This document shows positions 1 through 64,000 of a stretch of DNA of 64,000 nt, piece by piece. Made by a program: the position numbers and the translations under genes. The stretch comes from Candidatus Gastranaerophilales bacterium (GTDB lineage: Bacteria > Cyanobacteriota > Vampirovibrionia > Gastranaerophilales > Gastranaerophilaceae): NCBI GenBank assembly GCA_944323045.1, contig CALUQX010000002.1:1-64000 (forward strand), read 5' to 3'. Every line of letters begins with the position of its first letter. Positions within the stretch are counted from its first letter, which is position 1. Below the pieces are notes generated by a model. It was not told the origin of the DNA. It was given only the letters and a program-made list of their open reading frames with translations, and did no database searches.

Positions 1-31
1 AGTAATAGAGGACAATTTGTAAATATCCTAA

Positions 32-42
32 ATACGTGACTC
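32..42 (-). repeat. Fragment of tRNA-Val 3' half
   Basis: Eleven bases match the T-arm/acceptor part of the intact tRNA-Val(GAC) at 203-213. The preceding bases 1-31 loosely resemble the hairpin that adjoins the real tRNA. The match ends abruptly, so this looks like a decayed tRNA 3'-end copy about 171 bases downstream of the functional gene in its direction of transcription. The stretch 43-155 between them holds a second inverted repeat (104-139) and no gene. Confidence 0.55.
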
Positions 43-103
43 ACCGCAATCGTAGGCGAGGAGCACGAGCCGTACGAGGGCGGATGTCGAGAAGTCGACT
101 GAA

Positions 104-139
104 CACATTTATTTGTGAGTAACCGAACAAATAAATGTG
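104..139. repeat. Inverted repeat, 13-bp arms
   Basis: Arms 104-116 and 127-139 are exact reverse complements around a 10-base loop. It lies between the decayed tRNA fragment and the tRNA-adjacent palindrome. No run of T follows on either strand, so a terminator role is not evident. Confidence 0.6.
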
Positions 140-155
140 CGAGAGTCCAATCCTT

Positions 156-197
156 ACCATAAAAGTGATAGGGATTTATCCCTATCACTTTTATGGT
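156..197. repeat. 42-nt perfect palindrome over the tRNA-Val CCA end
   Basis: Arms 156-175 and 178-197 pair perfectly (20 bp) around a TT centre. The right arm contains the ACCA 3' terminus of tRNA-Val(GAC), so the primary transcript would place the mature tRNA end inside a long hairpin. No T-tract follows on the minus strand, which argues against a plain Rho-independent terminator. A palindrome of the same geometry sits at the other tRNA-Val (10154-10195). Confidence 0.9.
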
Positions 198-269
198 GGG
201 CGATACGTGACTCGAACACGTGACCCCCACAACGTCAATGTGGTGCGCTACCAACTGCGCTAATCGCCC
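194..269 (-). tRNA. tRNA-Val(GAC)
   Basis: The minus strand folds as a cloverleaf: 7-bp acceptor GGGCGAT/ATCGCCC, GCGC D-stem, anticodon stem CCACA/TGTGG with loop TTGACGT (anticodon GAC), and T-loop TTCGAGT. The CCA tail is encoded. The 3' end lies inside the palindrome at 156-197. Confidence 0.93.
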
Positions 270-305
270 TTATTTCTCTATGAAATTATTGTACCACAAA
301 CAAAT

Positions 306-1007
306 TTAAAAGTGCATTGCATCTACTTGTTTCAAAATTGATTGTAAATCTTTCAACATTTCTGATTCTATAAATATTAGTTCTTGTTTGTTATAAATAT
401 CTTTTTCATACTTCACACGGGCTAGTTTTGACAAAACAATTTTGTTAAATGTTAAATAATCAGCCGTACTTTCAATAATATCCACGGCTCTATAAGGTAC
501 TTCTCTGTCATGCAGCCGCAATATTGCACGGAATATAACCAGCAGAGTTTTTATTACGTTGTTTAAAACTTTACGCATTTCTCTATCTGATTTGATATTC
601 AAAAGGAAATTATTTTTATATTTTAACAATAATGCTTTTAACTCGGATTCGCATTGCAGACGCAGATAATATTTGTTTATTGTAATATAATTTACTAAAT
701 CTTCACCGTAAATAATTCTGTGATTGTCCTTGATGTCGGAATATTCAATTGCGTACACGTCAAAAGAGGAGAACCATTCAGCCTTACTCATTACAACAGG
801 AATAGGATTATTTGCATCAACCCATTTTTTTATAGGGGCTGAGATGTCATATAAATTTTCTGCGTTTAAGAAATCTGTAACAATCATGAGGTTAAGATTG
901 TTTTGTGTATCATCAACATTAGCCTGTGACCCGAATGCTATAATTGAAATTAAATTATCTCCGAGTTTATTTTTTAATTCTTCGACAAAGTTATCTAAAT
1001 TTCTCAT
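306..1007 (-). CDS. Degenerate nucleotidyltransferase-fold protein
   Basis: A 233-residue protein. Near residues 24-30 it has AFGSQAN, the GS helix-turn motif of minimal (MNT/pol beta-like) nucleotidyltransferases. The metal-binding DxD that should follow is replaced by NLN in NNLNLMIV, so catalysis is probably lost. The C-terminal two thirds is helical and could be a HEPN-like or substrate-recognition part; I cannot assign it. An upstream ATG at 1022 overlaps a TATAAT box (1021-1026), so I chose the ATG at 1007, which has GAGGG just upstream. It stands alone between tRNA-Val and the TPM gene. It might be a pseudo-enzyme or one half of a decayed toxin-antitoxin-like pair, but no partner is visible. 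Confidence 0.6.
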   Translation of the reverse strand: MRNLDNFVEELKNKLGDNLISIIAFGSQANVDDTQNNLNLMIVTDFLNAENLYDISAPIKKWVDANNPIPVVMSKAEWFSSFDVYAIEYSDIKDNHRIIYGEDLVNYITINKYYLRLQCESELKALLLKYKNNFLLNIKSDREMRKVLNNVIKTLLVIFRAILRLHDREVPYRAVDIIESTADYLTFNKIVLSKLARVKYEKDIYNKQELIFIESEMLKDLQSILKQVDAMHF

Positions 1008-1062
1008 TTTTTCTACCCTCATTATAAATATGGTATTATTTCAATTTAATACAACAAGTCCA

Positions 1063-1758
1063 TTACCAGCTTCCAGAACAACCGGAACCGCCGAATCCGC
1101 CGCCTCCGCCAAAACCTCCGAAACTGCCGGATCTTCTTCTGCCGCGGAATAATGCTGCCAGAAATAAAAATGGATATGCCCACCACGGAATGTGTCCATC
1201 CTTTGAAGAAGATGAGTTATCTGAGGATGAAGACAGTGAAGGCGGACAAGTTCCCTGTATGTTCAAATTACTTACATCTTCAACTATTGCAACAGTTTTA
1301 GCTAGTACATATGCGCCTCTTGTAACCCCGTTGGTATAGTCACCTTTTTTATAATATGGAACGACATCGTTGTTAATAATATTTTGCATTGTATACATGC
1401 TGATTTTGTCTTCCAGCCCGAGTCCGAGTTCAATTCGCACCCGTCTTTCTGAAAGTGCAGTCAAAAATACCATGCCATTATTTTTGCCAACAGCACCGAG
1501 TTTATATGTTCTTCCTATATCAAGCGCGACTTCTTCAACAGTTTTTCCGTTAAGTGTAGGCAAAGTAACAACAGCAATATCTGCTCCGGATTTTTTCTGC
1601 AAATCCCAGAGAGTCATGTTCAAATCTTTTTCCACCTGTTCAGGCAGCAAATTTGCCTCATCTGCAATAAATCCGTTGAAATGCAACTCAATTGCATTTG
1701 CACTAAGATTTCCCAGCAATAAAAAACTAACAATAAATAACAAACTCTTCTTTAACAT
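1063..1758 (-). CDS. TPM-domain (YgcG/Psb32-like) envelope protein
   Basis: A 231-residue protein with a signal peptide (cleavage near SANA-IE, about residue 22), then a TPM domain (old DUF477; YgcG/TLP18.3/Psb32 family) at about 25-165 with the family patterns GADIAVVTLPT, NGMVFLTALSERRVRIELG and VVPYYKKGDYTNGV. A Ser-rich linker leads to one membrane segment (IPWWAYPFLFLAALF), basic residues and a glycine-rich tail ending GSGCSGSW, as in many YgcG proteins. The family acts in the envelope, often with LemA, but its biochemical role is unsettled. No lemA lies nearby. The ATG follows a near-consensus promoter directly, with no Shine-Dalgarno. Confidence 0.88.
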   Translation of the reverse strand: MLKKSLLFIVSFLLLGNLSANAIELHFNGFIADEANLLPEQVEKDLNMTLWDLQKKSGADIAVVTLPTLNGKTVEEVALDIGRTYKLGAVGKNNGMVFLTALSERRVRIELGLGLEDKISMYTMQNIINNDVVPYYKKGDYTNGVTRGAYVLAKTVAIVEDVSNLNIQGTCPPSLSSSSDNSSSSKDGHIPWWAYPFLFLAALFRGRRRSGSFGGFGGGGGFGGSGCSGSW

Positions 1759-1764
1759 AGTTTT

Positions 1765-1794
1765 ATATTAACATTGCAATATATATTTTGTCAA
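1765..1794 (-). promoter_or_regulatory. Promoter of the TPM gene, predicting a leaderless mRNA
   Basis: On the minus strand TTGACA (1794-1789), an 18-bp spacer ending in TGT, and TAATAT (1770-1765) lie 6 nt before the ATG at 1758. Transcription should start at or beside the start codon. No Shine-Dalgarno is present. Confidence 0.7.
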
Positions 1795-1800
1795 TATTGT

Positions 1801-2037
1801 TTATTTAGTTTTTGCATTAGGGTGGCTGAAATGTGCCATTAGTTTACCAAAGCCGTTACGCATTTTTACAAAAGCGTTTGCGGCAGGCTGCTTTTCTTTT
1901 GAGACAAATTTATCGGCTGTATTTGTATTTTTTGGTAATTCTTTTGCATAGATTTTTGGTGCCTCAAGTCTCATTGTTTTTATAGTTGAATGAATTGTAG
2001 ACACTGGATTGTCACAAATACCAAATATTTTCCCCAT
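1801..2037 (-). CDS. Small basic hypothetical protein
   Basis: A 78-residue protein (MGKIFGICDNPVSTIHSTIK...) rich in Lys, Asn and Ala, with no membrane segment or recognisable domain. An in-frame ATG at 2091 lies inside tRNA-Cys and is unlikely. The ATG at 2037 has AGGAG nine bases upstream and was chosen. I do not recognise the family. Similar short proteins of unknown role recur in this window (18277-18552, 56515-56829, 60195-60374), which fits lineage-specific small proteins. Confidence 0.6.
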   Translation of the reverse strand: MGKIFGICDNPVSTIHSTIKTMRLEAPKIYAKELPKNTNTADKFVSKEKQPAANAFVKMRNGFGKLMAHFSHPNAKTK

Positions 2038-2082
2038 AAGTTTTCTCCTAAAAAATTTTTTTAAAAAAACTGTATTAAAAAA

Positions 2083-2154
2083 AGGCGACACCCGGATTCG
2101 AACCGGGGGATAAAAGCTTTGCAGGCTTCTGCCTTACCACTTGGCCATGTCGCC
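2083..2154 (-). tRNA. tRNA-Cys(GCA)
   Basis: The minus strand gives acceptor GGCGACA/TGTCGCC, anticodon stem GAAGC/GCTTT with loop CTGCAAA (anticodon GCA), T-arm CCCGG-TTCGAAT-CCGGG and U73, as expected for tRNA-Cys. CCA is not encoded. A T-run directly follows the 3' end. Confidence 0.95.
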
Positions 2155-2202
2155 TCATCTGTTTCTTTATAATACGAAACACAAAATACAATGTCAAGAT
2201 GA

Positions 2203-2421
2203 TTATTCAAAATCAAACAGTGCCTTGATGGGCAGTCCTAAAGCATTAGAAATTTTAATAAGTGTTTTTAATCCGGGTTTATTGATATTGACTTCTATTT
2301 TGCCAAGGTAATCGAGAGAAATGCCGCACTTTTCTGCCAGTTTTTCCTGAGTCAGATGTGCATTTTCACGCAAAAACTTTATTCTTTGACCTAGTTTCCG
2401 GTACAATTCGTTTTCATCCAT
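2203..2421 (-). CDS. XRE-family HTH repressor (72 aa)
   Basis: A 72-residue single-domain Cro/C1-type DNA-binding protein. The helix-turn-helix is at about residues 20-45 (LTQEKLAEKCGISLDYLGKIE), followed by NKPGLKTLIKISNALGLPI, the usual XRE C-terminal helix. There is no extra effector domain. It is divergent from the prepilin at 2531, and the space between carries matching direct and inverted TTACTGGAT elements (2431-2474), so it probably controls its own gene and the prepilin. The same gene pairing recurs at 27976/28441. Confidence 0.85.
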   Translation of the reverse strand: MDENELYRKLGQRIKFLRENAHLTQEKLAEKCGISLDYLGKIEVNINKPGLKTLIKISNALGLPIKALFDFE

Positions 2422-2430
2422 TCGACAATC

Positions 2431-2474
2431 TTACTGGATATAACCGCATAATTTTACTGGATTTTATCCAGTAA
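2431..2474. promoter_or_regulatory. Putative XRE operator (TTACTGGAT elements)
   Basis: TTACTGGAT occurs at 2431-2439 and again at 2454-2462, where it forms a perfect inverted repeat with ATCCAGTAA at 2466-2474 (3-base centre). The site lies between the divergent XRE gene and the prepilin and abuts the -35 region of the plus-strand promoter whose TATAAT is at 2495-2500. Binding of the XRE dimer here is inferred. Confidence 0.65.
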
Positions 2475-2530
2475 CAAAAGCATTGAAAATTTCATATAAT
2501 TATTCGTGTAAACTTAAGAAAGGATATTAT

Positions 2531-3244
2531 ATGAAAAAAGCATTCACACTTGCAGAGGTATTAATCACACTAGCAATTATTGGAGTTGTTGCAGCACTGA
2601 CAATACCTTCAATTGTTACCAAATACAAAAAAATGGTTACTGTAAATAAACTTAAGAAATTCTACTCTATTATGTCAAACGCAACAAATCTGGCGATAGC
2701 AGAACACGGTCCTATGGAAAACTGGGACGACTTTAGTTCATACAGCAACCCGCAAGAAGTACAAAAATGGTTTCATAAATATTTAAAACCCTATTTGAAA
2801 ATTATAGATGAAGGTACTACTGAATATAGAGGAGTGTCAAGATATACGGTAACGTTTGCTGATGGGAGTGTGATGTTATTAAACAATTGGGCTGGCAATA
2901 CCCCAGACATAGATGAAGAAACCGGAAAGGATAACAATCATGTTGCGGATAATCATAATGGGCTCATCCATGTTAAGTACTTTACAGATAGTAAGGCACT
3001 TAAAGACGAAAATATGAAATCATGTGTTAATACTTTTACCTTTTTATTCTACGACAAATTCAATAAAAGATATTCTTTCCAACCTTATGCGTGGGCAGTC
3101 AATAGACCGGAAAACTACAACAGAGAATACATTAGAAATCAAATAATTAAAGATAATGAGGATGGTCAGGGGTCTCAGATGTGTGCAGCGCTAATAATGC
3201 TGGACGGCTGGGAAATAAAAGACGATTATCCGGTTAAATTTTAA
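2531..3244 (+). CDS. Type IV pilin-like protein (prepilin)
   Basis: A 237-residue protein with a class III signal: MKKA-FTLAEVLITLAIIGVVAALTIP. Prepilin peptidase should cut after Ala4 (Ala in place of the usual Gly), leaving Phe+1 and Glu+5 and a hydrophobic assembly helix. The rest is a soluble domain with two cysteines and no close match I recognise. I chose the ATG at 2531, which has AAAGGA upstream; an in-frame ATG at 2483 lies upstream of the TATAAT box. It could be a pilus or pseudopilus subunit or a competence-type pilin. No other pilus assembly gene is nearby, so it is an orphan probably controlled by the adjacent XRE protein. Confidence 0.85.
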   Translation: MKKAFTLAEVLITLAIIGVVAALTIPSIVTKYKKMVTVNKLKKFYSIMSNATNLAIAEHGPMENWDDFSSYSNPQEVQKWFHKYLKPYLKIIDEGTTEYRGVSRYTVTFADGSVMLLNNWAGNTPDIDEETGKDNNHVADNHNGLIHVKYFTDSKALKDENMKSCVNTFTFLFYDKFNKRYSFQPYAWAVNRPENYNREYIRNQIIKDNEDGQGSQMCAALIMLDGWEIKDDYPVKF

Positions 3245-3262
3245 GAAAGCAGACTTAAAAAT

Positions 3263-3784
3263 CTATCCTTTGAACGCGCCCCATGCTTTTATTGTGCCGC
3301 GTTCATATTTTATCAGGTAATAGCCGCCTTTAATATCATATTCAATAGATGCATCCATATGGACATAAGGTTCATCAGGCGGCATTCCGACTTTTGCACG
3401 TTTTTTATTCGTTTTTTCACGTTCTTCTGCCTCTTTTTTTAGTTGTTTTTTATATTTCGGGTCATTAAGCCGCTGCTGTTCTTTAACATCTTCTTCTATT
3501 TTAAAAACAGGGATTATTGCGCGCGCCTGTTTTGAGACAATCAATATGAGAAAGTTTCTGTCATCAGATAGCGCAAGCCCGTAATACCCCGGTTCTATTA
3601 CGTCCCCCTGTCCGTCATAAATAGGTTCAGGAATTATAATATTTGGATAATCTGTCTCTTTGAGAGAATATCTGAAAACAGCCCCGGTACCGTAGATTAA
3701 TCCTGAAGTTTCCTGTGGTTGTATTGGGTAGGGGCGTGATTCTTTGTGCATAAACACGCCGTCTGTATAAATTCCTTCTAACAT
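3263..3784 (-). CDS. Hypothetical protein downstream of rnpA
   Basis: A 173-residue soluble protein without signal peptide or membrane segment. The N-terminal part is beta-rich with many Pro and Gly residues, and a charged coiled segment of Lys/Glu lies at about 95-130 (KKQLKKEAEEREKTNKK). Its start overlaps the end of rnpA by 7 bases, so it is probably translated by coupling in the rpmH-rnpA transcript. That spot usually holds yidD or yidC in other bacteria, but this protein resembles neither. Function unknown. Confidence 0.7.
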   Translation of the reverse strand: MLEGIYTDGVFMHKESRPYPIQPQETSGLIYGTGAVFRYSLKETDYPNIIIPEPIYDGQGDVIEPGYYGLALSDDRNFLILIVSKQARAIIPVFKIEEDVKEQQRLNDPKYKKQLKKEAEEREKTNKKRAKVGMPPDEPYVHMDASIEYDIKGGYYLIKYERGTIKAWGAFKG

Positions 3785-4137
3785 TTTATGCCTTCCAATA
3801 GTGTTTTAATGATTTTTTTCATTCCGGCAAAATCTTTGTCTAAGGCATTTTCGCCCCCTACAAATATTAATGACATAAATTGCTGAGAATTTCCAAGATC
3901 GTTTTCTTTTAATAAAATTCTGTAGCTTTCGCGCATAAGCCGTTTTAAGCGGTTGCGCTTGACGGCACGTTTATGAGTTTTCTTGCTGACAACGAAACCG
4001 ACACGGGTGACCGTGTCGGCATCTTTTTTCTTTAGACCTGCAAACAAAGTTACTCCGCCTTTGTGGGAGGAATTTTTAACTCTGTATGTTGCAGTAAATG
4101 CGGATTTTTTTTTAAGCCTGTATTGCTCTGGTAACAT
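3778..4137 (-). CDS. rnpA: Ribonuclease P protein component
   Basis: A 119-residue basic protein that supports the RNase P RNA in removing 5' leaders from pre-tRNA. The diagnostic RNR-like motif appears as KKTHKRAVKRNRLKRLMRESYR at about residues 51-72, preceded by VGFVVSKK. It lies 57 bases downstream of rpmH, the classical rpmH-rnpA pair. The RNase P RNA itself is not in this window. Confidence 0.95.
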   Translation of the reverse strand: MLPEQYRLKKKSAFTATYRVKNSSHKGGVTLFAGLKKKDADTVTRVGFVVSKKTHKRAVKRNRLKRLMRESYRILLKENDLGNSQQFMSLIFVGGENALDKDFAGMKKIIKTLLEGIKC

Positions 4138-4194
4138 TTACCGTCCGCCTTTCGGGTTGCATTGAAATACGACCGCTAAAGCCGTATTATAGAA

Positions 4195-4347
4195 TTATGC
4201 TCTTTTCTTAGCAGTGATAGCTAATTTATGGCGACCTTTAGCGCGGCGTCTGTTGATAACTTCCTGACCGCCTGCTGTAGCCATTCTAGCTCTGAATCCG
4301 CTAACGCGTTGTCTTTTAACTTTTGTTCCTTCTAGTGTACGTCTCAT
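4195..4347 (-). CDS. rpmH: 50S ribosomal protein L34
   Basis: A 50-residue basic protein: [20 protein letters not shown] then [20 protein letters not shown], ending [10 protein letters not shown]. This is the L34 pattern, slightly longer at the N-terminus than the usual 44-47 residues. GGA lies before the ATG. It is first in the rpmH-rnpA operon and is divergent from proC. No dnaA or DnaA-box cluster is visible, so closeness to the replication origin is not shown. Confidence 0.96.
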
Positions 4348-4388
4348 TTTTTTATTTCCTTTTTGCTTATATTTGTCGTATAATTCTT

Positions 4389-4417
4389 ATGCTATATGAA
4401 AAAAAGTATTTAGTCAA
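4389..4417 (-). promoter_or_regulatory. Promoter of rpmH-rnpA
   Basis: On the minus strand TTGACT (4417-4412) and TAGCAT (4394-4389) are separated by 17 bp, about 40 bp upstream of the rpmH ATG. A TATAAT on the plus strand at 4379-4384 could serve the divergent proC. Confidence 0.55.
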
Positions 4418-4444
4418 CATTTAAGGAAGGTCAGGTTAACTAAT

Positions 4445-5248
4445 ATGAACAAAAAAATCGGATTTATCGGATGCGGCAAGATGGCAAGTGCTATTATAAC
4501 AGGTGTTAAGAACTCCTGCTGCACAAAGGGAGTTGAATTAATGGGGTCCGAAGTCAATTGTGAAATTGCAGAACTTGCACAGACAAGACTTCAAATCGAT
4601 GTAATAACAGATAACAGGGCGCTGGTTATGAATAGTGATGTTGTATTTATTGCAACAAAACCGAATTATGTTCCTGCTGTACTTGAAGAGATTAAGGATG
4701 AATTGACGCCGGAAAAACTTCTTGTTTCGATTGCTGCAGGCGTATCTACAAAAAAAATAGAAAATATTATTGGAGCACAAAGAGTTGTAAGAGTTATGCC
4801 AAATACGCCGGCACTTTTGCAGGAAGGAATGGCAGGCGTTTGCAGAGGTGCCCATGCTAGTGAAGAAGATGTACAATTTGTTATTGAGTTGCTCTCTAAT
4901 GTCGGAAAAGCAATTGAAGTCAATGAAGACGAAATGGATATTGTGACTGCAATATCAGGTTCAGGACCAGCATTTTTCTATCAAGTAATCGAAGATATGG
5001 CGCGTGCCGGCGAAAAATTAGGGCTGGATTATGAAAAATCTTTGATGCTTGCAACTCAAACAGCACTTGGTTCCGCGAAAATGGTTGAAAAAAGAGGAGA
5101 ATTGACTGTTCAAAATTTAATCGACAATGTCGCAACAAAAGGCGGCTGTACATTTGTCGGGGTTTCTGTGATGAAGGAAGAAAATTCAGAAAAACTCTTC
5201 TACGACGTCATAAATGAAACAGCTAAAAAAGCCCACGCATTGGGTTAA
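4445..5248 (+). CDS. proC: Pyrroline-5-carboxylate reductase
   Basis: A 267-residue enzyme for the last step of proline synthesis, reducing pyrroline-5-carboxylate to proline with NAD(P)H. It has the N-terminal Rossmann motif IGFIGCGKMASAI, RVMPNTPA near residue 120, and the C-terminal helical dimer domain with SGSGPAFFYQVIEDMARAG. Length is standard. AAGGAAGG is found about 20 bases upstream of the ATG. It is a single-gene unit ended by a strong hairpin at 5267-5296. Confidence 0.96.
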   Translation: MNKKIGFIGCGKMASAIITGVKNSCCTKGVELMGSEVNCEIAELAQTRLQIDVITDNRALVMNSDVVFIATKPNYVPAVLEEIKDELTPEKLLVSIAAGVSTKKIENIIGAQRVVRVMPNTPALLQEGMAGVCRGAHASEEDVQFVIELLSNVGKAIEVNEDEMDIVTAISGSGPAFFYQVIEDMARAGEKLGLDYEKSLMLATQTALGSAKMVEKRGELTVQNLIDNVATKGGCTFVGVSVMKEENSEKLFYDVINETAKKAHALG

Positions 5249-5266
5249 TAGATTTGTTTTAGAGGA

Positions 5267-5304
5267 GGCGGGACGCGGCTTTTGCCGCGTCCCGCCCTTT
5301 TTTG
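5267..5304 (+). terminator. Rho-independent terminator of proC
   Basis: A GC-rich 13-bp stem (5267-5279 with 5284-5296) with a TTTT loop is followed by a T-run. Confidence 0.92.
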
Positions 5305-5349
5305 TCCACGAAAACACCTACATGATTTCATCTACATGTTTTCGTGGAC
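5304..5349. repeat. Inverted repeat, 13-bp arms
   Basis: Arms 5304-5316 and 5337-5349 (GTCCACGAAAACA and its complement) enclose 20 bases directly after the proC terminator. No T-run follows, and its role is unknown. The rest of the interval to 5466 shows no gene. Confidence 0.7.
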
Positions 5350-5466
5350 TTGTGCATCGCAGAAAAATAGGTCATAATAGAAATATTATTTTAAATAGTA
5401 TTTTTAATAAAGTAGAAAAGAGGTGATACCCGTGTAACATATTAAAACAAAATTTAATAAAAGCGC

Positions 5467-5868
5467 CTAATCTGCTAATAAAGAACGGTCAATTAATATG
5501 GCTATTTGATAAAGAATAAAGGCAACTAAAGGAATTAAAATAATTCCAGTCCAAAAGAAGAATGCTGTTAATCTTTTATATTTATTAATTTGATTGTAGG
5601 TTGTTATTTTTTTAAAAATACGAAGTATATACTCAAAAATTACCAATACTAATAGTACAACAACTAAATGATAATAATAGTAAAAATATAAAAATGGAAG
5701 TATTAAAAAATCTAAAGAACAACTTTCAAAACAAAATCCGGTATAAGGATGTATTTTGTACAAATAAATCAAAAATACAGGAAAAAACAGATGTACAATC
5801 CATGAGGACAAAGAAAGTATATTTAATACATAAAACCGGCTTAAATTAAATTTCATACAAAATGTCAT
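5467..5868 (-). CDS. Small membrane protein, paralogue of 6330-6725
   Basis: A 133-residue, very hydrophobic protein with about four predicted membrane helices and Tyr/Phe-rich segments. Its N-terminus (R-F-Y-x-x-N-I-L, then SWIVHLFFP) and a central R-I-F...Y-N-Q-I-N-K-Y-K stretch line up with the other small membrane protein at 6330-6725, so the two look like diverged copies. They sit on the minus strand on either side of the DUF6973-like gene. An immunity or partner role is conceivable but unproven. The start is uncertain: ATG 5868 or 5856. Confidence 0.6.
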   Translation of the reverse strand: MTFCMKFNLSRFYVLNILSLSSWIVHLFFPVFLIYLYKIHPYTGFCFESCSLDFLILPFLYFYYYYHLVVVLLVLVIFEYILRIFKKITTYNQINKYKRLTAFFFWTGIILIPLVAFILYQIAILIDRSLLAD

Positions 5869-5895
5869 AACCTAAAAATAAGGAGGAATCAACTT

Positions 5896-6333
5896 ATGAA
5901 TAAAAATTTAGATTTACTATACCAATTAGAAAAAATGCCATTAGTTCAAGAACAAAAAGAACAAATGTTTAAAGATACAATTTATTATCAACAAAAATTC
6001 GGGTTCGGAAAAAGTTCAGATCCTGCACATTCAACTTGGAATAATGAAGCGGATGCATTCAAACACGCATATATGCAAGCATGGCTAACCTACTTATATA
6101 ACACGACTATTGCTAAGAAATTAGGGGGGCTCCATGAGCGGAATGGAAATTTATATATGGGACAATCTGCCGGAGAAGAGAATATGGATTTGTGGAACAA
6201 TGATAGAGGTAGACAAATCGGACAATTTATAAAAGATTCTTTAAAAGAATACAAACATTATCTTACAGAAAGAAATATTAAAGATATATTTAATAAAGGC
6301 GCCGGCAATTGCCGGCGCCTTTATTCAACTTAA
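5896..6333 (+). CDS. DUF6973-like domain protein with terminator-encoded C-terminus
   Basis: A 145-residue protein with no signal peptide and a strong AGGAGG before the ATG. Residues about 49-110 show the pattern N-E-A-D-A-F-K-H-A-Y ... GQSAGEENMDLWNNDRGRQIG. I associate this with DUF6973-like domains, where conserved His, Asn, Asp and Glu suggest a small enzyme or effector, often at the end of secreted or toxin-like proteins. That link is from memory. The last residues (KGAGNCRRLYST) are encoded by a perfect 34-nt palindrome that is a transcription terminator, so the natural 3' end may have been lost. It is flanked by two related membrane protein genes on the opposite strand, which suggests an effector/protector-like set as inference only. 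Confidence 0.6.
   Translation: MNKNLDLLYQLEKMPLVQEQKEQMFKDTIYYQQKFGFGKSSDPAHSTWNNEADAFKHAYMQAWLTYLYNTTIAKKLGGLHERNGNLYMGQSAGEENMDLWNNDRGRQIGQFIKDSLKEYKHYLTERNIKDIFNKGAGNCRRLYST
6292..6325. terminator. 34-nt palindromic bidirectional terminator inside an ORF end
   Basis: A perfect palindrome centred at 6308/6309 has a GGCGCCGGCAATTGCCGGCGCC core flanked by A and T runs on both sides. It lies within the last codons of the plus-strand gene and just beyond the stop of the minus-strand gene at 6330, so it can end both converging transcripts. Confidence 0.88.
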
Positions 6334-6725
6334 ATACTTATGTTCAATTTGACATATTTAACATATTCCCAAATACTCACTAATAACAGGCATATAATAA
6401 ACAATACAGCCGATAACATACAAATAATTCCTGTCTTTTGAATTATATCAACTACTTTATTATTTAAAAATTTCATATTATTAATTTGAATTAAAAATAC
6501 CAATTCTAATATCCTGATAAAAAAAGCAAAAATCAGACAAATAATAACAAATAAAACAATACATATAAGTGAAATACCTATAGCAAATACATGCTGTGTA
6601 TTCCCAATAATATACGCAATAAAAATTTCAGGGCAAACAAAGGTTCCAAATAACAACAAAACAATCCAGCCGCATATGGCTAAAAAGTTAAAACTATACC
6701 GATTTTTATATTTTTCTAAAATCAT
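6330..6725 (-). CDS. Small membrane protein, paralogue of 5467-5868
   Basis: A 131-residue protein with about four membrane helices (WIVLLLFGTFVCP, IFIAYIIG, IGISLICIVLFVIICLIF, IICMLSAVLFIICLLLVSI). It shares the R-Y...N-F-L...G-WIV start and the F-I-R-I...Q-I-N-x-x-K...KTGII portion with the other small membrane protein at 5467. Function unknown. It is transcribed from a good promoter that places the start site at the ATG, with no Shine-Dalgarno. Confidence 0.62.
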   Translation of the reverse strand: MILEKYKNRYSFNFLAICGWIVLLLFGTFVCPEIFIAYIIGNTQHVFAIGISLICIVLFVIICLIFAFFIRILELVFLIQINNMKFLNNKVVDIIQKTGIICMLSAVLFIICLLLVSIWEYVKYVKLNISI

Positions 6726-6731
6726 AATGTG

Positions 6732-6760
6732 ATTATATAAAAAATCAAGACTTTATTCAA
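6732..6760 (-). promoter_or_regulatory. Promoter of membrane protein gene 6330-6725, leaderless layout
   Basis: On the minus strand TTGAAT (6760-6755), a 17-bp spacer and TATAAT (6737-6732) end 6 nt before the ATG at 6725. Confidence 0.7.
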
Positions 6761-6771
6761 TCTCGTGCGCT

Positions 6772-7875
6772 TTAGTTAATCTCGTCTGCCAATGCCAGAA
6801 ATTCAATCAGATTCTTAATTTTCGGATGTTTAAAATTTCCGTTTGCAATAAACCCCTGATGCAGACCAAGCACACAAGAAGGACAGAGACTCAATACATA
6901 AGCAGCTTCTGTTTGCACAATATTTTGAGCTTTCTTCTTTCCTATTGCACGAGAAATTTCATTATTCTTTACTGCAAATTCGCCCGCAAAGCCACAGCAG
7001 TTATCAAAACCTTCCATCTCTATATATTCAACATTCTCACACATATTCAATATTCTCTGCAAAAATCTAATATCTTTCAGGTGGCATGGTTTGTGAAACG
7101 TTATTTTAACAGGCTTTTTAAATATAAATTTTTTTGGGTTCTGTGCAATAAAATCCGCTATATTTATTACCTTGTGCAGTCCGTAATCCCGCAATGTGTC
7201 TTCACAGCTTGCACAATCCGTCAGGATATAATCAAAATCCCCCTCCAGCAATTCTAAATTATATTTTTTCACTTCCTCAAAACGCTCCAAATTCCCACTT
7301 GATAAAAAAGGCAGACCGCAGCATTCAAAATCCTTTTCTATCAGTTCTACTTCGTAATGTGAAAGAACTTTTTTCAGCGCATTTTCAACTTCAGGATAAA
7401 CATTATTGACACATCCTTTAAAATAAACGAGTTTGGGTACAGTTGCCGCAGGCGAAGCCTTTGAACAAACAGCATTCTTGTGTTTTCTCCAGCCGCTGTT
7501 CAAAAGCTTTTGCACCCTGCCAAGGACTTTTACAATACTGCTGAAAACATATTTTGACTCTAGCAGCCAGAGAATTTTACCGTGAAAAGATTTTTTCATA
7601 TACTCATATTTTGCCGTTTCAAATATTTTGCATACATCAATATCACTCGGGCAAAAATCCTTGCATTTTCCGCATTTCAGGCACAAATCCAGATATTTAT
7701 TTATTGTTTTGTTTAATTTCAAATCACCCTTTAAAACACCGTCAAGCATAACAAATTTTCCGCGGCTTACCGCACAATCATTACCTGTCTCTTTATAAAC
7801 CGGACAGACAGACTGGCAAAGCCCGCATTTTGAACACTTATTTATATCTCCGGCATAATCTTTCAGCGTTTTCAT
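6772..7875 (-). CDS. (Fe-S)-binding protein with CCG domains (GlcF/LutA/HdrD-like)
   Basis: A 367-residue electron-transfer subunit. Two 4Fe-4S motifs come first: CSKCGLCQSVCP (about 15-26) and CLKCGKCKDFCP (about 66-77). Two cysteine-rich CCG domains follow: ECCGLPFLSSGN, then FHKPCHLKD...NCCGFAGEF. This is the layout of glycolate oxidase subunit GlcF, glycerol-3-phosphate GlpC and related heterodisulfide-reductase-like proteins. The usual FAD-binding partner (GlcD or similar) is not adjacent, so the substrate is unknown. No Shine-Dalgarno precedes the ATG, which directly follows a -10-like box. Confidence 0.86.
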   Translation of the reverse strand: MKTLKDYAGDINKCSKCGLCQSVCPVYKETGNDCAVSRGKFVMLDGVLKGDLKLNKTINKYLDLCLKCGKCKDFCPSDIDVCKIFETAKYEYMKKSFHGKILWLLESKYVFSSIVKVLGRVQKLLNSGWRKHKNAVCSKASPAATVPKLVYFKGCVNNVYPEVENALKKVLSHYEVELIEKDFECCGLPFLSSGNLERFEEVKKYNLELLEGDFDYILTDCASCEDTLRDYGLHKVINIADFIAQNPKKFIFKKPVKITFHKPCHLKDIRFLQRILNMCENVEYIEMEGFDNCCGFAGEFAVKNNEISRAIGKKKAQNIVQTEAAYVLSLCPSCVLGLHQGFIANGNFKHPKIKNLIEFLALADEIN

Positions 7876-7881
7876 AACTCA

Positions 7882-7910
7882 ATTATTGCACCAAGAAACA
7901 CACAAAACAA
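7882..7910 (-). promoter_or_regulatory. Promoter of Fe-S oxidoreductase gene, leaderless layout
   Basis: On the minus strand TTGTTT (7910-7905), a 17-bp spacer ending in TGC, and AATAAT (7887-7882) lie 6 nt before the ATG at 7875. Confidence 0.5.
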
Positions 7911-7963
7911 GTTTTATGTTATACTTATAAGTGGCAAAAACTTGTATTTAAGTAAGAGGCAAG

Positions 7964-8788
7964 ATGAGAAAACTCCGAATTTTTTTAGGTTATACTACAC
8001 TTATTTTAATCGCGATAAGTATGCTCTATCCGTTTTTTGCAATGGTAAATCTATCTTTTGCAGATGACAATGCAATTTTTGCCGAAGCAGGAAAGTTAAT
8101 TCACACAAATTTAACTTTGCAAAATTATAAAAATGTTTTTACGGAACTTCCGCTGAGACGGTATTTTTTCAACAGTCTTGTTGTTGCATTAATTGCTACA
8201 GCCGGTCAGGTTTTATTCGCGGCGCTTGCAGGGTATGCTTTTGCGCGGCTGAAGTTTCCGTTTAGAAACGGTCTGTTTTTGATTATTTTAATAACAATGC
8301 TTGTTCCGCCGCAGGTTAATATAATCCCGCTTTTCTTTTTAATGCGCGAAATGCACCTTATTGACACATATCAAGCATTAATATTGCCTGCTATGTTTGG
8401 CGGACTCGGGGTGTTTTTAATGCGGCAGTATTTTCTCGGGTTTCCAAAAGATCTGGAAGAAAGCGCAAGAATAGACGGATGCAATTTATTTCAATCATTT
8501 TTTAAAATTGCCCTGCCGCTTGCACTGCCTACAATTGCCACCCTTGCGATTTTTACATTTGTCATGACATGGAACAGTTTTATGTGGCCTTTAATTGTCA
8601 CCAATAGTGAAGGAATGCGTACACTACCGGTTGGACTTGCGATATATAAAGGCAGTTTCAGAGAGATAACCCTGTGGGGCGAATTGCTTGCCTGTTCAGT
8701 CATCTGTACTATCCCTGTAATCGGTGTGTTTTTGCTGGGCAAAAAGTATTTTATAAATGACATACTTCAAGGCGGAGTAAAGGAGTAG
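7964..8788 (+). CDS. Carbohydrate ABC transporter permease (MalG/UgpE type)
   Basis: A 274-residue inner-membrane permease with six predicted helices. The EAA loop that contacts the ATPase is seen as EESARIDGCNLFQSFFKIALPLALP at about residues 165-190, and GYAFARLKFPFRN and LVPPQVNIIPLF are typical of the MalG/UgpE/LacG group. GAGG precedes the ATG. These permeases normally work with a MalF-type partner, a binding protein and an ATPase, none of which is adjacent, so this one is an orphan that must draw on genes elsewhere. The substrate cannot be told. Confidence 0.9.
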   Translation: MRKLRIFLGYTTLILIAISMLYPFFAMVNLSFADDNAIFAEAGKLIHTNLTLQNYKNVFTELPLRRYFFNSLVVALIATAGQVLFAALAGYAFARLKFPFRNGLFLIILITMLVPPQVNIIPLFFLMREMHLIDTYQALILPAMFGGLGVFLMRQYFLGFPKDLEESARIDGCNLFQSFFKIALPLALPTIATLAIFTFVMTWNSFMWPLIVTNSEGMRTLPVGLAIYKGSFREITLWGELLACSVICTIPVIGVFLLGKKYFINDILQGGVKE

Positions 8789-8792
8789 AATT

Positions 8793-9086
8793 TTAAAAAA
8801 TAATATCTTGATATCCGGTAAGCACTCTTTGAATGTATAAAATATTATCCTTTATAAAGTATATAATTTGATAATGTTCTGCAACAATAGCACATCTGAC
8901 ATCTCTAATTATAAGTTTTGATTTTATAAAGCCACTTTTAGGAAACATCGCAAGTGTATCAAATTTCTTTTCAAATATATCAATCATTTCGATAGCTTTA
9001 GAAATATTGTCCTGTGCTATAAAATCAAAAATATTTTGCAAATCTTTTTCGGCGGATGGAGTAACAATTATATCAAGTTTATGCAT
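8793..9086 (-). CDS. parE: ParE/RelE-family toxin
   Basis: A 97-residue protein of the RelE/ParE fold: VTPSAEKDLQNIFDFIAQDN at the start, the central FPKSGF, and the closing YQIIYFIKDNILYIQRVLTGYQD typical of ParE. Toxins of this group poison gyrase (ParE) or cut mRNA (RelE); the antitoxin partner favours ParE. It overlaps the antitoxin gene by 8 bases and follows it in transcription. It lies close to the tRNA-Val repeat region, a common place for acquired modules. Confidence 0.85.
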   Translation of the reverse strand: MHKLDIIVTPSAEKDLQNIFDFIAQDNISKAIEMIDIFEKKFDTLAMFPKSGFIKSKLIIRDVRCAIVAEHYQIIYFIKDNILYIQRVLTGYQDIIF

Positions 9087-9324
9087 ATCGTTTTCTTAAA
9101 TCTTTAAATACTTCTTGGCTTTTTCTGCCTTTACCGGATTCCATATCTTGCCAACCTTCTTCAATTTCAGCATTTAACTGATTAATACGTTCTAATGAAA
9201 TATTATTATCCACAAATGCGAATTGAACCGCAAACATAATAGCTTCATCCATTGTACTAAAAATACCTTCTGCAACCTTTGCTTTTAAAATATTTTCAAT
9301 GTTATGCGGCAAATAAATATCCAT
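9079..9324 (-). CDS. parD: ParD-like antitoxin
   Basis: An 81-residue protein immediately upstream of the ParE-like toxin. The N-terminal half (IYLPHNIENILKAKVAEGIFSTMDEAIMFAVQ) fits the ParD ribbon-helix-helix pattern. The acidic C-terminal half (EIEEGWQDMESGKGRK) would be the flexible toxin-binding part. AAGGG lies before the ATG. It likely represses its own operon. Confidence 0.8.
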   Translation of the reverse strand: MDIYLPHNIENILKAKVAEGIFSTMDEAIMFAVQFAFVDNNISLERINQLNAEIEEGWQDMESGKGRKSQEVFKDLRKRYA

Positions 9325-9683
9325 GTCTAACCCTTTTATTTAAAAACCTATAATCTAATTATAACAGAGATTGCAGAATATTTCAACTTATATAAAAACA
9401 TTTTACTCTCAGATAAGGAGTGATAAAAAGAAATTATTAAAACACAATATTGTCTTTAAAAATTATTTTTTTGACTAAAGTAAAATTGCATTTTAGAAAA
9501 GTCATAAATTGGCTGCAATTATTTTCTGTCACTTCTTTAGCGGGCTCCATTATGCAAGAGCGGACTAGTTTGCCCCGCAAGAAACCAGGAAGATTCATCG
9601 TTGCTAAATTTAGTAACTACTTTTCACTGATTACCATTCACAGTTCACCGATTACAATATATAAAAGTGGACTTCGTCCACCC
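9325..9683. other. Gene-poor stretch between ParDE and the tandem repeats
   Basis: No convincing gene. An open frame at 9450-9740 starts with TTG, lacks a ribosome site and runs into the tandem repeat. A short hairpin GTGGACTTCGTCCAC lies at about 9667-9681. The DNA is likely debris from repeat or element activity next to tRNA-Val. Confidence 0.5.
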
Positions 9684-10151
9684 GTCCGAAAATCCGCTCG
9701 AACTTCATTTGAAAATTCTCGCTATCAAAACATACCATAAAAAGAGACCAGATAAACTAATAATTCTATTTTTGCGTTAGAAGACTGTCTTGGATTTTCT
9801 TTGCGCTCGGATAGTTTCGCCTTAAAGCTTACAGCTTAGTCGGCTCAATATCCTCGCTTACCGGACTGGGTTCACTTCGTTCACACGGCGTCTGTCCGAA
9901 AATCCGCTCGAACTTCATTTGAAAATTCTCGCTATCAAAACATACCATAAAAAGAGACCAGATAAACTAATAATTCTATTTTTGCGTTAGAAGACTGTCT
10001 TGGATTTTCTTTGCGCTCGGATAGTTTCGCCTTAAAGCTTACAGCTTAGTCGGCTCAATATCCTCGCTTACCGGACTGGGTTCACTTCGTTCACACGGCG
10101 TCCGTCCGAAAATCCGCTCGAACTTCATTTGAAAATTCTCGCTATCAAAAC
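9684..10151. repeat. 210-bp tandem repeat (2.2 units) leading into tRNA-Val
   Basis: Unit starts lie at 9684, 9894 and 10104, exactly 210 bp apart. Units 1 and 2 appear identical apart from their last base. The third follows the unit for 48 bases, then turns into the hairpin and 3' end of the functional tRNA-Val(TAC). Each unit carries a decayed tRNA-hairpin (about 9731-9773 and 9941-9983) and the tRNA T-arm/acceptor fragment GCGTTAGAAGACT (9774-9786, 9984-9996), nearly in register with the true tRNA at 10198-10210. The array therefore derives from the tRNA 3' region. It is not a CRISPR array and codes for nothing convincing. Confidence 0.9.
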
Positions 10152-10153
10152 TG

Positions 10154-10195
10154 ACCACAAAAATAGACCAGATTTATCTGGTCTATTTTTGTGGT
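10154..10195. repeat. 42-nt perfect palindrome over the tRNA-Val(TAC) CCA end
   Basis: Arms 10154-10173 and 10176-10195 are 20-bp perfect complements around TT, and the right arm includes the tRNA ACCA terminus. It has the same length, centre and placement as the palindrome at 156-197, but a different arm sequence apart from the ACCA/TGGT ends. Confidence 0.9.
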
Positions 10196-10267
10196 GGGCG
10201 TTAGAAGACTCGAACTTCTGACCCTCTCCTTGTAAGGGAGACGCTCTACCAACTGAGCTAAACGCCC
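10192..10267 (-). tRNA. tRNA-Val(TAC)
   Basis: The minus strand folds with acceptor GGGCGTT/AACGCCC, D-stem GCTC/GAGC, anticodon stem TCTCC/GGAGA with loop CTTACAA (anticodon TAC) and T-arm AGAAG-TTCGAGT-CTTCT. CCA is encoded. Confidence 0.95.
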
Positions 10268-10360
10268 TTATGCTTTGTCATAGCTGTTTTTCAACTCCCG
10301 CATTTCAACAATTTCATATAATACTTGTGAATCACGGTAGGCTCATCGCCCGCTTTCGAC

Positions 10361-10388
10361 ATCTTTTATACTAGTATAAAGATTTTTT
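10361..10388 (+). terminator. Terminator-like hairpin upstream of the sigma gene
   Basis: A stem around TTTATACTAGTATAAA with one bulge is followed by six T on the plus strand. It lies about 110 bases before the sigma factor start, downstream of a TATAAT at 10317-10322. It may end a short upstream transcript or act as an attenuator; no plus-strand gene precedes it. Confidence 0.45.
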
Positions 10389-10498
10389 GTTGTCAACCCT
10401 CCCGTATGATTTTTTTCTCTGAAACTTTTTCACTCCACACGCGTCTCTTCTTATATCAGATTAGTTAACTTTAATTTTTTAATTGTGAGGAATTTAGA

Positions 10499-11485
10499 AT
10501 GGTTGCAAATATTAAATTACAAAATGATGATACCTCTTTATTCAAAGATTTATCCTTTAACAGCTTTTCCGTTGATGACACTCCTGAACCTATCGAACTT
10601 GAAGAAGATTTTGATGAACCTAAAACCTTTAACTCAATATTCCATGACGATGACATACTACAAATGTATCTGAAAGATATCGGCAAAGTTAAACTTCTGT
10701 CTGCTAATGAAGAAAAAATTCTCGGTAAACAAATTAAAGAAGGCGGAAATTCTTATGATGCAGAAATGGCTAAAAGAAAACTAATTCAGGCTAATCTGCG
10801 ACTCGTCGTAAGTATTGCAAAAAAATACGTCGGACAAGGTGTTCTCTTTATGGATCTTGTTCAGGAAGGCTCGCTGGGACTCATAAAAGCCGCTGAAAGA
10901 TTTGACTATTCCAAAAATTTCAGATTCTCAACATACGCGACATGGTGGATTAAACAAACAATTATCCGCTCAATATCAAATTGCTCAAGAACTATAAGAA
11001 TCCCTGTTCATATGGCTGATAAAATAAGAAAATACAAACGCACATACACAACCCTATCCTTTGAACTCGGGCGTGAACCTACTGATTTGGAAATTGCTCA
11101 AAAAATGGAAATCACCCCCAGAAAACTACTCTCTATAAAAAAATCTATCCTTAAAGAACCAATCAGTCTCGAAACTCCGGTTACCGATGATTTGAATGTA
11201 GGTGACTATATTGAAGATAAAAAATACCGTTCTCCAGAAATCCAAACAGGCAACAATGCGCTGAAAGGCAGTATTAATGACCTTCTTAAAGGTCTTGAAG
11301 AACGAGAAAAACAAATTATAAATAACCGTTTTGGAATTAATGGAGAAGTTCCTAAAACTCTTGAACAACTCGGGGCAATTATGGGCTACTCAAAAGAACG
11401 CATCAGGCAGCTTGAAGAATCTGCATTAAATAAAATACGCCTGCAAAAAGAATTACGGCACTTTAAAGATTTTATAGAAGATTGA
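10499..11485 (+). CDS. rpoD: RNA polymerase sigma-70 factor, group 1/2 (RpoD/SigA-like)
   Basis: A 328-residue factor. Region 1.2 is [22 protein letters not shown] (about 50-70). Region 2 is [16 protein letters not shown]...[41 protein letters not shown] (about 100-165). Region 3 follows, and region 4 contains [13 protein letters not shown]...[20 protein letters not shown]. Promoter-contact residues of primary sigma factors are present, but the extended region 1.1 is absent and the tail is short. It could be the main sigma factor or a cyanobacterial-style group 2 copy. GAGG precedes the ATG. Confidence 0.9.
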
Positions 11486-11501
11486 TATTCCTCTGGTTCA
11501 T

Positions 11502-11532
11502 GCGGCATGTCAGAATATACATGCCGCTTTTT
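11502..11532 (+). terminator. Terminator of the sigma factor gene
   Basis: A 9-bp stem GCGGCATGT/ACATGCCGC (11502-11510, 11519-11527) is followed by a T-run. Confidence 0.88.
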
Positions 11533-11581
11533 GTATTTTTGACTATTCTATTATTTTTATATTTGTATTATTATACATGTC

Positions 11582-12259
11582 ATGAGACTGATTAATAAGA
11601 AAAATGTATGGATATTTAAACAAATCGTAAAAGGATTTATGAAATTTCAGGAACCTTTTACACACATTGTTGAAATAAATAATAAAGTGCTGACACCTTG
11701 TATATATGTAATGTGGCATTCTGACCAGTTTTGTGTATACGGAATTGAAGACAAAGCACATCTGAGTGTTCTCATCAGCAATTCAATAGACGGAGAAATA
11801 GTGGCATATGCAACGGAATCTCTCGGGTTTAAAACAGTCCGCGGCTCCTCAAAGAAAAAAGGGGCTGTTGAAGCCACAATGCAAATGCTTGAACGTCTGA
11901 AAGCCGGTGAATGCGTTGCAATTATGGTTGACGGACCAAGCGGTCCTTTACATGTTGTAAAGAACGGGGCAATTAAGCTGGCGAAATTGTCCGGCGCACC
12001 AATTGTTCCTGTGTGCTGGTACTCCCCGCAAAAAACATTTGTTACTCTGCCTTCATGGGATAAAATGACTACACCAATTCTTGATACTAAGATCGTAAAT
12101 CTTTATGGGGAACCGATTTATGTGCCGGCTGATTCAACTTCGGAACAGGATGCTGAGTTTAAACAAATTATAAAAGATTCTCTGGAAGACTTGCAGAGAA
12201 GAATTCCAAAAGTTTGGGAGGAGGCAAAACAAGCTGAATTATGGAAGAAAAAACGCTAA
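11582..12259 (+). CDS. DUF374 lysophospholipid acyltransferase family protein
   Basis: A 225-residue protein of the DUF374 group, related to LPLAT acyltransferases. It shows VMWHSDQFC in place of the usual HxxxxD block, then SLGFKTVRGSSKKKGAVEA, VAIMVDGPSGPLHVVKNGAIKLAKLSGAPIVPV, and a closing PTSEQD-like region. It probably acylates a lipid or lipid A-like acceptor at the membrane. It overlaps the nitrilase gene by 19 bases and heads an operon with it and PBP4. No clear ribosome site precedes the ATG; a TATTAT at 11569-11574 lies 7 nt upstream. Confidence 0.86.
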   Translation: MRLINKKNVWIFKQIVKGFMKFQEPFTHIVEINNKVLTPCIYVMWHSDQFCVYGIEDKAHLSVLISNSIDGEIVAYATESLGFKTVRGSSKKKGAVEATMQMLERLKAGECVAIMVDGPSGPLHVVKNGAIKLAKLSGAPIVPVCWYSPQKTFVTLPSWDKMTTPILDTKIVNLYGEPIYVPADSTSEQDAEFKQIIKDSLEDLQRRIPKVWEEAKQAELWKKKR

Positions 12260-13071
12260 ACATATCCGCAATTCAAATGTCTGCCGATATAGGAAATAAA
12301 TACAACAATTTTAAAAAAATAAAATATCTAGTAGAACGCGATGTTTCTGAAGATGTTGATGTAATCATACTGCCGGAAGTCTGGAGTGTCGGGTGGAGTT
12401 GTTCTTACTTTGAACGCTGCGCTGAACCCGCAGAATCAAATGAAACATTAGAATTTCTATCCGGCATAGCCAAAGAATACAATTCTTATGTTTTAGGCGG
12501 CAGTTATATAGAAGAAAATAACGGACAGTATTTCAATACCTGTCCTGCATTTGATAGAAATGGCGAACTTATTGCTAAATATTCAAAGATGCATTTGTAT
12601 TCCTCCTATGGCGCTGATGAGAATAAATATATTACTTGCGGCAAGTCACCTGTCATGATAGATATTGACGGTATAAAAACAGGGCTTACAATATGTTATG
12701 ATATACGTTTTCCTGAAATATTCAGAGCATATCGAAAAGCAGGCGCTGAATTGCTTGTTAATATGGCTGCCTGGGGACTTCATAAACCAATCCCGTGGGA
12801 AACTCTGACAAGATGCAGAGCCATTGAAAATCAAGCTTTTATGATAGCGCTTACACAGTCAGGAAAAATCACTGATGAGGAATGGAATATAGGACATTCA
12901 AGAATTTTTAATTACACCGGTGAAACTCTGGCAGAAATTAAAGAACAAAATGAAGGCGCAATGTCTGCCGTATTGAATTTTTCACCGCTTAGAAAATACC
13001 GCAGCGAATGCCGGATTATGGATGACATTGCAGAATCTTATGAGGTAAAATATTATGAAAAAGTTCATTAA
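12241..13071 (+). CDS. Carbon-nitrogen hydrolase (omega-amidase/nitrilase superfamily)
   Basis: A 276-residue hydrolase with the catalytic triad visible: Glu46 in ILPEVW, Lys116 in YSKMHL and Cys152 in LTICYDIRFPE. The RFPE element after the Cys and the overall length fit the omega-amidase/YafV branch that hydrolyses alpha-ketoglutaramate or similar amides. It overlaps both neighbours (19 and 17 bases), so it is co-translated with the acyltransferase and PBP4. The substrate is not certain. Confidence 0.9.
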   Translation: MEEKTLNISAIQMSADIGNKYNNFKKIKYLVERDVSEDVDVIILPEVWSVGWSCSYFERCAEPAESNETLEFLSGIAKEYNSYVLGGSYIEENNGQYFNTCPAFDRNGELIAKYSKMHLYSSYGADENKYITCGKSPVMIDIDGIKTGLTICYDIRFPEIFRAYRKAGAELLVNMAAWGLHKPIPWETLTRCRAIENQAFMIALTQSGKITDEEWNIGHSRIFNYTGETLAEIKEQNEGAMSAVLNFSPLRKYRSECRIMDDIAESYEVKYYEKVH

Positions 13072-14401
13072 TTTATTAATATTGTTGTTAATATTTGTGG
13101 TTGCTCCGCAAATTGCAAATGCATATTCTGTTGACAAAGCTATATCTGATTGCGGTATAAACCGCGGAGCAGTCTCTGTTTCTGTACGTGATACCAAAAC
13201 AGGTAAAGTAGTTTATCAACTGCATGAAAAACATCCGCAAATTCCTGCCTCTACTTTAAAAATCATAACTTATACTACAGCGGCTGACACTCTGGGAAAA
13301 GATTTTAAATTCAAAACAGAATTATATAAAAATACTAATAATGAACTGTATCTAAAACTTGCGGCAGATCCGTTTTTAACATCCAAAAATCTGGAAGAAC
13401 TCATTGAAGATGCCGAAAAGAAAAAAATTGTTGAACCTAAAAAATTCTATATAGATGACTTTGTAATAGACAATGTTGAATGGGGTGAAGGTTGGCAATG
13501 GGATGATGAATTAAATCCGTTAATGCCAAAATTCAGTCCGTATAATCTTGACAAGAACCTGCTGAAACTTTTTATAGAACCAACAGTTGCAGGGGCTCCT
13601 GCACAGTTGTATCTGACAACTTTTTATCCTTTGACATTTATAAATCTCGTAACAACAGGAAAAGAAAATGATGTTAAATTATCCAAAAAGAATTTTATAT
13701 CACCAAACATAATAACAGCAGAAGGAACCGTTGAAAAACAATTCAGCATGGAAATTCCAACGAATCATCCTAAAAGATATTTTACGCTGAGACTTGAAGA
13801 GGCAATACGTAATTCACATATGGAATACTATGGAACCTTTACACAGGCGAAACTTCCTTCACAAAATGTATACAAAGTCGCCGGAGTTGAACACGATTTA
13901 GAACAGGCTGCTGATGCAATACTTAAAGACAGCAATAATATGGCTGCTGAATCTCTGTTCAAAATTGCAGGCGGGAAATATGTTCAAAATACAGGCTCAA
14001 TTGAACACGCAATTGAAATGTTCAATAATTACTGCAAAAAAAATAAACTTGATACTTCTGATATCAAAATTGTTGACGGCAGCGGTGTTTCTAAAAACAA
14101 TCTGATGACAGCAGATTTTATGACAAATTTTCTTGTAAAAGAAGTTAATAACAAAATTTTGACAGACTATCTGCCGATTCCGTCAGAAGGTACTTTTGCA
14201 AACAGAATGCTTTATTTTAAGGACAAATTAAAGGCAAAATCCGGTACAGTATCTGATGTAAGCGCACTCGCAGGTTATTTAACAACACAGCGAGGAAATG
14301 TTGTTGCGTTCGATATAATGATTAATGATTCAAAATCTTCGCCTTCCGACAAAAAAATGTTAGAAGAATATATTTTGCGTGCTGTATACAGTAATTATTA
14401 A
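13055..14401 (+). CDS. dacB: D-alanyl-D-alanine carboxypeptidase/endopeptidase (PBP4, DacB)
   Basis: A 448-residue periplasmic serine enzyme of peptidase family S13 that trims or cuts peptidoglycan cross-links. A signal peptide ends at about ANA (residue 23). The SxxK is PASTLK (Ser66, Lys69), the SxN lies in KDSNNMAAESL at about 290, and the KTG-type box is KSG in KAKSGTVSDVSALAGYL. The usual insert between motifs 1 and 2 is present. GAGG precedes the ATG. Co-transcription with an acyltransferase suggests envelope work. Confidence 0.92.
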   Translation: MKKFINLLILLLIFVVAPQIANAYSVDKAISDCGINRGAVSVSVRDTKTGKVVYQLHEKHPQIPASTLKIITYTTAADTLGKDFKFKTELYKNTNNELYLKLAADPFLTSKNLEELIEDAEKKKIVEPKKFYIDDFVIDNVEWGEGWQWDDELNPLMPKFSPYNLDKNLLKLFIEPTVAGAPAQLYLTTFYPLTFINLVTTGKENDVKLSKKNFISPNIITAEGTVEKQFSMEIPTNHPKRYFTLRLEEAIRNSHMEYYGTFTQAKLPSQNVYKVAGVEHDLEQAADAILKDSNNMAAESLFKIAGGKYVQNTGSIEHAIEMFNNYCKKNKLDTSDIKIVDGSGVSKNNLMTADFMTNFLVKEVNNKILTDYLPIPSEGTFANRMLYFKDKLKAKSGTVSDVSALAGYLTTQRGNVVAFDIMINDSKSSPSDKKMLEEYILRAVYSNY

Positions 14402-14465
14402 AAAATAGTAACATTTCGAAAAAATGATAAACCCATGCTATACTAATTACTAAAAGGGGAATAAT

Positions 14466-15320
14466 ATGGAACCGACAGTAACTATAATAACTCCAACACA
14501 TAATATTGTTGAAAAAGAACAAACTGATGATTTCAATCTGCTTATTTCATTGATTGACCGTCAGACATATCCAAAAATTGAACATTTAATTGTCGATAAT
14601 GCATCAACAGATGGAACAACCGAGTTATTGAAAAATTATAAAAACAAAGGTTATTTAAACTTTAATTCAGAACGCGACAACGGTAAATTTGCTGCGTTTA
14701 ACAAAGGTATAATGCGTGCTAAAGGTAAATACATTTCATTTGTAAGCTGTGATGATTTTTATCACGATATTACCGCAATTACAGATGTTGTAAATCTTAT
14801 GGAGGCAGAACAGGCTGATTTCTGCTATTCATCAGCGTATTGCAGACATCCAGAAGGATTTGTGTTTGCATTTGAACCTTCAATATATAATGTATTTCAG
14901 GTTATGCCCTGCGCTCGTCAGGGGATATTTTTCAAAAAATCTGTGCTGGAAAAAGAAGGATATTTTGATGAAAAATTTAAAGTTATGTCAGATTTTGACT
15001 TGATAATCCGCCTGATGATGAAAAAGTATAAAGGTGTTCAGTTCCCGGGTAATTTCACAACTTACAAACTCGGTGAAAAAGCTTACGCAAATCAAGAAAG
15101 ATGCACCGAAGAAACCAAGTTGATTTATCTGAAAAATTACCGTCAGCTTTATCCTTTGAATAATGAAACTCTGGATTATATGGTACAAGTATCAGAGTTT
15201 CCAAAACCGCTTTTAGAAAAACTCGCACAGTTTTTCCCGCCGCAGGATAAGGATTACTTTATGGAAACCTGTGAACAGATGCGTAAATTACGCGTTGATG
15301 CTATGAAACAGAATAGATAG
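14466..15320 (+). CDS. Family 2 glycosyltransferase
   Basis: A 284-residue cytoplasmic GT-A enzyme: VTIITPTHNIVE at the start, HLIVDNASTDGT for nucleotide binding, and SCDDFYHD as the DxD-like metal site at about residue 95. A late acceptor region and a helical tail follow. It likely adds a sugar to a surface polysaccharide. GGGG precedes the ATG. It is followed by an oxidoreductase and a CDP-alcohol transferase that could feed the same envelope pathway. Acceptor and donor are unknown. Confidence 0.9.
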   Translation: MEPTVTIITPTHNIVEKEQTDDFNLLISLIDRQTYPKIEHLIVDNASTDGTTELLKNYKNKGYLNFNSERDNGKFAAFNKGIMRAKGKYISFVSCDDFYHDITAITDVVNLMEAEQADFCYSSAYCRHPEGFVFAFEPSIYNVFQVMPCARQGIFFKKSVLEKEGYFDEKFKVMSDFDLIIRLMMKKYKGVQFPGNFTTYKLGEKAYANQERCTEETKLIYLKNYRQLYPLNNETLDYMVQVSEFPKPLLEKLAQFFPPQDKDYFMETCEQMRKLRVDAMKQNR

Positions 15321-15399
15321 TAATTTTTATTTGCAAATATAGTTTGTATCGTATTATAATAAAATTAACATGATATACAGAAAGTTAGGGATATAAAAA

Positions 15400-16398
15400 A
15401 TGACTCAACAAAGAATTGCAGTAATAGGATGTGGTGTATGGGGCAGAAATATTGTAAGAAATTTCTACAATTTGAATGCTCTGGATACAGTTTGTGATAT
15501 AGACGATGAAAATCTTAAAAAAGTAACTGAACAATACCCTGGAGTTCATGTAACTAAAGATTTTCACGATATTATAAATAACAAAAATATCAACGGAGTT
15601 GTTGTTGTTACACCAAGCCATACACATTATAAAATGGTTAAGGCAATGCTTGAAGCCGGTAAACATGTTTATGTAGAAAAACCTATATCAACAGTTGCGC
15701 AGGAAGCAAAAGACCTGATGGAACTTGCTAACGCAAAAGGGCTTGTTCTTATGGTCGGTCATTTATTACTTTATCATCCGGCTGTAAACAGATTAAAGAT
15801 GCTTATAGAAGAAGGGGCACTCGGTGATATTGTATATGCTCAAAGTGACAGATTAAATGTAAATTATTTCAAAAATGACAGAAGCGTAATGTGGGATTTA
15901 GCGCCGCATGACGTGTCTATGATTAGTTATGTAACCGGTAAAGATCCGGTACGTGTAATAAGTGCAATGGGCTGCTCTACTGATAAAAATGAAATTATGG
16001 ATATAACCCATATCGGTATAGAGTTTGAAGGCGGAATTATCGGACACATATCAGACAGTTGGATTACTCCGCGAAAACATGTAACATTGCTTGTCCGCGG
16101 CACAAAAGCAACAGCAATTCTTGATGACACACTGCCTGAACACAAACTCGTTATTTTCGACAACTTTGTAGCTGCTAATACTCAAAACATTGAACTCGAT
16201 TATCTTGAAATAGAACCGTTAAAACTTGAATGCCAGCATTTTATAAGCTGCTGTGAAAAAGGTCAAAAAGCACGTTCTGACGGTGAAAACGGCTATACTG
16301 TCGTAAGTATTTTAGAACAGGCTGAAAAAATTATGCTCGGTGAAAAAGTAAAAAAACTTGACGAAATTAATTTTGCTCTATCCAGAACAAAAAAATAA
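15400..16398 (+). CDS. Gfo/Idh/MocA family oxidoreductase
   Basis: A 332-residue NAD(P)-dependent sugar dehydrogenase. The Rossmann motif IAVIGCGVWGRNIVRNF is at about 5-21, VVTPSHTHY near 69 and the family EKP motif (VYVEKPIST) near 95. A C-terminal alpha/beta domain contains WDLAPHDVSM. Enzymes of this group, such as WlbA, oxidise UDP-sugars for surface glycans, which would fit the neighbouring glycosyltransferase, but the substrate cannot be read. A TATAAT near 15355 and AGGG upstream support its own promoter. Confidence 0.88.
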   Translation: MTQQRIAVIGCGVWGRNIVRNFYNLNALDTVCDIDDENLKKVTEQYPGVHVTKDFHDIINNKNINGVVVVTPSHTHYKMVKAMLEAGKHVYVEKPISTVAQEAKDLMELANAKGLVLMVGHLLLYHPAVNRLKMLIEEGALGDIVYAQSDRLNVNYFKNDRSVMWDLAPHDVSMISYVTGKDPVRVISAMGCSTDKNEIMDITHIGIEFEGGIIGHISDSWITPRKHVTLLVRGTKATAILDDTLPEHKLVIFDNFVAANTQNIELDYLEIEPLKLECQHFISCCEKGQKARSDGENGYTVVSILEQAEKIMLGEKVKKLDEINFALSRTKK

Positions 16399-16438
16399 AT
16401 TCGCCGGATAAAAATCAGATTTAGGGAGACATTAAAAA

Positions 16439-17044
16439 ATGGCAAATTTTATTTCAATATTTAGAATTTTCGTAGCATTGTTTGCTATAGCTTTATTGTA
16501 TGTGAGAACAACTTGGGCTTATATTCTTGCATTAATTCTTACCGTAATTGCCTTTGCACTAGACGGTGTAGACGGATATGTTGCCCGTAAGTTCAATGAG
16601 TCTTCAGATTTGGGCTCTGTACTTGATATTATGGGAGATAGAATAGTAGAGGCATCTTACTGGATTGTGTTTGCAGTAATGGGCTGGATAAGTATTTTAT
16701 TCCCGCTTATCTGTGTAATCAGGGCGTTCACAACCGACAGTCTGAGAAGTGTAGCTTTATCAAAAGGTTATACAGCGTTCGGCGCAAAAAGCATGCAAAA
16801 AAGTAAACTCGGATACTTTATTTGTTCTTCAAAATTCATGAGAATAAGCTATGCTGTTGCAAAAGTTGTGGCATTCTTCTTCCTGATTATTGCTAACACG
16901 CCGGGTATTGAATTCTGGTCACACATTGGAACATTCCATGCTGTTACAATGTTTTTTGCATGGGCTGCAATTATTTTCTGTGTAGTCCGCGCAATACCTG
17001 TTGTTGTTGAAAGCAAAAGTTTATTTGAAAAGGCTAATCAATAA
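16439..17044 (+). CDS. CDP-alcohol phosphatidyltransferase family protein
   Basis: A 201-residue membrane enzyme with about five helices. The complete signature DGYVARKFNESSDLGSVLDIMGD fits DG-x2-AR-x8-G-x3-D-x3-D exactly (about residues 43-66). The family joins an alcohol to a CDP-activated lipid, for instance glycerol phosphate or inositol phosphate. CdsA, which makes CDP-diacylglycerol, is encoded at 62502-63365. Whether this is PgsA or another member is open. It abuts trmL with a TAATG overlap. Confidence 0.9.
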   Translation: MANFISIFRIFVALFAIALLYVRTTWAYILALILTVIAFALDGVDGYVARKFNESSDLGSVLDIMGDRIVEASYWIVFAVMGWISILFPLICVIRAFTTDSLRSVALSKGYTAFGAKSMQKSKLGYFICSSKFMRISYAVAKVVAFFFLIIANTPGIEFWSHIGTFHAVTMFFAWAAIIFCVVRAIPVVVESKSLFEKANQ

Positions 17045-17493
17045 TGTCTAAGATAAATATTGTGTTGTATGAACCGGAAATTCCGCAAAATACAGGTAAT
17101 ATAGCAAGACTCTGCGCCTGCACAGGCGCGAGTTTGTATCTTGTGGGAAAACTCGGCTTTTCACTTTCCAGTAAATATACAAAACGTGCAGGATTAGACT
17201 ACTGGGACAGTGTAGATTTGCATAAAATTGAGACAATGGAGGAATTGTTAGACGCGAATAAAGATGCTAATTTTTATTATCTGACGACTAAAACAAAACG
17301 TGTTTATACAGATATAAAATTTCAAGACGGAGACTTTATTGTATTCGGTCCTGAAACAAGAGGTCTGCCGGAAAAATACGTCAAATCAGATACCGCACTT
17401 ACAATTCCGATGAAAGAAGGTCAGAGAAGCCTGAATTTGTCCAATTCGGTTGCAATAGTAACTTATGAGGTCATAAGACAAAATGGATTATAA
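17044..17493 (+). CDS. trmL: tRNA (cytidine(34)-2'-O)-methyltransferase
   Basis: A 149-residue SPOUT-class methyltransferase that modifies the wobble base of leucine tRNAs. Motifs: PEIPQNTGNIARLCA at the start, FGPETRGLPEKY (motif 2) and MKEGQRSLNLSNSVAIVTYEV (motif 3, the SAM-binding knot). Length is typical for TrmL. Its start shares one base with the previous stop codon and its end overlaps nnrD by 11 bases. Confidence 0.95.
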   Translation: MSKINIVLYEPEIPQNTGNIARLCACTGASLYLVGKLGFSLSSKYTKRAGLDYWDSVDLHKIETMEELLDANKDANFYYLTTKTKRVYTDIKFQDGDFIVFGPETRGLPEKYVKSDTALTIPMKEGQRSLNLSNSVAIVTYEVIRQNGL

Positions 17494-18289
17494 TTTGCCT
17501 GAATTACCATGCCGCCCGTCAGATTCCAACAAAGGAACATTTGGCAAAATATTAAACATTGCCGGCTCAAAATACATGCCCGGTGCGGCTTATATTTCAT
17601 CAGTTGCGGCAATGACAGCAGGCTGCGGACTTGTCTGTCTTATGAGTGAAGAAAGCGTGATTCAAGCTGTTTCTGCTCAGACATCAATAATAACTTTTGC
17701 CCCACTAAGTGAAATGCTAGAACGCCTGCAAACTTTTGATGTTCTACTCATTGGCTGCGGGCTTTCCACATCAAAGCAGGCAGAAAAAATATTCAAATAC
17801 GCAATAGAAAATTCAAAACTGCCGACAATAATAGATGCTGACGGATTGAACATTTTATCTAAAAATCAAATACCATTGCCTGAAAAAACTATTTTAACCC
17901 CGCATCCGCTTGAAGCGGCAAGGCTTTTGCACACGGATTTAGAAAAAGTACTTGCAGACAGGGAAAATTCGGCAAAAGAAATATCTAAAAGTTACAATTG
18001 TATTACCGTCCTAAAGTCGCATGAAACAATAGTTACAGACGGTGAAAAAATATTTAAAAACACAACAGAAACAACAGCGCTTGCCAAAGGCGGCAGCGGT
18101 GATGTGCTGGCAGGAGTTATTGCAAGTTTAACAGCACAGGGCATGGAACTTTTTGATGCTGCGGCACTTGGAGTTCATTTACACGGCACAAGCGGTGATT
18201 TGGCAGCAAAAAACCTGACTGAATATTGCGTTACAGCAAATGATACAATCAGGTTTTTGTCTAATGCTTTTATGAATTATGCTAAATAA
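17483..18289 (+). CDS. nnrD: ADP/ATP-dependent NAD(P)H-hydrate dehydratase
   Basis: A 268-residue protein with a ribokinase-like fold that repairs hydrated NAD(P)H. Visible motifs are KGTFGKILNIAGSKYMPGAA, IIDADGLN, LTPHPLEAARLL and the nucleotide loop AKGGSGDVLAGVIA. Many bacteria fuse this to an epimerase domain (NnrE); only the dehydratase half is present here. It closes the overlapping transferase-trmL-nnrD cluster and converges with the small gene at 18277. Confidence 0.94.
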   Translation: MDYNLPELPCRPSDSNKGTFGKILNIAGSKYMPGAAYISSVAAMTAGCGLVCLMSEESVIQAVSAQTSIITFAPLSEMLERLQTFDVLLIGCGLSTSKQAEKIFKYAIENSKLPTIIDADGLNILSKNQIPLPEKTILTPHPLEAARLLHTDLEKVLADRENSAKEISKSYNCITVLKSHETIVTDGEKIFKNTTETTALAKGGSGDVLAGVIASLTAQGMELFDAAALGVHLHGTSGDLAAKNLTEYCVTANDTIRFLSNAFMNYAK

Positions 18290-18552
18290 TCAATTTTTCC
18301 TGTTACAACTTTACCTTCCGGTGTACCGTGAGAAATAGCATAAGAATTTGCTCTTGCAACAAATTCATCATCCAATTTAACTTTAGCAGCATTGAGATTG
18401 ATTTTAGCATCTTGCGGGATAAAGTCACTTACTTTATTTGCAGCAGGTCTAACAATTTGTTGTCTGCTTTGTGCAAAAGATTCCATAGCATCAGTTGCAA
18501 CTTTAATACCTTTTTGAAGAGGGTTTCCTGTAAATTGTACTTTGTTAATCAT
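18277..18552 (-). CDS. Small hypothetical protein
   Basis: A 91-residue protein starting MINKVQFTGNPLQKGIKVAT, without signal peptide or membrane segment. The short N-terminal aromatic-T/S-G element (QFTG) resembles that of the protein at 56515 (VFSG), hinting at a lineage-specific class. GGAGA precedes the ATG. Its end overlaps the convergent nnrD end by 13 bases. No function can be given. Confidence 0.72.
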   Translation of the reverse strand: MINKVQFTGNPLQKGIKVATDAMESFAQSRQQIVRPAANKVSDFIPQDAKINLNAAKVKLDDEFVARANSYAISHGTPEGKVVTGKIDYLA

Positions 18553-18671
18553 TTTTAAAGTGTCTCCTTTGTTGTTACATATTATTTATAACTCATAAAT
18601 ATTTTTTTTGCCAGCAAAAAGAATAAAATTGACAAATCTTAATATAAATAATAATAGAACAACAAGCGGAT

Positions 18672-19805
18672 TTAACAATTAGCCACTTTACCTAGGACGA
18701 CTCTTCTGGATGCACCTGTGCAGGAAGGAAGATTAGAAGGAATGCCATAGTAGTTGCAGTAGCCTAAAAGTGCAAACGCCATGACTTCTTTAAAGTTATT
18801 TGAAATTCCGTAATCGTCATGAGTTTTTAGATTTACATGCTTTGGCAGATAGTGACGGAGGTATTTCATCAAAGTCGGATTGTAAGCCCCGCCGCCGCCA
18901 ATTATAACTTCTTCAATATTAGTTTGCGGATAAATAAATCTTTCGTAAGACTGAGCAATAGATTTTGCAGTCAAAGCCGTAACTGTTGCGAGAATGTCTC
19001 TTGGCTCTTTTGGACCGAATTTTAAGGCGTTTTCAATGTATTTTTGTGAAAAGTATTCGCGTCCGGTAGTTTTTGGAGGATTTTTAAAATAGTATTCATC
19101 CTGCAATAAACATTCCAGCCAGCTTTCAGAAATTGAGCCTTCATTTGCTATAGCACCGTCTTTGTCATAAGGCATGTCAAAAAATTTGCTCGCGCAATAG
19201 TCAATCATGACATTTCCTGGTCCGGTATCAAATCCGAATGTATCATTTTCTTTTGAGACAACCGTAACGTTAGAAATTCCGCCGATATTTTGAACACAGA
19301 CATTTTTCTTTAGTGGTTTGAACCATTTTTCATCAGCAAAACAAACAAGCGGTGCGCCGTTGCCGCCGGCTGCGATATCTGCTTCTCTGAAATTTGACAC
19401 TACCATACAGCCTGTTTCTTCGGCTATTACTGCACTTTCACCGATTTGCAATGTACTTTTCAGACTAATACCATCGAGTCTGTCTTCTTCCGGAGAATGA
19501 TAAATTGTCTGTCCATGACTTGCTATCAAATCAGGTTTTACATGTTCGGATATCAAAATTTTGCAGGCATCCGCAAAACAATGCCCTATTGCAAAATTCA
19601 TCTGACAGACATCCTGAATATCAGCATTACCGTTGAATAAATTAAATATCTTTGCCCTTATATGTTCCGGATATTTGTAGTTTATTCCGGTGATTAATTT
19701 ACATGACAAATCCGGATAAACTTCACAAAGTCCTGCATCAATACTATCGCATGATGTGCCGGACATTAAGCCTATAATTTTTTTAGGTTCCAATTCATTC
19801 GACAT
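18672..19805 (-). CDS. anmK: Anhydro-N-acetylmuramic acid kinase
   Basis: A 377-residue sugar kinase that opens and phosphorylates 1,6-anhydro-MurNAc during peptidoglycan recycling, giving MurNAc-6-phosphate. Family motifs: GLMSGTSCDSIDAGL at 12-26, IASHGQTIYHSP, NIGGISNVT, FDTGPGN and EVIIGGGGAYNPTLM. Length is typical. The ATG has no Shine-Dalgarno but sits 6 nt after a TATAAT. A 260-base region with promoter and terminator signatures lies just upstream on the same strand (19819-20081) and may be a separate RNA or a leader. Confidence 0.95.
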   Translation of the reverse strand: MSNELEPKKIIGLMSGTSCDSIDAGLCEVYPDLSCKLITGINYKYPEHIRAKIFNLFNGNADIQDVCQMNFAIGHCFADACKILISEHVKPDLIASHGQTIYHSPEEDRLDGISLKSTLQIGESAVIAEETGCMVVSNFREADIAAGGNGAPLVCFADEKWFKPLKKNVCVQNIGGISNVTVVSKENDTFGFDTGPGNVMIDYCASKFFDMPYDKDGAIANEGSISESWLECLLQDEYYFKNPPKTTGREYFSQKYIENALKFGPKEPRDILATVTALTAKSIAQSYERFIYPQTNIEEVIIGGGGAYNPTLMKYLRHYLPKHVNLKTHDDYGISNNFKEVMAFALLGYCNYYGIPSNLPSCTGASRRVVLGKVANC

Positions 19806-19811
19806 ATTTGT

Positions 19812-19840
19812 ATTATATAAAAAAGCCTGCTATATAGCAA
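19812..19840 (-). promoter_or_regulatory. Promoter of anmK, leaderless layout
   Basis: On the minus strand TTGCTA (19840-19835), a 17-bp spacer and TATAAT (19817-19812) lie 6 nt before the ATG at 19805. The -35 overlaps the terminator hairpin of the upstream transcript. Confidence 0.6.
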
Positions 19841-19848
19841 GCTTTTTA
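19819..19848 (-). terminator. Terminator-like hairpin before anmK
   Basis: A stem of 12 pairs with one mismatch (19820-19832 with 19835-19847) has A/T runs on both flanks, so it can act on the minus strand just upstream of the anmK start. Confidence 0.6.
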
Positions 19849-20081
19849 CTTAAAATTTAAACTATAACCCGATAACAATAAACTGTAAATTTTAATCTCT
19901 CCAAGAATATCGAAAGTCATAAAAATCCCTAATCAACAATCCCTCTGCTACCTTAAATCCTTTTTGTTTCTCTCCGCAATTATTGTTACAATCGGATGTT
20001 AAATGCCATCACCTCTTTTTCATATTCTCTTATCATCCGGCAGCCGTCAATCCAGTTAATTACTGAACTTCCGTTCCCTAC
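19819..20081 (-). ncRNA. Candidate non-coding RNA or leader upstream of anmK
   Basis: The 542-base gap 19806-20347 contains, on the minus strand, a promoter (20116-20088) and, about 250 bases later, a hairpin with T-run (19847-19820). No full-length protein frame spans it. Short frames are a 24-codon one (ATG at 19920) and a 44-codon one at 20023-19892 with an in-frame TGA as its fifth codon. The RNA is purine-rich and has local hairpins such as TTCAGT-AATTA-ACTGGA. It could be a stand-alone small RNA, a riboswitch-like leader of anmK (terminator ends about 15 bases before the ATG), or a decayed small gene. I do not recognise tmRNA, RNase P, SRP or 6S RNA features. Confidence 0.4.
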
Positions 20082-20087
20082 ATTCTT

Positions 20088-20116
20088 AATGTAAAACTAA
20101 GTTAAATATTTGACAA
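20088..20116 (-). promoter_or_regulatory. Promoter of the unassigned minus-strand transcript
   Basis: TTGTCA (20116-20111), a 17-bp spacer and TACATT (20093-20088) on the minus strand predict a start near 20081. Confidence 0.5.
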
Positions 20117-20347
20117 GTTAAAAAAAGTAAAATAAAATTTACAATTGCCCCGTTGCCTTTTGCTGTATGGGAAAAATTCAAGTTCTTAAAACTTAATGAA
20201 GAAAATTTAATGAAATTACGTAAAAATTAAGATATTTTTATTTGACATTAATTATTTTATGGAATAAAAAATATTAAAAGCGCATGCTAATATCTTAATA
20301 ATTTTACAAATATAATTATTTTGATATAATATAATTATGGTGATACT

Positions 20348-21310
20348 ATGAAAGAATTTTTAAAGAATGACACAGTGACATATAATCTTATGTCATTTAC
20401 TGGATATAAAACGTTGGTTTTGTTTTCACTGCTTACAGAAGGACCGAAATCCTATCATGAAGTCAGCAGATATTTTGCCGAACATCCGTTTCTTCATGAA
20501 AAAATTTCGCTTGATACACTGCGGGTGTACATAAACTCCTTCAGACATGCAGGATGTCTTGTTAAACGTATCAGAGACAATGGCGTTTCAAAATACTACA
20601 TTCCTGAACATCCGTTCAAGTTGAAAATATCTGATACTCAAAAAAAATCTATTATAAAAATTTATAGAACATTAACAAAAAATCTTGCGGCAGAAGAGCT
20701 TATCATGCTTGATTTGCTGCTTTTAAAACTATCTTCCTATATTGATGACTATGAATTTGTAAATAATTACAAAAAAGTTTCTATTTTAAACAAAGTAAAT
20801 ATTGATATTGTACGGCAATTATTAGAATGCTGCAATAACAAAAAACAAATAGTAGTTTCATACAATTCACCAAATTCAGGCATCAAAGATATTGAATTGC
20901 AGACCAAACGTCTGATTTACAACAACAATAAACTTTACGTAAGAGCCAGAGGACTTGAATACGAGCAGGATACAGATTTTCTGGTCAACAGAATTGTTGA
21001 AATTAAATCAATATCTGATGCTGAAGATAATGAACAAACTAATAAGGAAATAACTGTAACTTACAGATTGAAAACAAGCGGTGTCATGCCCGTATTGAAT
21101 TCAAACGAAAAGATTCTGGAAAGAGGCATTGATTACGCTATCATTGAACTCACAGGGGACAATTTGTTTTATATTAAACAAAGACTGCTTGAGCATGGCA
21201 GCGAATGCACTGTTCTTGAACCGGAAGATTTCAAGCAAAATTACGTCGAACTTTTGAAAGAAATGAGAGAGGAGTATAGCAAACGTGACACAACATCAAC
21301 TCTCAAATAA
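20348..21310 (+). CDS. WYL-domain regulator 1
   Basis: A 320-residue protein. Residues about 15-90 look like a winged-helix DNA-binding part (SYHEVSRYFAEHPFLHEKISLDTLRVYINSFRHAGCLVKR). A WYL-type ligand-sensing domain follows from about 165 (NNKKQIVVSYNSPNSG...IYNNNKLYVRARGLEYEQ), with a WCX-like C-terminal part. WYL proteins often sense nucleic acids or ligands in DNA-damage or defence contexts. A TATAAT (20325-20330) and GGTGA before the ATG support expression. It overlaps the second WYL gene by 26 bases, just upstream of dnaE. Confidence 0.78.
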   Translation: MKEFLKNDTVTYNLMSFTGYKTLVLFSLLTEGPKSYHEVSRYFAEHPFLHEKISLDTLRVYINSFRHAGCLVKRIRDNGVSKYYIPEHPFKLKISDTQKKSIIKIYRTLTKNLAAEELIMLDLLLLKLSSYIDDYEFVNNYKKVSILNKVNIDIVRQLLECCNNKKQIVVSYNSPNSGIKDIELQTKRLIYNNNKLYVRARGLEYEQDTDFLVNRIVEIKSISDAEDNEQTNKEITVTYRLKTSGVMPVLNSNEKILERGIDYAIIELTGDNLFYIKQRLLEHGSECTVLEPEDFKQNYVELLKEMREEYSKRDTTSTLK

Positions 21311-22217
21311 ATTTAACGATTCAGGTATTAAAATGTTTAAGCTGCTTAACCTGCTTTATCAGGGAGAAGCTGATTTTAAAGATGTTATTCAAATTTTTCT
21401 GGATGACAAAACTTCAAACAGCAACGCCAATGTAAATTTATGCAAATACTTAAACAGCCTGAAAGTATTCGGAATAAGAGTAGAAAAAAATAAAGATAAG
21501 TATAAAGCCTACAATCTGCCATATACTTATAATTTCACAAAAGAAGAACTGGAAGCTGTTGAAAAACTCAGAAGCTGTTCTGACCTTATATTGAGTAAAA
21601 AAGCCAAACCGGATTTTGACAAATTTCTGGAAGCTTTAACTGCAAGATATGACGATGAAACACAGATGCTGGCTAAAGAAGTTGAATCTGATGAGGAATT
21701 TGACTTTTCATTCTTCTTCAAGAGCATAAAAGACAAATTGTCAGAATGCGAACAGTATATAGCAGACAATCAGATACTTAATATTTCATATACAGACAAG
21801 AGCGGAAAACTTGTAAAAGTATCCGGCAAACCGATTGATATATTGTACGGCAAACGTGACGCCAGATTGAGAATGTATAACAGCAAATCACAGCAGGTAT
21901 TTGATATTCAGATAAAAAATATCCGCTCAATCGAACAAACTCCGCAAAAATCTGAAATGCCGGTGCTTGATAGTGTTCAGGTCGTATTTAAACTCAGCGG
22001 CAGACTTGCTAAAAACTACAGACTCAGAGAAAATGAATATAGCAGAGGCTTTGACCCGTTTGACGGACGTCTTGTTGTTGTAAACAAGAACGAAGATATT
22101 TCAGAACTCTTGCATAGACTCATGCGTTATGGTTCTAGCTGCGAAGTAACCAACCCGAAATTCGTCAGAGAAAAAATGATTGATTTGATTGATAAAACAA
22201 TAGAAAATTATTCGTAA
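21285..22217 (+). CDS. WYL-domain regulator 2
   Basis: A 310-residue protein of the same architecture as its upstream neighbour: N-terminal helical DNA-binding part (about 10-85), WYL-like domain (about 155-215: NQILNISYTDKSGKLVKVSGKPIDILYGKRDARLRMYN) and a C-terminal extension. The pair recalls the tandem PafB-PafC regulators of actinobacteria, which work together in the DNA damage response; that parallel is inference. The 26-base overlap indicates translational coupling. The downstream gene dnaE has its own promoter-like box. Confidence 0.76.
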   Translation: MTQHQLSNKFNDSGIKMFKLLNLLYQGEADFKDVIQIFLDDKTSNSNANVNLCKYLNSLKVFGIRVEKNKDKYKAYNLPYTYNFTKEELEAVEKLRSCSDLILSKKAKPDFDKFLEALTARYDDETQMLAKEVESDEEFDFSFFFKSIKDKLSECEQYIADNQILNISYTDKSGKLVKVSGKPIDILYGKRDARLRMYNSKSQQVFDIQIKNIRSIEQTPQKSEMPVLDSVQVVFKLSGRLAKNYRLRENEYSRGFDPFDGRLVVVNKNEDISELLHRLMRYGSSCEVTNPKFVREKMIDLIDKTIENYS

Positions 22218-22244
22218 TATTTTGTTTTATTTTAAATTTCACCG

Positions 22245-22253
22245 TGCTAACAT
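22245..22253 (+). promoter_or_regulatory. Extended -10 box of dnaE, leaderless layout
   Basis: TGC followed by TAACAT (22248-22253) ends 6 nt before the dnaE ATG at 22260, with no Shine-Dalgarno between. A weak TTGTTT lies further upstream (22222-22227). Confidence 0.45.
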
Positions 22254-22259
22254 GTTCTT

Positions 22260-25200
22260 ATGGAAACTAATACACAATACGTACCACTACATTTGCACAG
22301 TGAATATTCGTTGCTGGACGGGGCAATAAAGGTAAAAGCTTTATGCGAATTTGCTAAAGAAAATAACATGCCGGCTGTTGCCATAACAGACCACGGAGTT
22401 ATGTATTCTGCTATAGAGTTTTACAGAACAGCAAAAGAAATAGGCGTTAAAGCAATTATCGGCTGCGAATTCTATGTTCATGATGGTGATATACACGAAA
22501 AAGATGCATCGCATAACCCGCTTTATCACCTTGTGTTGCTGGCAAAAGACAAAGCCGGATACATGAATCTTGTAAAACTTGTATCTATTGCACATTGCGA
22601 AGGTATGTATTACAAACCGCGTATTAATTTCGAACTTCTGCAAAAATATTCAGAAGGCTTGATATGCTGCTCGGCCTGTCTTGGCGGTGAAGTGTTACAA
22701 AATCTGCTTAAAAATGATTATGCTGCGGCTAAAGCAACCGCGGCAAAATATAAAGAGTTGTTCGGAGATGATTATTATATTGAACTGCAGGATCATGGAT
22801 TGGAGGAACAAAAACGCACAAATCCTGATTTGATTAAAATCGCGCAGGAACTCGGTATAAAAATGATTATCACTAATGACTCGCATTACCTTAAAAAAGA
22901 AGATGCAGACTGGCATGACACATTACTTTGCCTGCAGACCAATGCGCTGAAAAACGAACCTAACAGATTCCATTTTCCTAATAACGAATTTTATGTAAAA
23001 ACAGCAGCAGAACTCCGTGACAGTTTCCGCTGGATGGACAGCGCATTGTTTGACGAGTGCATAAAAAACACCGTTGATATTGCTGAAAAATGTCATTTGA
23101 TACTTGAAATGGGAAAAAGTCCTCTGCCGCATTATGAAGTACCTGCCGGTCACACTGTAGAAAGTTATCTGGATTTAAAGGTACATGAAGGATTGAAAAA
23201 ACGCTACGGTGAAATTCCGCCGGAAATTGAAGAACGCGTAAAATATGAACTCGGCATCATTGAACAGATGGGATTTTCCGCATACTTTCTAATCACATGG
23301 GATTTTGTGCATTTTGCCAAAACCCATGACATACCTGTCGGACCTGGGCGTGGGTCTGCTGCAGGTTCAGTTGTTGCATATGCACTGGAAATTACCGACC
23401 TTGACCCTATACGGCATCATCTGTTGTTTGAAAGATTTTTGAACCCTGAACGTTACAGCATGCCCGATGTCGATATTGACTTCTGCATCGAAAGACGCGG
23501 CGAGGTTATTGATTACGTATCTAAAAAGTACGGCGAAGATAAAGTTTGTCAGATTATTACCTTTGGTACATACGCTGCAAAAGCCGCAATGAAAGGGGTT
23601 GCACGCGTATTTGATATTCCTTTTGCAAGAAGTAATCAACTGTCATCTCTCATCCCGAATGAACCAAAAGCGCATATTGATGATGCAATGCTTGAGGGGA
23701 TGGAGCTTAAAAAACTTTACGATGAAGACCCTGAAGTTAAACGCCTCGTTGACATGTCAAGATGTATTGAAGGCATAAAAAATAACACAGGTACACACGC
23801 AGCAGGGGTTATCATTGCTCACAAACCTTTGAATGAAATAGTACCTGTTCAGCCATCAAAAGACGGTATTATCGTAACAGAATATCCAATGGCGGATCTG
23901 GAAAAACTGGGTCTATTAAAAATGGACTTTCTTGGCTTGCGTACACTCACAATGATTCACAAGACAATGAAACTTTTGAAAAGGACAAAGGGTATAGAAT
24001 TTGACGTTAACCGTATACCGCTTGACGATAAACCAACTTATGACATGCTTATTGCAGGCGAAACAGACGGTGTGTTCCAGCTTGAATCTTCCGGCATGAA
24101 AAAACTGGTTAAGGATTTGAAACCTGACGTATTTGAAGATTTGGGCGCACTTGTTGCGCTATTCAGACCGGGACCTCTGGAATCCGGCATGGTTCAGGAC
24201 TTCGTAGAACGTAAACACGGGCGTCAGGAGATTAAATATGCCCACCCTCTTCTGGAACCTGTACTAAAAGATACATACGGAACAATCGTATATCAAGAAC
24301 AGATTATGCAGGTGTTTCAGGTGCTTGCAGATTACACTCTCGGTCAAGCAGATATGGTACGCCGTATGATGGGTAAGAAAAAACTTGATGAAATGGCTCA
24401 GCAAAAAGGCAAATTCATTGAAGGTGCGGCGCGTCACGGCATGGAATCAAAAGATGCGGCTGCTCTGTTTGAACAAATTGAAAAATTCGCATCATACTGT
24501 TTCAACAGATCTCACTCAGCAGCTTACGCATTCGTAGCCTATCAGACAGCATACTTGAAATGCCATTATCCGCAGGAATATCTCGCCTCACTGCTTTCAA
24601 GTGTATCAGGTGATCAGGAAAAAACTCAGTTATACATAGAAGAAGCTTTAAAATACGGTATTCAAGTTATGCCTCCTGATATCAATAAATCATTTGCAGA
24701 ATTTACACCTGACGGCAACAACATCAGATTTGGACTTGCCTCCATAAAACAGGTTGGCGAAGCTGTTGTGGAAGCTATTCTGGCAGAACGCGAAGCTAAC
24801 GGCGAATTCAAATCTATATACGATTTTTGCAAACGTGTTGATCCTAAATGCAGCAACAAAAGAGTCATGGAAGGATTAATCAAAGCCGGTGCATTCAGCA
24901 ACATTGAAAAAAGCCGTAAACAGCTTTTAGAAAACCTTGAATACATTGTAGCAACTGCAAACCGTGAAAACCAATCAAAAGCTCTTGGTCAGGTCAGCCT
25001 CTTTGCAGGACTCGGTGAAGACAACGACATTGGATACAATGAATTTCAGCTTGCAGGCAGTGATGAAGAATTCGACGCGCGCCAGTTACAAATCTTTGAA
25101 AAAGAATTTCTGGGATTTTATGTATCAAGCCATCCGCTCTCAACAATCAGAGACAAACTGCCATTTCTAATGACACATAAAATTTCAGAATTACATGATT

Positions 25201-25718
25201 TACCAAATGACAAAGTTGTTACAATCTGCGGGCTTGTCACTGCAAGCAAACAAATTCCGACTAAAAAAGACCCGACAAAATTCATGAGATTCTGTACAAT
25301 AGAAGACCTCTCAGGGAAAGTTGAAACTATTACTTTCAACAACAAACTCGCCGAATACGGAAACTTTTTACAAAACGAACAACGCGTAATTGTTTCCGGC
25401 AAAATAAGCCGCAGAAGCGATGAAGAACCGCCGGTAATCATTGTAGATTCAGTTAAAACAGTCGACAATTCAAATATTTTTACAATAAAACTCCTTGATG
25501 ATATCAAGTTTGAAGAACTGGTGTTATTAAAAAACACTCTATGTAAAAACGCCGGCTCTGATCCTGTAACATTCAAAGTTAAAGATGACAGCGGCGAGCA
25601 TAAAATTCTAACAGCATCAATGTTCTGGGTTAATTCATCAAACGACCTTGTAAATACTCTAAAAAGCGAATTTAAAGACCGGATTGATATTGATATAAAA
25701 TCTCTTGATGCCGCGTAA
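22260..25718 (+). CDS. dnaE: DNA polymerase III subunit alpha
   Basis: A 1152-residue replicative polymerase (DnaE1 type). The PHP domain is N-terminal (HLHSEYSLLDGAIK, ITDHG). The polymerase core has VGPGRGSAAGSVVAY and the catalytic aspartates in PDVDIDF at about 410, followed by GTHAAGVIIAH. The tandem HhH and OB-fold (VTICGLVTASKQIPTKK...MRFCTIEDLSG) come later. Length is standard. It copies the leading and lagging strands with the beta clamp. No proofreading insert of the PolC type is present. Confidence 0.98.
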   Translation: METNTQYVPLHLHSEYSLLDGAIKVKALCEFAKENNMPAVAITDHGVMYSAIEFYRTAKEIGVKAIIGCEFYVHDGDIHEKDASHNPLYHLVLLAKDKAGYMNLVKLVSIAHCEGMYYKPRINFELLQKYSEGLICCSACLGGEVLQNLLKNDYAAAKATAAKYKELFGDDYYIELQDHGLEEQKRTNPDLIKIAQELGIKMIITNDSHYLKKEDADWHDTLLCLQTNALKNEPNRFHFPNNEFYVKTAAELRDSFRWMDSALFDECIKNTVDIAEKCHLILEMGKSPLPHYEVPAGHTVESYLDLKVHEGLKKRYGEIPPEIEERVKYELGIIEQMGFSAYFLITWDFVHFAKTHDIPVGPGRGSAAGSVVAYALEITDLDPIRHHLLFERFLNPERYSMPDVDIDFCIERRGEVIDYVSKKYGEDKVCQIITFGTYAAKAAMKGVARVFDIPFARSNQLSSLIPNEPKAHIDDAMLEGMELKKLYDEDPEVKRLVDMSRCIEGIKNNTGTHAAGVIIAHKPLNEIVPVQPSKDGIIVTEYPMADLEKLGLLKMDFLGLRTLTMIHKTMKLLKRTKGIEFDVNRIPLDDKPTYDMLIAGETDGVFQLESSGMKKLVKDLKPDVFEDLGALVALFRPGPLESGMVQDFVERKHGRQEIKYAHPLLEPVLKDTYGTIVYQEQIMQVFQVLADYTLGQADMVRRMMGKKKLDEMAQQKGKFIEGAARHGMESKDAAALFEQIEKFASYCFNRSHSAAYAFVAYQTAYLKCHYPQEYLASLLSSVSGDQEKTQLYIEEALKYGIQVMPPDINKSFAEFTPDGNNIRFGLASIKQVGEAVVEAILAEREANGEFKSIYDFCKRVDPKCSNKRVMEGLIKAGAFSNIEKSRKQLLENLEYIVATANRENQSKALGQVSLFAGLGEDNDIGYNEFQLAGSDEEFDARQLQIFEKEFLGFYVSSHPLSTIRDKLPFLMTHKISELHDLPNDKVVTICGLVTASKQIPTKKDPTKFMRFCTIEDLSGKVETITFNNKLAEYGNFLQNEQRVIVSGKISRRSDEEPPVIIVDSVKTVDNSNIFTIKLLDDIKFEELVLLKNTLCKNAGSDPVTFKVKDDSGEHKILTASMFWVNSSNDLVNTLKSEFKDRIDIDIKSLDAA

Positions 25719-25769
25719 AGTCATATAAACAGATGTTTACTTTTTTGATATAAACATTAATATATAAGT

Positions 25770-26330
25770 ATGAGAAGGATATTTTTAGTTATATGTTCTT
25801 TATTTTTGCTTTGCAGCGGATATGCTCTGGCTGACGGCGATTTGTGGGACAATTACGGTGATAACAATGCTTACGGACAGAAACCGGTTACAGATGAAGA
25901 ATTTAACAGCGTTGTCGATAAACTAAAAGAAAAAAAATACGGCAAAAAGAAAAACAAAAATATTCCTAAAGGCGAAAGTTACAGACAAAGTGCTGAAACA
26001 AAATTTATAAATGATGTTGATGAAGACCCGCCGATACTAAGCATAACTTTGCCGCTGCAGGCTGATGTAAACCATGTTATTCCTGTCGGACACTATCAGA
26101 TTATAGGCGAAAAAATTAACGGTGTCCCTGTTATAAAGCTTTATCAGGCACATTATTTAATCGCACAGCTTCCGGCATGCGAAACACTTGATGATTTTGA
26201 CCAGAAAACTATTAATTTTGTAAAATTAATTCAGGATGAAGAAGATAAAGTTAAAATCATTTTCGGCAATGTGGATTTCAATGCATATACAATTTTGGAT
26301 GTGGCAAAACAGCCGGCGCCGGAAGAGTAA
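25770..26330 (+). CDS. Secreted hypothetical protein
   Basis: A 186-residue protein with a signal peptide (MRRIFLVICSLFLLCSGYALA, cleavage near residue 21). A polar, Lys-rich segment (KLKEKKYGKKKNKNIPKG) is followed by a beta-rich C-terminal domain with no recognised family. It lies between dnaE and deoB on the same strand. It is probably periplasmic or surface exposed; function unknown. Confidence 0.72.
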   Translation: MRRIFLVICSLFLLCSGYALADGDLWDNYGDNNAYGQKPVTDEEFNSVVDKLKEKKYGKKKNKNIPKGESYRQSAETKFINDVDEDPPILSITLPLQADVNHVIPVGHYQIIGEKINGVPVIKLYQAHYLIAQLPACETLDDFDQKTINFVKLIQDEEDKVKIIFGNVDFNAYTILDVAKQPAPEE

Positions 26331-26370
26331 TTTATGCTATAATAATTTATAGAAATAAAGGGGAAATAAA

Positions 26371-27546
26371 ATGGCAAGAGCAATAGTAATGGTTATTGAT
26401 TCATGCGGAATAGGTGCAATGCCTGACTGCCGTGAGTTCGGCGATGTTCCGGAATGCAACACCTTAAGAAATGTCTGCGAATACAACAACGGGCTGAATG
26501 TCCCGAACCTTGAAAAACTCGGACTCGGTAATATTCAGGATTTCAAAGGAATAGCCAAAAATCCGGATGCAATAGGACAGTACGGAACTATGAAAGAAAA
26601 ATCCAAAGGCAAAGACACAACAACCGGACATTGGGAACTTGCCGGACTTGTATCAGAAAAGCCTTTTGCTACTTTCCCTGAAGGATTTCCGCAGGAATTA
26701 ATAGAAAAATTTATTGAAGAAACAAATTGCGGCGGCATTCTCGCTAACTGTCCGGCTAGCGGAACAGCCATTATTGAACAGCTTAATGAAGAACATCACA
26801 GAACAAAATTTCCTATTGTATACACAAGTGCTGACAGTGTTTTTCAAATCGCGCTTGATACTGATTTAATCCCTTTAGAAATGCTTTACCGCTGGTGTGA
26901 AACCGCAAGAAGAATTTTAGATGAAGGGAATTACAATGTCTCCCGCGTCATTGCCCGCCCTTATAAAATTATTGACGGCAAACCTACAAGAATTTCCAAA
27001 GACCGCCGTGACTATTCAATGGTACCTTCTCACACATTATTAAATGACATTAAAGATGCTGGCATGAAAGTTGTTGCAATAGGAAAAATTGAAGATATTT
27101 TTTCAAAGTCCGGCATAACCCATGCCATTCACACCGGCTCAAACAAAGAAGGATTAGAGTTAACTCTAAAAGCAATAAAAGAAGAATTGCCGCTTGAACC
27201 AATTGCATACACCGATTACAAAGCAGGTTCCAGTGAAAATTACTTAATCTTTACCAATCTTGTAGACACAGACATGCTTTACGGGCACAGAAACAACGCC
27301 AAAGGCTACGGTGCTGCAATAGAAGAAATAGACAGCTATCTGACTGATATTTTAGGACAATTAAATAACGACGATTTACTAATTATTACAGCAGACCATG
27401 GCTGTGACCCGACTGTAGCAGGTACAGACCACACGCGAGAATATGTGCCGTTATTGATTTACAGCCATAAATTGCCGTCCCAAAACCTCGGATTAATCGA
27501 TGGATTTGATTATGTTGCAAAAGTTATAAAAGACTGGATATTTTAA
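26371..27546 (+). CDS. deoB: Phosphopentomutase
   Basis: A 391-residue metalloenzyme of the alkaline phosphatase superfamily that interconverts ribose-1-phosphate and ribose-5-phosphate (also the deoxy forms) in nucleoside salvage. Motifs: VMVIDSCGIGAMPD at the start, KGKDTTTGHWELAGL with the phosphothreonine site, and the late metal ligands ITADHGCDPTVAGTDHTREYVPLL. Length is typical. GGGG precedes the ATG. No other deo gene is nearby. Confidence 0.96.
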   Translation: MARAIVMVIDSCGIGAMPDCREFGDVPECNTLRNVCEYNNGLNVPNLEKLGLGNIQDFKGIAKNPDAIGQYGTMKEKSKGKDTTTGHWELAGLVSEKPFATFPEGFPQELIEKFIEETNCGGILANCPASGTAIIEQLNEEHHRTKFPIVYTSADSVFQIALDTDLIPLEMLYRWCETARRILDEGNYNVSRVIARPYKIIDGKPTRISKDRRDYSMVPSHTLLNDIKDAGMKVVAIGKIEDIFSKSGITHAIHTGSNKEGLELTLKAIKEELPLEPIAYTDYKAGSSENYLIFTNLVDTDMLYGHRNNAKGYGAAIEEIDSYLTDILGQLNNDDLLIITADHGCDPTVAGTDHTREYVPLLIYSHKLPSQNLGLIDGFDYVAKVIKDWIF

Positions 27547-27614
27547 TTTTTTGGTGTTATAATATTCGTGGCAAGAAATTGCCAATGTAATAACTAAAAT
27601 AAGGAGATACTAAA

Positions 27615-27791
27615 ATGGCAGTAAAAGTTAACGATTCTTGTATCGGATGCGGTGCTTGCGAATCAATTTGTGACGCTGTATTTTCAGTAGATGGTATTGC
27701 TCAAGTTGATGAATCAGCTGTTGCTGACAACATGGATTGTGTTAAAGAAGCAGCAGACGCTTGCCCTGTAAGCGCTATTGAAATTGAATAA
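27615..27791 (+). CDS. Single-cluster [4Fe-4S] ferredoxin
   Basis: A 58-residue ferredoxin with AAGGAG upstream. Cysteines 9, 12 and 15 (CIGCGAC) plus Cys50 in ACPVSAIEIE would bind one [4Fe-4S] cluster. The second cluster motif is missing. Cys19 and Cys42 are placed as in Thermotoga-type ferredoxins, where they form a disulfide. A soluble low-potential electron carrier, likely serving fermentative oxidoreductases. It is a single-gene unit with its own hairpins downstream. Confidence 0.93.
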   Translation: MAVKVNDSCIGCGACESICDAVFSVDGIAQVDESAVADNMDCVKEAADACPVSAIEIE

Positions 27792-27809
27792 TTTTTATTC
27801 ATAAGAATA

Positions 27810-27851
27810 TTAGAGGGGTCAGATTGAACTTGTTCAATCTGACCCCTCTAA
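27810..27851. repeat. 42-nt palindrome, 20-bp arms with TT centre
   Basis: Arms 27810-27829 and 27832-27851 pair perfectly around TT. The core contains GGGGTCAGATTGAAC, a type of sequence I associate with dispersed REP-like palindromes. It follows the ferredoxin gene. Confidence 0.85.
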
Positions 27852-27862
27852 CTAATTATATT

Positions 27863-27887
27863 GTGGGGCGGCGGAACGCCGCCCCGC
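27863..27887. repeat. GC-rich hairpin
   Basis: Stem GGGGCGGCG/CGCCGCCCC (27865-27873, 27877-27885) with a GAA loop. No T-run follows. It sits between the 42-nt palindrome and the terminator-like hairpin. Confidence 0.7.
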
Positions 27888-27898
27888 AGATTAAATAA

Positions 27899-27927
27899 AG
27901 CGGCGGCTTTTTTCAAAAGCCGCCGCT
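27899..27927. terminator. Hairpin between ferredoxin and XRE genes
   Basis: A 13-bp stem (27899-27911 with 27915-27927) with AAAA/TTTT inside the stem and a TTC loop. It could end the convergent ferredoxin and XRE transcripts, although the T-run is within the stem. Confidence 0.55.
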
Positions 27928-27975
27928 CCGGTTTATATCAAATACTGTTTATTACCTATAAAATACATAACTGAA

Positions 27976-28290
27976 TCATTCATACAACCCTTTTGCAACA
28001 CGATAAAGGGTAAACTGTTTTTCCTTACTCAATTTATCATATATTTTTATTATCTCTGCCCTGAAATCTTTATCCTTAATATTTGTATACTGAAATAACT
28101 CGTATAACTCAACATCCAGTGCCTGCGCAATTTTCTCCAGCGTGCCAATTGTCGGAAAATTTTGTCCTACCTCCAACTTGCTTATATAGCCATTATCAAG
28201 CCCAATTATTTCAGATAATTGCTCTTGAGTCATCTTCTTTTGCCGCCGAAATTCCTTAATTTTCAATCCTAAAAGTTCTTTTGTATTCAT
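27976..28290 (-). CDS. XRE-family HTH regulator (104 aa)
   Basis: A 104-residue protein with a Cro/C1-type HTH at about residues 19-45 (MTQEQLSEIIGLDNGYISKLEVG) and the usual FPTIGTLEKIAQALDVELYELF. A 35-residue helical tail (EIIKIYDKLSKEKQFTLYRVAKGLYE) resembles the dimer tail of SinR-like proteins. It is divergent from the prepilin at 28441, repeating the layout at 2203/2531. AGAGGTG precedes the ATG. Candidate operator repeats lie at 28361-28401. Confidence 0.86.
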   Translation of the reverse strand: MNTKELLGLKIKEFRRQKKMTQEQLSEIIGLDNGYISKLEVGQNFPTIGTLEKIAQALDVELYELFQYTNIKDKDFRAEIIKIYDKLSKEKQFTLYRVAKGLYE

Positions 28291-28360
28291 TTACACCTCT
28301 ATAAGATTTTAAACTTATTAGAAGGAGAATTTTATACTAAATATTATCTAATTAACTATA

Positions 28361-28401
28361 AAATAGCAGTATACTTGACAAAAATAGCAGAATATGTGAC
28401 A
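28361..28401. promoter_or_regulatory. Putative operator: two 20-bp direct repeats, 21-bp period
   Basis: AAATAGCAG-N6-TGACA occurs at 28361-28380 and again at 28382-28401 (17 of 20 bases identical). The 21-bp period, two helical turns, puts both copies on the same DNA face between the divergent XRE and prepilin genes, which suits cooperative binding. Assignment to the XRE protein is inferred. Confidence 0.62.
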
Positions 28402-28440
28402 ATAATTACGAAATTATCAATACAAAAGCAGGAGAATTAT

Positions 28441-29484
28441 ATGAAAAAGGCTTTTACACTTGCAGAGGTGCTTATAACTCTTGCAATCATCGGCGTGGTT
28501 GCGGCGATAACAATACCAAGTCTCGTTAAGAATTACAACGAAAAGGCATGGGCAACGGCACAGGATGTCTTTGAAAAACGCCTTGAGGTAGCCACAAAAC
28601 AATTGAACACAGAGGAAAAGTTAGCAGGCTATTCAAGTACAATGGATTTTGTAAATGAACTAAAAAAGAAAATCAAAATAACTAATGTCTGTGACAGTGA
28701 TAATTTGGGCAAATGTTTTGAAAACAAAATATTGACAGCCGATGGAGAAGAAGTGGACGCTGCGAATTTAAAGACATCCGCCAAACTTGCCAAAGAGGAT
28801 TGGGGAACGGAAACAGTAGGCGTACAGTTTGCGAATGGCGTTAATGCATTAATAGCATATAATCCACAGACCGACCAACAACCGTTTAATAACCAGTTTA
28901 GCGCAACCGAGGCAAGCATGGCGATACTTTATGATGTATCAGGACACAAAAATCCGAATACCTTAGGTAAAGATGTAAATCAGAATGCAAATATAAAAAC
29001 ATTTGGTTGTATGCTTGAGCCGGATTTAATAGGTGGTATGTGTATAAGTCAGATACTAGCCCCTGGGACAGGATATAGTGCCATAAGCAAAGCAGAATGC
29101 GAACAGATAGCAGATGAAGGTTATGGAAATAATAAAGCATATTGTGGTTACTACGATAATGATTATTGGGCAGGTGCAGTGAAAGCTTGTGGTGGCGTTA
29201 GTAAAATGCCAAACCGGAGCCAATTAGAGGAGCTAGCAAAATATTTGTATAACATAGACAGTATGAATGGAACCACAAACACAACATCTGCACCACTAGA
29301 CACTGAAAAAGCAGCCCTATTCCTCTCATTCTCTCCATATTCTAGCTCGTTCTTTGTTTGGTCTAACCACGAGTATAGTCAAGACGAGGCGTATTACCGT
29401 GGCTTTACCCTTAGCTACACATTCTGGCTCGATGCCAAACGCGACAACGGTATCAGCTACCTTGCGATGTGCGTTGACAATTAA
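28441..29484 (+). CDS. Large type IV pilin-like protein
   Basis: A 347-residue protein with the class III signal MKKA-FTLAEVLITLAIIGVVAAITIP, processed after Ala4 in the same way as the prepilin at 2531. The C-terminal half (from about 240: ...VKACGGVSKMPNRSQLEELAKYLYNI and closing FFVWSNHEYSQDEAYYRGFTLSYTFW...SYLAMCVDN) resembles the C-terminal module of lectin-like or Fibrobacter paralogous-type adhesins, as judged by Trp/Ser/Tyr pattern only. Several cysteines could form disulfides. AGGAGAA precedes the ATG at 28441; an earlier in-frame ATG at 28375 would lie within the operator repeats. Confidence 0.85.
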   Translation: MKKAFTLAEVLITLAIIGVVAAITIPSLVKNYNEKAWATAQDVFEKRLEVATKQLNTEEKLAGYSSTMDFVNELKKKIKITNVCDSDNLGKCFENKILTADGEEVDAANLKTSAKLAKEDWGTETVGVQFANGVNALIAYNPQTDQQPFNNQFSATEASMAILYDVSGHKNPNTLGKDVNQNANIKTFGCMLEPDLIGGMCISQILAPGTGYSAISKAECEQIADEGYGNNKAYCGYYDNDYWAGAVKACGGVSKMPNRSQLEELAKYLYNIDSMNGTTNTTSAPLDTEKAALFLSFSPYSSSFFVWSNHEYSQDEAYYRGFTLSYTFWLDAKRDNGISYLAMCVDN

Positions 29485-29531
29485 GAGAACAAAGTCCTCA
29501 TAATTGAAGGCACTAGTTGTAGTAGTTGTAG

Positions 29532-29556
29532 GGTGCGTCGTTTCGACGCACCTTTT
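29532..29556 (+). terminator. Terminator after the large prepilin
   Basis: Stem GGTGCGTCG/CGACGCACC (29532-29540, 29544-29552) with a TTT loop, followed by TTTT. Confidence 0.7.
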
Positions 29557-29558
29557 GA

Positions 29559-29596
29559 GATCCCGCAAGGCGTCGAATCAGGTGTGCCGCGTCAAT
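29559..29596. repeat. Dispersed repeat, copy 1
   Basis: Begins GATCCCGCAAGGCGTC and continues with CAGGTGTGCCGCGTCA; it recurs with a few differences at 29921-29957. Confidence 0.75.
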
Positions 29597-29920
29597 GCCG
29601 CTGCGGGATTACGTTAAGAGTGACTAGGTGATTAGGTGATTAAGAGGATTTCAAAATGAGGCAAAGCAAGATTCAAGCGTTGCCTTATTTATTTTTTGTC
29701 ATGCTGAACTTGTTTCAGCATCTAGCCCATGTTGCACTTGACCGTGTTCTCGTTATTAAACGCTCACTACGTTCGCGTCCCCCTCCTCGGAATTAAAAAT
29801 TCCGGTCCTCCCTCCAGGGGAGGACATGAAAAAAACTATCAATGTGACATTCCACGTTGCCTTATTTTTATTAACTACTTAGTGCCTCAGTGCCTTAGCC
29901 ACTTAGCGACTTCCAAGAGA

Positions 29921-29957
29921 GATCCCGCAAGGCGTCAATTCAGGTGTGCCGCGTCAG
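29921..29957. repeat. Dispersed repeat, copy 2
   Basis: Second copy of the element at 29559-29596, in the same orientation about 360 bp away. Confidence 0.75.
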
Positions 29958-30066
29958 ACCCGTAGGGTGGGCAAAGCGATAGCGTGCCCACCATTTATGA
30001 TGTCTGGCTGAAGCCCGACATATGTTTGATTAAATATTGTACCGAACATGCCCATGCGTTTTTCAA

Positions 30067-30459
30067 TTATCTATGCCTGCGGTGACTGTTATTTCCTCTT
30101 TTAAATTTGAAAAATCTTTTTTGTGCCTTTTTTTGTTTATGGATTTTTTGTTTTTTGTCCTTTTTAATCCATTTGATTCTTTTTTTCTCTTGGTGCTTTT
30201 TGTGTACAGCAGGTTTGTCTTTGCGCCATTTGAACCACCTGTGTTCGGAATTTTTTTTCTTGATTTTTTGTTTTTTTACCGGAGGTTTCTTATGTTTTGG
30301 CGTTTTTTTAGCACTGTCTTTGTGGTGGAAGTTAAATATTCTGTGAAAAAACGGTCTGTCATTATGATGATCTTTCGGCGCCGCAAAACACTCTTCATTA
30401 AAACAGAAACCTGTTAACATTATCCCTGCGATTAATAACGATAGAATTTTTTTGTACAT
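30067..30459 (-). CDS. Secreted, highly basic Lys/His-rich protein
   Basis: A 130-residue protein. The signal peptide MYKKILSLLIAGIMLTGFCFNEECFA is followed by about 100 residues dominated by Lys, Arg and His (for example KKTPKHKKPPVKKQKIKKK and KKDKKQKIHKQKKAQKR) with scattered aromatic Phe/Trp pairs. No domain is recognised. I chose the ATG at 30459 (AAGGGG upstream) over the in-frame ATG at 30534. Such a charge would bind nucleic acid, LPS or teichoic-like polymers, or metal through His; all of this is speculation. It stands alone near tRNA-CAT. Confidence 0.65.
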   Translation of the reverse strand: MYKKILSLLIAGIMLTGFCFNEECFAAPKDHHNDRPFFHRIFNFHHKDSAKKTPKHKKPPVKKQKIKKKNSEHRWFKWRKDKPAVHKKHQEKKRIKWIKKDKKQKIHKQKKAQKRFFKFKRGNNSHRRHR

Positions 30460-30619
30460 TATTTTCCCCTTCTTACAAACTCTTTTACACACTATTGTTA
30501 TTAATATAACGGAAAAATAGTCTGTGTTGTTCATTTGGACTTGTAATTGTAAAGTTTTAGTTACAAGGAGAAAATGCCTGTAAACTTTATAAAAGTTATT
30601 GTGTAAACATACAAAAAAC

Positions 30620-30691
<72 letters not shown>

Positions 30692-30778
30692 AGAGTTATA
30701 AAGCAGGGCACAATTGCCCTATCACTATTATTATTTAATCCAAAAAATAGAAAAAAATCAACCCCTTTATAAAAATTA

Positions 30779-30787
30779 TGCTATAAT
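30779..30787 (+). promoter_or_regulatory. Extended -10 box of uvrC, leaderless layout
   Basis: TGC-TATAAT ends 7 nt before the uvrC ATG at 30795, and there is no ribosome site. Confidence 0.6.
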
Positions 30788-30794
30788 ATTAACT

Positions 30795-32459
30795 ATGAAT
30801 GAGCAGCTTAAGCAAACTCTTAAACTTCTGCCGGCTCTTCCGGGGTGTTACATCTATTACAACAAGGAAGGCGAGATTATCTATGTCGGAAAGGCTAAAA
30901 TCCTAAAACGACGCGTCTTGAGTTATTTCAACCGCAAGCACCATGATAGTGTTAAAGTTCAGGTTCTGGTCTCTCAAATTGACAGGCTTGAATATATAAT
31001 TACTAACACAGAAGTTGAAGCCCTAATCCTTGAAAGCCATTTAATAAAAAAACATAAACCTAAATATAATATTTTACTGAAAGATGACAAAAAATATCCG
31101 TATTTCCTGATTACAGACGAAGATTTTCCGCGTATATCAATCGTCCGCAAAAAAAATATGAATCCCGATAAAGGCAAGTATTACGGACCTTACACTGATG
31201 TGCGCGCTATGCATGCCACTCTGGATTTTCTTAAAAAAGTTTTTCCGCTAAAACAGTGCAAATCCCCGAAGTTCAAAGACAGACCATGCCTGTATTATCA
31301 CATTGGCAGATGTCTTGCACCATGCCAGCATATGGTTACGAGTGAAGAATATAAGGCGCTTGTGCATCAGGCTGAACTGTTTCTCTCAGGCAAACAGTCT
31401 GAATTGATGAAACAATTACAGGAACAAATGCAGAAATACGCCGACTCCGAACAGTTTGAAAAAGCCGCAAAACTCCGCGATAGTTACATGGATTTGAAAA
31501 AAACTCTTGAAAAACAAAAAGTCGTTTATGAAAATACCAAACTTAATGAAGATGTAATCTCTCTTCTGGCAGACGACGGAATTTTTGCAATTGTAATCCT
31601 TATGATTCGCGAAGGTCGTTTGATTGATAAAAAAGATTTTGTCTATGAGGTTGAAGAAGAAGACCGGACAGAATTTTTTGCAACATTTTTCAAAGAATAC
31701 TACAGTACACTTACGCTGGGATATCCTGACAGGATTGTGTCTAATGAATTGGAAGCGGTTGGCGAAAAAGCTCTGTATGAGGAGTGGCTGGAAATTCTTG
31801 CACAGAAAAAAGTTAAAATTTCTTACGGTAAATCAGCGCAGGGTAAAGAATTGCAGGCGCTTGCAGATAAAAATGCTCAGGTTGTTTTAAACAATGCAAA
31901 ACTTTCTAAAATGTCTAAAATCAGAGATGATTTTAACGAAATAGGTTCCTATCTGGCAGAAAAATTAAACTTGAAAAATTTCCCACATAGAATTGAATGT
32001 TATGATATTTCACATATTCAAGGGACAAATACAGTTGCCTCAATGGTAACGTTTATCAACGGGTTGAGTAAAAAATCTGAATATAAAAAGTTCAAAATAA
32101 AATCAACAGAAGGCAAACCGGATGACTTTTTATCTATGAAAGAAGTTTTGACACGCAGACTCACACACCTTGGAGAAAAAAATTGGGATAAACCGGATTT
32201 AATTATTATAGACGGCGGTAAAGGACAGCTTTCAAGTGTTATGGAGATTATTAAAGAACTCGGTGTTGAAGGCATTGATGTTGTATCACTTGCAAAACGG
32301 TATGAAGAAGTGTTTTTGCCGGAGCAGTCTGAACCTGTTATATTGCCGCGAAAATCCAGCGCATTATTTTTATTCCAGCGAATCCGCGATGAGGCTCACA
32401 GATTTGCCATAACTTATCATAGAAAGTTACGCTCAAAAGCCATGACTAAAGAAAAATAA
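30795..32459 (+). CDS. uvrC: Excinuclease ABC subunit C lacking the C-terminal HhH domain
   Basis: A 554-residue nuclease of nucleotide excision repair that cuts on both sides of UvrB-bound lesions. The GIY-YIG domain is at about 12-95 (PALPGCYIYYNKEGEIIYVGKAK), the UVR/UvrB-binding segment near 205-240 (QKYADSEQFEKAAKLRDSY), and the RNase H-like 5'-incision domain follows (IECYDISHIQGTNTVASMV, IIIDGGKGQL). The protein stops at HRKLRSKAMTKEK, just where the (HhH)2 DNA-binding domain normally begins, so it is about 50-60 residues short. I chose the ATG at 30795; the earlier in-frame ATG at 30714 precedes the TATAAT box. Confidence 0.95.
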   Translation: MNEQLKQTLKLLPALPGCYIYYNKEGEIIYVGKAKILKRRVLSYFNRKHHDSVKVQVLVSQIDRLEYIITNTEVEALILESHLIKKHKPKYNILLKDDKKYPYFLITDEDFPRISIVRKKNMNPDKGKYYGPYTDVRAMHATLDFLKKVFPLKQCKSPKFKDRPCLYYHIGRCLAPCQHMVTSEEYKALVHQAELFLSGKQSELMKQLQEQMQKYADSEQFEKAAKLRDSYMDLKKTLEKQKVVYENTKLNEDVISLLADDGIFAIVILMIREGRLIDKKDFVYEVEEEDRTEFFATFFKEYYSTLTLGYPDRIVSNELEAVGEKALYEEWLEILAQKKVKISYGKSAQGKELQALADKNAQVVLNNAKLSKMSKIRDDFNEIGSYLAEKLNLKNFPHRIECYDISHIQGTNTVASMVTFINGLSKKSEYKKFKIKSTEGKPDDFLSMKEVLTRRLTHLGEKNWDKPDLIIIDGGKGQLSSVMEIIKELGVEGIDVVSLAKRYEEVFLPEQSEPVILPRKSSALFLFQRIRDEAHRFAITYHRKLRSKAMTKEK

Positions 32460-32506
32460 ATTTTAATCTATGTTGAGTCAGAATAAAATGTCATTAATAT
32501 TGAAAT

Positions 32507-32872
32507 TTAGCGGAATTTGCTTGCCGGTTTTTCTTTTTTGCCGCCTTTTTTCGGCTGGTTTCTTTCTGTAGACATCCATGTTTCACGGAGTTTTTGAAGG
32601 GTTAGACCTTTTTCAAGCCATTTTAGAACATAACGTTCAACCGGTCCCATGCCGCCTGTGATTTTTTTACCTGTTTCTATACTAAAAATAGCCTGAGAAA
32701 TTCCCATAGATACAATGATATGTGGCGCACTCTCTCTGTCCGAATCCATTGATACATCAAGCGCGTTAAATTCATATCTTTTTACTTTGATATTATTTGA
32801 ACGCGGATCATTTAATGCATCCAGTATGAAGTCTCTTAATTCAATTGTTAACTCGTTGAAAGTTTTAGCCAA
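32507..32872 (-). CDS. Hypothetical protein, last gene of the stator operon
   Basis: A 121-residue protein with a TTG start and AAGGA nine bases upstream. It begins MAKTFNELTIELRDFILDAL and has mixed alpha/beta content with a basic tail (PKKGGKKEKPASKFR). No domain is recognised. It follows the UPF0210 gene by 16 bases. The ACT-domain protein often paired with UPF0210 is not what this looks like. Confidence 0.65.
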   Translation of the reverse strand: MAKTFNELTIELRDFILDALNDPRSNNIKVKRYEFNALDVSMDSDRESAPHIIVSMGISQAIFSIETGKKITGGMGPVERYVLKWLEKGLTLQKLRETWMSTERNQPKKGGKKEKPASKFR

Positions 32873-32888
32873 TCTGTTGTGTCCTTTC

Positions 32889-34250
32889 TTAGTTGTTTAA
32901 ACTGTGGATTGGGGCAGGAATTCTGCCGCCGCGGCGGACAAATTTTGTTGAAGATAATGTATTGACAGGAATAACCGGAGCTTCGCCTAACAAGCCGCCG
33001 TAATAAATTTTGTCGCCTACTGTTTTTCCAATAACAGGAATTACTCTGACAGCGGTTGTTTTTTTGTTAATCATACCTATTGCCATTTCATCTGCTATTA
33101 TGCCGGCAATAGTGTCAACCGGAGTATCACCCGGGATTGCTATCATATCAAGTCCGACTGAACATACAGATGTCATTGCTTCCAGCTTGTCAAAAGTTAA
33201 ATACCCTTTTGTCGCGGCATCTATCATCCCTGCATCTTCTGAAACAGGAATGAATGCGCCGGAGAGTCCTCCAACATGTGAACTTGCCATTATACCGCCT
33301 TTTTTAACCGCATCATTAAGCATTGCAAGCGCGGCGGTTGTGCCATGAGCACCGGCATGTTCAAGCCCCATTGCCTGAAAAATTCCTGCAACACTGTCGC
33401 CTTCTGCAGGAGTTGGCGCAAGTGATAAATCGATTACCCCGAAAGGTATTTCAAGACGTTTTGCAAGTTTGCGCCCGACAAGTTCACCGGTTGTTGTTAT
33501 TTTATATGCAATTTGTTTTATTTTATTAGCAAGCATACTCATATCAGCATTCGCCGGCAAATCTTCTATTGCGGCTCTTACAACCCCCGGACCAGAAACT
33601 CCGACATTTAATGCGCATTCAGGTTCACCATATCCGCAGAATGCACCTGCCATAAACGGATTGTCTCCGGCTGAATTACAGAAACAAACGAGTTTTGCTG
33701 CTCCGATACAGTCTCTGTCTTTTGTTAGTTCAGCGGCTTTTTTAACTGTTTCAGCCATTCTTAATACAGCATCCATGTTTATACCGGCTTTTGAAGAAGC
33801 CAAATTTACTGATGAACATAAACGCTCTGTTGATGCTAATGCTTCAGGAATACTCTCCATAAGCATCTCATCCCCTTTAGTAAATCCTTTTTCTACTAAT
33901 GCGGAAAATCCCCCTACAAAGTTGACTCCAACGTCTAAAGCCGCTTTATCCAATGTCTTTGCTACTTTTACATAATCAGGATTTTTACAGCTCTCTGCAA
34001 TTATTGACACTGGTGTTACTGATATTCGTTTATTTATAATTGGTATAGAATAATCATTTTCTAACTCGTTTGCATATTCCACAAGATTTTTTGCATATTT
34101 TGTAATTTTAGTATATATCTTATCGCAAACATCATCACAATTCTCTGCCGCACAATCTCTAAGACTTATTGCCATAGTTGTAGTTCGTATGTCCAGATTA
34201 TGCAGCTTTATCATATTTATAGTTTCTAGAATATTATCCTGATTTATCAT
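32889..34250 (-). CDS. UPF0210/PFL-family protein (DUF711)
   Basis: A 453-residue conserved protein of the UPF0210 (DUF711) family, once named PFL-like. Recognised stretches: [15 protein letters not shown] near the N-terminus, [36 protein letters not shown], and [21 protein letters not shown]. Structures of the family show a glycyl-radical-like barrel without the radical site; its activity is not established. It starts three bases after the MotB-like gene, so it is co-transcribed with the putative stator. Confidence 0.92.
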
Positions 34251-34253
34251 TAT

Positions 34254-34937
34254 TTAAAATCCTAACATGTTTTTAATATCCCAAGTGTTTACTTTCAATT
34301 TTAATTCAACACGACGGCTTTTATCATAATTTTCTTTTCCGTTTTCAATAATCGGTTCACTAAAACTTTTACCTTCCACAACAAGTTTTTTACGCAAATC
34401 TGCACTGTGAGTTTTATCAAAATTTGTTTTAAACATGTATTCAGCAACCGCATTAGCACGTTTAAGACTTAGTTCCATATTACGCGTAAACTGTTCATCT
34501 TTTGTTGAAAGACCGGCAAAAGATTGTGAATCAGTATGTCCCTGAACAATAATATTTGCAATATTATGGTCTAATTCAGGTTTGGTGAAAATTGTATTTA
34601 CATATATAGGAACTAATTTGTCTAAATATGCGCGCCCTTTAGCGGAAAGTGTCCAACTGTTAACATCAAAAAGTTCAAGGTCGGAAATTTTTATATCACC
34701 TGTCATTTTATCTACTTCGGCGTCAATTTCAGCCTGTTTTAGTTTGTCTGCGAGTTCTTCAACGGCTTTCATCTGGTTTTGTTTTTGCTGTACTGTAGTT
34801 TGTGTAAAACCTGTCATCGCAAGTACGAACAGAGTCATAAATACGCAGGCTAACCCGAGCATCAAGTCGGACATTGTTACCCAGAATATATTACCTTCTT
34901 CACCTTCTTCACCGTGTTTTTTTGCCATCATTGCCAT
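34254..34937 (-). CDS. MotB/OmpA-like stator peptidoglycan-binding protein (ZorB-like)
   Basis: A 227-residue inner-membrane protein. One helix near residues 17-42 reads FWVTMSDLMLGLACVFMTLFV, with the buried Asp that carries protons in MotB/ZorB stators. A coiled linker leads to a C-terminal OmpA-type peptidoglycan-binding domain (IIVQGHTDSQSF...NMELSLKRANAVAEYM...KSRRVELKLKV). It pairs with the MotA/ExbB-like gene upstream, 18 bases away. GGAG precedes the ATG. No flagellar genes and no zorC, zorD or zorE are nearby, so the ion flow may drive some other envelope process. Confidence 0.82.
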   Translation of the reverse strand: MAMMAKKHGEEGEEGNIFWVTMSDLMLGLACVFMTLFVLAMTGFTQTTVQQKQNQMKAVEELADKLKQAEIDAEVDKMTGDIKISDLELFDVNSWTLSAKGRAYLDKLVPIYVNTIFTKPELDHNIANIIVQGHTDSQSFAGLSTKDEQFTRNMELSLKRANAVAEYMFKTNFDKTHSADLRKKLVVEGKSFSEPIIENGKENYDKSRRVELKLKVNTWDIKNMLGF

Positions 34938-34955
34938 AATTCACATAACTCCGGG

Positions 34956-35870
34956 TTAAAATAATTCATCTACATCATCGGATTTGCCGGCGGCTTTTGC
35001 CGTTTCCTTCATCTGTTTGTTCAACTGGTTAACCCCGTAAATAAGGTTTTCCAGATAAGGTACAAGGTTACTTGCAATACCGGCATTCAGTGCCACTTTG
35101 AAGTCATCAGGCAATTCGCCGATGAGGTTTGATACTGAATTGTTCTGGATTTTGGTTTCTTTTAACAATTCCAGCAGGAATTTTTCTGATGAAATGTTGT
35201 CGAATAATTTTGCCATACGATCCTGACACATTGCCAGAGGTCCCTGACAGAATTTGTTATAAAGAAGTTTTTCAAAAGACATGAATATCAATGAAGATGC
35301 AACCGCAAATACTGATACAAGTGCCGCAACCTGCATGGAACTCATCAGGTCTGCAACGGATGCAATTGTTTTTTCTTGAGATGAAAAGTCGATTTTACCG
35401 AACGCAACAGCGATGTTCATAAATGTAAACAACGGACCGAAACCTGTCAGGATTGTTGGTACTGTTTGCAAAAACTTGAAGTTGAATTTGGAAGTAATCA
35501 TACTTTCAGCATTGAAAAAGTATAGCGGGTCAACTGTTGTTTGAATATTTTGAACAGTTGATGAGACTTCTTTATATGTCAGATCATTATCTTTCGTTTT
35601 CAGTGCAACAGATTCGGAAAACACGAGTGTGTTTTTGAATTCCAGCCAGCTTGCCGAAACATAAGGATTGTTGCACATCCATTCATCTATTTCTTTAAAT
35701 CTGAAATTTAAATCACTTTTTTTGAAATCTTTTATAAAGTTATAAAAATACATTAATTGTTTTTTCACATAACTGTATTTACGTGTACAGAAAATAAGTG
35801 AAAAAATGAATGTAAAGATAACTATTAATATAGGCGGGTCTTTTAAAATGTGTACTAACATACTATTCAT
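34956..35870 (-). CDS. MotA/TolQ/ExbB-like proton channel (ZorA-like)
   Basis: A 304-residue protein with a helix near residues 14-30, a long cytoplasmic stretch, then paired helices at about 132-160 (FLQTVPTILTGFGPLFTFMNIAVAFG) and 185-212 (MQVAALVSVFAVASSLIFMSF) matching the MotA/TolQ/ExbB channel core. The tail is short compared with ZorA of Zorya defence systems. It leads a four-gene operon (MotB-like, UPF0210, hypothetical). GGAG precedes the ATG. It could power a motility, envelope or defence machine; context does not decide. Confidence 0.8.
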   Translation of the reverse strand: MNSMLVHILKDPPILIVIFTFIFSLIFCTRKYSYVKKQLMYFYNFIKDFKKSDLNFRFKEIDEWMCNNPYVSASWLEFKNTLVFSESVALKTKDNDLTYKEVSSTVQNIQTTVDPLYFFNAESMITSKFNFKFLQTVPTILTGFGPLFTFMNIAVAFGKIDFSSQEKTIASVADLMSSMQVAALVSVFAVASSLIFMSFEKLLYNKFCQGPLAMCQDRMAKLFDNISSEKFLLELLKETKIQNNSVSNLIGELPDDFKVALNAGIASNLVPYLENLIYGVNQLNKQMKETAKAAGKSDDVDELF

Positions 35871-36055
35871 AATTAAATTTCTCCAGAATATCTTGTGTTA
35901 CCAGAAGTATAGCACAATAATAAAAAGTTGGCAAAAAGTATTTTTTTATTAATAAAATTGCCGGATATGCCTATATTAATTTATACCTAAAGGGGATTAT
36001 TTGGCGTACAAAAACATTTACAATTTGTGTATAGCCAATGTTTGGAGTATTTGAC

Positions 36056-36364
36056 ATGTTAAAGGGAAACGATTATCCGGATTGCAGTAGATATAGCCGT
36101 CTGGAAATAAAAAATGTAAACAAAAATATAGTGTCCTGGCTAGAAGATATAGTCGAGGAAAATAACAGCCGTGTTGAAAAGAAAGAATGGAAAAGTAAAT
36201 ATAACAGTTATGTTGTTTATGATTACGAACCATTTTGTACTGATGGGTTTGAGATAAATCTTGTTATTACTTCTTACGATCCGGCATATTTGAATTTTAT
36301 CAAATATCTATATGACGAAAAAATAAATATGATAGAGTATTTAAATAGTTGTATAGCATCCTGA
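36056..36364 (+). CDS. Small acidic hypothetical protein
   Basis: A 102-residue soluble protein (MLKGNDYPDCSRYSRLEIKN...) rich in Tyr, Asn and Glu, no known domain. The ATG at 36056 has GGAG nine bases upstream and was preferred over an in-frame ATG at 36038 without a ribosome site. It ends at a perfect bidirectional terminator. Confidence 0.6.
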   Translation: MLKGNDYPDCSRYSRLEIKNVNKNIVSWLEDIVEENNSRVEKKEWKSKYNSYVVYDYEPFCTDGFEINLVITSYDPAYLNFIKYLYDEKINMIEYLNSCIAS

Positions 36365-36401
36365 CAAAAAACGACAGAACAATTGTTCTGTCGTTTTTTG
36401 T
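36364..36401. terminator. 38-nt perfect palindromic bidirectional terminator
   Basis: Centred at 36382/36383, with a core of ACGACAGAACAATTGTTCTGTCGT flanked by A and T runs; it separates the convergent genes at 36056 and 36418. Confidence 0.92.
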
Positions 36402-36417
36402 ATTTAGAGTATTAAGT

Positions 36418-36699
36418 TTATTGATTAATATTAGTTTCTTTAGCAAAACAATCTTTGCAATAGACTTCTTTACCCGGAATAGGTTTGAATGGAACCTGAG
36501 TTTGTGCCCCGCATTTAGTGCAGACTGCATCATACATTTTTCTTCTTCTGCGATTGTTTTGTCTTCTTTTTTTACGGCATTCAGGGCATCTTTTAGGTTT
36601 GTTAACAAGCCCCTTTTCAGCGTAAAATTCCTGTTCGCCGGCAGAGAAGACAAATTCGGTGCCGCAATCTTCACATACTAGTTTTTCGTCTTCGTACAT
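36418..36699 (-). CDS. Double zinc-ribbon protein
   Basis: A 93-residue protein with two Cys4-type zinc ribbons: CEDCGTEF...CPEC (about residues 9-41) and CTKCGAQ...CKDC (about 60-83), separated by a basic KKRRQNNRRRRK segment. It resembles the CxxC-x17-CxxC zinc-ribbon proteins common in cyanobacteria and Chloroflexi. It likely binds nucleic acid or acts as a small scaffold; role unknown. AGGAG precedes the ATG. Confidence 0.85.
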   Translation of the reverse strand: MYEDEKLVCEDCGTEFVFSAGEQEFYAEKGLVNKPKRCPECRKKRRQNNRRRRKMYDAVCTKCGAQTQVPFKPIPGKEVYCKDCFAKETNINQ

Positions 36700-36938
36700 T
36701 GTTTTTCTCCTGATTTGTACATCTTTAAATTAAGAAATCTATTACAAAATTCCTTTATTTTAAATGATTATAGCATATTTTTTTGAATAATGCAACCCGA
36801 AAATGACAAAAAAATCTGATTTTAAGAAAATTTTTTGAAGTTTGAAAACTTACTTAAAAAATCATTACAAAAATATCTATATACACATTTCTGTATTATA
36901 ATAAAAATGTTAATAACAGATAATTTAGGGATAAGATT

Positions 36939-38321
36939 TTGGATAAGAAGAAATATTATTTCATCGCAATAGGCGGTGTAGGAATGAGCGGACTGGCAAA
37001 ATATTTATTAGAAAACGGCTGTGAGGTTTCAGGCTCGGACATATGCGACAGCAAATATGTTGATAAGTTGAGAAAACTCGGGGCAGTTGTCCATATCGGA
37101 CACAAGGCGGATAATGTTCCTGATGATGCTGTTGTCGTTGCAAGTACCGCCATTAGAGAAGATAATCCTGAAATAATCCGTGCAAAAGAATTAGGTTTAA
37201 AAATTTATCACAGGTCTGATGTTCTGGCAGAAATTTCCCGCTGGGGAAAATTTTTCTTAGGATTTTCAGGTACTCACGGTAAAACTACAACAAGCGGTCT
37301 TTGTTCTTATGTTTTAGAAAAAGCAGGGTACAAGCCTTCTTTTGTCGTCGGCGGAATTATTCCTGAACTCGGAATTAATGCCCAGTCTACTGACGGAAAA
37401 TATTTTGTCGCTGAATTGGATGAAAGTGACGGCACTATTGTCAAATACAAGCCTAATATTTGTGTTGTAAACAATCTTGAGGCTGACCATTTAGACTTTT
37501 ATAAAGACGGATTAAAATCTATTCTGTCTACTTTTGAAAAATTTATTTCCAATATGGATAAAGATTCGATTCTGCTAATAAACAACGACTGCAAAGGCGC
37601 CTCCTCATTAACGAGTCATAAATCAATGTCTTTTGCATTGAACAGTGAGGCTGATTATACTGCAAAAAATATCAACTTTACTCCGGATTACACATCTTTT
37701 GATGTCTATTATAAAGGGAAATATTTAACGGATTTAAAAATTATTTTACGCGGAAAACATAATGTTTATAATGCCTTATCAGTGCTTGCAAGTCTTCATC
37801 AGGCAGGGGTTGATATTGAAAAAGTTAAAGAACATTTTGCAACTTTTTCCGGCATGGGAAGACGTTTTCAGAAAGTCGGAGAATTTGACGGCATAACCCT
37901 GTATGATGATTATGCGCATCATCCGACAGAAATTAAGGCAACTCTGTCTTCTACTGCAGGCATGAAAGATAAACATGTTATAGCTGTTTTTCAGCCGCAC
38001 CGGTATACCAGACTTAAAAATCTCTGGAATGAGTTTTTAAACGCTTTTGAAGGGGTTGATAAAGTTATAATAACAGATGTTTATGCCGCTTCTGAAGATT
38101 CTATAGAAGGAATTAATTCCAAAAATTTTGCTGCTGATTTCAAAGCAAAATCTAATATACCTTGTGAATATTTTTCAGGAAGTATGAGAGAGGTTGCGGA
38201 GAAACTTTTGCCGGAATTAAAACCTGATGATGTTGTAATCGGACTTGGAGCCGGTACTATTACAAATCTGAGTAAAGAATTATTGAGTTTAAAAGATGAG
38301 GTTGTAAAAATTGCAGGTTGA
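36939..38321 (+). CDS. murC: UDP-N-acetylmuramate-L-alanine ligase
   Basis: A 460-residue Mur ligase that adds L-Ala to UDP-MurNAc. The N-terminal UDP-binding motif is IAIGGVGMSGLA (9-20), the ATP loop GTHGKTT is at 111-117, ELDESDGT binds Mg, and YDDYAHHPTEIKATL marks MurC. The start is TTG with AGGG eight bases upstream, after a TATAAT (36897-36902). It heads the murC-murB-ddl-ftsQ-nadE operon and overlaps murB by 11 bases. Confidence 0.97.
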   Translation: MDKKKYYFIAIGGVGMSGLAKYLLENGCEVSGSDICDSKYVDKLRKLGAVVHIGHKADNVPDDAVVVASTAIREDNPEIIRAKELGLKIYHRSDVLAEISRWGKFFLGFSGTHGKTTTSGLCSYVLEKAGYKPSFVVGGIIPELGINAQSTDGKYFVAELDESDGTIVKYKPNICVVNNLEADHLDFYKDGLKSILSTFEKFISNMDKDSILLINNDCKGASSLTSHKSMSFALNSEADYTAKNINFTPDYTSFDVYYKGKYLTDLKIILRGKHNVYNALSVLASLHQAGVDIEKVKEHFATFSGMGRRFQKVGEFDGITLYDDYAHHPTEIKATLSSTAGMKDKHVIAVFQPHRYTRLKNLWNEFLNAFEGVDKVIITDVYAASEDSIEGINSKNFAADFKAKSNIPCEYFSGSMREVAEKLLPELKPDDVVIGLGAGTITNLSKELLSLKDEVVKIAG

Positions 38322-39228
38322 GGAAGATTTTGAAGTTAAAAAGCTTACATCTTTTAAAGTCGGAGGAAAAGTAAAACGTGTCATTTTTCCCGAAAGTATT
38401 GCGGAATTCACAGAGGCGCTGCAGAGATATCCGGATGCATTTGTCTGCGGAAATATGACAAATACACTTGTTTCAACTGACGGGTTTGACGGGGCATTAA
38501 TTTTAACAACTAAGATGACTAATTTTACAATCGAAGGTACAACTGTAACTGCAGAATGCGGGTTAAAAGGTCCTAAACTTTCTCAGGCTGTGGCAGAAAA
38601 AGGATTGAGCGGATTGGAATTCATGGTTGCATTTCCGGGCTCAATCGGCGGAGAGGTATTTATGAATGCCGGCGCCCACGGACAGGCTATTAAAGATACC
38701 TTTGTCAAAGGTCAGTTTTATGACAGAGAAACAGGCAATGTTGTGACTCTGACAAATGCCGAAATGGACTTTTCCTACAGAACTTCAATCTGTCAGAAAC
38801 GTAATCTGGTCGTGTTAAACGCAACATTTGAACTGGAAAACAAATCATCTGATGAGATAAAATCTCTTATGCAGGAAAATTTACAGTTCCGTCACACGCA
38901 TCAGCCGTCACTTGCGCTGCCTAATTGCGGCAGTGTTTTTAGAAACCCTGAAAATAATTCTGCCGGCAGACTGCTGGAACAATCCGGCGCAAAAGAATTT
39001 AGAATAGGTGGTGCGCATGTTTGGGAAAATCATGCTAATTTTATAATTAATGACGGAACTGCAACTTCAACTGATATTTTAGAATTGATGTTAAAAATGC
39101 AAAACGCAGTAAAAGAAAATTTTGGAATATTTATAAATCTGGAAGTAAGGTATTTAGGTAATAAAAATAAAAGAGAGGAAGAAATATGCAAAATATTGTA
39201 TCAAAATTTGATAAAGACACAAAAATAG
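38311..39228 (+). CDS. murB: UDP-N-acetylenolpyruvoylglucosamine reductase
   Basis: A 305-residue flavoenzyme that reduces the enolpyruvyl group to give UDP-MurNAc. FAD-binding domain with SFKVGGKVK, GSIGGEVFMNAGAHG and the catalytic region YRTSI...PNCGSVFRNP. It belongs to the shorter type II form. The start is TTG inside the end of murC with GAGG upstream. Its end overlaps ddl by 43 bases. Confidence 0.95.
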   Translation: MQVEEDFEVKKLTSFKVGGKVKRVIFPESIAEFTEALQRYPDAFVCGNMTNTLVSTDGFDGALILTTKMTNFTIEGTTVTAECGLKGPKLSQAVAEKGLSGLEFMVAFPGSIGGEVFMNAGAHGQAIKDTFVKGQFYDRETGNVVTLTNAEMDFSYRTSICQKRNLVVLNATFELENKSSDEIKSLMQENLQFRHTHQPSLALPNCGSVFRNPENNSAGRLLEQSGAKEFRIGGAHVWENHANFIINDGTATSTDILELMLKMQNAVKENFGIFINLEVRYLGNKNKREEEICKILYQNLIKTQK

Positions 39229-40136
39229 CTGTACTTAACGGCGGGATGTCCTCTGAGGCTGAAATTTCAAGACGTTCCGGCAAGGGCTGTTATGATGCTT
39301 TAAAACGCCTTGGATTCACTAATGTTGACCTTGTAGAGGTTGATGAAAATATCGTTGAAAAATTAAAAGCCGGCAAATACGATGTTGCATACAACGCTTT
39401 GCACGGCAAATACGGGGAAGATGGATGTATTCAAGGGATTTTAGAAATTTTGAAAATACCTTACACAGGCTGTGGTGTCATGGCTAGTGCTGTTTGCATG
39501 AATAAAGAGTATACAAAACGAATTCTTTCCTCATGCAAAGATATTCCACTCATCAAATCTGTTTTTGTCCGTAAGGGGGATGACGTTATGGAAATGACTA
39601 AAGACTTGAAATATCCGCTTATCACTAAACCTGTTTGTGAAGGCTCAAGTTTTGGTATGACAAAGGTGAATTCAAAAGAAGAACTGCTTGATGCATATAA
39701 TGAAGCAGCTAAATTTAATAATGATGTTTTGATTGAAGAATATCTTGTCGGTGTCGGCTGTACAGTCGGAGTATTAGAATGTAATGGAGAGCCTTTTGCA
39801 ACAGAAATTCTTGAACTCCGCCCTAAAAATGAATGGTATGATTATGAGGCAAAATACACTAAAGGCATGACAGAATTCATTCTTCCGGCAGAATTAAGTG
39901 ATGAAATGACAAAGCGCGTAAAAGAAATTGCTGTTAAATCTGCAGAAATTTCAGGATGCAGCGGCGTCTGCCGTGTTGATTTTCTTATAGTAGACGATAT
40001 TCCTTATGTTCTGGAAATTAACACAAGTCCGGGAATGACAGAAACAAGCGATTTGCCGGCTCAGTCAGCGGCTATGGGAATAAGTTATGATGAATTGGTA
40101 TTGTTAATTTTAAACAGTGCGGGATTAAATAAATAA
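39186..40136 (+). CDS. ddl: D-alanine-D-alanine ligase
   Basis: A 316-residue ATP-grasp enzyme making the D-Ala-D-Ala dipeptide. Motifs: AVLNGGMSSEAEISRRSG, ALHGKYGEDGCIQG, KPVCEGSSFGMTKV and the closing VDFLIVDDIPYVLEINTSPGMT. AGAGGAAG lies just before the ATG, supporting this start despite the 43-base overlap with murB. It shares one base (TAATG) with ftsQ. Confidence 0.96.
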   Translation: MQNIVSKFDKDTKIAVLNGGMSSEAEISRRSGKGCYDALKRLGFTNVDLVEVDENIVEKLKAGKYDVAYNALHGKYGEDGCIQGILEILKIPYTGCGVMASAVCMNKEYTKRILSSCKDIPLIKSVFVRKGDDVMEMTKDLKYPLITKPVCEGSSFGMTKVNSKEELLDAYNEAAKFNNDVLIEEYLVGVGCTVGVLECNGEPFATEILELRPKNEWYDYEAKYTKGMTEFILPAELSDEMTKRVKEIAVKSAEISGCSGVCRVDFLIVDDIPYVLEINTSPGMTETSDLPAQSAAMGISYDELVLLILNSAGLNK

Positions 40137-41005
40137 TGGCAGATAAAAAACGCGAAAATCCTAAGAATAACGAAATTGTCGGCGACAAACATTTTGTCCA
40201 GACAAAGCGCCGCGAAAGAAAAGTTCGTAAAGGACGTATGCGGCGTGCACGTTTGCGGGTATTTTTGCGTTTTGTGTTTGTTCTGGCTGCGGCTTATGCA
40301 ATGTGGTTTGTTTCAAAACTGCCTGTCATGTACTTGCCTGATAATGCATTTAAGATAGTAAATAGTGAGGCTGTACAAATAGTAAATAATAACATTGTGC
40401 CGACGCATAAAATATTGACAGTTTTAAGCCGTATACCTGTTCCAAACAGACCGATTTATATGGCAAAAACTACGGCAATTGAAAAGGCAATTAAACAACT
40501 GCCTCCGGTTGAAGATGTTTATGTAAGACGTTATGCGTTTCCGGCAAGAATTCAGATAATTATTAAAGAGCGAATACCGGTTATGCTTATTGCCCCTGAT
40601 GTTAAAGCGCAGCCTGTTGCATATTTTTCACAGGACGGAAAAATCGTCGGGCGTGAATATCTGCCTTTAAAAACAAATATTAAGCCGCTGCTGGTGTTAT
40701 CTTATGGCAACAAAGGCGATGATTATAAAAATTGGGAGCTGGATAAAATTAATGAATTACAAAAAATAGCGAAGTATATTGAAACTTACTCAAAAGAAAA
40801 AGTCGAATATATAGACTGCCGCAATCCCGAAGATATTTATGTTAAAATACCTTCAATAAATATTCGTTTAGGCAAACCTGACGGACAAATATTCAACCGT
40901 ATTGCGCGTCTGCCTTCTATATTGCCGCAGGTAAAAATGGTGGACAGTAAAATTAAATATCTGGATTTGAGCTGGGAAAAGGTAAACTATTTGAAACTTG
41001 AGTAG
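40136..41005 (+). CDS. ftsQ: Cell division protein FtsQ
   Basis: A 289-residue divisome protein. An Arg/Lys-rich cytoplasmic start is followed by one membrane helix (VFLRFVFVLAAAYAMWFV, about 42-60), a POTRA domain (IEKAIKQLPPVEDVYVRRYAFPARIQIIIKER) and the FtsQ/DivIB beta domain. FtsQ links early and late division proteins and binds FtsB/FtsL. Its place after ddl follows the classical dcw order; ftsA and ftsZ, which would come next, are replaced by nadE. Confidence 0.88.
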   Translation: MADKKRENPKNNEIVGDKHFVQTKRRERKVRKGRMRRARLRVFLRFVFVLAAAYAMWFVSKLPVMYLPDNAFKIVNSEAVQIVNNNIVPTHKILTVLSRIPVPNRPIYMAKTTAIEKAIKQLPPVEDVYVRRYAFPARIQIIIKERIPVMLIAPDVKAQPVAYFSQDGKIVGREYLPLKTNIKPLLVLSYGNKGDDYKNWELDKINELQKIAKYIETYSKEKVEYIDCRNPEDIYVKIPSINIRLGKPDGQIFNRIARLPSILPQVKMVDSKIKYLDLSWEKVNYLKLE

Positions 41006-41018
41006 ATAAGGAGAATTT

Positions 41019-42425
41019 ATGGATAATATAACTCTTGCACAGACTAGATTTAAACTCGGCGATTTTGAGTTTAACTACAAAAGTATTGAAGATGCAGTAA
41101 ATAAGGCATCCTGTAATATTATTGTTTTTCCGCAGGCAGATGTTGAAACTCTCGGCGGTAAAGATTTGATTCTGGATGAAAAGGTTAGAAACAGCCAGAA
41201 TGATTTTTATGAAAAGATTGCTGAAAATTTCTGTGAAAAACATATATTTCTCGGGGATATTTATATTCACAACGGCAAAATTAACCTTGCTGATGACGGA
41301 TTTTATACAGTTGATGGCAAGACCATTTATGTATCGGATTCGTTTGAAGAGGATGTAAGATGTGATTTGTATATTCTTGCGCACAACAGATATTTTGCAA
41401 TGAATACATACCGCGAATTTGTTGATAGTATAGAAACAAAGAATAACTTTGTGTATGTGAATGCTGTTGCTATGGCGGATGAGAATGTTTATGCAGGAGC
41501 AAGTTTTGCCAAAAATTCAAATGACTTAATTGTTTATCAGGCGCCATTGTGCAGCGAAGAGGTTGTGGAAATTAATTTTTCAAATCATACGGAATTTGTT
41601 GAAGAACCGGAGGAAAGCAAAATTATAAGTGTTATAACTTACGGTCTAAAAGAGTATTGCGAAAATACAGGATTTAAAAAAGTTATACTGGGCTTGTCCG
41701 GCGGAATTGACAGTGCATTGACTGCTGCGCTTGCAGTAAAAGCGCTCGGGGCTGAAAATGTTTTCGGTGTTTTGATGCCGAGTATGTATTCTTCAGAAGG
41801 CAGTGTTACTGACGCACTTGCGCTTGCTGAGAATCTTGGTATAAAAACATTTAAAGAACCGATAACAGCATTTTTTAATGCATTTATGGAAGGACGCGAA
41901 AGCAGGCATGATCTTGCAGAAGAAAATCTTCAGGCACGAATCAGAGCAATGATTTTGATGTTTTATTCAAACAGAGAAAACATGCTGCTTTTATCTACCG
42001 GTAACAAATCAGAAGCTGCAATGGGCTTTGGCACATTGTACGGAGATTTGGCTGGCGGCTTGAACTTAATTTGTGATTTAACAAAGATGTGGGTTTATAA
42101 AATTTCTAACTATATTAATAAAGACGGTATTGTAATTCCGCAAAATACTATAGATAAAGCTCCGTCAGCAGAACTTCATCCGGGGCAGAAAGACAGTGAC
42201 AGACTGCCGGAATACGAAATTCTGGATGATATTATAGAAATGTATCTTGAAAATGCTCCGATTGAGGAAATTTATGCAAAACATGGTAAAGCCGTTACTG
42301 ATGAAGTTATAAGGAAGATTTACCGTTATCAATTTAAACGTAAACAGGGCTGCCTTGGCATACGTTTGACAGAACGCTCATTTACCAATGGAATAAGCCT
42401 GCCTGTAGTACAAAGATTTTACTAA
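41019..42425 (+). CDS. nadE: NAD+ synthase with decayed glutaminase domain
   Basis: A 468-residue protein. The C-terminal synthetase (from about 200) is intact: LGLSGGIDSAL P-loop (SGG 227-229), STGNKSEAAMGFGTLYGD and DKAPSAELHPGQKDSD. The N-terminal region aligns with the carbon-nitrogen hydrolase domain of glutamine-dependent NadE but is only about 190 residues. The catalytic Glu is Gln39 (VFPQ), the Lys block is gone, and only a Cys (Cys115 in VRCDLYI) remains near the nucleophile position. It probably uses free ammonia. It is the last gene of the mur operon, 13 bases after ftsQ. Confidence 0.93.
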   Translation: MDNITLAQTRFKLGDFEFNYKSIEDAVNKASCNIIVFPQADVETLGGKDLILDEKVRNSQNDFYEKIAENFCEKHIFLGDIYIHNGKINLADDGFYTVDGKTIYVSDSFEEDVRCDLYILAHNRYFAMNTYREFVDSIETKNNFVYVNAVAMADENVYAGASFAKNSNDLIVYQAPLCSEEVVEINFSNHTEFVEEPEESKIISVITYGLKEYCENTGFKKVILGLSGGIDSALTAALAVKALGAENVFGVLMPSMYSSEGSVTDALALAENLGIKTFKEPITAFFNAFMEGRESRHDLAEENLQARIRAMILMFYSNRENMLLLSTGNKSEAAMGFGTLYGDLAGGLNLICDLTKMWVYKISNYINKDGIVIPQNTIDKAPSAELHPGQKDSDRLPEYEILDDIIEMYLENAPIEEIYAKHGKAVTDEVIRKIYRYQFKRKQGCLGIRLTERSFTNGISLPVVQRFY

Positions 42426-42787
42426 ATCGGGAATATACAGATATATTTGTGAGAATTTTTTATTTCTAAAGCCACAGAGGCTCTTGCATCATACGGCAGG
42501 TCATGCAGCATCTGCATAGCTGTTCTTACTGTAGAATCAAGATCATACCAGCGTGCGCGTCTTGTGTCTGCATAGCCTGCATAGATAGAGTCTAAAATGT
42601 CTTCAATGTTTTCATATTCCAGATTCAATATTTTTCTGTCAATTATAGTTTTTATAATTAACAGTGCGACTTTTGAACGTATTTCATCGCTGGAATATCT
42701 CATTTTGTCGACTATTCTGCTAAGTTCGGGGTCGTCATCGTACCAGCGTCTTACGTAGGTACAAGGGGCATCTTCAAGTTTTTGCAT
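42422..42787 (-). CDS. Hypothetical protein convergent with nadE
   Basis: A 121-residue helical, acidic protein (VRRWYDDDPELSRIVDKMRY...) without signal peptide or known domain; AAAGGA lies before the ATG. Its last four bases overlap the nadE end. Function unknown. Confidence 0.68.
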   Translation of the reverse strand: MQKLEDAPCTYVRRWYDDDPELSRIVDKMRYSSDEIRSKVALLIIKTIIDRKILNLEYENIEDILDSIYAGYADTRRARWYDLDSTVRTAMQMLHDLPYDARASVALEIKNSHKYICIFPI

Positions 42788-42884
42788 AATTTTTCCTTTA
42801 TTAATAAAGCGTACAAATCACAGTTAAAAATTTTTCCTCTATTTTTATATACCCATATTTTTTAAAAAACTAACATGGGGTAAA

Positions 42885-43130
42885 TTATTCAATAATTTCA
42901 TAGAGTTCAGGGGCTTGCTGCACACTGACATTTGTGGTTGGAATTTTTAAAACACGTACATGAACTGTTCTATTGGCGTATTCGATTTTTATTTCGTCTC
43001 CTTCTTTAAGCTGCTTTCCGGCTTTTGCAGAATTACCGTTTACAAACACTCTGCCGGTGTCAGAAACTTCATTGGCAACAGTTCGCCTTTTTATCAGTCT
43101 TGAAACTTTTAAAAATTTATCTAGTCTCAT
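42885..43130 (-). CDS. rqcP: S4-domain RNA-binding protein (RqcP/YabO-like)
   Basis: An 81-residue protein consisting of an S4 fold: MRLDKFLKVSRLIKRRTVANE, then GRVFVNGNSAKAGKQLKEGDEIKI. This matches RqcP/HslR proteins that bind stalled 50S subunits with RqcH in ribosome rescue. AGGAGAG precedes the ATG. It is alone, which is common for rqcP. Confidence 0.85.
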   Translation of the reverse strand: MRLDKFLKVSRLIKRRTVANEVSDTGRVFVNGNSAKAGKQLKEGDEIKIEYANRTVHVRVLKIPTTNVSVQQAPELYEIIE

Positions 43131-43221
43131 GCCTTCTCTCCTTGTTACATTTTAGCACGAATCAATAATTTGTGGTATAATTCTTGTATAGAAAAATTTA
43201 TTTATATGGAGTTCTTTTTAG

Positions 43222-44034
43222 ATGAAGAAATTTTTACTGGCATTATTGACAATTATAATATTACAGACTGCCGCATTTGCTAATGATATAAAATTTGTAC
43301 AGGTGACAGATACACACTATTCATCAGGCAATGAATTCAAAAAACAGGTGCTGGAAAGTACGATAAATGATATTAATTCATTAAATGGTGTTTCATTTGT
43401 AGTGTTTACAGGTGACAATATTGACAAGGCAGATCCCGATTACCTTAAAGAGTTTGTTAAAATAGTTAACAAATTGAATGTGCCATATTACCTTGTAATA
43501 GGTAATCACGAAGTTTTTAAAAGCGGGGATTTATCAAAACTTCAATATATGGAAATTGTGAATGAGAATAACTGGCTTTACAGACCAACAAAACCTAATT
43601 ATAAATTCACGAAAAACGGATTTATGTTTTTGATTGTAGACGGCGCAAAAGAAGTTATACCGGGCTCAAACGGTTATTACAGACAGGATACGCTGGATTG
43701 GGTAGAAAAACAGCTTAAAAAACACCCTAAAACACCAACTGTAATCTTGCAGCATTTTCCGCTGGTGCCGCCTAAAGAAATGATAACGCACAAAACTTAT
43801 CAAGCAGAAAAATATCTTGAAATGCTTGATAAATATAATAATGTTATTGCTGTCATTTCCGGACACTATCATATTAACGGTGAACAGATGAAAGACGGTA
43901 TTTATCATATTTGTACGCCAACACTGCTTAATGAGCCTTATCAGTATAAAATTATTGATATAGTAACGACAAAAGGCTTTTCTCCTATGATTTATACTCA
44001 GTTGAGAGATGTAAATATAGAACAGAAATTGTAG
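43222..44034 (+). CDS. Secreted metallophosphoesterase
   Basis: A 270-residue calcineurin-like phosphoesterase with a signal peptide (MKKFLLALLTIIILQTAAFA). Metal-binding motifs in order: VTDTHYS (about 28), FTGDNIDKADPD, VIGNHEVF, LQHFPLVP and SGHYHINGE. It probably acts in the periplasm on a phosphodiester or phosphomonoester; the substrate is unknown. GGAG precedes the ATG. Confidence 0.9.
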   Translation: MKKFLLALLTIIILQTAAFANDIKFVQVTDTHYSSGNEFKKQVLESTINDINSLNGVSFVVFTGDNIDKADPDYLKEFVKIVNKLNVPYYLVIGNHEVFKSGDLSKLQYMEIVNENNWLYRPTKPNYKFTKNGFMFLIVDGAKEVIPGSNGYYRQDTLDWVEKQLKKHPKTPTVILQHFPLVPPKEMITHKTYQAEKYLEMLDKYNNVIAVISGHYHINGEQMKDGIYHICTPTLLNEPYQYKIIDIVTTKGFSPMIYTQLRDVNIEQKL

Positions 44035-44099
44035 TAGTTGCATATTTTTTAAAATAATAGTATAATTGTTAATAATAAAGAGAAGGAAAAGAAATAATA

Positions 44100-45446
44100 A
44101 TGCATGATTCGGGCAATGTTTATATAAATTTGTTTGTAATAGTACTTTTGCTATTTTCAAACGGTTTTTTTGTAGCATCAGAATTTGCAATGGTAAAGGT
44201 TAGAAAGACACGTATAGAGCAGCTTGTAAAAGAGGGCAACGGCATTGCAAAGATAGCACTTGAGGCGATTAAAGATCTGGATAAATTTATCGCGGCAGTT
44301 CAACTCGGTGTTACAATTTCAAGTATCGGTTTAGGTTGGGTTGGAGAAGGCACACTCGCACGGATTGTTGAACCTATATTTGACTTTATTCCAGGAATCG
44401 GACAAACTATTGCAACTCATACTGTGTCTGCTTCTATTGCTTTTGCACTCATTACATTTTTACATGTAGTTATAGGCGAACTTATTCCAAAATCTATTGC
44501 ACTTGAATACACAGAAAAAACAGCACTTATTGTTGCAAAGCCTATGCAGATGATTACATTTGTATTTAATCCTTTTATCTGGGTGTTGAACGGGTTTGGA
44601 AACTGGGTATTGAAACTGTTGAATATTCCGCATTCACACAAGGCATCTCTTGTACACTCAACAGAAGAATTGGACATGCTTGTTAATGCCAGTTACGATG
44701 GCGGTGTGCTGAATGAAACAGAAAAAGACATGCTGCATAATGTATTTAAATTTTCAGATTTAACAGCAAAACAGGTTATGATCCCGCGCACAGATATGGT
44801 TTGTATTCCAAAAGATATGCCGATTGAAGAATTGAACAATTTAGCTGCAGAGAGTCAATATACAAGATACCCTGTTTATGAAGAAGACATTGACCATATA
44901 ATAGGACTTGTGCATGTTAAAGACTTGTTTTCACTCTCAATACATGACGAAGTCTGTCCTATAGAAAAGATTTTGCGACCTGTATTGCTTGTGCCGGAAA
45001 CAATAACCATGGACAATCTTGTTCTGGAATTTAAAAAACGCAAAGGTCAGATGGCAATTGTTGTTGATGAGTTCGGCGGAACATCAGGGCTTATAACTCT
45101 GGAAGATGTTCTGGAAGAAATATTCGGCGAGGTGCAGGATGAATTTGATGAAGAGGAAGAAACTGACATCAGAGAAGTTGCGCCAAATACTTATCTTACC
45201 AATGCCATGATGCGTCTGGATGAGTTTGCTGAATTCTTTAACATGGATGAAGGCGATATTGATGATGAGGATGTTGATACAATAGGCGGGCTTGTTGTAA
45301 AAGAACTCGGGCGTCTGGCTCAGGTTAATGATAAAGTTACTATCCATAATCTCAAATTTATTGTTAAAGAAATTGACGGCGCAAGAATTACAAAATTGAT
45401 TATTATAAAAGAAAAAGAACCTGAAAATTTAGAAGAATCAGATTAA
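44100..45446 (+). CDS. CNNM/CorC-family transporter (hemolysin C-like)
   Basis: A 448-residue membrane protein: DUF21 transmembrane domain (about 1-190, SEFAMVKVRKTRIEQL, VQLGVTISSIGLGWVGE, GELIPKSIALEYTE), tandem CBS domains (about 215-340, MIPRTDMVCIP, RYPVYEEDIDHIIGLVHVKDL, VDEFGGTSGLITLEDVLEEIFG) and a CorC/HlyC C-terminal domain. The family moves or regulates Mg2+ and similar cations. AAGGAAAAG precedes the ATG and a terminator follows at 45469. Confidence 0.94.
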   Translation: MHDSGNVYINLFVIVLLLFSNGFFVASEFAMVKVRKTRIEQLVKEGNGIAKIALEAIKDLDKFIAAVQLGVTISSIGLGWVGEGTLARIVEPIFDFIPGIGQTIATHTVSASIAFALITFLHVVIGELIPKSIALEYTEKTALIVAKPMQMITFVFNPFIWVLNGFGNWVLKLLNIPHSHKASLVHSTEELDMLVNASYDGGVLNETEKDMLHNVFKFSDLTAKQVMIPRTDMVCIPKDMPIEELNNLAAESQYTRYPVYEEDIDHIIGLVHVKDLFSLSIHDEVCPIEKILRPVLLVPETITMDNLVLEFKKRKGQMAIVVDEFGGTSGLITLEDVLEEIFGEVQDEFDEEEETDIREVAPNTYLTNAMMRLDEFAEFFNMDEGDIDDEDVDTIGGLVVKELGRLAQVNDKVTIHNLKFIVKEIDGARITKLIIIKEKEPENLEESD

Positions 45447-45468
45447 AAAGTTCTATTAATTAAGAATT

Positions 45469-45507
45469 AAAAATCAGGGTATGGAATTAGCATGCTCTGA
45501 TTTTTTT
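45469..45507 (+). terminator. Terminator after the CorC-family gene
   Basis: AAAAATCAG pairs with CTGATTTTT, extended inward by a wobble-containing stem to a 7-base loop (45484-45490), then T-run. Confidence 0.85.
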
Positions 45508-45632
45508 AATTACCTTCTTCAATAGTCCATTCAGTACATGTTATTTGGAGTTTTTCCTCTTTTTAAATGATGTAGGAAAACTTATATTGTATAGAATAGA
45601 AATATATTAATTGAAGAGAATTGGGAAGGTTA

Positions 45633-46457
45633 ATGAGTCAGACTTTTGATTTTACATCTTACAATAACATAAAGCGGCTGTCAGAGGATGAACTAGCCGG
45701 ACTCTGGCAAAGATATTTTGATGACCGCAATAATAAAGAAGTCAGAGATGCACTAATTATACAATACATTTATCTGATAAGATATGTTGTCGGACGTGTA
45801 AAAGTGACTCTGCCTGCAACAATTGCCATTGAAGATATCGCCGGATACGGCGTAGAAGGACTTATAAATGCTATCGAAAGATACTCCCCGCAAAAAAATA
45901 CACGTTTTGAAACTTATGCGTTGATAAGAATTCGCGGTGCTATTCTCGATAGAATCCGTTCTCAAGATTTTCTGCCGCGCAGTATCAGACGAAAAATTAA
46001 AGATATAAAAGAAGTTCAGGAAGACTTAAAACAGCAGCTAGGCAGAATGCCGACCACAAATGAAGTTGCAGAAGTTCTGGATATGGATCCTGATAAGGTT
46101 ACTCAAATAATGTCAGAAGACTTGACGATAACTTCTATCTATGACAAAAAAGGAAGTAATGAAGACAGCGTAGAAATTATCGATACCATTCAGGATACCA
46201 ACAAACTTACTCCGCATGAGCAAATGGAAGAAAAAAATGTAAAACAGGAACTTGAAAAAGCTCTTAAAAGACTGCCTGAACGTGAACGTATTATAATGGT
46301 TCTTTACTATCAGGAGAACATGACTCTGAAAGAAATAGGTACGGCAATAGGCATGTCAGAATCCCGTATCTGCCAGCTTCATGCTCAGGCAATTATGAAA
46401 CTGAAAAATATCCTCAGCGAAACACGTACCTCAAGACTTCGCCAGAGTATTGTATGA
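45633..46457 (+). CDS. FliA/WhiG-type sigma-28 family factor
   Basis: A 274-residue sigma factor. Region 2 (ALIIQYIYLIRYVVGRV...IEDIAGYGVEGLINAIERYSPQKNTRFETYALIRIRGAILDRIRSQDFLPRSIRRK) has the FETYA...IRGAILD...WxPRS-like pattern of FliA/WhiG. Region 4 contains RLPERERIIMVLYYQENMTLKEIGTAIGMSESRICQLHAQA. No flagellar genes are in this window, so it may control other envelope or pilus genes. I chose the ATG at 45633 (GGGAAGG upstream); an in-frame TTG at 45621 overlaps that ribosome site. Confidence 0.92.
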   Translation: MSQTFDFTSYNNIKRLSEDELAGLWQRYFDDRNNKEVRDALIIQYIYLIRYVVGRVKVTLPATIAIEDIAGYGVEGLINAIERYSPQKNTRFETYALIRIRGAILDRIRSQDFLPRSIRRKIKDIKEVQEDLKQQLGRMPTTNEVAEVLDMDPDKVTQIMSEDLTITSIYDKKGSNEDSVEIIDTIQDTNKLTPHEQMEEKNVKQELEKALKRLPERERIIMVLYYQENMTLKEIGTAIGMSESRICQLHAQAIMKLKNILSETRTSRLRQSIV

Positions 46458-46461
46458 GATA

Positions 46462-47007
46462 TTATCTCCTTGCTTCATAATCAATAAATACAAAATCAAT
46501 GCGGTTATCCATATCGCCTGTTTCAGATACATTGTCTTTAAATGGCATAAACTCACCAAATCCGAAGCCGAAAATCTTTTCAGGATTAATCCCTCCACAC
46601 TTGATAAAATATTGAACTATATTGGTTGAGCGTGCGATTGTTAATTCCCAGTTCGAATTATAATCACTGTCGCCTACTCCGTCATAGTCACTGTGATCTT
46701 CTATCACACAGACATTGTCTATATTTTTGAATACTGATATTATGGCATCCAGAATGTGTAATGAGCTTTTTCTTATCTTGATTGAACCGCGGTCAAAAAA
46801 ATATTGTTCGTTAATGCTGATAATGAGCCCGCGTGGAACTTTTGTATATATAATCCCCTCATTTAATGGAATTGCCGCTTTAAAAAGCTGTTCAATTCTG
46901 TCTGATTCAGGTTTATTTACTGTCATATGAGCGAGTTTATCGTCAGTAAGTCCGCAGCAGAAAAATGTTATCAATACTAAAATAAAAATTTTGACAAAAT
47001 AATCCAT
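46462..47007 (-). CDS. OmpA-domain envelope protein
   Basis: A 181-residue protein with a signal or anchor sequence (MDYFVKIFILVLITFFCCGLT) and a C-terminal OmpA/MotB-like peptidoglycan-binding domain (VIEDHSDYDGVGDSDYNSNWELTIARSTNIVQYFIKCGGI...FGFGEFMP...NRIDFVF). The Cys pair at the end of the hydrophobic stretch could be a lipobox variant. It lacks the proton-carrying Asp of MotB, so it is probably a wall anchor rather than a stator. It converges with the FliA-like gene, leaving four bases between. Confidence 0.83.
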   Translation of the reverse strand: MDYFVKIFILVLITFFCCGLTDDKLAHMTVNKPESDRIEQLFKAAIPLNEGIIYTKVPRGLIISINEQYFFDRGSIKIRKSSLHILDAIISVFKNIDNVCVIEDHSDYDGVGDSDYNSNWELTIARSTNIVQYFIKCGGINPEKIFGFGFGEFMPFKDNVSETGDMDNRIDFVFIDYEARR

Positions 47008-47068
47008 AACAGCATAAATTATTACCTGTATTTAGATATTTTGCATTCACCTGTCGCGGATATTTAAT

Positions 47069-49486
47069 TCAATCTACAGGTATTGCAGGTGAATTTTTTG
47101 TGTCATAATTTTTCATCTTAATATATTTTTTCTTGTCGGAGTTGAATGTTAAAACATCAAATTCATTTCCGTCTGATAGAATTTCAATTGAGTGATTTCT
47201 GTCTGTTCTGTAGACGTCAGAATTTCGTAATATATCAAGAGTACCTTTAGCCGGATGTCCGAATGGGTTTGGACCTGTGGATACAATTGAAACTTTGCTC
47301 TGCAATTTTTGCATCATTTCTTGATTAACTACATTGCGTGCGCCGTGATGACCAACTTTTAGAACATCTATATTTGAAGGCAGATTATCTTTTATTTTGT
47401 CAAAGGCTATAATTCCCGCATCACCCATAAATAACATTTCAAAATCTTTGTATGTAAGCAGTGTGATTATAGAATTTTCGTTGTCATTGTCTTTTATACC
47501 GGATGAGTAAGTTGTTAGAGTTAAATCCGGTTCTGTATAAATTATTTCGCCGTTTTGTGGAATTTCAGCCGGAATATTTTGCGCGTTGGAAGTTTTAAAC
47601 AGATTAACTGCAGTTGATGTTTTGGCGCGGCTTGTGTTTACATAAACCTTTTTAACTTTAAGATTTTCCATAATATCAGCCGCGCCGCCTGCGTGGTCAT
47701 TATCAAAGTGTGTGACAATTAATCCTTCAATATTTTTTAGACCTCTGTCAATCATATATTTAATCATTATAATTTTTGCCTGAGAATTTTTACTTGTGTA
47801 GGCAAATTTGCCGGTATCAATAAAGAAATATTTGTTTTGAGGTGTCTTGATGAGAAATGAATCTGCATTCTGTACATCAAATGCTATTATTTGTAGTTTG
47901 TGATTAGGGAAAGTTATTGTTGTAATAAGAAGAATAATTAATGCACAGGTAAGAAGTGCAAAAAGCTTTTTATTCCAGCCGTTTTTAAACATAAAGGTTA
48001 TGCCGAGTAAAATTCCGTAATATATAAGTAGTTGCAGAATATCTGGATGAGAAGTTGTGATAAGTGAATTTGGCAGTTGAGAGACAAAATGTGATATCCA
48101 TACAATTATATCAAGTGTAATGTTTGCAACCCAATCAATAGTCATACAGAAGAAATTTGTAAACGGAGTGAAAATTGCAAGCACAGAACTTACAAATCCG
48201 CCAAAACTCACAACACTTAAAAACGGCATAATTGCGATGTTTGCCAGAATCGAATAAAGCGAAAACGTATTGAAATAAAACATTTGAACAGGCGCAACCC
48301 AGCATTGCGCGACAACAGGTATTAACACAGCTCCTGTTATAACCGGCGGAATTTTAGAATCTTTGATTTTATCAAGCAGTGCATTGCCTGTGACTAAAAT
48401 CCCAAATGTTGCCAGAAACGAAAGCTGAAACCCGACATCATTTATATATGCAGGGTTGTAAATCAGCATCAACATTCCGACAAGTGCAAGCAGCGAGACA
48501 CTGTGTGCATCTCTGTCAATTAGTTTCCCGATAAGGATGAACAGAAGCATTAATGCCGCTCTTATAACAGAAGGTCCAAGCCCTGTCATTAATGTGTAAA
48601 GAACAATTACTCCCATACCGCTTATTACAGAAAACTTGAACGGTACTCTGAGCCGCCGCATAAAAAAGCACCAGAATCCGTAAATAAAAGCTACGTTCAT
48701 GCCTGAGGCTGCAAGAATATGTAAAATACCCGAATTTATAAAAGAATCTTTGATATTTTCAGGCGGCGAAACAGCATCATCGCCGAATACAATACCGCCG
48801 AGTATTTCAAGGTTTGGCGACTCCAGATATTTAGCATGTACATCTAAAATTCGGTCTCTGAAATTATTCAACCCTTGTAAAAATTTCCATTTAAAAGATA
48901 ACTGTGCTGGTAATTCTCTACAGTCTGATGCTTTAGCATAAAATGTTGTGTATGTTTTGAAATTCCTCAAATATTTTTTGTAAGCAAATTGTGATGGATT
49001 TGTTGCTCCGAACGGAACGCGTAGTTTACCGTTTATTGTGTAGGTATCACCGATTTTCAAATCAGGCAGTTCTGTATTTTTATCCGGATTTATTGTGACA
49101 AAAGTTTTGTTGTTATACTTTTGTCCGTCGGCTTCTTTAACCTTAAAAAAGAATTTTTTACCGCCGCTTGCTGCATCTGCAGGAATTGATACTATTTGTC
49201 CGGTGATTGTCATTTCTGCAGGAGCAATTGCTGCCAGACTGTCGGATTCGGCAATTCTCAGGTAAGAATTAAAAAATCCAGCATAAAACACAATTATCCA
49301 GATTAGAATTAGTCTGGGCGATATCAGATTAAATGCAACAAGAAGAATTGCTGCGGCAGAAAGCACAATTGCAGAAATTATTTCTATGGAATTAAAATAT
49401 GATAAAATCCCGCACATAAATATGAGGGATGTTATCAACATTAAAGTATTTTTATTTTGTATAAAAGAATTGAATTCTGCTCTCAT
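47069..49486 (-). CDS. comEC: ComEC/Rec2 DNA uptake channel
   Basis: An 805-residue inner-membrane protein that passes single-stranded DNA into the cytoplasm during transformation. It has an N-terminal hydrophobic part with OB-like DUF4131 (about 80-180), the Competence domain (about 215-500, ILHILAASGMNVAFIYGF, GLGPSVIRAALMLLFI) and a C-terminal metallo-beta-lactamase-like domain (VTHFDNDHAGGAADI, VGHHGARNVV). It is last in a four-gene minus-strand run and 12 bases after the GH10-like gene. With the prepilins it suggests competence, but other com genes are not here. Confidence 0.95.
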   Translation of the reverse strand: MRAEFNSFIQNKNTLMLITSLIFMCGILSYFNSIEIISAIVLSAAAILLVAFNLISPRLILIWIIVFYAGFFNSYLRIAESDSLAAIAPAEMTITGQIVSIPADAASGGKKFFFKVKEADGQKYNNKTFVTINPDKNTELPDLKIGDTYTINGKLRVPFGATNPSQFAYKKYLRNFKTYTTFYAKASDCRELPAQLSFKWKFLQGLNNFRDRILDVHAKYLESPNLEILGGIVFGDDAVSPPENIKDSFINSGILHILAASGMNVAFIYGFWCFFMRRLRVPFKFSVISGMGVIVLYTLMTGLGPSVIRAALMLLFILIGKLIDRDAHSVSLLALVGMLMLIYNPAYINDVGFQLSFLATFGILVTGNALLDKIKDSKIPPVITGAVLIPVVAQCWVAPVQMFYFNTFSLYSILANIAIMPFLSVVSFGGFVSSVLAIFTPFTNFFCMTIDWVANITLDIIVWISHFVSQLPNSLITTSHPDILQLLIYYGILLGITFMFKNGWNKKLFALLTCALIILLITTITFPNHKLQIIAFDVQNADSFLIKTPQNKYFFIDTGKFAYTSKNSQAKIIMIKYMIDRGLKNIEGLIVTHFDNDHAGGAADIMENLKVKKVYVNTSRAKTSTAVNLFKTSNAQNIPAEIPQNGEIIYTEPDLTLTTYSSGIKDNDNENSIITLLTYKDFEMLFMGDAGIIAFDKIKDNLPSNIDVLKVGHHGARNVVNQEMMQKLQSKVSIVSTGPNPFGHPAKGTLDILRNSDVYRTDRNHSIEILSDGNEFDVLTFNSDKKKYIKMKNYDTKNSPAIPVD

Positions 49487-49498
49487 TACTTATCTGAA

Positions 49499-51457
49499 TT
49501 AATCCTTACCCCACCACAAAAAGCCTTTTTTCTTTTTCTTAACTTTAGGTTTTTCTTTTATAACAACGGTTACACCTTTTGATTGCGGTTCAATTTTTTT
49601 AGCGGCTGAGCGGGTGGAGAATACACTTGTTGCAAGTGTTTTTGCGTATTTGTTGTTAAGATGTGCATAGTCAAATATTATAACGCCTTTGGTGTTTAAC
49701 TTACGTGCTTCATGTATTTGTCTTATTAAATCTTCTTCAGCCCCGCCCATAAATGTTACAAAAAGACCTGCATATAAATCTGTTTTCGGAGATTTAGCAT
49801 CAATTACTTTTTGCATCAAAGAGTTAGCCATTTTAGAATCACATGTCAAAAACAGCGGCGTGAATGCGTTAATATAATTGTTATCAGACCAGGTTTTCCA
49901 GTCCTGTAATTTAGTATTCATAGCCGCGAGCCTGTCAGGGAAAATTACTGCACTGACATAGATGTTGTGTTGTTTGCCGTAGGCTCCAACTTTTTTGACC
50001 ATCTGGGTTATTTTTCCGCGGCGATAGTCGCACCATGTCAGCCACATAGGATCTGACACGGTAATGTCTGCCGGATCAATTCCATACAGGGCTTTGAATT
50101 CTCTTCTTGCATAGCCTGTATAACCCCAGCTATTGTTTTCAGTTATGGAAACTGTTTGAGGGTATCTTATATAATCAAGATTTATGCCGTCGACTTTATA
50201 ATTTGTAGTAACTTCTGTTATCAATTTCATAACGAAATCCTGAACAAGCGGGTTCGCAGGATCTAAGAAGTAACCGTTGTGTTCGGAAGATGAACGTGAA
50301 GGCAGGAGGGAATCTTTGTCCTTACCCATTTTGTTGCCCCAGGCTGGATTTAATGCAAGAATACTCTGCGGATTGTTGTTTATGTTTGCATTGCCTGCAT
50401 AGAATGTTTCAAACCAGATATGTACTTTTATATTACGCTTATGTGCTTCTTTAAGCCATATTGCCAATGGATCAAATCCTTTAAATTGGTCGTGCTGTTC
50501 AGGGAATCCGTAATCTTTCATTACCTGACTCGGATAGATTGTTTTTCCGTGAAAATAAGTTTCAAGAAATATTGTGTCAATACCCGTATTTTTTACTCTC
50601 TGAATAGTGTCAACAATTTCAGATTGAGTTTTTTCGGTAGGTCTGAGCCATACCCCTTTAAGTTCTCCGTATTTGTAAGGTATGACACTTTTTAGGGCGT
50701 CATTTGCGGCTTCTATTGCTAGTTTGGAATACTTTTGTACATGTTCAGGGTTACGCTGAGCTTTTTTAAGATATCCTTTAGCATCGTCAATATAACTTGT
50801 CGGAACTTTCCAGTTGTAGTCGTCATAATGCTCGCGGTAATATGAAATCATTTGTTCAGCTTCACGTATTTTCTTTTCTGATTCAAAAATATAGCTTGCT
50901 GATGTTGTGTATGTGTAAATAAGATTTGTTGAGCGGTCTATATAAATTTTGGTCCCAACTTTTATGCTGTTGTTAATCCAGTTTTTAGCGCGTCCGTGTC
51001 CGCTAATTACAATACCATTAGTCGGGATTGGTGAATCAGCTCCTGACATTTCTGTTACGGTATTTCCTTCAACAATGGCTTCTGCTCCAAATTCATTTGT
51101 ATTTGTGTGCGTACCGTAAAACGGGGTATAAATTACAAGCTGGTTTGTGCCTCGTGTACCTGGCAGATGGCTTGCTGCACGATTTGAGGAAGGGGTAGGA
51201 TCAATTGAGTTTATTAGATTCTTTGTATAGCTGAACTGCACTTCATGTTTAGACAGTGAGTACGGCTGGAATATCGGCGAGTTATAGAATTCTTCAATGA
51301 TTTTTTGAGATTCGTCAACCGAACCATCCAGAGGCTGTGATGCATCCAGAGAAATTAAATCGTTAGTTTGTTGTGTTGTCTCTGCATGCAGCGCAGGTGT
51401 CATATTTACTGATATTAATAACGCTATAATTGCTAAAAATAATCTTGCGATTTTCAT
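49499..51457 (-). CDS. Secreted GH10-like (DUF187/YngK) glycosidase
   Basis: A 652-residue exported protein: signal peptide (MKIARLFLAIIALLISVNMTPALHA), an N-terminal segment (about 100-210) resembling parts of phosphodiester glycosidase/NAGPA domains (NQLVIYTPFYGTHTNTNEFG), and a GHL10 TIM barrel (about 255-600, GVWLRPTEKTQSEI, FLETYFHGKTIYPS, VHIWFETFYAGN, VDGINLDYIRYP). The family includes YngK-type wall-associated glycosidases; the substrate is unclear. The basic C-terminus ends WWGKD. It lies in an operon of exported proteins. Confidence 0.87.
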   Translation of the reverse strand: MKIARLFLAIIALLISVNMTPALHAETTQQTNDLISLDASQPLDGSVDESQKIIEEFYNSPIFQPYSLSKHEVQFSYTKNLINSIDPTPSSNRAASHLPGTRGTNQLVIYTPFYGTHTNTNEFGAEAIVEGNTVTEMSGADSPIPTNGIVISGHGRAKNWINNSIKVGTKIYIDRSTNLIYTYTTSASYIFESEKKIREAEQMISYYREHYDDYNWKVPTSYIDDAKGYLKKAQRNPEHVQKYSKLAIEAANDALKSVIPYKYGELKGVWLRPTEKTQSEIVDTIQRVKNTGIDTIFLETYFHGKTIYPSQVMKDYGFPEQHDQFKGFDPLAIWLKEAHKRNIKVHIWFETFYAGNANINNNPQSILALNPAWGNKMGKDKDSLLPSRSSSEHNGYFLDPANPLVQDFVMKLITEVTTNYKVDGINLDYIRYPQTVSITENNSWGYTGYARREFKALYGIDPADITVSDPMWLTWCDYRRGKITQMVKKVGAYGKQHNIYVSAVIFPDRLAAMNTKLQDWKTWSDNNYINAFTPLFLTCDSKMANSLMQKVIDAKSPKTDLYAGLFVTFMGGAEEDLIRQIHEARKLNTKGVIIFDYAHLNNKYAKTLATSVFSTRSAAKKIEPQSKGVTVVIKEKPKVKKKKKGFLWWGKD

Positions 51458-51460
51458 TAT

Positions 51461-52120
51461 TTACTCCCTAATAAAATGATAGTATTCTGACTGTTCATAA
51501 TTGCTGTTTTCAAGTTCTTGAATTTTTTCTTGCATTGATGTCTGCTGTGGGTTAATTGAAAAAGCTGCTGTATAATATTTTTTGGCATTCATTAAATCTG
51601 CAAATTTTTCATATATTACACCGAGTCTGAAATTCAATTCGTAATCATTGGCATAACCGTTGTTGTACGCAATGTTAAAGTGTTTTAATGCTCTTTTAAA
51701 ATCCCTTCTCTTGTAATAAAATTCTCCAAACCAAAAATTAGTATATGGATCGTTATACGAAATATTTATAGCATGAAAAAAGTTAGATTTAGCGAGAGTA
51801 TCTTTTTTCATTTCATCAAATATTCTTGCGAGCTGGACATAATTTCTTTTTTCCTGAGGGATAATTTTTGTTGCAAGAGTATATTTCCCCATAGCTAAAT
51901 TAAGGTATTGTTCTTTCAAGTTGTTGTCAATTTGCTGAAATGCAATATCGAAATACTTATCAGCTTCTGCCAAAACAGGAACGGGATCCAGTTGAGTGTA
52001 ATCGAAAAGCATTGCCGCTGCATTGTATTCAATATTGCCGGATTGTACTGCATTTGCAATACAAGGACATAACAATATTAATGATATTGTTAACAGAGTG
52101 GCAAGTTTATTTTTACAAAT
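51461..52120 (-). CDS. Exported TPR-repeat protein
   Basis: A 219-residue protein with a signal peptide (MICKNKLATLLTISLILLCPCIANA) and several tetratricopeptide repeats (about 70-205; FWFGEFYYKRRDFKRALKHFNIAY, FRLGVIYEKFADLMNAKKYY). It likely scaffolds protein contacts in the periplasm. I chose the ATG at 52120, which overlaps the stop of the upstream gene by 8 bases and yields a clean signal peptide; an in-frame ATG at 52150 lies inside that gene. It precedes the GH10-like gene by three bases. Confidence 0.75.
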   Translation of the reverse strand: MCKNKLATLLTISLILLCPCIANAVQSGNIEYNAAAMLFDYTQLDPVPVLAEADKYFDIAFQQIDNNLKEQYLNLAMGKYTLATKIIPQEKRNYVQLARIFDEMKKDTLAKSNFFHAINISYNDPYTNFWFGEFYYKRRDFKRALKHFNIAYNNGYANDYELNFRLGVIYEKFADLMNAKKYYTAAFSINPQQTSMQEKIQELENSNYEQSEYYHFIRE

Positions 52121-52430
52121 CATTAAAGTGCGAATAGTATTTGATGTCATAATTCATGAACGATTCATTGTCCAGTGCAGGATCAAGATATCTCAGGAAT
52201 TTTCCAAACCATCCGCCGCGATTTATAAACAGGGAGCGGTCAATATAACCGTTGTATTCTTCTCCCAGCGCTCTGGCACGGCTTCTTTCCACAATTTCAA
52301 TAGCGGAATCAGAATAACCGTTATTTTCAAGGTATGGTCTTGAATGAGAATCTTCAACAGTAAATTCTCCTGCATTTGCGCAGACTGCTGATAGTCCAAG
52401 TAATGTTAAGATTAAAAATAGCTTTTTCAT
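52113..52430 (-). CDS. Secreted small hypothetical protein
   Basis: A 105-residue protein with a signal peptide (MKKLFLILTLLGLSAVCANA) and a soluble part with no recognised domain. The ATG at 52430 has AGGTGG upstream; a GTG at 52436 is an alternative within that ribosome site. It heads the operon of exported TPR, GH10-like and ComEC proteins. Confidence 0.72.
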   Translation of the reverse strand: MKKLFLILTLLGLSAVCANAGEFTVEDSHSRPYLENNGYSDSAIEIVERSRARALGEEYNGYIDRSLFINRGGWFGKFLRYLDPALDNESFMNYDIKYYSHFNDL

Positions 52431-52515
52431 GTCCACCTCTGTAACTATTTAATTATAATACTTTTTGTTGTAGTTACAAAAACATTATAATTTCTTTACA
52501 TAAATAATTCATGGA

Positions 52516-53571
52516 TTATTTGGAGGATTTTATTATAATTTCTTCTAATTTGTCAAGCAATTGATTTTCTGGAACGCGTGCGACAATTTCACCTTTTTTA
52601 AAGACATAACCTTCACCTATGCCTCCTGCAATGCCAAAATCAGCGTGTTTTGCTTCCCCGGGACCATTTACGGCACATCCCATAGTTGCGATTGTTATTG
52701 GCAGGTCGAGATTTTTGAATTTTTCTTCAACTTTTTTTGCAAGACTTATCAAATCAATTTGTGTTCTGCCGCAGGTCGGGCATGATACAAAGTTTACTCC
52801 GCGCTGCCGGAGATTGAGGCTTTTTAATATATCGAATCCTGCAATGACTTCTTCAACCGGATTTTCTGTCAGTGAAACTCTTATTGTGTCACCGATACCT
52901 TCAGCCAGAAGGGTACCGAGTCCGACAGATGATTTCACAATCCCGCCGCGTAAAGTGCCTGCTTCTGTAACGCCAAGATGCAGCGGATACGGGATTTTTT
53001 CGGCAATTGAACGGTAAGCGTCAATTGTTGTCATTACATCAGAAGATTTTAATGAAACTTTTATCAAATCAAAGTCTAAATTTTCTAAAATTTGAATATG
53101 TTTAAGCGCACTTTTTACCATTTTTTCAGAAAGCGGAATATCTTCCTGTTGAATTTCTTTTTCCAGAGACCCTGCATTAACGCCGATTCTGATAGGAATT
53201 TGCTGCTGCTTAGCGAGTTTGACAACTTTTTCAACATTTTCCTGTTTCCCGATATTTCCCGGATTGAGCCGTAGGGCGTTAATGCCGTTGTTAATACACT
53301 GAATTGCAAGCCGGTAGTCAAAATGAATATCAGCAACCAGCGGAACAGGAGAGCGTTTTACAATTTCTTTTATCGCTTCACCGGCATCTTTATTCAAAAC
53401 TGCCAGACGAACAATTTCGCATCCGCAATCTGCCAGTTCCTGAATTTGAGAAACTGTTTTTTCAATATCTCTTGTGTCAGTATTGCACATAGATTGTACA
53501 CTTATTGGAGCGTCACCGCCTATTTTTATATTTCCTATATTTATACAGGTTGATTTTCTTCTTTTTATCAT
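52516..53571 (-). CDS. ispG: 4-hydroxy-3-methylbut-2-enyl diphosphate synthase
   Basis: A 351-residue [4Fe-4S] enzyme of the MEP isoprenoid pathway (GcpE). It starts MIKRRKSTCINIGNIKIGGD and shows ISVQSMCNTDTRD, RLNPGNIG, HLGVTEAG, and the cluster cysteines in FVSCPTCGRTQ and TIATMGCAVNGPGEAKHADFG. The ATG at 53571 lies 6 nt after an extended -10 box; the earlier in-frame ATG at 53589 would be upstream of it. Size matches the bacterial short form. Confidence 0.96.
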   Translation of the reverse strand: MIKRRKSTCINIGNIKIGGDAPISVQSMCNTDTRDIEKTVSQIQELADCGCEIVRLAVLNKDAGEAIKEIVKRSPVPLVADIHFDYRLAIQCINNGINALRLNPGNIGKQENVEKVVKLAKQQQIPIRIGVNAGSLEKEIQQEDIPLSEKMVKSALKHIQILENLDFDLIKVSLKSSDVMTTIDAYRSIAEKIPYPLHLGVTEAGTLRGGIVKSSVGLGTLLAEGIGDTIRVSLTENPVEEVIAGFDILKSLNLRQRGVNFVSCPTCGRTQIDLISLAKKVEEKFKNLDLPITIATMGCAVNGPGEAKHADFGIAGGIGEGYVFKKGEIVARVPENQLLDKLEEIIIKSSK

Positions 53572-53577
53572 AGTATT

Positions 53578-53586
53578 ATTATAACA
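53578..53586 (-). promoter_or_regulatory. Extended -10 box of ispG, leaderless layout
   Basis: On the minus strand TGT-TATAAT ends 6 nt before the ispG ATG at 53571, without a ribosome site. The divergent gene at 53617 begins 30 bases away. Confidence 0.6.
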
Positions 53587-53616
53587 CAAGAAGATAAAAA
53601 CAAGGGGGTAATATTT

Positions 53617-54351
53617 ATGAAAATAGCAGTAATTTCAGATATACATGGAAATATGCAGGCACTTGAAAAGGTTTTGGAGGATATTAAGACACAGGGGTGT
53701 GAAAAAGTTTTATGCCTCGGTGATTTAGCTATGGCGGGTCCACAGCCGCGTGCGGTGATTGATTTTGTTCAACAGCAAAAAGATTGGGAAGTTATTCAGG
53801 GAAATACTGACCAGCTTATCGGGGATTTTTGTCCTGAGTATATGGAAAATGTTAAATCAAAATTTCCGGTAATGGCAAATGCGCTGGCAGAAGAAATATT
53901 GTTTATGGAAGATGAGAGAAAAGAATATTTGCATTCTCTGCCGCCACAGAAAATGCTTTCTATTGAAGGGGTAAAAATCTTAATGGTGCATGGTTCGCCG
54001 CGTCGTAATAACGAAGATATTTTACCTAACCGCCCGATTAGTGAGATTGAAGAAATTTGTAAAGGCGTAGATGCTGATTTGATTTTTTGCGGACACACAC
54101 ATGTTCCATGCGGATATCAGACAGAGAAAAAACAGACGGTTGTGAATGTCGGCAGTGTCGGACGTCCGATGACAGAGGGGGCAAAAGCATGCTATGTTGT
54201 TGCAAATATTGAAGACGGCGGATTTTCTATAGAACACAGATTTTTGGATTATGACAGGGAACTCGCTGCAGAAATATTAATGAAAAGAACTTTTGAAGGC
54301 AGAGAACAGGTCGCACAAATGCTCTTGAACCCAACACAAAGACATGTGTAA
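53617..54351 (+). CDS. Cytoplasmic metallophosphoesterase (YfcE-like)
   Basis: A 244-residue calcineurin-like phosphodiesterase without signal peptide. Motifs: VISDIHGNMQAL at the start, LCLGDLAMAGPQP, VIQGNTDQL, VHGSPRRNNEDIL, CGHTHVP and VNVGSVGRPM, in the order of the YfcE/MJ0936 group. It probably hydrolyses phosphodiesters; the natural substrate is unknown. GGGGG precedes the ATG. It is divergent from ispG. Confidence 0.9.
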   Translation: MKIAVISDIHGNMQALEKVLEDIKTQGCEKVLCLGDLAMAGPQPRAVIDFVQQQKDWEVIQGNTDQLIGDFCPEYMENVKSKFPVMANALAEEILFMEDERKEYLHSLPPQKMLSIEGVKILMVHGSPRRNNEDILPNRPISEIEEICKGVDADLIFCGHTHVPCGYQTEKKQTVVNVGSVGRPMTEGAKACYVVANIEDGGFSIEHRFLDYDRELAAEILMKRTFEGREQVAQMLLNPTQRHV

Positions 54352-54354
54352 AAA

Positions 54355-56493
54355 TTATTTCCTTTTATACAAATTTGCGTAAGTTATTCTAAAGGGTTTG
54401 TCTGACGTAAAAGTAATTTTAGAAATATTTTCAGCGCAAAGCCATGAAGGATAATTATCCAAAGGAAGTAATAATTTATGTTTCTTTGAGTGCAACTCCA
54501 ACAAGGTTGGAATTGCATTAAGCTGAATATTAAGCTTAATGTCGCCTTTAGACTCGCATTCTAAATATAATAAATCTGCATTTGTCGGTGTGACAGTGTT
54601 TTTTATATTGATAGTATTGTTATCAATATAAATATCAGCGTTAACACGTTCAAGCGGAAGAGTTGTCATAGAATCACCCCATGCATCCGGTAAATATTTT
54701 AAATCAGACTGACCTATAATATCAGCGGGTTCAACCACATTAAATCCGTTAAATTCAGGATTATAAATAAGGAAGTGACCATTTTTATATCGTTTGTACT
54801 CGTATAATCCAGAAAGAAATAGCCAGCGATAGACTTTATTTAACCGCTGTGGTATCCTGATATCGTCAAAGCCCATAAAAAATTCCGGAGCATAAAGAAA
54901 AACTATTTTAGGCGGATATTTTTTAAGATGTTCCAGTATTTCTTCATTTTGAGCAGTATTTACAACATTATAAAATGAAGTATACGGCATTGCTGGTTTT
55001 CGATCTGCATAATAGTAGTTCATACCTGAATTATTAAGGTCTAAATATAAATCATCTACTGTTGTAATATTTTTTATGTAGTCAATATAATCTTTCTTGG
55101 ATTGTTTTTGTGTAGATATAAAATTTTTAGGGAAATAACTGGAGCTTTGTTCCGAATTTTTCAATCTAAATGTGGGTAGTGTTAACCATATTGAAAAAAT
55201 TACTAACGCAGATATAATAATAACATTTATATTAAATAAATTTTTAGATTTTATCCTATAATAAATATACGGAATAACAACAGTTAAAACAGCAATAGAC
55301 CACTCAAAAGCTCTTGGAATAAATGTACGTTGTTCTGTGCGTCCAAAAGCATAGTTAAACATAAATAAAGTTGTGAGAAGGACAAAAATTATAGTCTGTT
55401 TTACCTTTTGGTCTTCTGTTGTGAGTGCCTGTAGAAAAAACACCGGCATAAACAAAAATGCAAAGGTTCCAATCATAAATTTATATGGATTGATTAATGT
55501 CGGAAAATTTGTACCAAAGGCGTATAAATTAGATGAAATATAATATTGAGATTTTTGAAAAAATGCAGCAATATCATGTCCTAGCAAAAAATAAGTAGCA
55601 GTCATAGCTGTAATAAGCATAATGAATCCAGATTTTTTATTTTCCTTTATCTGGCTGAAAAGAAGTGGCAAAGAGGCTGTCAGCACTGATAGTCCAATAG
55701 TAGTTTTATACATTGCAAAAAATATTGTTGCCACAAAATATATTATAAACCACAAGGTCGGCTTGAGTTTATCTCTATAGTGAATTAAAAAAATATATAT
55801 CAACGCTATGGTGGTGATAAAACTGAAATCTACAGCTGGTAACCAAAAGAGCAGTATATTAGACGTTACTAATATTACAAATAAATTCTTCCTAAAAATT
55901 AAAGAAGATAGCAAAATATTACACCCGAGGAATATATAAGAAAGAAACATTGCTGCTATTCGTTCGTTGGAAAAAGTTAAATTTCCAAAAATATTATCAG
56001 CAATCCAGGAAGGTAAAATATCCAGATAGCCATGTACCAGCATTATGTCAGAATAATATTTCATATTAAACCTGACATGTGCATAATATGTTGCAAATTT
56101 TTCTCCGTAATGGTGGTCATCCAGAGGCAGAGGATATGAAAAATTAACTAAATATTTTATAGCCAGTATAAAAAATACAATTCCTATTCCCCAGTATATT
56201 AGCCGTTTATACGTTTCTAAATTAAAAGATATTTGCGGAAACTTTATACGGTTTAAAAAATATACTAGATAAAAGACAAATATATAAAATAAAAATATTG
56301 GAAATATTAAATATTTATTATAATTACAATATATAGTAGCCCCTGAATAAAAGTCTTTCAAATTAGTATATCCACAAATAGGAATCAATATTTTGTATAA
56401 AACACAGGATAAAAGCAAAGCCACAATAATGGAAAAAAAGGTATTCCATAAAGTAGCTTTTGTTTTAATAAATTCTATTATGTTTTTATACAT
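54355..56493 (-). CDS. Polytopic membrane protein, GT-C glycosyltransferase-like
   Basis: A 712-residue protein with about 12 N-terminal membrane helices and a C-terminal periplasmic domain (about 470-712). The first large periplasmic loop carries PLPLDDHHYGEKFATYYAH, whose acidic pair recalls the catalytic Asp of ArnT/GT39/GT83 enzymes that transfer sugars from lipid carriers. This family placement is moderate. GGAGAG precedes the ATG. It follows the converging phosphoesterase gene by three bases. Confidence 0.7.
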   Translation of the reverse strand: MYKNIIEFIKTKATLWNTFFSIIVALLLSCVLYKILIPICGYTNLKDFYSGATIYCNYNKYLIFPIFLFYIFVFYLVYFLNRIKFPQISFNLETYKRLIYWGIGIVFFILAIKYLVNFSYPLPLDDHHYGEKFATYYAHVRFNMKYYSDIMLVHGYLDILPSWIADNIFGNLTFSNERIAAMFLSYIFLGCNILLSSLIFRKNLFVILVTSNILLFWLPAVDFSFITTIALIYIFLIHYRDKLKPTLWFIIYFVATIFFAMYKTTIGLSVLTASLPLLFSQIKENKKSGFIMLITAMTATYFLLGHDIAAFFQKSQYYISSNLYAFGTNFPTLINPYKFMIGTFAFLFMPVFFLQALTTEDQKVKQTIIFVLLTTLFMFNYAFGRTEQRTFIPRAFEWSIAVLTVVIPYIYYRIKSKNLFNINVIIISALVIFSIWLTLPTFRLKNSEQSSSYFPKNFISTQKQSKKDYIDYIKNITTVDDLYLDLNNSGMNYYYADRKPAMPYTSFYNVVNTAQNEEILEHLKKYPPKIVFLYAPEFFMGFDDIRIPQRLNKVYRWLFLSGLYEYKRYKNGHFLIYNPEFNGFNVVEPADIIGQSDLKYLPDAWGDSMTTLPLERVNADIYIDNNTINIKNTVTPTNADLLYLECESKGDIKLNIQLNAIPTLLELHSKKHKLLLPLDNYPSWLCAENISKITFTSDKPFRITYANLYKRK

Positions 56494-56514
56494 TTACTCT
56501 CCGTTTGGGGTAAC

Positions 56515-56829
56515 CTAAGCCAATTCGTTCAAAATTTTAACATTATCTTTCATTTTATGATACTCATCAGCTTGAGTTCTGTTTTGAACATTTCTACCCA
56601 TAAGGCTTGCAACTCCGGTTGCTATCATTCTATCTGCAAGCATCTGGCGGGCACGCATTTTTTCTACATCCATCTGCAATGTATTCATCTTTTTTACAAG
56701 CAAATCAAGTTTTGCAGAATCTGACATTTTATTTAAATCCGGCTGAGCGGCTGTACCTGCACCTTGTCCATTACCGCTGAAAACAGCTTTGTGAAAGCTT
56801 TGTGCACCGTTGATTTTTGATACAAACAT
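56515..56829 (-). CDS. Small hypothetical protein
   Basis: A 104-residue protein starting MFVSKINGAQSFHKAVFSGN, with a central coiled-coil-like part (DLLVKKMNTLQMDVEKMRARQML). The N-terminal VFSG element recalls QFTG in the protein at 18277. AAGGAGAAG precedes the ATG. It lies just upstream of the membrane protein gene and may be co-transcribed. Function unknown. Confidence 0.72.
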   Translation of the reverse strand: MFVSKINGAQSFHKAVFSGNGQGAGTAAQPDLNKMSDSAKLDLLVKKMNTLQMDVEKMRARQMLADRMIATGVASLMGRNVQNRTQADEYHKMKDNVKILNELA

Positions 56830-56948
56830 TTTCTTCTCCTTAATAGACTATATGTACATAAAAGCACTAAAAAAAAATTTTTGCCACTTTTTAATGTTTT
56901 TGTGTTAAAATTTCTTTATAAAGGATTTTACTTTTTTAGAGAATTGTT

Positions 56949-57953
56949 ATGGATATAAATAAAGAACAACTGGTTTCTATAATAAAGAAACTAAAAATGC
57001 CGAAAATTTTAGTAGTTGGAGATCTTGCACTCGATGAGATGATTTACGGGGATGCAGAAAGAATTTCCAGAGAAGCCCCTGTTCTTATCCTGCAGCATTC
57101 TCATACAAAACTTATACTCGGCGGCGCCTCAAACGCTGCGCATAACGTGGCAACTCTGAATAACGGCAAGGTTAGTGTCTGCGGGGTGTGTGGAGATGAC
57201 TATCAGGCAGGACAACTTATTGAAGCTTTTGAAAAGGCTAATGTAAATTGCAAATATATCATCAAGGATGCAACACGTAAAACTACAACTAAAACTCGCA
57301 TCTCAGGTTCAATCTCAACATCAATTACCCAGCAAATCGTGCGTCTGGACAGGCAGACTAATGCATTTTTGTCTCCTGAAACAGAAGACAAAATGCTCGC
57401 AAACCTTGAAAAAGCTGTTCCGGAACATGACGCCGTAATCCTTTCAAATTATCATATCGGAACTCTTACACCGAAGATTATTGACAAAACTATTGAACTG
57501 GCAAATAAATATAATAAAGTTATTGTTGTAGATGCGCAGCGTGAACTTTCAACATACAAAAATATAACTTCAATGACCCCGAATCTTCCTGATACACAAA
57601 AATCAGTCGGATTTTTCATAGAAGATGAAACAAGTATGAAAAAAGCAGGTGATAAACTTTTATCAGAAACAAACGCAGGCTCAATCCTGATAACATGCGG
57701 GGCTGATGGCATGTTTGTCACTGAAAAGAATCATAAATATACAAAAATTCCTGTATTCAACAAGTCCGAAGTATTTGATGTAACAGGTGCAGGTGATACT
57801 GTTACCGCTGTCTATACTCTGGCGCTTGCCGCAGGTGCAGATCCGGTTTATGCAGCAATCATTGGCAATATTGCCGCCAGCATAGTCGTCCGTCAGTACG
57901 GCTGTGCTACAACTACAGAAGATGAACTTCTCTCTGCTGCCGCTAAACTCTAA
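56949..57953 (+). CDS. rfaE1: D-glycero-beta-D-manno-heptose-7-phosphate kinase (RfaE/HldE N-domain)
   Basis: A 334-residue PfkB-type kinase: ILVVGDLALDEMIYGDAERISREAPVLIL at about 20-48, LGGASNAAHNVATL, and the ATP/anion loop FDVTGAGDTVTAVYTLALAAG near the end. This matches the HldE kinase half, which phosphorylates heptose-7-phosphate for ADP-heptose and LPS inner core. The nucleotidyltransferase half is absent here. It leads the operon with DUF4330 and O-antigen ligase genes, consistent with LPS-type surface glycans. Confidence 0.9.
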   Translation: MDINKEQLVSIIKKLKMPKILVVGDLALDEMIYGDAERISREAPVLILQHSHTKLILGGASNAAHNVATLNNGKVSVCGVCGDDYQAGQLIEAFEKANVNCKYIIKDATRKTTTKTRISGSISTSITQQIVRLDRQTNAFLSPETEDKMLANLEKAVPEHDAVILSNYHIGTLTPKIIDKTIELANKYNKVIVVDAQRELSTYKNITSMTPNLPDTQKSVGFFIEDETSMKKAGDKLLSETNAGSILITCGADGMFVTEKNHKYTKIPVFNKSEVFDVTGAGDTVTAVYTLALAAGADPVYAAIIGNIAASIVVRQYGCATTTEDELLSAAAKL

Positions 57954-57970
57954 GAATAGGAGAAAAATTT

Positions 57971-58552
57971 ATGCAAGAAAAACTATTAGAACTATTAGAA
58001 GTATTAAAAAAAGTCAGAAAAGTCGATCTGATAATTATTGCCGGCATAATTATTGCACTTTTTGTCGGGTTTATAACTTTCAAAAACATTAGACAGACTG
58101 CTGACAAACAAATTGAAGCTACTTCTAAAATATCATTTACAGTTTTTATCAGAGGGGTTACCTATACCGGCGCTGATTTGCCGATAAAAGCTAATGAAAA
58201 AACTTTTATCAGCATTAGAAATGTGCCTTATACAGATTTAGACATCACGGATGTCAGTGCTGAACGCAAAAAAGTTGTACTCCCTACAGTGAACAGCAAA
58301 AAAGTAATGGTTGTTGAAGATGTTTCACAATCTCACCTTTATGATGTTGCAGTAACTCTGACCGATACGGCTAAAATTACTAAAGACGGTGCTGTCGTTG
58401 GAGGTAACAAAGTTAAAATAGGATTACCTATTACCTTGGAAGGCAAAGATTATAAATTCAGCGGAACTGTTTCTGATTTGAAAATCATTAACGATACCGA
58501 CAATCCTGAACTGAACAAAACTATTCAATCTAATACGGCTGACAATGTTTAA
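57971..58552 (+). CDS. DUF4330-family membrane-anchored protein
   Basis: A 193-residue protein with one N-terminal membrane helix (VDLIIIAGIIIALFVGFITF, about 18-38) and an extracytoplasmic beta-rich domain (SFTVFIRGVTYTGADLP...VKIGLPITLEGKDYKFSGTVSDL). This pattern fits DUF4330, found widely in cyanobacteria. Function unknown. AGGAG precedes the ATG. It overlaps the O-antigen ligase gene by 8 bases. Confidence 0.8.
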   Translation: MQEKLLELLEVLKKVRKVDLIIIAGIIIALFVGFITFKNIRQTADKQIEATSKISFTVFIRGVTYTGADLPIKANEKTFISIRNVPYTDLDITDVSAERKKVVLPTVNSKKVMVVEDVSQSHLYDVAVTLTDTAKITKDGAVVGGNKVKIGLPITLEGKDYKFSGTVSDLKIINDTDNPELNKTIQSNTADNV

Positions 58553-59867
58553 TAAATTATTTGAATTTTCACAGGAAAAATTGAATTACTTATATGAAAA
58601 TAGTTTGTTTTTGCAAAACATAGACAAACTTATTTTCATATCAATTATCGCGATATTTATTACATCAACCTTTTTATCCTCTGATGTAATCGGATTTCTG
58701 GCATTGATAACGATTTTCTTAACGATAGTGAAACTGTTAACGCATAAAGGTGCCGGAATTGACGTTAAAACTTATGATATATGGCTTTTAGCTTATTTTA
58801 TGATTGTTGTGATAAGCCTTTTCGGCTCAACCTTGTTTTATCTGAGCTTTAAAGGATTTTTAAAAACAGTGACATATCTTGGGTTTTATGTATCTATTGC
58901 AAACTACCTGAAAGACCACAAAAATCACATACCGTATATTTTAGGCACAATAGGGCTTTGCGTAAGTTTTGAAAGTATAATCGGGTTTATGCAGAATTTT
59001 GCACAGGTATCAGAAATTTCGACATGGCAGGATGTTTCAAAACTTAACCCTGAAGAGGTTATGACAAGAGTTTACGGGACATTGAAACCTTTGAATCCTA
59101 ATCTTCTCGGCGGATATTTTGTCGCCGGTATACCTTCTTTGTTTGCGGTGTCTGCATATCAATTTTGCGGAAAATTTTATAAATCCGCTTTAGTATGGGG
59201 CGGACTCGGGGTTCTGGCTTGTATAACGTTGTTTCTGACCGGCTGCCGCGGTTCTTACATCGGACTTATGGTAATTCTTGCTGGAATTTTCGCTGTGTCA
59301 GCCAAATACCTCTGGCAAAATTACAAAAAAATATACCTCTCAATTATTGGTGCATGTTTTGCGATAATGACTTTTGCAATTTTGTGTGTAAGTTCACTCA
59401 GAGCAAGAGTCTTGTCAATATTTGCAATGCGTCAGGATTCTTCAAACTCATTTAGATTCAATGTATATCATTCATCTATTGAAATGTTTAAGGATAACTG
59501 GCTTTTGGGTATTGGTATCGGCAACCAGAATTTCCGCGAAATTTACGGACTCTATATGAAAACAGGATTTGATGCATTGAGTGCTTACAACATTTTCCTT
59601 GAAATTGCTGTAGAAAGTGGAATTTTTGCACTAATAGCATTTTTAGGATTTCTTATAACGCTTATAAAAGACGCCGTTAAATTTATTATAAAATCTGCAG
59701 ATACAAAACGTGTTATTCTTGTATCTGCCGTAATTATTTCAATTTGTGCGGTAATGATTCATGGAATGGTAGATACCGTCTTTTTCAGACCGCAGATTCA
59801 ATTTGTTTTCTGGACAATGGCTGCTATTGCAAAAACAGAATTAAAACAACTTGAACAATCTGTTTAA
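58545..59867 (+). CDS. O-antigen ligase/Wzy-like polymerase
   Basis: A 440-residue membrane protein with about 11 helices. The Wzy_C-type periplasmic loop is at about 275-340 (RVLSIFAMRQDSSNSFRFNVYHSSIEMFKDNWLLGIGIGNQNFREIY), and CRGSYIGLMVILAGIF precedes it. Members ligate O-antigen to lipid A-core or polymerise polysaccharide. Co-operonic with the heptose kinase. Which reaction it does cannot be told from sequence alone. Confidence 0.87.
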   Translation: MFNKLFEFSQEKLNYLYENSLFLQNIDKLIFISIIAIFITSTFLSSDVIGFLALITIFLTIVKLLTHKGAGIDVKTYDIWLLAYFMIVVISLFGSTLFYLSFKGFLKTVTYLGFYVSIANYLKDHKNHIPYILGTIGLCVSFESIIGFMQNFAQVSEISTWQDVSKLNPEEVMTRVYGTLKPLNPNLLGGYFVAGIPSLFAVSAYQFCGKFYKSALVWGGLGVLACITLFLTGCRGSYIGLMVILAGIFAVSAKYLWQNYKKIYLSIIGACFAIMTFAILCVSSLRARVLSIFAMRQDSSNSFRFNVYHSSIEMFKDNWLLGIGIGNQNFREIYGLYMKTGFDALSAYNIFLEIAVESGIFALIAFLGFLITLIKDAVKFIIKSADTKRVILVSAVIISICAVMIHGMVDTVFFRPQIQFVFWTMAAIAKTELKQLEQSV

Positions 59868-59909
59868 AAGTGATATAATAATTCCACAAGGTAAGAAAGG
59901 AGCTTGAAA

Positions 59910-60095
59910 ATGATAAGATTTTTATTGTTAGTGTTAATAATTATAGGTGGTGTATGGGCTTATAATAATGTTGATTTAGACCAGTTTAAAGCCAATACAA
60001 TTAATATTTTAAGCAAAGAGAAAACAATTAAAAAATTCAACAGTGCTGATCAGATGAACAGAGATGCTGTGGAAGATTCTTTAAATAATTTTTAA
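59910..60095 (+). CDS. Small single-pass membrane protein
   Basis: A 61-residue protein: a hydrophobic N-terminus (MIRFLLLVLIIIGGVWAYNNV) and a short polar tail (STADQMN-like). AAGGAG lies ten bases before the ATG at 59910; a TTG at 59904 is an alternative. Last gene of the O-antigen ligase run. Function unknown. Confidence 0.65.
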   Translation: MIRFLLLVLIIIGGVWAYNNVDLDQFKANTINILSKEKTIKKFNSADQMNRDAVEDSLNNF

Positions 60096-60103
60096 CAATA
60101 TAA

Positions 60104-60127
60104 AAGGCTGACATATTTGTCAGCCTT
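60104..60127. terminator. Hairpin between converging small genes
   Basis: Stem AAGGCTGACA/TGTCAGCCTT with a TATT loop; a TTTTATA run follows on the minus strand, so it can end the minus-strand gene 60195-60374 and may also serve the plus strand. Confidence 0.7.
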
Positions 60128-60194
60128 GCCTATCCTATAATTCCTAATTTCCTAAATATTTTTTATTCCTTGCTTTCCTATGATTTTCCAACGA

Positions 60195-60374
60195 TTAAGC
60201 TATGAAGTTATAGCTGCCAAACCTGTTTGCTCCGTGGAAGAACGACTGTTTCATCATTTCCACCAGTGTTTTTTTAACAACCAGATTATTATTTAATTTT
60301 ACATTTTTAATTGCTTCGGATGTATCTTTGTATGCGTCAGTGACGGTATTAGAAAATAACAGCATTTGTGCCAT
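60195..60374 (-). CDS. 59-aa hypothetical protein
   Basis: A 59-residue protein, MAQMLLFSNTVTDAYKDTSE, then AIKNVKLNNNLVVKKTLVEM and an aromatic tail (KQSFFHGANRFGSYNFIA). AGAGAGG lies about 12 bases upstream of the ATG and a terminator hairpin lies 70 bases past the stop, so it looks like a real small gene. No membrane segment, no known domain. The flanking space 60375-60666 shows no further gene. Confidence 0.6.
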   Translation of the reverse strand: MAQMLLFSNTVTDAYKDTSEAIKNVKLNNNLVVKKTLVEMMKQSFFHGANRFGSYNFIA

Positions 60375-60666
60375 AACTCAAACCTCTCTCATTTCTTAAT
60401 CTATTAACTTTTTTCTTTATTTTCTTTATTTATCTCTCGTACTTATATAAAAAATTTTCTATAAAAATTATTGACTTTTTAAATATCATTTATCTAATTT
60501 TTGTTACATAACTTTACAATTAATCAATCTATTACAAATTGTAAAAGGCTGAAATGCAGTTATAACAAGGCTTGGGCAGAATGTATGAATTATTTATTAA
60601 AGATTATATAAAATGTGCCGTAAAATATTTTATATAGTGTCACATACAATTAAAAAGGAGAAAAGT

Positions 60667-61176
60667 ATGGCAGATATGAATGTTACAAATCAAGGTACAC
60701 AAAACATTGACCTAAACCGGTGGAAAAAACTTACAGCCCAGGAAATTATTCGAGAAGAAGGCAAGGGCGAAGAGGTACCTTCAGAGATTCTGGCATGGGC
60801 GCAGCAGGTTGCGGCATTTTCAAGAATTCCGGATAATGTAACATATGATAAGGTAGATGGAGATACAGGCATTGATGCATTGGAAAAACTCGGGTTGCCG
60901 GCAGAAGAACCTGTCAGAGCAGAAGAAGAAAATGCTCAAAGACCGGTCGAAACTGAAACGCCGGATGCAGTTGAAGACACTACAAAACCGGCAGAAATTC
61001 AGCCGGAAGAACCGGATAATAATATCTTTGCATCAGAAAATCCAAACATCATTCCGGAAAATCCGCAAACAAAACAAACAGATACAGAAGACGCAGCTTT
61101 GACGCTTGCGGATCCTAAACTTTCAACAGATCCGGAAGAAATTAGAAAACGTAAACTAAAAAGAGGCGAAATCTAA
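60667..61176 (+). CDS. Acidic low-complexity hypothetical protein
   Basis: A 169-residue protein. Residues 15-75 look folded (LNRWKKLTAQEIIREEGKG...WAQQVAAFSRIPDNVTYDKV); the rest is Glu/Pro/Asp-rich and probably disordered, ending in a basic tail (RKRKLKRGEI). AAGGAG precedes the ATG at 60667; an in-frame ATG at 60613 lacks one. It converges with rpe with a 4-base overlap. Function unknown. Confidence 0.7.
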   Translation: MADMNVTNQGTQNIDLNRWKKLTAQEIIREEGKGEEVPSEILAWAQQVAAFSRIPDNVTYDKVDGDTGIDALEKLGLPAEEPVRAEEENAQRPVETETPDAVEDTTKPAEIQPEEPDNNIFASENPNIIPENPQTKQTDTEDAALTLADPKLSTDPEEIRKRKLKRGEI

Positions 61177-61814
61177 TTTCTTAAAGAAGAAATAGCATAA
61201 GAGATATCGCCGGATTTATAAATATAATTACCGGCAACCAGAGAATTTGCGCCATAATTGGTGCAAATTCTTGCTGTTTCTGCATTTATTCCGCCATCTA
61301 CCTGAATAATAAGATTTTCAGGTGCATTTTCTTTTATTAATGGAATTTTTTGTGCACAGTCATCCATAAATTTTTGTCCGCCAAACCCCGGTTCAACAGT
61401 CATAACCAGCAGTAAATCAATGATATCAAGGTATTGCAGGATAGCTTTAGCCGGAGTTTTAGGCTTTATAGACATGCCAGCTTTTATGCCTGCTGATTTT
61501 ATCATTTTAACAATACTTTCAACATTGTTAACGGCTTCATAGTGGAATGTAAGTATGTCTGCACCGGCGTTTGCAAATGCTTCAATGTATTTTTCAGGAT
61601 TTTCTATCATCAAATGTACATCAAGCGGCAAGTTTGTTACCTTTTTGATTGATTTAACAACAGGTACACCAATTGTAATGTTCGGTACAAAATGTCCGTC
61701 CATAACGTCTATATGCAGCCAGTCTGCACCTGCGTTCTCCACAAGTTTTATATCGCGTTCAAGATTCGCAAAATCCGCCGATAATATAGACGGAGAAATT
61801 ATAACATTTTTCAT
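61173..61814 (-). CDS. rpe: Ribulose-phosphate 3-epimerase
   Basis: A 213-residue TIM-barrel enzyme of the pentose phosphate pathway: SPSILSADFANLERD, WLHIDVMDGHFVPNITIG, LDVHLMIENPEKYIEAFANAGAD, MTVEPGFGGQKFM and IQVDGGINAETA. I chose the ATG at 61814, which shares a base with the rnc stop (TAATG) and has GGAG upstream; an in-frame ATG at 61841 is within rnc. Last gene of the frr-cdsA-rnc-rpe run. Confidence 0.96.
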   Translation of the reverse strand: MKNVIISPSILSADFANLERDIKLVENAGADWLHIDVMDGHFVPNITIGVPVVKSIKKVTNLPLDVHLMIENPEKYIEAFANAGADILTFHYEAVNNVESIVKMIKSAGIKAGMSIKPKTPAKAILQYLDIIDLLLVMTVEPGFGGQKFMDDCAQKIPLIKENAPENLIIQVDGGINAETARICTNYGANSLVAGNYIYKSGDISYAISSLRN

Positions 61815-62500
61815 TAATTCATAACTCCAAGCTTGTGGCATGCTTCTAAAGCCGCCATTTGTTCAGCCTCTTTTTTACTTTTACCTGTGCCTTTGCCTAC
61901 TACACGTCCCTGATATTCGACTTCTATATTAAAAGTTTTGTTATGTTCAGGTCCCTCAGTACTTACTGTTTTATACACAGGTCTTTCTTTTGTTAATCCT
62001 TGAGTGTACTCTTGTAATACGGCTTTTGCATTGTATTTTTCAGGACTGTTATTTATATCTTCAATGTAAGGTACAAAAGTTTTTTCTATAAATTTATACA
62101 ATTCAGGTAGTTTGCCGTCAAGTTGATATGCTCCTAAAAGCGCTTCAAAAGAACAGGCGCGGATAGATTCCAGTTTTCTGCAGCCCTGTTTTTCTTCGTG
62201 TTTTGCAAGAATTATCAAATCTACAAGTCCAAGTGCTGTACTAATTTTTGCAAGCATATTATCAGACACGACAACCGAACGTATTTTAGAAAGTTCACCT
62301 TCAGCATAATCAGGGTATTTTTTGTACAATATATCTGATATTGTAAATTTTAATACGGCGTCTCCAAGAAACTCCAGGCGTTCATAGTGAGCATTTATAC
62401 CAAGATTGTTTTCTATGGCAAAAGACGGATGCGTCAATGCTGCCTTTATGAGTTGTTTGTTGTTGACCTTTATTCCGAATATATCTTCAACAGTTTTCAT
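61814..62500 (-). CDS. rnc: Ribonuclease III
   Basis: A 228-residue double-strand-specific RNase for rRNA and mRNA processing. The catalytic signature is ERLEFLGDAVLKFTISD (about 40-56), with further acidic residues near 110-115 (SFEALLGA). A C-terminal dsRNA-binding domain follows (about 158-225, YTQGLTKERPVYKTV...GRVVGKGTGKSKKEAEQMAALEA). It lies one base after cdsA and overlaps rpe by one base. Confidence 0.97.
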   Translation of the reverse strand: MKTVEDIFGIKVNNKQLIKAALTHPSFAIENNLGINAHYERLEFLGDAVLKFTISDILYKKYPDYAEGELSKIRSVVVSDNMLAKISTALGLVDLIILAKHEEKQGCRKLESIRACSFEALLGAYQLDGKLPELYKFIEKTFVPYIEDINNSPEKYNAKAVLQEYTQGLTKERPVYKTVSTEGPEHNKTFNIEVEYQGRVVGKGTGKSKKEAEQMAALEACHKLGVMN

Positions 62501-62501
62501 T

Positions 62502-63365
62502 TTAGAACAGTCCTTTAATAAATCCTGCTGCTTGATTAACTATTTCGTGGTTAAAAACAAAATAGCGGCAGAAGTAATACATAACAGGTATAGTCAAAAC
62601 AAAACTGTCAGCCCTGTCTAAAAATCCGCCGTGCCCCGGAAGTGTGTTGCCGGAATCTTTGACCCCTGCATCACGTTTTATGAGGCTTTCGCATAAATCA
62701 CCGATTTGGGCGAATGTTGTACAAAGCAAGCCGGCGATAATATATACATACCAGTCTAACCCGAGAAAACATCCGATAACTGACGCTCCAATAACAGCAG
62801 AAATAGCTCCGCCGATAGACCCTTCTATTGTTTTATTCGGACTTATTACCGGCGCAAGTTTGTGACGCCCCCAGTATGTTCCAGCGTAATAACAGCCGAC
62901 ATCTGTCATAAGTATTGCAACAAACATCATTACAACAAATCCCAGACCGTCATTGAACTGTAAAGAGTGAAGATCACGTAAAAATAACAGGTGCATAGGA
63001 AACCAGCCGCAATATACAAACCCTAAAATTGTTGTAGCCACATTTGCAATATATGGCTGGCGTCCTCTGAACAACACCCACATAAATGCCATCATTGAAC
63101 ACAAAGTCAGCGCTATTGCTACAAGATTGAATTTTTGAAAATATGCAATTGCAGCTAATAACACTTCTGAGGCGAGTATAATTTTTAAACTCGGGTAAAA
63201 TCCTTTATGTTCAAGTATTTTAACGTACTCTTTAGACGCAAAAAATACAACAAAAAGGACAAGCGCAAGTAGTGCAATGCCGCCGTATATGATACAGCCC
63301 ATTGCAATTGTTCCCATGATTAATCCTGTCAACATTCTTGTTGCATTTTTGTTCAAAGTTGTCAT
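62502..63365 (-). CDS. cdsA: Phosphatidate cytidylyltransferase
   Basis: A 287-residue membrane enzyme that makes CDP-diacylglycerol from phosphatidate and CTP, the branch point for phospholipids. About eight helices; the C-terminal signature region reads TDVGCYYAGTYWGRHKLAPVISPNKTIEGSIGG, then IGDLCESLIKRDAGVKDSGNTLPGHGGFLDRADS. It overlaps frr by one base, in the conserved pyrH-frr-cdsA order. Confidence 0.96.
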   Translation of the reverse strand: MTTLNKNATRMLTGLIMGTIAMGCIIYGGIALLALVLFVVFFASKEYVKILEHKGFYPSLKIILASEVLLAAIAYFQKFNLVAIALTLCSMMAFMWVLFRGRQPYIANVATTILGFVYCGWFPMHLLFLRDLHSLQFNDGLGFVVMMFVAILMTDVGCYYAGTYWGRHKLAPVISPNKTIEGSIGGAISAVIGASVIGCFLGLDWYVYIIAGLLCTTFAQIGDLCESLIKRDAGVKDSGNTLPGHGGFLDRADSFVLTIPVMYYFCRYFVFNHEIVNQAAGFIKGLF

Positions 63366-63931
63366 TATACTGTCATAACCTCTTTTTCTTTTTCTGAAAC
63401 TGCAGAATCAATTATGCCTGTATATTTATCTGTCAATTTTTGAATTTTATCCTGATTATCTTTAACAGAGTCTTCCGGCATATTTTCTTCTTTTTCTAAT
63501 TTTTTAAGGTCATCAGTCATATCGCGGCGGATGTTTCTAACCGCAACTTTGGCTTCTTCACCGAGTTTTTTAACGTCTTTAACGATTTCTCTTCTGCGTT
63601 CTTCTGTCAAAGGCGGGAATGTCAGACGGATACAGATACCGTCACTGTTAGGAGTAATTCCTATTTCAGCCTTGATAATCGCTTTTTCTATTTCTTTGAT
63701 GATTGATTTGTCGTAAGGTGAGATAACAAGTGTTGTACCTTCTTGAACTGTAACCTGAGACATTTGTCTTAGCGGAGTTGGTACACCATAGTAATCCACC
63801 AGAACTTTATCCAAAATCATAGGATTAGCGCGTCCTGAACGGATAGAGCCGAATTCTTTGTGGAGCTGTGTCACAGCTTTTTCCATTTTTTCTTCGCCGA
63901 ATAAGAATAATTCTTCTAATGCTTCTGACAT
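63365..63931 (-). CDS. frr: Ribosome recycling factor
   Basis: A 188-residue protein that splits post-termination ribosomes with EF-G. Typical stretches: EKAVTQLHKEFGSIRSGRANPMILDKV, YYGVPTPLRQMSQV, and RREIVKDVKKLGEEAKVAVRNIRRD. AGAGG precedes the ATG. It directly follows the pyrH end at 63962 in the direction of transcription. Confidence 0.97.
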   Translation of the reverse strand: MSEALEELFLFGEEKMEKAVTQLHKEFGSIRSGRANPMILDKVLVDYYGVPTPLRQMSQVTVQEGTTLVISPYDKSIIKEIEKAIIKAEIGITPNSDGICIRLTFPPLTEERRREIVKDVKKLGEEAKVAVRNIRRDMTDDLKKLEKEENMPEDSVKDNQDKIQKLTDKYTGIIDSAVSEKEKEVMTV

Positions 63932-63961
63932 TTTTTACCTCTTTCAATTGTTAACTGTTAA

Positions 63962-64000
63962 CTAATTTATATAAGTTCCTATTTCTTTACCGTTAAGTAT
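63962..64000 (-). CDS. pyrH: UMP kinase, C-terminal end only (partial)
   Basis: The last 12 codons and stop (ILNGKEIGTYIN) of a minus-strand gene cut by the window end. A G-x-x-IGT end is typical of UMP kinase, and pyrH commonly precedes frr. The call rests mainly on position. Confidence 0.5.
   Translation of the reverse strand: MLNGKEIGTYIN

Follow-up and report, generated by a model that had tools for sequence, protein, structure and literature searches.

Behind the tyrT gene of E. coli lie 178-bp repeats (rtT RNA) in 3.14 copies, each of which includes 19 bp of the tRNA-Tyr 3′ end. To our knowledge, repeats that contain the 3′ end of their own tRNA have so far been regarded as an oddity confined to individual tRNA genes. 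In Salmonella, rtT RNA varies in size and a 175-bp VNTR is described (PMC2658671). Integrative elements that target tRNA genes include a class using a T-loop sub-site (Williams 2002, as cited in PMC2647930), and tycheposons are likewise tRNA-targeted (PMC10872708). Two other systems involve short sequences: the attC sites of integrons, which are 57-142 nt long, show little sequence conservation and act as a folded single strand (PMC2727003), and the very small mobile repeats of cyanobacteria (Elhai 2008, as cited in PMC4390886). Our literature search found no paper on repeats in Gastranaerophilales.

Here we describe an array behind the tRNA-Val(TAC) gene in a stretch of 64,000 nucleotides (the window, G000:C2:1-64000) from a Candidatus Gastranaerophilales bacterium, whose genome G000 is a 1.98-Mb draft of 44 contigs. 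We argue that this array is probably the tRNA-anchored landing site of a folded mobile element, formed by insertion into a T-loop, which also duplicated the tRNA 3′ end, and then by tandem duplication.

The array behind tRNA-Val(TAC) and its state in relatives

An earlier note on this DNA, made from the sequence alone, had proposed a tandem array of 210-bp units. The array is real: Tandem Repeats Finder (TRF) places it at 9682-10173, with a period of 210, 2.3 copies and 97% match. As the note had also seen, the two full units differ by a single base (209 of 210 bases alike; C/T in CCGTCC/CTGTCC) and the third copy merges into the functional tRNA: its first 50 bases are identical to the full units and are followed by the tRNA terminator and the tRNA-Val(TAC) gene. 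The features are listed below from the tRNA outwards; those given without a method were placed from the sequence.

10192..10267, minus strand: functional tRNA-Val(TAC) (ARAGORN; Rfam RF00005, 74.3 bits)
10154..10195, minus strand: the tRNA's intrinsic terminator hairpin, ACCACAAAAATAGACCAGAT...ATCTGGTCTATTTTTGTGGT, which overlaps its CCA end (near-perfect inverted repeat, minus-strand self-match)
10119..10146, minus strand: spacer hairpin X with T-stem 5′ half, GATAGCGAGAA...GAAGTTCG, proximal copy
9997..10118, minus strand: T1 copy nearest the tRNA, AGCGGATTTTCGG...AAATCCAAGAC, of a dispersed family (covariance-model match 9997-10117)
9984..9996, minus strand: tRNA-Val 3′ fragment AGTCTTCTAACGC, directly after T1 (13-nt exact match to the tRNA)
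9944..9983, minus strand: decayed terminator copy (aligned by eye to 10154-10195)
9909..9936, minus strand: spacer hairpin X, second copy (identical to 10119-10146)
9787..9908, minus strand: T1, second copy, one base different (covariance-model match 9787-9907)
9774..9786, minus strand: tRNA-Val 3′ fragment, second copy
9734..9773, minus strand: decayed terminator, second copy
9699..9726, minus strand: spacer hairpin X, third copy
9667..9698, minus strand: truncated third T1 at the distal end of the array, GTGGACTTCGTCCACCCGTCCGAAAATCCGCT then CGAACTTC, with no distal tRNA fragment left

Each unit consists of a copy of the tRNA-Val 3′ end with a decayed terminator and of an element, T1, lodged in the T-loop of that copy. 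On the tRNA strand the junction reads GAAGACT, T1, CGAACTTC, the uninterrupted counterpart in the tRNA being GAAGACTCGAACTTC, and the two flanks of T1, once joined, restore an uninterrupted T-loop. T1 lies between GCGTTAGAAGACT, a 13-nt exact piece of the tRNA-Val 3′ part that is present in each unit, and CGAACTTC; the tRNA itself reads GCGTTAGAAGACTCGAACTTC across that point, so T1 breaks the 3′ copy exactly in the T-loop. The remainder of the unit is the tRNA 3′ fragment, the decayed terminator and a spacer hairpin leading into the T-stem 5′ half and TTCG. The tRNA fragment and the decayed hairpin in register that had been noted in every unit are both there, as the 13-nt piece and the terminator copy. 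The tRNA fragments in the window have decayed and the outermost one is lost, and the layout of an intact tRNA with a displaced 3′ fragment is present.

The view that the array is built from the tRNA-Val 3′ region stands only in part. Copies of the 3′ end are present, but more than half of the 210-bp unit is T1, a dispersed element found at dozens of other loci, and only about 90 bp is tRNA-derived or spacer. The unit contains no gene. The layout of spacer hairpin X recurs behind many other tRNAs, and a complement of the tRNA's own T-stem lies upstream of T1 at 10 of 43 sites (0.3 in shuffles).

Elsewhere in the window, two overlapping minus-strand ORFs occupy 8793-9324. The downstream ORF matches the ParE toxin (PF05016) and the other (81 aa) has no Pfam match; the two are likely a parDE-type toxin-antitoxin pair. 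A similar pair adjoins the RAYT gene of G003 (L219).

The locus can be recognised in relatives by the position of tRNA-Val beside a sigma-factor gene (10499-11485 in the window). All 76 bases of the tRNA itself are conserved in G002-G005, and the 73 bases that align in G001 are identical as well. Within the genus, the orthologous locus of G004 carries a single T1 unit, in which the tRNA fragment is clean and the terminator separate, G001 has a three-copy array of a different insert, T2, with no fragments between, and no insert is found in G002, G003 and G005. In G014, which belongs to another genus, the same point is occupied by an unrelated insert. Further tRNA-Val loci of the order hold T1, a third insert type (T3) or other inserts and are likewise broken at the T-loop. 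The note had named the presence of the same array in all relatives as a possible refutation of its reading; the comparison does not refute it, as the array is not universal. Relatives differ in array presence, insert type and copy number; with one unit, another insert or nothing at the same locus, the array is not an inherited fixture.

Boundaries, spread and fold of T1

Copies of T1 aligned with their flanks end sharply, and the flanks outside are unrelated. The element is mostly 111-122 bp long and runs from GTCTTGGATTT to AAATCCGCT on the plus strand, or GCGGATTTGCG...GCAAATCCAAGAC on the tRNA strand, where the window copies measure 121-122 bp. A search of the genome for the unit, as the earlier note had suggested, shows that its T1 part is dispersed: a covariance model finds at least 58 copies in G000. 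This may be an undercount, as a T1 copy lies no more than a few hundred bases from an end of contigs C12, C13, C14, C18, C28 and C34. Of 60 genomes from the order, 35 contain T1 by this model; they come almost entirely from one family, with two from another, and outside G000 they usually hold 1-5 copies.

In a set of 40 T1 loci, drawn mainly from low-copy genomes, 21 lie downstream of an intact tRNA and are followed on the right by the 3′ end of that tRNA; another 11 show a TTCR left flank. The orientation is fixed: 43 sites with TTCR on the left have T1 in one orientation and none in the reverse. In low-copy genomes T1 is mostly found in tRNA T-loops; in high-copy genomes, most copies lie in 8-bp tandem repeats or in other repeats, not in T-loops. 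T1 and T2 can also adjoin at one T-loop.

Some of these other sites have a regular form. Arrays of 8-bp repeats (L040, L055, L087, L088, L092 and others), of the types AAGACGTT, AATCACTT, AGTGCCTT and ATTCCCTT, contain T1 in both orientations but always at one phase of the repeat. At L030, L034, L041 and L046, T1 is inside another dispersed repeat, GATTGCTTCGCATTCGCTCGCAATGACG, at CATTCGC/TCGCAATG. T2 is nested in the apical loop of T1 (GGACTCGCTTTGCT / CCGTCC) at L044, L048, L056 and L042, and T1 lies in T2 at L037. Hairpin loops as a general target of T1 were rejected: with the flanks joined, the junction falls in such a loop at 18 of 52 non-tRNA sites, which is not above the level of about 37% at random positions. 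No exact match to the ends of T1 or T2 was found in viral sequences (IMG/VR).

T1 has one common fold, a branched hairpin of 32 pairs, 18 of which show two-sided compensatory changes among 25 diverse copies, as in none of 500 shuffles. Its covariation score is 0.420, compared to 0.147 in shuffles, and slid structures collapse. G-U pairs make up 1.5% of the pairs in T1 compared to 7.7% in tRNA stems of the same genomes, a scarcity which hints that the fold matters as DNA and which may partly reflect the relatedness of the copies.

The conserved structure could instead mark a functional RNA or tRNA-processing unit under selection, like the rtT RNA repeats behind E. coli tyrT, and recurrence at Leu(GAG), Asp, Lys(TTT) and Arg(TCT) in several genera would suit such a role. 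We consider this improbable: presence varies within the genus at the same tRNA, a terminator separates the tRNA from T1, most G000 copies are elsewhere, and G-U pairs are rare for an RNA. In an Rfam search, no RNA family other than tRNA exceeded a gathering score.

Comparison between genera points to movement of T1. At the same tRNA in different genera, T1 copies can be 97-98% identical, whereas the terminator and spacer before T1 are 41-70% identical. For example, behind tRNA-Asp of two genera T1 is 98% identical and the preceding 60 nt are 62% identical. Near-identical elements on diverged scaffolds suggest that T1 moves or is exchanged without its scaffold, and both its boundaries and these identities lead us to infer that it is mobile. 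The nearest neighbour of a T1 copy (n = 40) is at the same tRNA in another genome in 17 cases, in the same genome in 5 and elsewhere in 18; with neighbours this mixed, neither vertical inheritance nor movement alone explains the data.

One break point behind many tRNAs

The phenomenon is not specific to tRNA-Val(TAC): the same break is found behind many tRNAs. We scanned for exact matches of at least 12 nt to a tRNA's own 3′ 26 nt within 600 bp downstream. Such a copy lies behind 9 of the 35 tRNAs of G000, compared to 3 of 1148 in a control with the ends of other tRNAs, which excludes chance. The copies begin 15-20 nt from the 3′ end, that is, in the T-loop. tRNA-Val(GAC) of G000 has a shorter copy, and at Ile(GAT) the other half alone is kept. 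The same census gives 8 of 30 in G004, of the same genus, and 0 in G011. In G034, from a different family within the order, 2 of 32 tRNAs are real cases when neighbouring intact tRNAs are not counted.

An uninterrupted copy of the T-arm was found behind none of about 190 tRNAs examined. The broken copy is preceded either by CAAGAC (T1, T2) or by T3, and all three inserts use one common junction, whose position varies by one or two bases. Besides stacking of inserts, there is tandem duplication of units: tandem units occur at Val(TAC), Ser(GCT), Leu(TAG) and Arg(TCT) in G000 and at Met, Gln and Arg(CCG) in G004. Their identities are high at Met(CAT) (178/178), Leu(TAG) (179/181) and Ser(GCT) (172/184) and lowest at Arg (143/243), where the two inserts differ.

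The window itself holds a second case: downstream of tRNA-Val(GAC) (194-269, minus strand), positions 1-193 contain a T3 insert (CGTACGGCTCGTGCTCCTCGCCTACGAT) and an 11-nt tRNA fragment, GAGTCACGTAT. A further insert type (TACGTGTGTAGCAC) is seen in a two-unit array of the tRNA-Pro(TGG) 3′ end, with units 179 bp apart (L194:3508 and L194:3687). A tRNA-like sequence missed by ARAGORN, GCTGTAGCTCAGCGGGATAAAGC...CGCGTTCGAATCGCGGCAGGCGTA, lies between a tRNA-Arg array and a 205-aa integrase (L027 ~2130-2210 and L359:2690-3307).

This recurrence bears on two simple explanations. That the tRNA 3′ region simply slipped or was duplicated in tandem, without any special element, agrees with the near-identity of neighbouring units and with the imperfect register of the decayed copies. 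It leaves unexplained both the dispersed element in the T-loop and the same break behind many tRNAs; we regard it as refuted as a full account, highly improbable on its own, and keep it as the last step. An assembly artefact might be suspected for short repeats in a 44-contig draft, and the number of units in the array may be miscounted, but the same architecture recurs behind many tRNAs and in many genomes that were assembled separately, which makes an artefact scarcely credible.

Mechanism and comparison with known systems

In the course of events that we favour for the window, T1, which is one of three or more structured types of insert, would first have entered the T-loop of a copy of the tRNA-Val 3′ end, between TTCG and A-RTC and in its fixed orientation; the junction can be read directly, and an enzyme presumably acted there. 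The insertion would have been accompanied by a local duplication of the tRNA 3′ end and terminator, which would have kept the working tRNA whole and placed the broken copy downstream. Insertion and duplication were probably one event, because uninterrupted copies are absent, and the copying was probably local, because the terminators are host-like; it takes more than insertion alone to explain a duplicated tRNA end. The downstream copy, free of selection, then decayed, and this decay is visible in the array.

The 210-bp unit was next duplicated, by unequal recombination or slippage between direct repeats. That this tandem duplication is recent follows from the 209/210 identity, from presence and absence in relatives and from similar two-unit arrays elsewhere. 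Recent duplication combined with decay of the tRNA-like parts, as the earlier note had read it, thus agrees with the unit identity and the degraded terminator copies. T1 in the T-loop likewise suits the note's suggestion of a small element linked with the end of the tRNA, or of insertion at its 3′ end. Finally, it may be the folded DNA of T1 that is recognised, and a site-specific recombinase might do this. Either a recombinase or another transposition mechanism could have moved it, and we do not choose between them.

The note had also proposed a search for a recombinase linked to the unit, and this part gave little. Among the candidates checked in G000, no recombinase or transposase is tied to T1. 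Small tyrosine recombinases of 180-216 aa are present; the link to T1 is weak, since they lie near T-loop fragments only on contig C24 and, beyond the tRNA-Arg array, on C17. On C24, a tRNA-Met 3′ fragment with T1 and a 182-aa integrase gene are 1.7 kb apart, in a region that also contains HipA and modification-type genes. No integrase gene is inside the 210-bp unit, and C24 is the sole possible larger relative.

Other movers were considered and rejected. G000 has no match to PF01548 (DEDD transposase), against an IS110 or bridge-RNA element, and none to PF00078 (reverse transcriptase), against a retroelement. RAYT/Y1 was set aside on two grounds: the T1-rich genomes G001 and G004 have no Y1 match, and the RAYT of G000 is flanked by GTAG repeats, not by T1. 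This gene is a solo Y1 transposase (L220, G000:C6:46373-46732) between GTAG-tagged palindromes, GTAGGGTGCGTCG...CGACGCACC.

Most units have no ORF; two carry one. A 1128-bp unit at tRNA-Asp of G006 encodes as its sole ORF a 250-aa Clp_N protein with hydrophobic stretches (L127:3337-4089), and a 791-bp unit has a 73-aa ORF. Both would fit remnants of tRNA-targeted islands, in which a tyrosine integrase inserted the island at the T-loop, the island's 3′ end restored the tRNA, and deletion of the interior left the ends as the 210-bp unit. The gene neighbourhood on C24 fits as well, and so does G004, where an intact tRNA with its own terminator is followed by a distal 3′ fragment with its own terminator. 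Nevertheless, T1 has boundaries of its own and also lies outside tRNAs, unrelated inserts occupy the same point, and the junction overlaps differ (TTCGARTC versus CAAGACARTC), with at most 1-2 bases shared. Among the tested integrase loci, only C24 has a detached tRNA fragment nearby, and we find this origin quite unlikely.

The two cargo units also bring to mind integron-like cassettes, with the T-loop as platform and usually gene-free units that end in a folded single-stranded site (T1, T2 or T3). The structured site at the end of each unit, the conserved ends, the variable compensating stems, the few G-U pairs and the fixed orientation all speak for them. Against them, the six PF00589 proteins of G000 that we scanned for the integron integrase IntI are all below the TIGR02249 cut-off, most units are gene-free, and each unit retains the 3′ end and terminator of its own tRNA, which means that whole units do not move between tRNAs. 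Integron-like cassettes are therefore conceivable but unlikely. Somewhat more broadly, and only tentatively, a hitherto undescribed recombination system may exist in Gastranaerophilales, with the universal T-loop of tRNA genes as its platform for attachment and with folded T1, T2 and T3 as the sites that attach; it would build arrays of small and mostly empty cassettes behind tRNA genes, cross genera and be able to take up genes.

The landing site that we propose for the array can be set beside the systems described at the outset. The tyrT/rtT repeats and the array both lie in tandem behind a tRNA, their units are similar in length and each includes the 3′ end of that tRNA, and copy number differs, between strains there and between relatives here. 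The tyrT repeats are known for a single tRNA and are not known to have a dispersed T-loop element, whereas many tRNAs are involved here and the insert family is genome-wide; no sequence match to the Rfam rtT family was found.

As in tRNA-targeted elements and tycheposons, the landing is in the 3′ part of the tRNA, the tRNA stays whole and a 3′ fragment lies at the far end; here, however, units are about 170-260 bp long and mostly gene-free, with no integrase inside and no single shared overlap sequence. Integron cassettes and attC sites share with T1 a folded site at the unit end, a similar length, conserved ends and freely varying compensating stems, and differ in having an integron integrase, whereas here the platform is the tRNA T-loop, most units are gene-free and the own tRNA end is kept. 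REP/REPIN and the very small cyanobacterial repeats are also short, gene-free, folded and of high copy number in some genomes, but T1 is longer, has no GTAG tag and prefers tRNA T-loops.

The system thus partly resembles tyrT repeats, tRNA-targeted islands and attC cassettes, and departs from the last two in what defines them. The pattern is systematic here: many tRNAs share a single break point and a single orientation, three folded inserts are interchangeable, and relatives represent the state before and after, which makes the origin of tRNA-3′-end repeats testable. It suggests a gene-free mobile element on one sequence that nearly all tRNA genes share, and the comparison points to T1 as an element not described before, for which the universal T-loop of tRNAs serves as landing site.
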